A DNA stretch of 27,315 nucleotides, from positions 859 to 28,173 of the forward strand of contig JAGLBH010000002.1 of assembly GCA_018260285.1 (NCBI GenBank), in the 5' to 3' direction. Position 1 is the first letter of the stretch; every line of letters starts with the position of its first letter. A program made the translations under genes and the position numbers. This DNA comes from Arthrobacter sp. GTDB taxonomy: Bacteria; Actinomycetota; Actinomycetes; Actinomycetales; Micrococcaceae. Shown in pieces: positions 1 through 27,315 of the stretch. Below the pieces are notes generated by a model, which was not told the DNA's origin, ran no database searches, and saw nothing but the letters and a program-made list of their open reading frames with translations.

Positions 1-2
1 GG

Positions 3-764
3 CCCGGTGCACTGACCGTGATCGTCCATCAGCAGCCGACCGTCTCCCTGGATCTGGGCGACGCGATGGGCACGGTGGCCGTCCGCATGCCGAACGACGA
101 CATGGCCCTTGACCTTCTGGCGCTCACCGGCCCCCTCGCCGTCTCCTCGGCGAACCGCACAGGCCAGGCAGCAGCCCGCACGGCCGAAGAGGCTCAAGAG
201 CAGCTGGCCGAGTCTGTGGACGTCTACCTCAATGACGGCTCCCGGGCGGAGTCCGGACTTCCGTCCACCATCGTGGACGCCACGGGGGACTGCCTTCGGG
301 TGGTCCGCGAGGGCGCCATCTCCCTGGATCGTCTCCGTGAGGTAGTTCCGACCCTTCTCGGCCTGGGCGAGGAGGCCCCGTCCCAGGAGCCGGGAGAGCC
401 CGAGGCCGCTGAGGTCGCCGAGCCCGACGCGGTGCTTGCCGGGGAGGACACAGCTCACCCCGAGGCTGCGGCCGACTCTGTGGCTGATCTATCGACCGAG
501 CTATCGGAAGCCCCTTCACCCGAGCTTCCCGAGACCCCCTCACCAGAGCTTTCGGATTCCGCAGCCGCGCCTGAGCACACCGGCGCTCCGGAGCACACAG
601 GCACTCCGGAACACACAGGCGTGCCGGAGCAGACCCCGGCTGCTGAGCACCTTTTGGAGCCGGAGCAGAGCCTCGCCGGAGACTCTGGCTCTTCCCCAGT
701 CTCCGATATCCCTCCTGCCCGCGCTCCACGACGGGGCATCCAGGGCCAGCCTCCCCGGGTCTGA
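3..764 (+). CDS. Threonylcarbamoyl-AMP synthase (Sua5/YrdC), 5' end cut off by the window
   Basis: This family makes L-threonylcarbamoyl-AMP from threonine, bicarbonate and ATP for the t6A37 modification of ANN-decoding tRNAs. The open frame runs in from the left edge with PGALTVIV, the conserved YrdC 'WPGPLT' region, then VAVRMPND, the block GPLAVSSANRTG and GLPSTIVDATG, all typical of the C-terminal half of the YrdC fold. The GTG at 18 is internal, so the start lies outside the window. After VVPTLLGLG comes a tail of about 130 residues rich in Pro, Glu, Ala and Ser. It holds four hexapeptides of the form xPE(H/Q)T(G/P) and two PSPEL motifs. The tail resembles no domain I know and is much longer than in a minimal Sua5. 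In actinobacteria sua5 normally precedes wecA and the atp operon, which fits here except for the inserted glycan genes. The YrdC assignment is firm; the role of the tail is unknown. Confidence 0.9.
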   Translation, partial: PGALTVIVHQQPTVSLDLGDAMGTVAVRMPNDDMALDLLALTGPLAVSSANRTGQAAARTAEEAQEQLAESVDVYLNDGSRAESGLPSTIVDATGDCLRVVREGAISLDRLREVVPTLLGLGEEAPSQEPGEPEAAEVAEPDAVLAGEDTAHPEAAADSVADLSTELSEAPSPELPETPSPELSDSAAAPEHTGAPEHTGTPEHTGVPEQTPAAEHLLEPEQSLAGDSGSSPVSDIPPARAPRRGIQGQPPRV

Positions 765-784
765 CCTCCTCCCCGGGTCTGACC
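751..784 (+). repeat. Two tandem copies of an 18-bp unit at the end of sua5
   Basis: CTCCCCGGGTCTGACC occurs at 751-766 and again at 769-784. The first copy contains the sua5 stop codon (TGA at 762-764). It looks like a local duplication of the gene's 3' end. No T-run follows, so I do not call it a terminator. Confidence 0.7.
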
Positions 785-838
785 CCTCGGTGCGGTCCAC
801 GGAGCCTCCTACGGTGTGCCGCCTCTGACCGGGGCTCT

Positions 839-1000
839 CTGCTATCCACCCCCGGTTTCTCGGGGGTGCCTGCCATCCACCCCCGGTTTCTTGGGAGCCC
901 TCCGCCGTCCGCCCCCGAGTTCTCGGGTGTACCAGCGCTACACCCCCGCTTATTCCCTATACCCCCGGAAATTCGAGGGGTGTATGGAATGAGCGGGGGT
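839..1000. repeat. Phased palindrome array, copy A
   Basis: CCCCC anchors begin at 849, 880, 912 and 943, a spacing of 31, 32 and 31 bases. Unit 1 is a perfect 8-bp stem, CACCCCCG at 847-854 against CGGGGGTG at 861-868, with loop GTTTCT. Unit 2 at 878-897 keeps the left arm and TTTCT core but its right arm has decayed to TTGGGAG. Unit 3 at 911-928 reads GCCCCCGAGTTCTCGGGT. Units 1 and 2 also share the bases before them (CTGCYATCC). Unit 4 is the left arm of the long hairpin at 939-1000. The array fills the gap between the convergent ends of sua5 and the glycosyltransferase-SDR gene. There is no cas gene, the spacers are only about 12 bases, and no T-run follows. The same arrangement recurs near 15041. 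Confidence 0.85.
942..1000. repeat. Long imperfect hairpin closing array A
   Basis: ACCCCCGCT at 942-950 pairs perfectly with AGCGGGGGT at 992-1000. The helix continues through 951-965 against 977-991 with one mismatch (957/985) and two G-T wobbles, leaving an 11-base tip that contains GAAATTC. The 62-base element 939-1000 is matched base for base, without gaps, by 15131-15192 (about 52 of 62 identical). It does not end in a T-run on either strand, so a classical intrinsic terminator is unlikely. Confidence 0.85.
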
Positions 1001-1034
1001 TCAAGCGGGCAGCAGCCTTCACAGGAGTCAGCGC

Positions 1035-3053
1035 CTACCTGCCCGCGGACCTGAGCATCTCATGGATATCACTCGGCCCAGCAAGCACGTGAGCTCGGGG
1101 CCATTCATCTGCCTGCGACTGTCCGAACCAGAGCAGATCCAGCCTCCGGGAGACAGCCGCCGATCGCTGCCCCAGCGCCCCGGGCAGTCGAGCGGCGAGG
1201 CTCCCGGCCTTCACCGCAAGGCATCCAGCCCATCGAGGCAGCCGCAGGGGGCGTCCGGAATGTCCGCCGCGAGCAGCCTCCAGAGCTGTCCGTGTCGTGG
1301 CGCCCTCCCACGGCTGGAGGACGACCGGCGGCACAGGCCGTCCGGCGGCGAGGTCCTCTGCCAGCCCGACAGTGAGGCGGGCGAGCGAAGTGACGCTGGT
1401 CAGCGGCGTCGGGCTGTCAGAGGCCCAGCTGGCCCAGGGACTTCGAGCGAGGCGGACGAACCGCTCGGTGGTCCGGCGCCCCGGGCCCTGAACGCTCGTG
1501 GCGCGGAGAATGCAGAAGGTCCCGCCCGCCTGGCGCACACGCTCTTCACCCTCTGCTTTGGAGCGAGAGTAGTCAGAGAACGGGCGGGGCGGGGCAGCCG
1601 CACTGAGCCGACCAGCCCCGAGCACTGCGGCGCTGCTCAGATGGACAAGGGGCACAGGAGGAACGGAGGCTGCACAGGCGTCGGCGAGCAGCCCAGGAAG
1701 AACCGCGTTAGCCCCGAAGAGAGCCGCCTTCTGCGCCCCGTCGGGACTCGCCAGCCCTGCTGCATTGACCACCGCGTCCGCGCTCTTGAGGGCGGAGAGG
1801 AGAGCGTCGGGGAGTGCCGACTGCTCGAGGGCATCCGCAGCGAGCCGCGGCGCAGCCCACGGCTGAACGCGGTGTCCTCGCCGCTCTGCCTCCGTTCTGA
1901 CCGCGCTCCCGACAAACCCCGAGGCGCCGAGGAGCAGGATGCTCAGAGCAGCCGGGGGCTCTTCCTGCCGTGCCTCAGCCGCCGAGGGCCGCGGAGCGGT
2001 CTGCAGGGGCAGTGGCCGCAGGCTGAGCCGAGCCCCGTCTTTCAGGCCGGCACCCACTGCCCTGAGAGACTTGACCGCTGAGCGGCCCGCAGCTGTCGCT
2101 CCGCCGGAGCTCATGGCTCCCGGCATCTCCACGAGAGCAGTGCGCACAAGCTCCTTGGCCGCGGTGAGGGCTGTGCCCGCCGCGAAGGCGAAGGGGCTCA
2201 GCTCTCCCTCTCGCTCGATGTACCCCTTCATGAGGGCCCGGTTCCTCACGGTGTAGTAGCGGGAGAGGTCCGAGGAGTCGTTGAGATGGCGCACAGCCAG
2301 GCTCACGCTCTTCTGGGAGCGGGTCTTCCGCAGGAGCGGCTCGTCGCACACCACCACCCGCACGCGGCGGGATGCGAGGTAGCCGTAGGTCGTGTCATCC
2401 GAGGCGATGAAGAACTGGGCGTCGGGAAGCCCCACGAGCTCCACCGTCCGCGCGGAGATGAGCGCTCCCTCGAAGCAGGCCACGTTGGTCTCGGTCACGG
2501 GGGCGCTGCGCTGCGGCTCGGGGAGAGGCAGGTGGATTCCTGTCGCCGGGTCCAGGCGATGCCTCCAGAAGAAGTCCGTGCCGTCGGGATTGATCCGCTG
2601 GCCGTGGATGACGTCCGCTGTCAGGCCGCGCTTGCAGAGGCGGGCCAGTGCGCCGTCGAGCACCTCGACGTCGTCGTCCATGACCCAGGCCCAGCGCTCC
2701 GAGACCGGCACGGGGATGAGCGATTCATCCGAGAGCGCCGCGGCGATGCCCGCTCGGAAACCGCCCGCGCCCCCCAGATTCTCCGGCTGGCGGATCACCC
2801 TGAGGGGGATCTCGCGCCCCTCCCGTCCGTGCAGCTCCGGGCCGAGGGACGCAAGGAACTCGCCGGTGCCGTCGCTGCTCGCGTTGTCCACGACGACGAC
2901 GCCGCCCGCCCCAGAGGAGTCCTGCTCGATGGAGGCGATGAGCCGTCTGAGCAGAGGCAGCCGATTGAAGGTCGTGATGACGATGACCGCCGAGGCCGGG
3001 GAGGGGGAGGGCGATCCGGCATAGGGTGCGGTCAGCGGTCGGGGGAAAGCCAT
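1035..3053 (-). CDS. Family-2 glycosyltransferase fused to an SDR/NAD-dependent epimerase-like domain
   Basis: Residues about 22-300 are a GT-A glycosyltransferase of the GlfT2/rhamnosyltransferase type (COG1216-like). They carry VIVITTFNR (23-31), VVVDNASSDGTG, the glycine-rich NLGGAGGF (92-99), the metal-binding Asp triad in WVMDDDVE (126-128) and a second acidic site SDD (218-220). A linker of about 60 residues leads to an extended SDR domain (about 370-672) with the nucleotide-binding motif GASGFVGSA (376-384), VVNAAG, the Ser-containing HLSSAA (471-476) and the YxxxK pair Y495/K499. Both catalytic sets look intact. The likely role is adding galactofuranose or rhamnose to a surface glycan, with the SDR domain acting on a nucleotide sugar; both substrates are inference. 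It starts 15 bases after the 3069-3995 gene and probably shares its operon. The weak SD is AAAGGGG. Confidence 0.85.
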   Translation of the reverse strand: MAFPRPLTAPYAGSPSPSPASAVIVITTFNRLPLLRRLIASIEQDSSGAGGVVVVDNASSDGTGEFLASLGPELHGREGREIPLRVIRQPENLGGAGGFRAGIAAALSDESLIPVPVSERWAWVMDDDVEVLDGALARLCKRGLTADVIHGQRINPDGTDFFWRHRLDPATGIHLPLPEPQRSAPVTETNVACFEGALISARTVELVGLPDAQFFIASDDTTYGYLASRRVRVVVCDEPLLRKTRSQKSVSLAVRHLNDSSDLSRYYTVRNRALMKGYIEREGELSPFAFAAGTALTAAKELVRTALVEMPGAMSSGGATAAGRSAVKSLRAVGAGLKDGARLSLRPLPLQTAPRPSAAEARQEEPPAALSILLLGASGFVGSAVRTEAERRGHRVQPWAAPRLAADALEQSALPDALLSALKSADAVVNAAGLASPDGAQKAALFGANAVLPGLLADACAASVPPVPLVHLSSAAVLGAGRLSAAAPPRPFSDYSRSKAEGEERVRQAGGTFCILRATSVQGPGRRTTERFVRLARSPWASWASDSPTPLTSVTSLARLTVGLAEDLAAGRPVPPVVLQPWEGATTRTALEAARGGHSGRPLRLPRWAGCLAVKAGSLAARLPGALGQRSAAVSRRLDLLWFGQSQADEWPRAHVLAGPSDIHEMLRSAGR

Positions 3054-3068
3054 GGAGGGATCCCCTTT

Positions 3069-3995
3069 CTACTCAGAGGGGGAGCGGAAGCCCCGGCCCG
3101 CGAGGCCCTCGCCGAAGGCCTTGGCCCAGGCCCGGAACCCGGGGAGATCGCGCTGCCGGGCGAAGTGCAGGGGGTAGCCCACCGCATCGGCCACGAAGGA
3201 CTTGGGGCGCAGATGACGACGGATGAGGTATCCCCGGTTGCGGTAGAAGTGGCCCTTCTTGAAGTCCGTGTCCGGGACGAGCACATGCCAGCGGTTGCCG
3301 ACCACATGCTGCACCTCCGACCAGGCGGAGGGGTGCTGGAGGGCCGTCGACGTCACCGTGCCGAAGGGGATGTGCGCCCGTCGAAGGCGGAGCATGAAGT
3401 CCGTCTCGTCCCCGCGGATGAAGAGCTTGAGATCCGGCAGGCCTACGCGGAAGAAGACTTCGGAGCGAACGAGGGCGCCGTTGAAGAAGTGGCCCACGCT
3501 CGGCAGGAAGGCGCGCTGCTCCACGGCGGCGCGGCTGAACTCGAGCTCCCCGTCGAGGCGGAATCCGAAGGAGAGGCGGGACGGGTCCTCGGGGGAGACG
3601 ACGAGGGGCAGCACCACGTCCAGTCCGCGCTCGTCCGCCTCGCGCAGAAGGGTCTCGAGGCAGGACGAGTCCTCGGGGCGGGCGTCGTCGTCCATGATCC
3701 ACACCCACTCGGCGCCTGAGGCGAGGGCGTGGAGAATCGCGAGGGAGAATCCGCCGGCGCCGCCGAGGTTGGCCTCGCTGCGGACGACATCCAGCTGCGT
3801 GCTCGCGGTGAGGGCCAGCGCGCGCTCGGCGTTGTCGAGGACATGCTGGGCCGGGCGAGTCCCGGAATCCACAACCGTGATGCGTAGCATGGGATGTGTC
3901 TGCGCGGAGAGCGAGGCAAGCAGAATCCGAAGGTCGTCGGGGCGGTCATACGTCACGACTGCTGCCGCAACGGATCCGGGGGTAAGCTCTGCCAT
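3069..3995 (-). CDS. Family-2 glycosyltransferase, GlfT2/rhamnosyltransferase-like
   Basis: A 308-residue GT-A enzyme paralogous to the N-terminal half of its downstream neighbour. It has AAVVTYDRPD at the start of the fold, NLGGAGGF (77-83), the metal and nucleotide-sugar Asp triad in WIMDDDARP (102-104) and RGDETDF (194-200), a common acidic motif in bacterial galactofuranosyl and rhamnosyl transferases. No signal peptide or membrane span is evident, so it probably works at the cytoplasmic face on a polyprenyl-linked acceptor. It is the first gene of a minus-strand pair and is transcribed divergently from the dehydratase gene at 4129. The sugar cannot be told from sequence alone. Confidence 0.87.
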   Translation of the reverse strand: MAELTPGSVAAAVVTYDRPDDLRILLASLSAQTHPMLRITVVDSGTRPAQHVLDNAERALALTASTQLDVVRSEANLGGAGGFSLAILHALASGAEWVWIMDDDARPEDSSCLETLLREADERGLDVVLPLVVSPEDPSRLSFGFRLDGELEFSRAAVEQRAFLPSVGHFFNGALVRSEVFFRVGLPDLKLFIRGDETDFMLRLRRAHIPFGTVTSTALQHPSAWSEVQHVVGNRWHVLVPDTDFKKGHFYRNRGYLIRRHLRPKSFVADAVGYPLHFARQRDLPGFRAWAKAFGEGLAGRGFRSPSE

Positions 3996-4128
3996 GATCG
4001 CCGCTTTCGGTTGTCGTGAGGACAGCTGACAGACGGGCTGTGTCTCGTGTCAGCCACAGTGATCAGCCATACACAGTCTAGGCGAGCCTCAGCGCTCTCC
4101 ACGATGGTTTCAGGAGTACCAAGCGACG
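3996..4128. promoter_or_regulatory. Divergent promoter region of the glycan locus
   Basis: These 133 bases separate two divergent gene starts, so they must hold promoters for both directions. On the plus strand AGGAG at 4112-4116 lies 12 bases before the ATG at 4129. I could not find a convincing -35/-10 pair on either strand, so no promoter elements are placed. Confidence 0.45.
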
Positions 4129-5964
4129 ATGAGTTCCTCCCCGAGCGCCGCAGGATCAACGGCAAAGCCCCTCAGGTGGCTGATCTACCAGTGCGGCATC
4201 GATGTGTTCTCCTGGGGAGTGGCCATCCTCCTCGGCCTCGTCCTGCGCTACGAGCTCACGGTGGACACGATCAACTGGACCGGCTTCGCCCTGTACTTCG
4301 GACTCGCGATCCTGAGCCAGCTGGCCATCGGCTATGCCGCCGGTCTGTATCGGGGGAAATACCCGTTCGGCAGCTTTGACGAGCTGCGCCTTCTCATCGT
4401 CGTCATCGGCAGCGTCACAGTCATTCTCGTGCTCACGAGCGTCTTCTTCGGCCTGACGATCGACGTTCCGCGCTCCTCGGGCGTCATCGCCTTCCCCTTC
4501 GCCTGCCTCTTCATGGCGAGCGCCCGCTATCTCAAGCGCATGTACGTGGAGGGAAAGGCCCGTCCGCGCGCCGCAGCCCAGCGCGTCCTCGTGTTCGGCG
4601 CGGGATTCCTCGGCACGAGCCTCGTGCACCAGATGATGCACGACCCCACCGGCCAGTACCAGGTGGTGGGCATGGTGGACGACGACCCGCACAAGAAGTA
4701 CCTGCGCGTCGCCTCGGTGCCAGTCGTGGGCACGAGCCGCAGCCTCCCGGATCTGGTCCGGCAGCACCGGGCCGACATCGTGGTGGTCGCCATGGCCCAG
4801 CCGGATCCTGCCCTCCTGCGCCGAGTGAACGAGCAGCTGGCCGACGCCGGCACCCGTCTGCTCCAGATGCCCCGCCTGCAGGAGCTCCTCACACATGAGG
4901 CCGGCGGACTGACTGCACAGCTGACGGAGGTGAAGGTCGAGGACCTCCTGGGCCGCACGCCTGTGGACCTCGATGTTCCCAGCCTGAGGTCCTACATCGA
5001 GGGCAAGCGCATCCTTGTGACCGGCGCCGGCGGCTCGATCGGCTCTGAGATCTGCCGCCACGTCGCGGAGCTCAACCCGGAGGAGCTCATTCTTCTGGAG
5101 CGGGACGAGTCCGCGATGCAGGCCACCCTCATCTCGCTCACCGGCTCGGGGCTGCTCACCGGCTCGGAGACCGTTCTGGCCGATATCCGAGACAGCGACG
5201 CCCTGGAGGAGATCTTCACCGCGCGTCGGCCGGAGGTGGTCTTCCACGCCGCCGCCCTCAAGCACGTGCCCCTGCTGGAGCAGTACCCGCTGGAGGCCTG
5301 GAAGACCAACGTGCTCGGCACTGCGAACGTCTTGCGCGCCTCGATCAACACCGGGGTCGAGACCTTCGTCAACATCTCCACCGACAAGGCGGCGGATCCC
5401 TCCACCGCCCTGGGCCACGCCAAGCGCCTCGGAGAGCGTCTGACGGCATGGGCCGCGGGCGTCACGGGCCAGCGCTACGTCTCCGTGCGCTTCGGCAACG
5501 TCATCGGCTCGCGAGGCTCAGTTCTTCCCCTCTTCACCCAGCAGATCGAGCGGGGCGGACCCGTCACCGTGACCGACGAGCGGGTGGAGCGCTACTTCAT
5601 GACCATCCCGGAGGCCACCTCCCTCGTGCTCCAGGCGGGTGCCGTGGGCCGCGGCGGCGAGGTGCTCATCCTGGACATGGGGCATCCCGTGAAGATCATC
5701 GACGTCGCCCGCCAGCTCATCGCGCTCTCCGGCAAGGACATCGAGATCGAGCTCACGGGCCTCAGGCCGGGGGAGAAGCTCACCGAAGTGCTCGTCACGG
5801 AGGAGGAGGAGCTCACGACGCCGTTCCACCCGCTCATCGCCCACGCCCCCGTCCCTCCGCTGGCACCCCAGGATCTGAGCCTCGATCTGTTCCGGCAGGG
5901 CAGGGCGTCCCATCCTGTCACGGAGGCGCTGCGGGTGGCGCAGCGGCCCCGGAGCGGGCGCTGA
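4129..5964 (+). CDS. Membrane nucleotide-sugar 4,6-dehydratase, CapD/WbpM/PglF-like
   Basis: A 611-residue member of the long polysaccharide-biosynthesis dehydratase family. Four membrane spans (about 17-40, 51-73, 87-109 and 117-134) precede a CoA-binding-like Rossmann domain with VFGAGFLGTS (155-164) and VDDD. The catalytic SDR domain starts at VTGAGGSIGSE (297-307) and holds HAAALKHVPLLE, STDKA (417-421) and FGNVIGSRGS. The family converts UDP-GlcNAc or a similar sugar to its 4-keto-6-deoxy form, the first step to amino-deoxy sugars of surface glycans. At the SDR YxxxK position this protein reads LGHAK (428-432), so Leu stands where Tyr, or Met in WbpM-type enzymes, is expected. The stop lies 6 bases before wecA, indicating co-transcription. 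Confidence 0.9.
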   Translation: MSSSPSAAGSTAKPLRWLIYQCGIDVFSWGVAILLGLVLRYELTVDTINWTGFALYFGLAILSQLAIGYAAGLYRGKYPFGSFDELRLLIVVIGSVTVILVLTSVFFGLTIDVPRSSGVIAFPFACLFMASARYLKRMYVEGKARPRAAAQRVLVFGAGFLGTSLVHQMMHDPTGQYQVVGMVDDDPHKKYLRVASVPVVGTSRSLPDLVRQHRADIVVVAMAQPDPALLRRVNEQLADAGTRLLQMPRLQELLTHEAGGLTAQLTEVKVEDLLGRTPVDLDVPSLRSYIEGKRILVTGAGGSIGSEICRHVAELNPEELILLERDESAMQATLISLTGSGLLTGSETVLADIRDSDALEEIFTARRPEVVFHAAALKHVPLLEQYPLEAWKTNVLGTANVLRASINTGVETFVNISTDKAADPSTALGHAKRLGERLTAWAAGVTGQRYVSVRFGNVIGSRGSVLPLFTQQIERGGPVTVTDERVERYFMTIPEATSLVLQAGAVGRGGEVLILDMGHPVKIIDVARQLIALSGKDIEIELTGLRPGEKLTEVLVTEEEELTTPFHPLIAHAPVPPLAPQDLSLDLFRQGRASHPVTEALRVAQRPRSGR

Positions 5965-5970
5965 GGTCAC

Positions 5971-7008
5971 ATGCTGTCTGATGTGTCCTTCGCGCTGCCG
6001 GGCCTGGCGTCCTTCGGCCTGTCAGTGCTCGCCCCGTTCGTCCTGAGGCCCTGGCTGCTCGCGGTCGGCGTCGTGGATGTGGCGTCGGCGCGATCCTCCC
6101 ATGTGGGCACCGTCGTCCGCGGGCTTGGGCTGGCCTGCGTGGTCGCCTTCGTCGTCGTTCTCTCGGCGTCGTTTCTGCTCGTTCCAGGGCTCGGGGAGAA
6201 CCCGCTCTCCTGGATTCTGCTCCTGACAGGGATTGCCACGGGCGCCCTGGGATGGATGGAGGATCTGCGCGGCGTCTCCGTGGCGGCGCGGTTCGGGTGC
6301 CAGGTGCTCATCGGGGTTCTCACCACGTGGGGCATTGTCGTGGCGGTGGATGCCAGTGCGTGGTTCATTCTCGTCGGCGCTGTGGCGGTTCCCGTGCTTG
6401 TCAACGCCACGAACTTCATGGACGGCGTCAACGGGATCTCGGGCCTCTACGGGCTGGTGGCCGGCGGCTACTTCGCCTTGGTGGGGGCAGCGCACGAGCA
6501 GACCTGGCTGGTGGTCTCTGGCCTGGTCGTGGGCGGGGCATACCTCGGTTTTCTGCCATGGAATTTCGGCTGGCTCAAGTGGTCGGGCGCCTTTATGGGC
6601 GATGCCGGCTCGTACTTGCTGGGCGGCTCCCTCGCCGCGATGGGTCTGGGCGCGTTCTTCGTGGCAGTCCCCATCGAAGCCGTCATGGCGCCGTTCCTCA
6701 TCTACCTGGCGGACACCGGCTTCACCCTGGCCCGTAGAATGCTGGAGGGGAAGCGCTGGACGCAGCCCCACCGGGAGCACGCCTACCAGCGGCTGACGGA
6801 TGTGGGCTTCACCCATGTGGCCTCAGCCCTCACCGTCATCGGATTCACGGCGGCCACCTGCCTTTTCGGCGTGCTCGGCGCTGCCGGGGACGACCGCCGG
6901 CTCAACGAGGCGGCTGTGGCCACGGTGGTCACCATCGCCGTCTATCTCGGGCTTCCCTCTCTCATCCGAGCTGTCCGACGCGCCCCTCACCCTTCTCAGG
7001 AGAGATGA
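5971..7008 (+). CDS. Undecaprenyl-phosphate sugar-1-phosphate transferase, WecA/MraY family
   Basis: A polytopic membrane enzyme of 345 residues and about ten hydrophobic spans. It transfers a sugar-1-phosphate, typically GlcNAc-1-P, from a UDP-sugar to a polyprenyl phosphate to start glycan assembly. Family signatures are MEDLRG (96-101, the usual acidic pair site), NATNFMDGVNGI (145-156), FMGDAGS (208-214) and the cytosolic loop PHREHAYQRL (266-275). The gene occupies the place of rfe/wecA between sua5 and the atp genes in other actinobacteria. GAGG within the preceding stop region serves as SD about 4 bases before the ATG. Four bases separate its stop from the next start-SD unit, so transcription probably continues into atpI. 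Confidence 0.9.
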   Translation: MLSDVSFALPGLASFGLSVLAPFVLRPWLLAVGVVDVASARSSHVGTVVRGLGLACVVAFVVVLSASFLLVPGLGENPLSWILLLTGIATGALGWMEDLRGVSVAARFGCQVLIGVLTTWGIVVAVDASAWFILVGAVAVPVLVNATNFMDGVNGISGLYGLVAGGYFALVGAAHEQTWLVVSGLVVGGAYLGFLPWNFGWLKWSGAFMGDAGSYLLGGSLAAMGLGAFFVAVPIEAVMAPFLIYLADTGFTLARRMLEGKRWTQPHREHAYQRLTDVGFTHVASALTVIGFTAATCLFGVLGAAGDDRRLNEAAVATVVTIAVYLGLPSLIRAVRRAPHPSQER

Positions 7009-7011
7009 CCT

Positions 7012-7473
7012 ATGACCGCCACCATGAACGACGCCGGACGAGCCCTGTCGGAGCAGTACTGGCGACAGGTGCGGGACGGCTCGTCGATGTCCGCCGGTCT
7101 GGTGCTTCTCAGCACGGTTCTGTTCATCGGGCGGGACGCGCCGGCTGTCTGGAGCGCGATGGGCGCTGTGGGTCTCATCTGGGCGCTCTGGGTGATGTCG
7201 GCAGCGGGGAAGGCGCTCATTGCCCGAAAGAGTCCCGATAACCTGGTTCTGGCCGGCATCGGCCTGTTCGTTCTCAAGGTCATGGTCATCGGCGGGCTGC
7301 TCCTGACCCTCGGCGTGCCAGACTGGGTGCGCCCTCTGCCGACGGCCGCCGCCGCAGTGACCGCCGTCATCGGCTGGCAGGCCATCGAATTCCGATCTCA
7401 CGCGCGTTCCAGGGTGCCCCTTTACATAGAGGTCGCTGAGGAGTCGCTCGGGCCCACAGGAGGACACCAGTGA
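7012..7473 (+). CDS. atpI: AtpI-like ATP synthase accessory membrane protein
   Basis: A 153-residue protein with about four hydrophobic helices (roughly 28-42, 46-66, 78-101 and 108-122) and a polar C-terminus. Sequence identity to E. coli AtpI cannot be judged by eye, but its place between wecA and the atp structural genes matches Rv1303 of M. tuberculosis, which is annotated as an ATP synthase I-type protein. AtpI proteins are thought to help c-ring assembly or Mg2+ supply. AGGAGA at 6998-7003 precedes the ATG by 8 bases. Its last four bases overlap the GTG start of the following gene. Confidence 0.75.
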   Translation: MTATMNDAGRALSEQYWRQVRDGSSMSAGLVLLSTVLFIGRDAPAVWSAMGAVGLIWALWVMSAAGKALIARKSPDNLVLAGIGLFVLKVMVIGGLLLTLGVPDWVRPLPTAAAAVTAVIGWQAIEFRSHARSRVPLYIEVAEESLGPTGGHQ

Positions 7474-7670
7474 AAAATTACTACGTCGAGTACGTCCTGG
7501 GCGGGATGATCGCTTGGTTTTTGATAGGCTGGGGGCTGGATGCGTTATTTGAGACGAACCTCTTGAGGTTCATCGGTCTGGCGGTTGGAATCGCTGGCGG
7601 CATCTACATGGCAAAACTGCGCCAGCGACTGGCTGCGAGAACATCGGAAGAGGCAGACGCCGCTTCTTGA
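7470..7670 (+). CDS. AtpZ-like small membrane protein
   Basis: A 66-residue protein with two predicted membrane helices (about 8-24 and 33-49) joined by a short loop containing LDALFET. Its size, hairpin topology and position just before atpB fit the AtpZ/AtpI family (PF09527-like), proposed to assist ATP synthase assembly. The start is GTG, giving a 4-base GTGA overlap with the stop of the preceding gene, so translation is probably coupled. Its codons are more A/T-rich than those of its neighbours. Confidence 0.75.
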   Translation: MKNYYVEYVLGGMIAWFLIGWGLDALFETNLLRFIGLAVGIAGGIYMAKLRQRLAARTSEEADAAS

Positions 7671-7871
7671 TGGTTCGCACCGTCTGAGGCGTCCTTCCCG
7701 GTCCGTCCGGGTGCAGCTCGAGGTGGTTCCTGGTCAACGGGGAGCAGGAGAGCAGTCCCACCGTGTAGCCTGTCCCGACCGAACGACTTCAGAACGCTCC
7801 TTCGACCACACCTCCGTCGCAGCGACGCCAGGTAAATGCCCGAAGACGGACATAAGAAGAGAGGAAACGCG
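7671..7871 (+). other. Gap between atpZ and atpB; possible internal promoter not resolved
   Basis: These 201 bases hold no credible gene. TAGCCT at 7766-7771 has the TANNNT form of an actinobacterial -10 box but lacks a good -35. The 3' end carries the atpB ribosome-binding site. A separate atpB promoter is plausible but not shown. Confidence 0.3.
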
Positions 7872-8666
7872 TTGATCGCGCTTGCACTCCCGGCCGAGGG
7901 GGAGAAGTTCACGCCTCCCACCTTGAACGACCTACATCTCCCGCCCATTTTTGAGTCGGGCGACTTCGTTCTGACCAAGCAGATGCTCTTGATGGTCCTC
8001 TCGGTGATCCTCATCGCTGGGTTCTTCCTGTTCGCCATCCGCCGCCGCTCCATGGTTCCCAGCCGTGTGCAGTTCATCGGCGAAGAGGGCTACGCCTTCG
8101 TGCGCAACTCCCTGGGTCGCGAGATCATCGGACAGGGCTTCCTCAAGTGGGTTCCCCTGCTCTTCACGGTGTTCTTCTTCGTCCTCGTGAACAACATCTT
8201 CGGACTCATCCCGCTTCTTCAGCTCCCGTCCTTCTCCCACGTTGGCAGCGCCTACGCGCTTGCCGCCATGATCTACGTGACCTGGGTTGGCGTCGGCATC
8301 AAGAAGTACGGCATGAAGTTCTTCAAGCTGATGACTGTCCCGGCGGGTGTTCCCCTCTGGCTTCTCTTCATTCTTGTTCCCATTGAGATCATCTCGAACT
8401 TCATCGTTCGGCCCATCACCCACTCGCTCCGACTCATGGCAACCATGCTCGCCGGCCACCTCATTGTGGCACTGGCAGCAACGGGCGCTGAGTACCTGAT
8501 CGTGGCCCAGCAGAATCTGGCTCTCAAGGGCGCGGGTCTCCTGGTCGTCGCAGGTTCGGTGGGCATGGGCCTTCTCGAGGCGCTCATCATGGTGCTGCAG
8601 GCTTTCGTCTTCGCCCTCCTGACGGCCATCTACCTTCAGGGCGCTGAGCACGCTGACTCTCACTGA
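7872..8666 (+). CDS. atpB: ATP synthase F0 subunit a
   Basis: The membrane subunit that carries the proton half-channels next to the c-ring. Five or six hydrophobic helices follow a short N-terminus. The helix containing RPITHSLRLMATMLAGH holds the essential Arg (SLRL) facing the c-ring carboxylate. I place the start at TTG 7872 because AGAGAGGAAA at 7857-7866 is well spaced before it and the encoded IALALPAEGEKFTPP resembles the start of related proteins. The in-frame ATG at 7836 would add 12 charged residues that look out of place and has no SD. Subunit length from TTG is 264 residues, normal for the family. Confidence 0.93.
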   Translation: MIALALPAEGEKFTPPTLNDLHLPPIFESGDFVLTKQMLLMVLSVILIAGFFLFAIRRRSMVPSRVQFIGEEGYAFVRNSLGREIIGQGFLKWVPLLFTVFFFVLVNNIFGLIPLLQLPSFSHVGSAYALAAMIYVTWVGVGIKKYGMKFFKLMTVPAGVPLWLLFILVPIEIISNFIVRPITHSLRLMATMLAGHLIVALAATGAEYLIVAQQNLALKGAGLLVVAGSVGMGLLEALIMVLQAFVFALLTAIYLQGAEHADSH

Positions 8667-8701
8667 GTCAGTCGTCCTCCCATAATTTTTCCCAGATTCC
8701 T

Positions 8702-8752
8702 CCCCCGGCGCGGGGATGGACCTCCCAAAAACCTCCAGAGAACAGTCTCTGG
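8702..8752 (+). promoter_or_regulatory. Two hairpins in the atpB-atpE gap
   Basis: CCCC at 8703-8706 can pair with GGGG at 8712-8715. CCAGAGA at 8735-8741 pairs perfectly with TCTCTGG at 8746-8752 around the loop ACAG. The second hairpin ends 5 bases before the AAAGGA ribosome-binding site of atpE. No T-run follows. It may stabilise or tune the highly translated atpE message, which is inference. Confidence 0.55.
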
Positions 8753-8769
8753 GACCGAAAGGAAAATCA

Positions 8770-8973
8770 ATGATCGGCAACATCAACCTCGTCGGGTATG
8801 GCCTTGCAGCAGTTGGATCCGCCATTGGCGTGGGCCTCATCTTCGCGGCTTACATCAACGGTGTGGCTCGCCAGCCTGAGTCCCGTCCGGTTCTCAACCA
8901 GATCGCCCTTCTTGGCTTCGCCCTGACTGAGGCACTCGCCATCCTCGGACTCGTCCTCGCGTTCGTTCTCTAG
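8770..8973 (+). CDS. atpE: ATP synthase F0 subunit c
   Basis: A 67-residue two-helix proteolipid that forms the rotor ring. Helix 1 has the glycine motif GSAIGVGL, the cytosolic loop has ARQPES, and helix 2 carries the ion-binding carboxylate in [10 protein letters not shown] (Glu54). The neighbourhood of Glu54 looks like a proton-type rather than a clear sodium-type site. The ATG at 8770 follows AAAGGA (8758-8763) at good spacing. The longer frame from 8716 would prefix an unrelated charged stretch and is rejected. Confidence 0.97.
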
Positions 8974-9031
8974 TCAGCCTTGCGGCATGAATCGAGCCTC
9001 CGGGCTCGTTGACCCCCAAAAGGACGGGTGA

Positions 9032-9594
<563 letters not shown>

Positions 9595-9595
<1 letters not shown>

Positions 9596-10404
9596 TGGCC
9601 TCCGTTTCGAGTGAATCTCTGGCAGCTGTCCGGACGCTCCTTGAGCGTTCGGTCGGATCCCTGACCCTGGACTCCGCGAAAGAGCTCTTCGGTGTGCTCA
9701 ACGTCATCGATGAGAATGCGGGACTTCAGCGAGCCCTGACCGACCCTGCCCGCGAGGGCTCTGAGCGAGCAGAGCTCGCGGCCCGAATCTTCGGGGGACA
9801 GGTCTCTGACCTCGTCCTCACGCTGGTTCAGGCTGTGGCCTCCTCCCGCTGGTCATCGGCACGGGACTTCGTGGACACGTTCGAGACTCTTGGCGTCGAC
9901 GCCGCAGCCCTCGTGGCTGAGCGCGACGGCGAGGCCGGTATCGCACGCTTGGAGAACGACCTGTTCGCCTTCGTGAACACTGCTTCGACCAACCATGACC
10001 TGAGCGCGGCCCTTGGCCTCGTGACGGCCGATGGCGAATCGCGCCGTGCTCTCGCGGCGAACCTCTCCCGGAATGCCTCGGAGCCAGCCAAGATCTTGCT
10101 CGAGCAGGCCATCACGCATCCGCGTGGTCTGAAGCCAGTCGTCCTCGTCGAGCGCTTCTCTCAGTTTGTGGCTGCACGCCACAATCTGTGGATCGCTCAC
10201 GTGGAAACATCGCAGGAGCTGACTCCGGAGCAGAGTCAGCGCTTGGCCGAGGCGCTGAAGCGCATGTACGGCCGCGAACTGAAAATCAACGCGACGACGC
10301 TCCCGTCGCTCATCGGCGGCGCACGCATCACGGTGGGGAATGAAGTCATCGACTCGTCCACCCTCGGTCGCGTGAACCACCTCAAGCAGCGGCTAGCGAG
10401 CTAG
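9595..10404 (+). CDS. atpH: ATP synthase F1 subunit delta
   Basis: A 269-residue subunit linking the peripheral stalk to the top of F1. The N-terminal helical region with [15 protein letters not shown] and the C-terminal signature [29 protein letters not shown] (family block 'GGxxIxxGxxxiDxS') identify it. The length is typical of actinobacterial delta, which is longer than the roughly 180-residue E. coli form. It begins inside the atpF stop codon. Confidence 0.95.
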
Positions 10405-10450
10405 TCACCTTTCGGCGTCGGGCCATCCCGGCGCTCAAGCTACATACGAT

Positions 10451-10489
10451 GACCTGCCCTCTCCTGGACACAGGACGAGGGAACAGGTC
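10451..10489 (+). promoter_or_regulatory. Strong intercistronic hairpin between atpH and atpA
   Basis: GACCTGCCCTC plus TCCTG (10451-10466) pairs with CAGGA, GAGGG and CAGGTC (10471-10489) around loop GACA. Bulges are a single C at 10476 and AA at 10482-10483, giving 16 base pairs. It ends 16 bases before the atpA SD (GGGAG, 10506-10510). No T-run follows, so it is not a terminator; a role in message processing or stability is inferred. Confidence 0.75.
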
Positions 10490-10516
10490 CCAAGATACGG
10501 AGAGCAGGGAGCACAG

Positions 10517-12076
10517 ATGGCCGAATTGACCATCAATGCCGATGACGTCCGCAATGCGTTGAACGAGTTCGCGGCGTCGTACGAGCCCGGCAAGGCAGAC
10601 CGAGTTGAGGTCGGCCATGTCATCAGCGCGAGCGATGGCATCGTTCGCGTTCAGGGACTCCCGTCGGTCATGGCGAACGAACTGGTTCGCTTTGAAGACG
10701 GTACTCTGGGCCTCGCCCAGAACCTCGACACCCGAGAGATCGGCGTCGTCGTCCTTGGCGATTTCACCAACATCGAAGAAGGCCAGGAAGTCCAGCGCAC
10801 GGGCGAGATTCTCTCCGTCCCGGTCGGTGACAACTACCTCGGCCGCGTCGTTGACCCGCTGGGCCAGCCGATCGACGACCTCGGGGAGATCGTTCCCGAG
10901 GGCCGCCGTGCGCTTGAGCTTCAGGCACCCGGTGTCACCGAGCGCAAGTCGGTGCACGAGCCCCTCCAGACCGGCATCAAGGCAATCGACGCCATGATCC
11001 CGATCGGCCGCGGCCAGCGCCAGCTCATCATCGGCGACCGCCAGACCGGCAAGACGGCCATCGCCGTCGACGCCATCATCAACCAGAAGGCCAACTGGCA
11101 GTCCGGTGACGTGAACAAGCAGGTTCGCTGCATCTACGTCGCCATCGGCCAGAAGGCTTCCACGATCGCCGCCGTCCGCCAGACCCTTGAGGACAACGGC
11201 GCACTGGAGTACACGACGATCGTCGCTTCGCCTGCCTCTGACCCGGCCGGCTTCAAGTACCTCGCTCCGTACGCAGGCTCGGCCATCGGCCAGCACTGGA
11301 TGTACGGCGGCAAGCACGTCCTCATCATCTTCGATGACCTCTCCAAGCAGGCTGAGGCCTACCGTGCTGTCTCCCTTCTCCTTCGCCGTCCGCCGGGACG
11401 CGAGGCATACCCGGGTGACGTCTTCTACCTGCACTCTCGTCTCCTCGAGCGCTGCGCAAAGCTCTCTGACGAGCTCGGCGCAGGCTCCATGACGGGTCTG
11501 CCGATCATCGAGACGAAGGCGAACGACGTGTCTGCCTTCATCCCGACGAACGTCATCTCCATCACCGACGGCCAGATCTTCCTCCAGTCGGATCTCTTCA
11601 ACGCCAACCAGCGTCCTGCTGTTGACGTGGGCGTGTCCGTGTCCCGAGTCGGCGGCGCCGCTCAGGTCAAGGCCATGAAGAAGGTCTCCGGCACGCTGAA
11701 GCTCGAGCTGGCTCAGTACCGCGACATGCAGGCCTTCGCAATGTTCGCCTCGGACCTCGATGCGGCTTCGCGCCAGCAGCTGGTCCGCGGTGCCCGCCTC
11801 ATGGAGCTGCTGAAGCAGGGCCAGTACAACCCGTACCCCGTTGAGGATCAGGTTGTCTCGGTCTGGGCAGGCACGAACGGCTTCCTCGACGACGTCCCCG
11901 TCGCCGATGTCCGCAGCTTCGAGGCCGAGTTCCTGGATCACCTTCGCCACCGCTCGCAGGTTCTGACCACCATCGGCCAGACCGGCAAGCTTGAGGATTC
12001 CACGCTGGACGAGCTCAAGGCTCAGATGGCCGAGTTCAAGCGCGGTTTCCAGACGAGCGAAACGACCGCCAACTAG
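10517..12076 (+). CDS. atpA: ATP synthase F1 subunit alpha
   Basis: The regulatory nucleotide-binding subunit of F1, 519 residues. The beta-barrel domain ([18 protein letters not shown]) is followed by the P-loop GDRQTGKT (173-180), the Walker B region [11 protein letters not shown] and the family signature around [14 protein letters not shown], which holds the arginine finger at the beta catalytic site. The ATG has SD GGGAG 6 bases before it. It is complete, with no frame break. Confidence 0.98.
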
Positions 12077-12085
12077 GCTTCTGTC

Positions 12086-12129
12086 GTGATTTCCCCGGGG
12101 CGTCGTCCTCGGCGCCCCGGGGGAGTCAC
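12086..12129 (+). promoter_or_regulatory. Very stable hairpin between atpA and atpG
   Basis: CCCCGGGGCG at 12093-12102 pairs with CGCCCCGGGG at 12113-12122 (10 bp), extended by GTGA (12086-12089) against TCAC (12126-12129). No T-run follows and the atpG SD AAAGGA starts 7 bases later, so it is not an intrinsic terminator. It may protect or mark the end of the atpA message. Confidence 0.8.
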
Positions 12130-12146
12130 GTCAAGAAAGGAACAGC

Positions 12147-13049
12147 ATGGGAGCCCAGATTAGGGTCTACCGCGAGAAGATCAAGTCGACGCAGTCGATG
12201 GGAAAGATCTTCAAGGCGATGGAGCTGATCGCGACGTCCCGCATCGGCAAGGCACGCCAGCGTGTCGCGTCGAGCGGTCCGTACGCAGACGCTATTTCCC
12301 GCGCAGTCGCGGCCGTCTCCGCTCAGGCAGAGATCGACCACGCCTTGACCACGCAGCGAGTTGACGTCAAGCGTTCCGCCGTCTTGATCATGACGAGCGA
12401 CCGAGGCCTCGCCGGCTCGTACTCCTCGTCTGTGCTCAAGGAGGCTGAAGCCCTCATTGAGCGGTTGCAGGCAAACGGCCAGGAGGTAGACGTCTACCTC
12501 TACGGTCGCAAGGGCCAGGCATTCTTCGACTTCCGCCAGATGCCGTACAAGGGCTTCTGGAGCGGGAACACGGATGCCCCGGTTCACGACACTGCAGTCG
12601 AAATCGGCAACGCACTCCTCGAAGAATTCGTCAAGGGTTCTGAGAACGGTGGCGTCGACGACGTCCACCTCGTCTACACCCGCTTCGATTCCATGGTGAC
12701 CCAGACACCCACCTCTGGAATGCTTCTTCCGATGTCCAAGGACGCGGATGACCTGGGAGCGGCTTCTGCCGAGATCTCCGGCCCGCTTCCCCTGTACGAG
12801 TTCGAGCCGGACGCCCACAGCGTTCTGGACGAGCTCATGCCGCGGTACATCGAGTCTCGCGTCTTCTCCGCCATGCTTCTTGCGGCTGCCTCCGAGCTTG
12901 CCGCTCGCCAGCGTGCGATGAAGGCTGCTGGTGACAACGCCAACGAGCTCATCAAGAAGTACACCCGACTGCGCAACAACGCCCGCCAGGCTGAGATCAC
13001 GCAGGAGCTTTCGGAAATCGTCGCAGGCGCAGACGCTCTCAGCGCCTAG
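12147..13049 (+). CDS. atpG: ATP synthase F1 subunit gamma
   Basis: The central shaft subunit, 300 residues. The N-terminal helix ([24 protein letters not shown]) and the C-terminal helix ([40 protein letters not shown], containing the family signature) form the coiled coil that rotates inside alpha3-beta3. The middle domain has [20 protein letters not shown]. The SD AAAGGA at 12136-12141 precedes the ATG. Confidence 0.97.
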
Positions 13050-13108
13050 CCATTCGTCTCGCCGGGCCACGGGTTCGGCACACCTGACCATATTTGCTAT
13101 CAACCTAA

Positions 13109-14581
<1,473 letters not shown>

Positions 14582-14583
14582 TC

Positions 14584-14889
14584 ATGGCAGCGAAGGAACT
14601 CCACGTCGAGATCGTCGCGCCTGATTCCAACGTCTGGTCGGGTCCTGCAAGCCTCGTGCGCGTGCGCACCATCGAGGGTGAGATCGGCGTCATGCCGGGC
14701 CACACACCGCTGCTCGCCGTTCTCGGCGAGGGCGAGCTCTCGGTTTCAGGAGCCAATGGCGATCGCCAGCACTTCTTCGCCTCGGGCGGCTTCATGTCGG
14801 TTGAGGGTGACACAGGCCGCGTGATTATCGTGGCTGATGACATCCGCACCGCTGATGCTCCCGCTGCGTCACCCGTGACTGCAGCGTAA
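14584..14889 (+). CDS. atpC: ATP synthase F1 subunit epsilon, short form
   Basis: A 101-residue subunit that couples gamma to the c-ring. The N-terminal beta-sandwich is intact (ELHVEIVAPDSNVWSG, EGEIGVMPGHTPLLAVLGEGEL). After about residue 85 only a short Ala/Pro-rich end remains in place of the two C-terminal helices used for inhibition in the roughly 139-residue E. coli protein. It starts 2 bases after the atpD stop, so translation is probably coupled. It is the last gene of the operon. Confidence 0.95.
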   Translation: MAAKELHVEIVAPDSNVWSGPASLVRVRTIEGEIGVMPGHTPLLAVLGEGELSVSGANGDRQHFFASGGFMSVEGDTGRVIIVADDIRTADAPAASPVTAA

Positions 14890-14892
14890 GGC

Positions 14893-14967
14893 ACCCTCTC
14901 TTCACCCTCCGCAGGAGGGGAGAGGCAGGGGCCGCTGAAGACCTTCAGGGTTTTCAGCGGCCCCTTT
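14893..14967 (+). terminator. Intrinsic terminator of the atp operon
   Basis: GGGGCCGCTGAA at 14928-14939 pairs perfectly with TTCAGCGGCCCC at 14953-14964, followed by TTTGTG. Just before it, CCTCTC..CCCTCC pairs with GGAGGG..GAGAGG (about 14895-14925), a second hairpin directly after the atpC stop. Confidence 0.85.
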
Positions 14968-15010
14968 GTGCGTGTTCGTAGTCGCTGCGAGTGCATGGGT
15001 GTTGCATCGC

Positions 15011-15194
15011 TCCCCAGGCTCTCGAGCCCGGCCTACAGGACCCCCGGATTCTCGGGGGCGCGTTGACTAGACCCCCGGATTCTCGGGGGCACAGCGCGCA
15101 ACACCCCCACATTCTCGGGAGTGTTCTCCCTACACCCCCGCTCATTCCATACACCCCTGAAAATTCAAGGGGTATATGGAATTGCCGGGGGTGT
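15011..15194. repeat. Phased palindrome array, copy B
   Basis: CCCCC anchors begin at 15041, 15072, 15104 and 15135, again 31, 32 and 31 bases apart as in copy A. Units 1 and 2 are identical over CCCCCGGATTCTCGGGGG (15041-15058 and 15072-15089). Unit 3 is CCCCCACATTCTCGGG within an ACAC/GTGT frame (15101-15124). Unit 4 opens the long hairpin. A decayed unit, CCCCAGGCTCTCGAGCC, may precede them at 15012. The array lies between the convergent ends of atpC and the cold-shock gene. Confidence 0.87.
15132..15194. repeat. Long imperfect hairpin closing array B
   Basis: ACACCCCCG at 15132-15140 pairs with CGGGGGTGT at 15186-15194. After a three-base internal loop, 15144-15158 pairs with 15168-15182 with one mismatch at 15152/15174. 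The nine-base tip contains GAAAATTC. The 62-base core 15131-15192 aligns without gaps to 939-1000. No T-run follows on either strand. Confidence 0.87.
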
Positions 15195-15460
15195 TTGTGA
15201 TTCTGCTAGCCCTGCAAGGCCACTCGCTTGGCTTGAGAGCCCTTCTGATGCCCAGAGAAGACGCATTAGCTCTCACACCAGGACCTCTCGCGAGGAGCAG
15301 CGCACCTCATGCATTCAGGACGGGGATATGTGGGGCGCTCTCCGGGCTAGCAGACCGGTCAGGAGCGGAGCAGCATCAAGGGGAGCAGCGTCAGCCCCAG
15401 GCCGGCTGGACGACTTCCGCCCGCTTGCCGAGGTGGCTCCCTGGCCAGACCCCTGACATG
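15195..15460. other. Intergenic stretch without a recognisable gene
   Basis: No open frame here has convincing coding character or a ribosome-binding site. The only structure seen is a 10-bp inverted pair, CTGCTAGCCC at 15203-15212 and GGGCTAGCAG at 15344-15353, far apart and possibly due to chance. Confidence 0.5.
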
Positions 15461-15463
15461 AAG

Positions 15464-15497
15464 AAAGGGCCTGTATCCCTGAGGATACAAGCCCTTT
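15464..15497 (-). terminator. Intrinsic terminator of the cold-shock gene
   Basis: On the minus strand the stem runs from 15497 to 15483 against 15478 to 15464, loop 4 bases, ending in TTT. The one imperfect pair (15471/15490) is a G-U wobble in the minus-strand RNA but a C-A mismatch in the plus-strand RNA, so the structure favours the csp transcript. It begins about 40 bases after the csp stop. It may act in both directions. Confidence 0.85.
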
Positions 15498-15538
15498 CGA
15501 GTGCTTCGCGGTCACGCCGCGGAGTGAATCTCTAAAGT

Positions 15539-15742
15539 TTAGAGGGGGGAAACGCCGGTGGCCTGGGGGCCCTTGGCGCCTTCGCCGATTTCGAAGCTCA
15601 CGCGCTGCTCCGGCTCAAGCGTACGGAAACCGTTGCTGGAGATCTCGGAGTAGTGGACGAAAACGTCATCGTTCGAGCCATCCGGGGTGATGAATCCAAA
15701 ACCCTTTTCAGCGTTGAACCATTTCACAGTGCCTTCAGCCAT
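15539..15742 (-). CDS. Cold-shock domain protein (CspA family)
   Basis: A 67-residue single cold-shock domain that binds single-stranded nucleic acid as an RNA chaperone. It has [11 protein letters not shown], which includes RNP1 (KGFGFI), and RNP2 (VFVHYSEI), then [22 protein letters not shown] typical of the family. AAGGAG lies 7 bases before the ATG. It is monocistronic, with its own promoter and terminator. Confidence 0.97.
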
Positions 15743-15882
15743 GTTTTTGCTCCTTCAAGCATAGATCGTTCGGAAGTTTTCCAAAAGATAAGTTGTGTGA
15801 AACGCGAGAAGGAATAGCTGGTACTGCTTTCTTGCCTCGCAAATCTGTAAGCCCTCCGCATTTTCCGGCGGCCTACCCCCTA

Positions 15883-15911
15883 AGCATGTCACACCTTTTC
15901 ATCAAAGTCAA
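15883..15911 (-). promoter_or_regulatory. Promoter of the cold-shock gene
   Basis: On the minus strand TTGACT (15911-15906) and CATGCT (15888-15883) are 17 bases apart. Initiation near 15876 would give a leader of about 130 bases, as is usual for cspA-type messages. Upstream lies an A/T-rich stretch (15911-15955), strikingly unlike the rest of the window and possibly an UP element. AGCCCTCC (15850-15857) and GGAGGGCT (15915-15922) flank the promoter as an inverted repeat. Confidence 0.65.
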
Positions 15912-15949
15912 TTAGGAGGGCTAATCTCAATATTCAATCAATCGATCAA

Positions 15950-16645
15950 TTAAAACAGGCGGGAATCCGAGTCATCCACGCCGCGCATCTCGTCGTAGTC
16001 GAGGGTGAGGCACTCGATCCCCCGGTCTGCGGCCAGTGTTCGCGCCTGAGGCTTGATCTGTTGGGCTGCGAAGATGCCCCGAACGGGAGCCAGGAGCGGG
16101 TCGCGATTCAGCAGCGCCAGGTACCGCGTGAGCTGCTCCACGCCGTCGATATCCCCGCGTCGCTTGAGCTCGACAGCCACGGTCCGGCCGTCAGCGTCGC
16201 GGGCCAGAAGGTCTACGGGGCCGATCGTCGTCGGATATTCGCGACGAATGAGGGTGAACCCCGGGCCCAGGCGATGGATCTGGTCCGCGAGGAGGCGCTG
16301 CAGGTCGGCCTCGACCCCGTCTTTGATGAGCCCAGGATCCTGGCCCAGGTCGTGGGAGGTGTCTGAGTGGATCGCGTGAAGGTGGATGATGAGCTTGTCG
16401 TCGCTCTTGCCGTGCTGCACCACCCATGACTCCTGGACGCCGTCCTCCGCGCCCGACTCCTCGGCCGTCACCGCACGCAGCGTCGCCGGGGGAGACATCC
16501 AGTTGAGGGGCTTGTAGGAGCCGCCGTCGGAGTGGATCAGCACGGAGCCGTCCGACTTCAGAACGATGAGGCGCTTGGCCAGGGGCAGGTGGGCTTTGAG
16601 TCGGCCGACGTAGTCGACGGAGCAATCAGCAATGACTAGACGCAC
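15950..16645 (-). CDS. nucS: NucS/EndoMS mismatch-specific endonuclease
   Basis: The non-canonical mismatch repair nuclease of actinobacteria and archaea, 231 residues. It has an N-terminal DNA-binding beta domain ([15 protein letters not shown]) and a RecB-like nuclease domain with D145 in GPVDLLARD, the E159-x-K161 pair in VAVELKRRG, and Q171. The C-terminus DSDSRLF ends in the clamp-binding RLF motif. The start is GTG 16645; the frame continues upstream without a typical NucS sequence, so longer starts are rejected. It is divergent from the hydrolase at 16697 with only 51 bases between starts. Genomes with NucS usually lack MutS/MutL. Confidence 0.95.
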
Positions 16646-16684
16646 AGTCCACCACTCTACTGAAGTCTCGCGAAGAAGACTCGA

Positions 16685-16690
16685 TACGAT
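16685..16690 (+). promoter_or_regulatory. Likely -10 box of a leaderless transcript (hydrolase)
   Basis: TACGAT lies exactly 6 bases before the ATG at 16697, so initiation would fall at or next to the A of the start codon. No clear -35 is present. A GGGGGA next to the ATG is too close to serve as SD. Confidence 0.5.
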
Positions 16691-16696
16691 GGGGGA

Positions 16697-17464
16697 ATGA
16701 GCCGACATTCTGACCTCACTGCGCCCGCTCCCGGAGACGACATCCGCGCAAACACCGTGCTTCCCGCACTGCGCGAGGAGATCGAGCTTCACACGGAGGA
16801 CGGGCTGACCCTCGTGGGCGAGCTGGCCCTTCCGCTCGACACGGAGCCGGCTGCCACGCTCATCATGCTCCACCCGCTGCCGACCCACGGCGGCTTCATG
16901 GACTCCCATGTCTACCGCAAGGCCTCGCTGCGCCTGCCTGCGCTGGCTGACCTCGCCGTGCTGCGCTTCAACACGCGGGGCACGTCGTCGCCCCGAGGGA
17001 CGAGCGAGGGATCCTTCGACGAGGGCGTCGGGGAGCGCTATGACCTCGAGGCGGCGGTGCGCTTCGCCCTCGAGCGAGGCCTGCCCGATCTCTGGCTCGT
17101 CGGCTGGTCCTTCGGCACCGAGCTGGTGCTCAAGTACGGCTCGAGCGAAGAAGTGGCCTCTGCGGTGAAGGGGGCCGTCCTGCTCTCGCCTCCTCTCCAT
17201 CGGGCCGACGACGACGATCTGCGCCGCTGGGCCGCCTCCTCGCTGCCTCTGCGCGTGCTCGTCCCTGAACACGATGACTACCTTCAAGGGCCCGAGGCTC
17301 GACGTCGCTTCTCCCTCATTCCCCAGGCTGAGGTCATTGAGGTTCCTGAGGCCAAGCACCTGTGGGTGGGGGAGCGGTTCGTGCGCATCTGTCTGGATCG
17401 GATCACAGAAAAGGCGCTGGGCCTGCCCCAGGTGGAGCTGCCCAGCGCCGTTCCGCCGCTGTAG
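16697..17464 (+). CDS. Alpha/beta hydrolase
   Basis: A 255-residue cytoplasmic hydrolase. The oxyanion strand reads [12 protein letters not shown] (56-66), the nucleophile elbow is GWSFG with Ser138, the acid is probably Asp193 or Asp194 in PEHDDYL, and the catalytic His is H221 in EAKHLWVG. The [12 protein letters not shown] block resembles the 'NxRGxGxS' motif of small dienelactone/acyl-peptidase-like hydrolases (COG2945 type). The substrate is unknown. Its stop is only 9 bases from the stop of the convergent AI-2E gene. Confidence 0.85.
17409..17449 (-). terminator. Intrinsic terminator of the AI-2E gene, inside the hydrolase coding end
   Basis: On the minus strand GGCGCTGGGC (17449-17440) pairs perfectly with GCCCAGCGCC (17422-17413) and is followed at once by TTTTC (17412-17408). 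It lies 24 bases after the AI-2E stop and within the last 20 codons of the opposing hydrolase gene. Confidence 0.8.
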
Positions 17465-17473
17465 AGGGGGAGC

Positions 17474-18601
17474 CTAGACCTTCTTGTCCTGGCGGGGGAT
17501 GTACACCTCGCGGATGAGGAGCATGATGGCCGCCGCCGTGGGAATCGCCATGACCGCGCCGAGCACGCCCAAGAGCGAGCCGCCGGCGATGACAGCGATC
17601 ACCGCGACGGGCCCGGGCACGGACACTGCGCGCTGCATGATCTTCGGGGAGACGAAGTACGCCTCGACCTGGAGGTAGACCATGTAGATGACAGCGAAGG
17701 CCAGCGCCGTCCCCCATCCCTTCGTCAGGGCCACAAGCGTGACGACGACGAAGGCGGCAGGCGGTCCGACAAGAGGAATGAAGGCCAGAATCGCCACCAC
17801 GCAGAAGAAGAGCCACGGGTAGGGGATGCCCAGGATGAGCATGACGGTGAGCGCGAAGGTGGCGTTGAGCAGGGCAACGGTCGTCTGGCCGAGCACGTAG
17901 TAGCCGACCGACCGCGTGATCTGCTCCGTGAGCTCAGCGACGCGGATGCGGTGGCGCTTGGCGACGAGTTTGTAGCCCCACTTCTTCATCGTGGGGAGCG
18001 AGGCGAGGAAGTAGAGCGTCAGCACGAGGACCACAAGCGTGCCGAACAGCCCGTTGGCGAGCGCCTGGCCTGCTGCGATGATCTGCTCGAAGATGCCCCC
18101 GCGATCAGTGGACGTGGAGGCGATCTGGTTGATGTACGTGGTCAGCTGGTCCCGGACGTGGTATTTGGTGTCGAACACCTGGAACGACTGGGTGCCCATC
18201 ACCTTCTCCACGATGCCCGGCAGGGACTGGAAGAAGAGGGTCAGCTGCTCCACGGTGATGGGGACGAGGAGGCTGATGAAGGCCGCGGCACAGCCCAGGA
18301 GCACCGCAAAGACAAGAGCGACGCCGATCCCGCGAGGGATGCCCCTCATCTGAAGGAAGCGCACAGCGGGGTCAAGCCCCAGGGCGATGAACAGTGCGGC
18401 CGTGATCCACAGGGGGAGCGGGCCCACGTTTGAGAAGACGTAGTAGATCGCGAGGGCGCAGCCGACTCCGACCGTCGCGAGGAATCCTGCGAGGACCGGT
18501 CGGAGGCCGACGTCGCGATGAGGGGGCACAGTGGGTTCAAGGTTCACCTCTCCACGGTATGCCACGGTGCCCGGGTTCAAAAGTCGAGGCCCAGTGCTCA
18601 C
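17474..18601 (-). CDS. AI-2E family transporter (PF01594-like membrane protein)
   Basis: A polytopic membrane protein of up to 375 residues with about eight spans. Family marks are ALFIALGLDPAVRFL near the N-terminus, the amphipathic middle region, VGYYVLGQTTVALLNA, ILAFIPLVGPPAAF and the C-terminal pore motif MQRAVSVPGPVAVIAVIAGGSLLGVLGAVMAIP. Members export varied solutes or act in ion homeostasis; autoinducer transport was shown for few. The start is uncertain. GTG 18601 gives the longest frame and has a weak GAGG before it, but it lies inside a perfect hairpin; GTG 18565 and 18547 are alternatives. Confidence 0.88.
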   Translation of the reverse strand: MSTGPRLLNPGTVAYRGEVNLEPTVPPHRDVGLRPVLAGFLATVGVGCALAIYYVFSNVGPLPLWITAALFIALGLDPAVRFLQMRGIPRGIGVALVFAVLLGCAAAFISLLVPITVEQLTLFFQSLPGIVEKVMGTQSFQVFDTKYHVRDQLTTYINQIASTSTDRGGIFEQIIAAGQALANGLFGTLVVLVLTLYFLASLPTMKKWGYKLVAKRHRIRVAELTEQITRSVGYYVLGQTTVALLNATFALTVMLILGIPYPWLFFCVVAILAFIPLVGPPAAFVVVTLVALTKGWGTALAFAVIYMVYLQVEAYFVSPKIMQRAVSVPGPVAVIAVIAGGSLLGVLGAVMAIPTAAAIMLLIREVYIPRQDKKV

Positions 18602-18611
18602 TGGGCCTCGA
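18579..18611 (-). terminator. Perfect palindrome with minus-strand T-run upstream of AI-2E
   Basis: TCGAGGCCCAGTG at 18584-18596 is the exact complement of CACTGGGCCTCGA at 18599-18611, with only CT between. In the minus direction it is followed by C and TTTT (18583-18579), the form of an intrinsic terminator. No minus-strand gene lies upstream to be terminated, so it may be an attenuator, a block to antisense transcripts, or an operator. Confidence 0.65.
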
Positions 18612-18651
18612 GCGGCTCAGTCAACTACCATGAGAAGTGCTGATTGTCCTC

Positions 18652-18657
18652 TATACT
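18652..18657 (+). promoter_or_regulatory. -10 box for the 18675 gene
   Basis: TATACT is a near-consensus -10. It lies downstream of the in-frame ATG at 18630, which argues that translation starts later, at GTG 18675 (or TTG 18669). No clear -35 was found. Confidence 0.5.
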
Positions 18658-18674
18658 CCCGTGACAGGTTGCCC

Positions 18675-20336
18675 GTGCGTACCAAATTCCCCATTCTCGC
18701 CGCTATCCTCGGCCTGTTCCTCTTTCTCATAGGAGCAGGCGGCCAGTGGGTCTTCAAGGCCCCCGTGCAGCAGGCTGTGGAGACGCAGCTGCCAGACAGC
18801 GCCAAGGACGCCCAGATCCTGAGAATCCCCGCGTCAGCAGGCGGCACTGAGGGGTTCGACTTCACGATGAAGGGCACAGGCCCCTGGGATGTGGCGCTCA
18901 TCCGCTCCGTCGATGCCAAAGCCTGGGTGGCCAACACCAAAGAAGTGGTCCTCACGAGGAACGGGGACGAGCTTGCCCCTCAGGTGAGCGGCACGGAGAC
19001 TCAGCCCCTGGACACCTCGTCATCCGACATCTTCGCGAAGATCACTGAGCAGCGCGGGGAGACAGCTCAGCACATCTCGGCGGCACAGGCCTCTCAGCAG
19101 TATGACGTGGTGGTTGTCGGCAAGAACGGGTCCGGCCTGCCGTCCTCTTTCGTGGTGAACCGGACTGTTCAGGCTCCGCAGCCATGGGCCGTCCCCCTCA
19201 TGCTCGCAGGTGGAATCCTGCTTCTGGGCGCGCTTCTCTGGGCCTTCCTCCAGCGCCGCCGCACGGCTGCTGCGGCCCCGGTGGAGGCTGCGGATGATGC
19301 CCCCACGACGCAGCTCAGCACGGTAGGAGCGGTGAGAAGCGGCTCGCATCAGGCTCCGCGCGCTCTGGCCGGTCTCCTCGTCGCGGGCCTTGTGGCAGGT
19401 GCGTCTCTGCCGGGCATGTCGCTTCCCGGAGAGTCCTCCTCGGCGTCGTCCTCTGACGATGCCACGCCGACGGTCAGCGGCCCCCAGCTCTCTCGGATCG
19501 TCGAGAGCGTCTCGTCTGTGCTCGGGAAGGCTGACGCGGAGAAGAACAAGGATCTCCTGGCTCAACGAGCTGTCGGCGGCGCGCTGACCCTGCGCACCTC
19601 CAACTACGAGATTCGGTCCAAGAACCCGAAGGCCTCAGCCCCGGCGGCCGTCTCCACCAAGATCGTCACCAGCATGGTGCCCTATGCGGACAGCTTCCCC
19701 CGCACGGTCGTGGCCGTGGTTCAGGAGTCGCCGAGCGACCTGCCGACGGCCCTGGTGCTCGAGCAGAAAGACGCGCACAGCGCCTATCTGGTCCGCGAGA
19801 CCATGTCCATGCTCCCCGGAGCGACGTTCCCCAAGCCTGCGGATTCCAAGGTGCGGATGCTCTCCGCAGAGGATCGGGGCGGGGCTGTCATGAGCGGCGA
19901 GGAGGTCATGAGCGCTCTGAGCGAGTATCTCCAGGATCCGACGGGAAACCGCAAGAGCGTCTTCGAGTCCACGGCCTTCCAGACCGAGCTCATCGACTTC
20001 CAGAAGCAGGTGCGCCAGAAGACCAAGGACGCAACGGTGACCTTCAAGCACACTGTGGACCTCCACGAGACCCGGGTGCTGCCCACAGCGGACGGGGGAG
20101 CCATGGTCTTCGGCTACATGAGCATGCTCTACACGGCCGCCCCCAAGCAGAAGGGGGAGCTCCTGGACCTCAGCGGCACTCCGTATGAGAAGCTCGTGGG
20201 ATCGTCCAAGGTCGACGGAAAGATCTCGGTGGCCTACGGGGAGTCCGTCATGATCTACGTGCCCAAGGAAGGGTCGTCCCAGAAGCCCGTGGTCACGGGC
20301 GTCGACCAGGATCTTCTCTCCGCGCGAAAGGGCTGA
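18675..20336 (+). CDS. Membrane protein of unknown function with two extracytoplasmic domains
   Basis: I do not recognise this 553-residue protein. From GTG 18675 it has an N-terminal membrane helix (6-27), a soluble domain (about 30-168), a second helix (171-191) followed by RRR, a linker, a third hydrophobic stretch (229-248), a Ser-rich segment (SSSASSSDD, 254-262) and a C-terminal domain of about 280 residues. The RRR after helix 2 suggests that the linker is inside and both domains are outside. The C-terminal domain has alternating strands and no cysteines or obvious catalytic motif. The longer frame to 18531 crosses the promoter and palindrome and is rejected. It may be lipid-, cell-wall- or transport-related. 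Confidence 0.75.
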   Translation: MRTKFPILAAILGLFLFLIGAGGQWVFKAPVQQAVETQLPDSAKDAQILRIPASAGGTEGFDFTMKGTGPWDVALIRSVDAKAWVANTKEVVLTRNGDELAPQVSGTETQPLDTSSSDIFAKITEQRGETAQHISAAQASQQYDVVVVGKNGSGLPSSFVVNRTVQAPQPWAVPLMLAGGILLLGALLWAFLQRRRTAAAAPVEAADDAPTTQLSTVGAVRSGSHQAPRALAGLLVAGLVAGASLPGMSLPGESSSASSSDDATPTVSGPQLSRIVESVSSVLGKADAEKNKDLLAQRAVGGALTLRTSNYEIRSKNPKASAPAAVSTKIVTSMVPYADSFPRTVVAVVQESPSDLPTALVLEQKDAHSAYLVRETMSMLPGATFPKPADSKVRMLSAEDRGGAVMSGEEVMSALSEYLQDPTGNRKSVFESTAFQTELIDFQKQVRQKTKDATVTFKHTVDLHETRVLPTADGGAMVFGYMSMLYTAAPKQKGELLDLSGTPYEKLVGSSKVDGKISVAYGESVMIYVPKEGSSQKPVVTGVDQDLLSARKG

Positions 20337-20367
20337 CCCGAAGTTTTCCCCCTCACGGGGGCCGCGA

Positions 20368-20373
20368 TACATT
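20368..20373 (+). promoter_or_regulatory. Likely -10 box of a leaderless transcript (YbbN-like gene)
   Basis: TACATT ends 6 bases before ATG 20380. There is no SD. A CCCCC/GGGGG hairpin at 20348-20361 lies just upstream, in the spacer. A second ATG at 20386 is possible. Confidence 0.5.
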
Positions 20374-20379
20374 GGCTGT

Positions 20380-21372
20380 ATGTCGATGAATCGTGGCCCC
20401 TCTTCTGTTCCCGGATCTGCATCGCAGGGCGGTGCACTCAGCAACTCGGCCCTGCGGGGCGCCGTGGACCTCTCCGCTCTGGCCGAGCGGGCGGCCAGGG
20501 CTGCCAAGGCCCAGACCGCAGCCGCTGGAAGCGATCCCTCAGGGCAGGAGCCGGTCGCCTCGTCGTACGCCGTTGATGTCAACGACGCCGGATTCGAGCA
20601 GTTCATGCAGCTCTCCGGACAGGTGATCTGCCTGGCAGGCTTCTATGCGGACCAGATTCCCGGGTCGAGAGAGATCATCGACGAGCTCGTGCCTCACATC
20701 AACGCCCTCGGCGGACGGGTGGCTTTGGGCCGAGTCCGCGCGGAGGACGCCCCGGGAGTCTTCCAGGCGTTCCAGCTCAAGACGGCCCCCGCCGCCGTCG
20801 CCCTCATCAAGGGGCAGCCGGTCCCGATCTTCCAGGGGACGCCCCCGTCTGACTGGGACGCGATCTTCACCCAGCTCATCGCTCTGGGTGACGAGCACGG
20901 GGTCACTCAGACCATTCCCGGTTCCCCATCCCAGCCTGCAGCGGAGGCCGAGTCCGAGCTCAGCCCGCAGGAGCAGGCAGCCGTGGACGCCCTGGAGCGC
21001 CAGGACTACAGCGCTGCGCAGAAGGCATACCGCGAGATTCTCGCCTCCTCTCCGGCGGATGTCCACGCCAAGCGCGGGCTGCTCAACGCCGAGCTCCTGG
21101 AGCGTCTCAACGGCGCGGATGCGTCGTCGGTGCGCGCCCGGGCGGCCGAGGACGCCGATGACCTCGCCGCTCACCTGAGCGTGGCGGACCTGGATTTCTT
21201 CAACGGCTATGTCGAGGATGCCTTCACGCGACTCATCCGCTTTGTCGCCTTCCACGGCGGGGATGAGAGGGAGGCTGCGCGACGCCGCCTGGTGGACCTC
21301 TTCGACCTGGCCGGCGCGGAGCACCCCGCTGTTCCCGAGGCGCGGAAGAAGCTCGCGGCGGCCCTCTTCTAG
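20380..21372 (+). CDS. YbbN/CnoX-like thioredoxin-fold and TPR protein without redox cysteines
   Basis: A 330-residue cytoplasmic protein. After a low-complexity start (1-60) comes a thioredoxin fold (about 62-170), recognisable from VICLAGFYADQIPGS, the strand VALGRVRAEDAPGVFQAF and the cis-Pro in KTAPAAVALIKGQP (P138). The WCGPC site is replaced by YADQIPG, so it cannot do thiol-disulfide exchange. Residues 190-330 form TPR-like helices (ALERQDYSAAQKAYREILASSPADVHAKRGL and after). In E. coli, YbbN (CnoX) acts as a chaperone that hands clients to GroEL and DnaK. The position after nucS recalls the thioredoxin-like Rv1324 of M. tuberculosis. Confidence 0.85.
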   Translation: MSMNRGPSSVPGSASQGGALSNSALRGAVDLSALAERAARAAKAQTAAAGSDPSGQEPVASSYAVDVNDAGFEQFMQLSGQVICLAGFYADQIPGSREIIDELVPHINALGGRVALGRVRAEDAPGVFQAFQLKTAPAAVALIKGQPVPIFQGTPPSDWDAIFTQLIALGDEHGVTQTIPGSPSQPAAEAESELSPQEQAAVDALERQDYSAAQKAYREILASSPADVHAKRGLLNAELLERLNGADASSVRARAAEDADDLAAHLSVADLDFFNGYVEDAFTRLIRFVAFHGGDEREAARRRLVDLFDLAGAEHPAVPEARKKLAAALF

Positions 21373-21401
21373 AGGCGATTCTTTCTCGCGTGGCTGGTTT
21401 G

Positions 21402-21407
21402 TAGTAT
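21402..21407 (+). promoter_or_regulatory. Likely -10 box of a leaderless transcript (ABC operon)
   Basis: TAGTAT ends 6 bases before ATG 21414, with GGAAGC between. The gap to the preceding stop is only 41 bases, so read-through from the YbbN-like gene is also possible. Confidence 0.5.
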
Positions 21408-21413
21408 GGAAGC

Positions 21414-22280
21414 ATGATCCCTCAGTCTCAGCCTTCCCAGGACCCTCGGCCTCCCCAGTCCCCTCAGCCTCCAGCCCTCGGCGCAGGGGCGCCCCGCTTC
21501 CCTGAGCCCGCTGCGGCCGCCTCGGACCCGGCCTGGGCGCTGGATCTTCAGCGCCTCTTCCGCTCCTTCAACGGGCAGGTTGCGGTGGACCACGTGACCC
21601 TCCAGGTCCCCACGAGTTCCTTCTACGGCCTTGTGGGCCCCAACGGTGCGGGCAAGACGACCCTGCTCTCGCTGGCGACCGGTCTGCTGCGCCCGGAGTC
21701 CGGCAGCGCTCACATCCTCGGGAAGAGCGTCTGGGAGAACCCCCAGGAGGCCAAGCAGCTCGTGGGCATCATGCCGGACGGCCTGCGGCTCTTCGACCGC
21801 CTCACAGCACGGCAGCTTCTTGAGTACACGGGCCGCCTGCGGAGCATGAGGAAGGAGATCGCCTCCGAGCGCGCCTCGGATCTGCTGAGGCTCATGGACC
21901 TGGAGAACACCGGCGGCAAGATGGTGGCGGACTTCTCGGCGGGCATGACCAAGAAGATCACCCTCGCGGCGGCTCTCATCCACGCGCCTCGGCTGCTCGT
22001 GCTCGACGAGCCCTTCGAAGCCGTGGACCCCGTCTCCGCTGCCAATATCCGGGATGCCCTCACGAGCTATGTCGCCGGAGGCGGAACGGTTATCGTCTCC
22101 AGCCACTCCATGGACCTGGTCCAGAGGATGTGCGACCACGTGGCGATCATGGCCCAGGGCCGCATCCTCCGGGCGGGGACCCTGGACGAGGTCCGGGGAG
22201 AGCGCGACCTCGAAAGCACCTTCATCGACCTGGTCGGCGGACGCCACACGGGGGAGAGCCTCACATGGCTGCAGCACTGA
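21414..22280 (+). CDS. ABC transporter ATP-binding protein
   Basis: A 288-residue ATPase. A Pro/Ala-rich N-terminus of about 38 residues precedes the nucleotide-binding domain with Walker A GPNGAGKT (75-82), Walker B LLVLDEPFEAVDP (194-206) and switch His in VSSHSMD. Two motifs deviate: the Q-loop reads VGIMPDGL, with Asp where Gln is usual, and the signature reads FSAGM (174-178) in place of LSGGQ. The family looks like the ABC-2/antibiotic exporter group. Its 3' end overlaps the permease start by 16 bases, so the two are translationally coupled. The substrate is unknown. Confidence 0.92.
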   Translation: MIPQSQPSQDPRPPQSPQPPALGAGAPRFPEPAAAASDPAWALDLQRLFRSFNGQVAVDHVTLQVPTSSFYGLVGPNGAGKTTLLSLATGLLRPESGSAHILGKSVWENPQEAKQLVGIMPDGLRLFDRLTARQLLEYTGRLRSMRKEIASERASDLLRLMDLENTGGKMVADFSAGMTKKITLAAALIHAPRLLVLDEPFEAVDPVSAANIRDALTSYVAGGGTVIVSSHSMDLVQRMCDHVAIMAQGRILRAGTLDEVRGERDLESTFIDLVGGRHTGESLTWLQH

Positions 22281-23845
22281 TTCGCCTCTCGATCATCCTC
22301 CAGATCAATCGGCTCAAGAGCAGCGTGTGGCTGCTCGTCGGCGCAATCTTCGGCGCCCTCTACGGTCTGTTCATTCTCGTCGTGGCGCTCTTCGGCCTGT
22401 CTGGCCTGGGCTCTGCGGAGCCGGACGCCGCCAGGGAGTGGCTTGCTCTCGGCGGCGCACTCCTCGTCATCGCGTGGGCTGTTCTGCCTCTGCTCATGAC
22501 GGGGAGCGATCAGACCATGGAGCCCGAGCGCTTCGCCACGCTCTCCATTCCGCAGCGCGATCTCTCCCTGGGGCTGTTCGGAGCCACGGTCGCCACCCCC
22601 GGCGGCCTCTTCATGGCCGTCCTGGGCGCGGGGTGGGGGCTGGCCTCGTCGTCGTCCCTCGCGGGGTTCATCGCCGGATCGATCGGAGGCCTGCTCGGGG
22701 CTTCGATCTGCCTCGTGTTCGCGCGGTGGGTCACGGCGGCGTTCGGCTTTCTCTTCAGCCACCGTCGTTTCCGGGAGATGGCTATGATCCTCCTGTTCTC
22801 GGGGCTCGTCTTCCTCTCTCCGATCATGATGGGGGCGACGACCCTCCTGCTCAACAGCAGCCTGCGGAGAGCGGCCGCCCCTGTGGTCTCTCTCACCCCC
22901 TTGGGCGCGCCGTGGCTGCTGGGGGTCGACGCCGCGGCCGGCGACTGGGGAGGCTTCTTCGTCCATCTGGGCATCACCGTGGCGGGGCTCGGGGCGCTCT
23001 TCGCGGCGTGGTCCCGGAGCCTTGCTCGCGGGCTGGTCGGGGCGGGCGCTGCAGCAGGCCCTCGCCGGGCCCGACAGAAAGCGGAGCGAGGAACGGGGAT
23101 CATCGGCTCTCTGGGCGACACCCCTGCCCTGCTCATGGCCTCCCGCAGCCTGTTCTACTGGCTCAAGGACCCCCGATACGCCATGTCGCTCATCATCATC
23201 CCCGCCTTCCTCGGTCTCTCTCTGGTGCAGTACGGCCTGTCGGGGTTCGGGACGCTCGTGGGTGTCTCCCTGCTCTTGGGATTCCTGCTCGCGTGGGCCC
23301 TTTTGTATGACACCTCGATGGACTCCACGGCTCAGTGGGTGCACGTGGCGGCAGGGGTGAGCGGAGTCGCGGAGAGGGCCGGTCGAGTGATCGGCTATGC
23401 GATCGTGGGCCTGCCCTTCGTCCTGCTCCAGGGCCTTCTGACCGGGGTGCTCACGGGAAGCGCGCTGCGGGGAGCGGTCGTCGGGCTGCTCACGGCGTCA
23501 GCCTGGGCTATCGCTGCCGGGACGGGCGCCTTGATCTCAGGCAGGATGGTCATGCCGACCACGAGGCCTCACGAGAATCCCTTCGGCACACGCCAGGGAG
23601 GCTTCCTCGCCGTGGGACTCCAGCTGGCGGGCATGCTGGGGACGGGCCTCGTGCTGCTCCCCGGTGTCCTCATGGCGGTCAGCGGCCTCGGGGACGGCAG
23701 CCCGGCCCTCCTCTGGGCCGGTGTGGGGTACAGCGTGCTCCTGGGGGCTGGCGCGCTGGCTCTCGGAGTGGTCATGGGCGGGCGGCAGTACGACCGGCAC
23801 AAGACTGAGCTCCTGGAGAAACTCGTCCAGTTCGACCTCGGGTGA
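22265..23845 (+). CDS. ABC transporter permease, ABC-2-like
   Basis: A 526-residue membrane protein with about twelve hydrophobic spans in two halves of similar layout (about 1-270 and 285-526). The middle loop is basic (ARQKAERG). ATG 22265 lies inside the ATPase gene; the frame upstream of it reads as a shadow of that gene. The C-terminus ends with a charged stretch (DRHKTELLEKLVQFDLG). With the ATPase it probably forms an exporter. Confidence 0.85.
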   Translation: MAAALIRLSIILQINRLKSSVWLLVGAIFGALYGLFILVVALFGLSGLGSAEPDAAREWLALGGALLVIAWAVLPLLMTGSDQTMEPERFATLSIPQRDLSLGLFGATVATPGGLFMAVLGAGWGLASSSSLAGFIAGSIGGLLGASICLVFARWVTAAFGFLFSHRRFREMAMILLFSGLVFLSPIMMGATTLLLNSSLRRAAAPVVSLTPLGAPWLLGVDAAAGDWGGFFVHLGITVAGLGALFAAWSRSLARGLVGAGAAAGPRRARQKAERGTGIIGSLGDTPALLMASRSLFYWLKDPRYAMSLIIIPAFLGLSLVQYGLSGFGTLVGVSLLLGFLLAWALLYDTSMDSTAQWVHVAAGVSGVAERAGRVIGYAIVGLPFVLLQGLLTGVLTGSALRGAVVGLLTASAWAIAAGTGALISGRMVMPTTRPHENPFGTRQGGFLAVGLQLAGMLGTGLVLLPGVLMAVSGLGDGSPALLWAGVGYSVLLGAGALALGVVMGGRQYDRHKTELLEKLVQFDLG

Positions 23846-23884
23846 GGCCCGGCACCCGAGCATCCCGGGGCAGGGCGCAGCGGC

Positions 23885-23890
23885 TAGAAT
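23885..23890 (+). promoter_or_regulatory. Likely -10 box of a leaderless transcript (DUF3039)
   Basis: TAGAAT ends 7 bases before ATG 23898 and overlaps the alternative ATG at 23889. There is no SD before either ATG. Confidence 0.5.
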
Positions 23891-23897
23891 GGACACC

Positions 23898-24188
23898 ATG
23901 AGTCAGCCTCTGGATCCGTTTGAGTCACAGCCCCTGTCTGAGCCCTCGCGGGGCGGAACCGCGGTTCTCGACCGCCAGGAGATGCTTCAGGAGGTGGAGC
24001 CGGGAGACCGCGACCGCTTCTCCCACTATGTCCAGAAGGACAAGATCATGGAGTCCGCCCTGACCGGCAACCCGGTCATCGCGCTCTGCGGCAAGGTGTG
24101 GGTGCCTGGTCGGGATCCCGAGAAGTTCCCGGTGTGCCCGGACTGCAAGAAGGTGTACGACTCGCTCATGGGCGGCGACGATTCCTAG
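23898..24188 (+). CDS. DUF3039 protein
   Basis: A 96-residue protein of a family found in actinobacteria. The conserved core is GNPVIALCGKVWVPGRD (58-72), then EKFPVCPDCKKVYDSL (75-90). C64, C80 and C83, with H43 in FSHYV as a possible fourth ligand, suggest a small zinc-binding fold; this is inference. ATG 23898 is chosen because a -10 box precedes it at leaderless spacing. The helicase gene starts 28 bases after its stop, and the two appear to form a unit. Confidence 0.88.
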   Translation: MSQPLDPFESQPLSEPSRGGTAVLDRQEMLQEVEPGDRDRFSHYVQKDKIMESALTGNPVIALCGKVWVPGRDPEKFPVCPDCKKVYDSLMGGDDS

Positions 24189-24216
24189 CGGGCAGGCTCC
24201 GGCCTCCTCGCACTCC

Positions 24217-25941
24217 GTGCCGACCCCTCCGCCGGGGCTGCGCCAGTGGCAGGCGGAAGCCTTCACGAAGTACTTCCATCTGCGCAGGCGGGACTTCCTC
24301 GCCGTCGCGACGCCGGGCGCAGGCAAGACGACCTTCGCCCTGACCGTGGCCCAGACGCTCCTTCGGATGCGCATCGTGGACCGGATCTACGTCGTGGCCC
24401 CCACGGACCACCTCAAGCGCCAGTGGGCGGATGCCGCGGCGAAGTTCTCCATCTCGCTGGACCCCAACTTCAAGAACTCCGACGGCTCTCACGGGCGGGA
24501 CTTTCACGGCGTGGCGGTCACCTATGCCCAGGTGGCGAGCAAGCCGATGCTCCACCGCGCCAAGACCGAGGCGGGGAAGACCCTGGTCATCCTCGACGAG
24601 ATCCACCACGGCGGGGACGCGCTCAGCTGGGGTGACGGCATCCGCGAGGCCTTCAGCCCGGCCGTGTGCCGCCTGAGCCTCACGGGCACGCCCTTCCGCT
24701 CGGACACGGCGGCGATCCCCTTCGTCGAGTACGAGCCTGACGATGAGGGCATCCGGCGTTCCAAGGCGGACTACGTCTACGGCTATGGGGACGCGCTGCG
24801 CGACGGCGTCGTCCGCCCCGTGATGTTCATGGCCTACTCGGGGTCCATGCGCTGGAAGACGAGCACGGGGGACGAGATGTCGGCAGGCCTCGCGGACGAG
24901 GTCACGAAGGACATCACGGCTCAGGCCTGGCGCACGGCGCTCAACCCTCACGGCGAGTGGATTCCCGCCGTCCTCGCGGCTGCGGACCGGCGACTCACCG
25001 AGGTGAGACGCGCGGTGCCGGACGCCGGCGGCCTCGTCATCGCCACAGACCACGAGACCGCCCGCGCCTATGCGGGAACCCTCAAGCAGATCACGGGGGA
25101 GTCGGCGGTGCTCGTCCTCTCCGACGACAAGAAGGCCTCCAAGGCCATCGAGGACTTCTCCGAGGGAACGCGGCGCTGGATGGTCGCCGTGCGCATGGTC
25201 TCGGAAGGGGTGGACGTCCCCCGGCTGTCCGTGGGGGTCTACGCGACGAGCACGTCGACGCCGCTGTTCTTCGCCCAGGCTGTCGGCCGCTTTGTCCGGT
25301 CGCGCCGCAAGGGGGAGACCGCCTCGGTCTTCCTGCCGTCCGTGCCGATCCTCATGGCTCTGGCCAACCAGCTCGAGGCCGAGCGGGACCATGCCCTGGA
25401 CCGGCCTGTGGACCCCACGGACCCGGACTTCATCCCGGAAGAGGACCTCATGGACGAGGCCAACCGGGAGGAGAAGGCCTCGGACACCCTCGAGAAGCAG
25501 AAGTTCGAGGCGCTGGACTCCCAGGCGTCCTTTGACAAGGTGCTCTTCGACGGGACCGAGTTCGGGCTGGGCGGCGATGTGGGCAGCGCCGAGGAGATGG
25601 ACTTCCTCGGCATCCCGGGCCTTCTCGACGCGGACCAGGTGAACGAGCTTCTCCGGCAGAGGCAGCACGAGCAGATCCGGCGCCAGAAGACGCGGCCCCG
25701 GGCAGCCGAGGCGGAGGTCGGCGTCGTCGATCACCGCCAGCTCAAGGAGCTCCGTGCCCAGCTCGCGAAGAACGTGAGCGCGTGGGCGGCTCGCTCGGGG
25801 ATGGCCCACGGGCTGATCCACTCGGAGCTGCGCAGGCTCTCCGGCGGACCGCCCGTGGCCCAGGCGAACGAGGAGCAGCTCAAAGCGCGCATCGAGCGGC
25901 TCCAGTCCTGGTTCATCGGGCAGGGCCCCTCCGCAGGATGA
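24217..25941 (+). CDS. SF2 DEAD/DEAH-box helicase, XPB/RAD25-like
   Basis: A 574-residue ATP-dependent helicase or translocase. An N-terminal Q-like motif (GLRQWQAEAF) precedes Walker A ATPGAGKT (31-38), the Ia region VVAPTDHLKRQW, Walker B LDEIH (126-130), motif III SLTGTPF (154-160), the second RecA domain with LVIATDH, motif V AVRMVSEGVDVPRL and motif VI QAVGRFVRSRR (354-364). The last 170 residues are charged and coiled, without a known domain. The start is uncertain; GTG 24217 has no clear SD. The role is likely in DNA repair or recombination, but unproven. Confidence 0.88.
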   Translation: MPTPPPGLRQWQAEAFTKYFHLRRRDFLAVATPGAGKTTFALTVAQTLLRMRIVDRIYVVAPTDHLKRQWADAAAKFSISLDPNFKNSDGSHGRDFHGVAVTYAQVASKPMLHRAKTEAGKTLVILDEIHHGGDALSWGDGIREAFSPAVCRLSLTGTPFRSDTAAIPFVEYEPDDEGIRRSKADYVYGYGDALRDGVVRPVMFMAYSGSMRWKTSTGDEMSAGLADEVTKDITAQAWRTALNPHGEWIPAVLAAADRRLTEVRRAVPDAGGLVIATDHETARAYAGTLKQITGESAVLVLSDDKKASKAIEDFSEGTRRWMVAVRMVSEGVDVPRLSVGVYATSTSTPLFFAQAVGRFVRSRRKGETASVFLPSVPILMALANQLEAERDHALDRPVDPTDPDFIPEEDLMDEANREEKASDTLEKQKFEALDSQASFDKVLFDGTEFGLGGDVGSAEEMDFLGIPGLLDADQVNELLRQRQHEQIRRQKTRPRAAEAEVGVVDHRQLKELRAQLAKNVSAWAARSGMAHGLIHSELRRLSGGPPVAQANEEQLKARIERLQSWFIGQGPSAG

Positions 25942-25946
25942 GGGCA

Positions 25947-25979
25947 GGCGGGCCGAAGCCATCTGCCCTCCGGCCCGCC
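25947..25979. terminator. Hairpin between the convergent helicase and pncA genes
   Basis: GGCGGGCCG at 25947-25955 pairs with CGGCCCGCC at 25971-25979. It lies between two convergent stops 51 bases apart. No T-run follows on either strand, so termination is likely but not assured. Confidence 0.5.
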
Positions 25980-25992
25980 GAGGGACCGGGCG

Positions 25993-26619
25993 TCAGAGGA
26001 CGCGCACTCCCTGGTCGGCCAGCTCTTCCCGAGTGAGCGCCGCGCCCTCGGCTGAGATGGCCGCGGTGAGCGATCCGAGGACGACCGTCTCGAACCCCAG
26101 GCGACGCGCGTCGAGGGCCGTGGCCCGCACGCAGTAGTCGAGGGCCAGGCCGCAGACGAGGACTGTGTCGATCCCCTCGGCCAGGAGCCACTGGGCCAGG
26201 CGCGGCCGGTCGTCCAGGCGGAGGCCTGGCTCGTCGAGCCGGCCCTCGAACCCCGAATACGCGGCCTCGTACTCGCCCTTGTGGAAGCGGGCGTCCACGC
26301 GGGGCAGCGTGAGGTTCGGATGGAGCTGGGCTCCCGTGGTTCCCGCGACGCAGTGCACGGGCCAGGAGTCCTTGAAGTCCGGCGTGCTGGAGAAGTGCGA
26401 GCCCGGGTCGATGTGCCAGTCCTGCGTCGTGACGATCTTCCCGAACGTCCGGGGCGAGTCGAAGGCCCGGGTGATCGCGCGGGCGACGTCGGCCCCGCCG
26501 CTCACCGCGAGCGAACCGCCCTCGCAGAAGTCGTTCTGCACGTCGACGACGACGGTGGCCGTCCTCTGGGGATCCACCGTCATATCAGCAAGGGCCAGGA
26601 TCGTGGAGAGGCTGTTCAC
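25993..26619 (-). CDS. pncA: Nicotinamidase
   Basis: A 208-residue isochorismatase-fold enzyme that hydrolyses nicotinamide to nicotinate for NAD salvage. The triad is D26 (VVDVQNDFC), K114 (FHKGEY) and C163 (ALDYCVRATA). The metal site is D67, H69 and H75 (QDWHIDPGSHF). In related bacteria it also activates pyrazinamide. GTG 26619 is 2 bases after the pncB stop and has GAGGA before it; the longer frame to 26709 overlaps pncB and ATG 26583 lacks an SD. Confidence 0.94.
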   Translation of the reverse strand: MNSLSTILALADMTVDPQRTATVVVDVQNDFCEGGSLAVSGGADVARAITRAFDSPRTFGKIVTTQDWHIDPGSHFSSTPDFKDSWPVHCVAGTTGAQLHPNLTLPRVDARFHKGEYEAAYSGFEGRLDEPGLRLDDRPRLAQWLLAEGIDTVLVCGLALDYCVRATALDARRLGFETVVLGSLTAAISAEGAALTREELADQGVRVL

Positions 26620-26621
26620 GG

Positions 26622-27315
26622 TCAGTCCTCGTAGACGGTGGGGATGACGGGCTCGCCCTCGGTGAGGCGGGTGTGTGCGGGCGGCAGCTCGGCGAGGGAT
26701 GCCTTCCATCGCTCCGTGGCCCGGACCACCCCGGCAGCCCCGGTGGCGGTCTCGTCGACGACCCCGCGGCTGACGAGCTGGGTCAGAAGGGGCCGGTCGT
26801 CGTGGTCGCTGTTCGGCGCATGCCCCACCCCGATGACCTCTGCGGTGGCGATGCCATGCTCGTTCTTGCGGCGCAGCGCGTACTTGCGCCCGCCGACCGA
26901 GGCCTTGCCCGTGGCCTTCTTGGCAACGGAGGTCATGGTGCCCGAGGCGTCCTCGCGGGCCACGAGCTTGTAGACCATCTGAGCGGTCGGGGCGCCTGAG
27001 CCCGTGACAAGGCGCGTGCCCACGCCGTAGGAGGTCACGGGGGCTGAGGCGAGAGCGGCGATCGCGTACTCGTCGAGGTCGCTCGTCACGACGATGCCCG
27101 TGTTCGTGTTCCCGAGTGAGTCGAGCAGCTCGCGAGCCATGCCCGCCTGGGCCACGAGGTCTCCCGAGTCGAGGCGGATGGCGCCGAGCTCGGGGCCGGC
27201 CACCGTGACGGCGGTGCGGATGCCCTGCTCCACGTCATAGGTGTCCACGAGAAGGGACGTTCCCGCTCCCAGGGAGGCGACCTGCGCGCGGAAGGCCTCC
27301 TCCTCGCTGTCGTGC
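26622..27315 (-). CDS. pncB: Nicotinate phosphoribosyltransferase, 5' end outside the window
   Basis: The C-terminal half of the enzyme joining nicotinate to PRPP, giving nicotinate mononucleotide. The visible part reads in from the right edge as HDSEEEAF, GTSLLVDTYDVEQG, GAIRLDSGDL, IVVTSDLDEY and SYGVGTRL, all hallmark blocks of the family. It precedes pncA by 2 bases, so the two consecutive steps of nicotinamide salvage are made from one message. Confidence 0.94.
   Translation of the reverse strand, partial: HDSEEEAFRAQVASLGAGTSLLVDTYDVEQGIRTAVTVAGPELGAIRLDSGDLVAQAGMARELLDSLGNTNTGIVVTSDLDEYAIAALASAPVTSYGVGTRLVTGSGAPTAQMVYKLVAREDASGTMTSVAKKATGKASVGGRKYALRRKNEHGIATAEVIGVGHAPNSDHDDRPLLTQLVSRGVVDETATGAAGVVRATERWKASLAELPPAHTRLTEGEPVIPTVYED

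Follow-up and report, generated by a model that had tools for sequence, protein, structure and literature searches.

The intergenic arrays described here belong to a genuine, geometrically rigid element that is present in many copies and whose class occurs, among the genomes searched, in one bacterial family: a palindrome of fixed length from which arrays of short anchor sites extend at steps of 31 or 32 bp. They most likely represent phased double-stranded sites for a putative protein. Our favored, though tentative, interpretation (probability roughly 45%) is that of a family-specific, REP-like extragenic palindrome that has been extended in this genome into helically phased arrays and is probably bound by such a protein.

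The window (the whole stretch of Arthrobacter sp. DNA that was analyzed, 27,315 nucleotides) contains two copies of the element, copy A at 849-1003 and copy B at 15041-15195, each made up of three anchors and a 65-bp palindrome (Table 1). The anchors are 18-bp pseudo-palindromes, about CCCCCGGWTTCTCGGGGG, near CCCCCGG[AT]TTCTCGGGGG. Copy A (848-1000) and copy B lie 14,192 bp apart and align without a gap (74% over 153 nt). The first-pass annotation had described copy B as a second array with the 31/32/31 spacing of copy A, ending like it in a long hairpin, differing from it in spacer bases and lying, as copy A does, between convergent genes. The description is borne out: both arrays are real and run into the 65-bp palindrome, spacer letters vary at constant spacing and orientation, and the flanking genes converge at both sites. 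Only the placing of four anchors, at 15041, 15072, 15104 and 15135, needs amendment: the first three are anchors, whereas 15135 marks the palindrome's outer CCCCC box. The 31/32/31 order that both copies have is no more than one of the ways in which 31s and 32s can combine.

Table 1. Positions in the window of the two copies of the element and of the features flanking copy B
Feature	Position	Strand	Remarks
Anchor 1, copy A	849..866	+	
Anchor 2, copy A	880..897	+	+31
Anchor 3, copy A	912..929	+	+32
65-bp palindrome, copy A	939..1003	+	outer box at 943, +31
ATP synthase epsilon gene (atpC), left neighbor of copy B	14584..14889	+	Pfam PF02823, gene caller
Ordinary stem-loop with trailing TTT, distinct from the element, just 3' of atpC	14928..14967	+	by eye
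Anchor 1, copy B	15041..15058	+	CCCCCGGATTCTCGGGGG
Anchor 2, copy B	15072..15089	+	+31 from anchor 1
Anchor 3, copy B	15104..15121	+	+32 from anchor 2; degenerate, CCCCCACATTCTCGGGAG
65-bp palindrome, copy B	15131..15195	+	outer C-box at 15135, 31 bp from anchor 3
Ordinary stem-loop 3' of the cold-shock gene, distinct from the element	15463..15499	-	by eye
Cold-shock protein gene, right convergent neighbor of copy B	15539..15742	-	Pfam PF00313, gene caller

The stretch of copy B is predicted to fold better than 200 of 200 shuffled versions (z -7.4). No Rfam family matches the window at gathering score, and a terminator scan, which requires five T in eight, lists nothing at copy A or copy B and neither of the two stem-loops near copy B. 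Separately, a minus-strand frame at 1035-3053 of the window combines a family 2 glycosyltransferase with NAD-dependent epimerase/RmlD domains, a fusion that seemed unusual.

The genome is a 1.98-Mb draft in 395 contigs, 82% complete, and a blastn search with copy B as query yields 66 matches in it. A covariance model (R1), derived from a gap-free alignment of 38 palindromes of this genome, finds at least 42 full-length palindromes, every one of them 65 bp long; the count is a lower bound, 150 of 685 candidates having been scored. Two fragments of 33 bases also matched R1; the first lies at the end of a contig, the second next to N. Anchors were collected with an iterated position matrix that never used spacing, run on 242,914 bases surrounding the copies; it returned 192 sites, 40 within palindromes and 152 outside. 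Same-strand neighbors are separated by 31 (27 cases), 32 (61), 42 (3, in a single array), 63 (3) or 72 bp (1), so that 88 of 95 gaps are 31 or 32 bp; five neighboring pairs lie on opposite strands. The first-pass annotation had named an absence of further copies, or variable anchor distances, as findings that would tell against the element; the 42 full copies and the 88 of 95 gaps support instead what it proposed, a dispersed unit with rigid geometry.

The arrays are also directional. Of the 43 anchors that lie nearest a palindrome, 41 are oriented toward it and two face away, and within 230 bp of a palindrome 125 anchors point toward it and 13 do not, the 13 including anchors of neighboring palindromes. 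Walking outward from the 42 palindromes in steps of 31 or 32 gathers 113 anchors in runs of 0 to 7. The commonest form has three anchors on a single side (11 of 42 palindromes); five palindromes are flanked on both sides and six have no anchor. At one further locus (L039, 3890-4114) an anchor array starts ~45 bp past a tRNA-Gly gene (3890-3963) and reaches the contig end. At another (L025), arrays at 1884-2102 and 2312-2467 have two identical spacers in common and nearly identical palindromes, and are either a recent local array duplication or an assembly duplicate.

The sequence between the anchors bears on how this geometry is kept. Three or fewer of seven compared bases are shared in 36 of 55 adjacent spacer pairs, and adjacent spacers differ in length in 23 of 55, one-base differences being frequent and larger ones rare. 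Because the spacers are heavily substituted and their length stays within one base, the comparison would point to selection on spacer length. A step of 31.5 bp corresponds to three helical turns, and 42 and 63 bp to four and six; the other repeated gaps in the arrays, 42 and 63, are therefore also multiples of 10.5, with few events beyond 31/32 and the 42-bp gap counting as one event because all three examples lie in one array. Tandem duplication of a fixed unit likewise yields a constant period, and some arrays have plainly grown in this way, since spacers are more alike within than between arrays (45% versus 32% agreement at compared bases). The first-pass annotation had offered selection on geometry, or dispersal as a unit followed by divergence, as the two causes of constant spacing; the data fit a mixture of them.

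It had also held that palindromes are what is conserved. That view needs qualifying, since in this genome the arms overall do not covary. Among 38 copies and 31 possible pairs, 81.7% of cells pair, versus 82.4% in shuffles, and eight pairs have changed on both sides, versus 10.6 in shuffles. Pairing exceeds chance at 4/62, 13/53 and 14/52 (p 0.012, 0.031 and 0.030), and pairs 11/55 and 12/54 lean likewise toward pairing (p 0.08 and 0.07), all uncorrected over 20 tests; there is thus a weak local excess at four adjacent pairs, columns 11-14 with 55-52, at p 0.03 to 0.08 each. Because the arms overall show no covariation, it is the symmetric words rather than base pairing that seem to be kept. 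The center of the palindrome carries a conserved break in symmetry: columns 28/38, the innermost C-G position, are T-G in 22 copies, C-A in 10, T-A in five and G-G in one, and never C-G in the 38. Relative to the array, this asymmetry can run either way (20 versus 9 in palindromes that have an array and a clear direction). In this genome, the pattern fits half-sites that are read as double-stranded sequence around an asymmetric center, and an absence of arm covariation is what such reading would be expected to produce.

Thirteen palindromes of relatives (12 from g19 and one from g10) behave differently. In these, which were collected by a model that rewards pairing, 92.9% of cells are paired versus 78.2% in shuffles, and 14 of 25 pairs have changed on both sides, a number reached in none of 500 shuffles. 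This covariation fits a folded strand, or correction of one arm by the other, better than it fits independent half-sites; arm-to-arm correction through template switching could generate it without selection. Of the 84 palindrome ends of this genome, two have TTT nearby; the corresponding figures are 5 of 26 in g19 and 7 of 30 in g3.

Gene contexts were assigned with a home-made gene caller. None of the 42 palindromes of this genome lies inside a called gene; 21 are between tandem genes, 10 between convergent genes (three of these in one gap), two between divergent genes and nine at contig edges, against a baseline, for all gene pairs in the same loci, of 101 tandem, 24 convergent and 25 divergent. 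The 62 sites of relatives divide into 26 convergent, 26 tandem, five divergent, two at edges and three within called genes (baseline 39 convergent, 90 tandem and 32 divergent). Convergent sites make up 14 of 24 in g19 and 10 of 22 in g3; in G001, a genome of the same genus, nine of 11 further sites are convergent, and all 15 sites comprise nine convergent, four tandem and two divergent. Convergent 3' ends, at which the first-pass annotation had proposed a test for enrichment, are consequently not the rule (10 of 42 sites here, 26 of 62 in relatives); the rule is extragenic and rarely divergent placement. REPs are described similarly in passages of PMC3733652, as extragenic, in unidirectional and convergent positions and rarely divergent ones. 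A Pfam tally of the neighbors covers 104 of 118 proteins (seven from the window and seven others were left out, and four of the seven from the window were scanned separately). There is no transposase family among the commonest 25 of the 145 Pfam families found, which look ordinary; a single transposase could lie among the remaining families.

Relatives of the element share its plan and differ in its words. The core is a palindrome of ~64-69 bp in which one short word is used four times: a CCC word, its repetition in identical or similar form after 19-20 bases, the center, and then both words inverted. The word is about TNCACCCCC in this species and GTTTGCCCCC in G001; most g19 copies have TTCACCC[AC]C; the g3 genomes G205, G328 and G181 have GTACCCCGG, and G153, also g3, has ACCCCCTC; g11 has TTTGCCC. 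Both g3 words occur in G235 (g3), in one copy apiece, so that a single word per lineage is a tendency rather than a rule. Homology across genera is read from the plan and the CCC boxes, not from overall sequence. At E 1e-3, R1 matches 38 of the family's 395 genomes, spread over 15 of 32 genera; across the phylum it matches one of 296, which is this genome. A second model (R2), for which ten genomes supplied 32 palindromes, finds 37 of 395 at E 1e-5 (11 of 32 genera), the ten and this genome among them, and phylum-wide again one of 296, its own genome. Palindromes of this plan are confined, in the genomes searched, to one family, the Micrococcaceae. The family is assigned from NucS: among 80 named relatives the nearest is that of Arthrobacter sp. 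UM1, at 83% identity, and the top-ranking ones are mostly Micrococcaceae. Copy numbers in relatives are lower bounds, 13 to 17 candidates having been scored per genome, and weak single model matches may be ordinary terminators. On 80 named NucS loci R1 gives three weak matches (E 0.002 to 0.045), none convincing: a short 30-base stem-loop matched on both strands in L068, and one match in L093.

The phased array has a narrower distribution than the palindrome. The exact two-anchor pattern has 35 matches in this genome, none in 58 other relative genomes and none in an 84,980-species collection, from which this genome and others very close to it may be missing. Arm-like repeats within 180 bp, a measure that misses anchors unlike the arm, as happens in this window, occur at 4 of 15 G001 sites, at steps near 30, 40, 50, 60 and 81, and at one of 58 sites of other relatives (versus one of 62 in the control stretch). 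The three-turn step thus recurs in the sister species G001, alongside other steps. A different palindrome, of 62 bp (CAACTNGCTCGCATTTGTTGTCGTT...), was seen in the Arthrobacter genomes G417 and G418 at L077 7608-7671 and L083 7605-7668, at both loci just downstream of what by eye resembles a cold-shock gene; it has at least 77 and 75 matches, respectively, over both strands of these genomes (40 candidates scored in each). In open-licence PubMed Central, the letter strings of these repeats and of the 62-bp palindrome led to no paper.

Copy B was compared with the corresponding sites in two genomes of the same genus, G001 and G002. In both, a DUF2550 gene (PF10739) lies between atpC and the cold-shock gene, and there is no palindrome of this kind at the site. 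Since the corresponding sites in both relatives are without one, copy B either is new here, rather than ancestral at the site, or was lost twice. The DUF2550 gene is apparently absent from the window, where no resembling frame was seen by eye at 14889-15539; the element fills the gap. Conversely, one G001 palindrome is beside a gene homologous to one in locus L017, where, by eye, this genome has none. PF01797, the Y1/RAYT transposase family, is absent from this genome (82% complete), from G001 and from G002, and altogether from 10 of the 11 genomes tested, including this one, the single-contig G001, G069 and G112; the sole match is in G328. A phage or plasmid source was considered and set aside: the two-anchor pattern has no match in viral contigs, and blastn against plasmids and phages finds nothing at E 1e-5.

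The reading of the element as a palindrome with phased protein sites is supported directly by its copy number, its fixed length, the 31/32 spacing that persists through changing spacers, its orientation and its extragenic placement; relatives built from other words are restricted to particular lineages. Mechanistically, the palindrome would seed outward arrays of 18-bp pseudo-palindromes in 31/32-bp steps, each aimed back at it. A putative DNA-binding protein would read the words from a single face of the helix, 31.5 bp being three turns, loading at the palindrome and then extending along the array, and the resulting compact nucleoprotein block, placed downstream of genes, might affect transcription that crosses gene ends, mRNA 3' ends or local supercoiling. 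The divergence of words between species would follow if the palindromes co-evolve with their reader or mobilizer and new variants are re-amplified. The stronger version of this proposal, a new family-specific DNA-binding protein that forms a directional barrier at gene ends and co-evolves with lineage words, is on balance rather unlikely; if true, it would constitute a bacterial site-plus-reader system of fast-changing specificity in which each lineage has a word of its own.

It is quite possible that the element is instead a selfish REP-like repeat without present function, its palindromes copied by some enzyme and its arrays lengthened by slippage or unequal exchange, with the period no more than the length of the copied unit. 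Species-specific words, a species-specific position at the single site compared, the location of several arrays at contig ends, ordinary neighbors among the families shown, and shared spacers in some arrays (three nearly identical ones in L009, and the same spacers in the two arrays of L025) are all in keeping with such a repeat; what it explains poorly is that spacers have mostly diverged while 88 of 95 gaps are still 31 or 32, since an unconstrained length should have drifted further, and that 42 of 42 palindromes are still 65 bp long. A bidirectional intrinsic terminator, or a hairpin of RNA 3' ends between gene ends, is an improbable account. The strong predicted fold (z -7.4), the closeness to stop codons, the often convergent sites of relatives (14 of 24 in g19, 10 of 22 in g3, 9 of 15 in G001) and the arm covariation in g19 all speak for it, but TTT is found near just 2 of 84 ends here (g19 and g3 have more, at 5 of 26 and 7 of 30), overall arm covariation is absent in this genome, 21 of 42 sites are tandem, and no Rfam family matches at gathering score. 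Moreover, atpC and the cold-shock gene, by eye, each have a stem-loop of their own next to copy B, and an ordinary terminator needs neither a repeated word nor phased arrays.

A site for gyrase or a nucleoid protein, like E. coli BIME-2, that eases positive supercoils at gene ends is very unlikely. It would suit the small number of divergent sites (2 of 42), and passages of PMC1525189 report binding of gyrase, IHF and DNA polymerase I to REPs, which are also frequent between convergent genes; gyrase, however, is conserved, whereas the words differ even among species of one genus. Least credible of all is a classical REP/REPIN mobilized by a RAYT (Y1 transposase). Dispersed extragenic palindromes in unidirectional and convergent positions would be in line with it, REPs being placed in this manner according to passages of PMC3733652; against it stand the absence of PF01797 from this genome (82% complete) and from 10 of 11 tested overall, and the scarcity of tags, GTAG being found shortly 5' of six of 152 anchors and CGTC of five. 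Because in this genome there is little covariation and hardly any U-tract, and no Y1 transposase was found, the RNA hairpin, the intrinsic terminator and the classical REP/REPIN fit the element poorly.

Several known systems share parts of this design. The spacers do not match those of a CRISPR array, being 13-14 bp in 88 of 95 gaps (versus about 25-40 bp) and in some cases repeated within arrays. Bidirectional intrinsic terminators have a comparable strong hairpin near stop codons, and the palindromes of relatives often share with them a place between convergent genes; the element differs in its repeated words and its arrays and, in this genome, in its nearly absent U-tract and its lack of overall arm covariation. 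Integron attC sites have four boxes in inverted order near stop codons, as the palindrome does, but its boxes are spaced 19-20 bp apart and no cassette arrays were seen. Paired NrdR boxes, ~31 bp apart, exemplify phased regulator boxes and are likewise palindromic sites separated by three helical turns; the present arrays, in contrast, lie away from promoters, extend to seven units per side, recur at dozens of loci and use lineage-specific words.

Dispersed bacterial palindromes are usually ascribed to Y1 transposases and single-stranded hairpins. Here, one bacterial family has a common palindrome plan with interchangeable words and no Y1 transposase in most genomes tested, and one species has three-turn arrays aimed at the palindrome. 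The combination helps to tell whether double-stranded geometry or folding is under selection, and renders the question of what reads and spreads actinobacterial extragenic palindromes experimentally approachable.

The closest likeness is to REP, BIME and REPIN elements, which are also short extragenic palindromes in many copies, of species-specific sequence, clustered, with few divergent sites and with inverted pairs that form long hairpins. The element is a dispersed, high-copy extragenic palindrome as REPs are (42 full copies, none in called genes). The GTAG/CGTC tag is inconsistent: on the 3' side of the 152 anchors, CGTC occurs at three and GTAG at none, and GTAG at 20 of 84 palindrome 3' ends is the consensus GTA with a flanking G, on the opposite side from that in REPs. 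With regard to the REPIN, in which a pair of inverted REPs makes up one long hairpin, the 65-bp palindrome has two inverted half-elements, but each half consists of two direct words, not of one REP palindrome. No Y1 transposase was found in this genome (G000), in G001 or in eight of nine others tested. Because of the tag and the transposase, the element is not filed as a REP despite its REP/BIME-like lifestyle; it is filed as a dispersed extragenic palindrome, a variant distinct from REP, which is set apart by its fixed 65-bp length, its four-word plan, its palindrome-directed phased arrays and its restriction, in the genomes searched, to one family.
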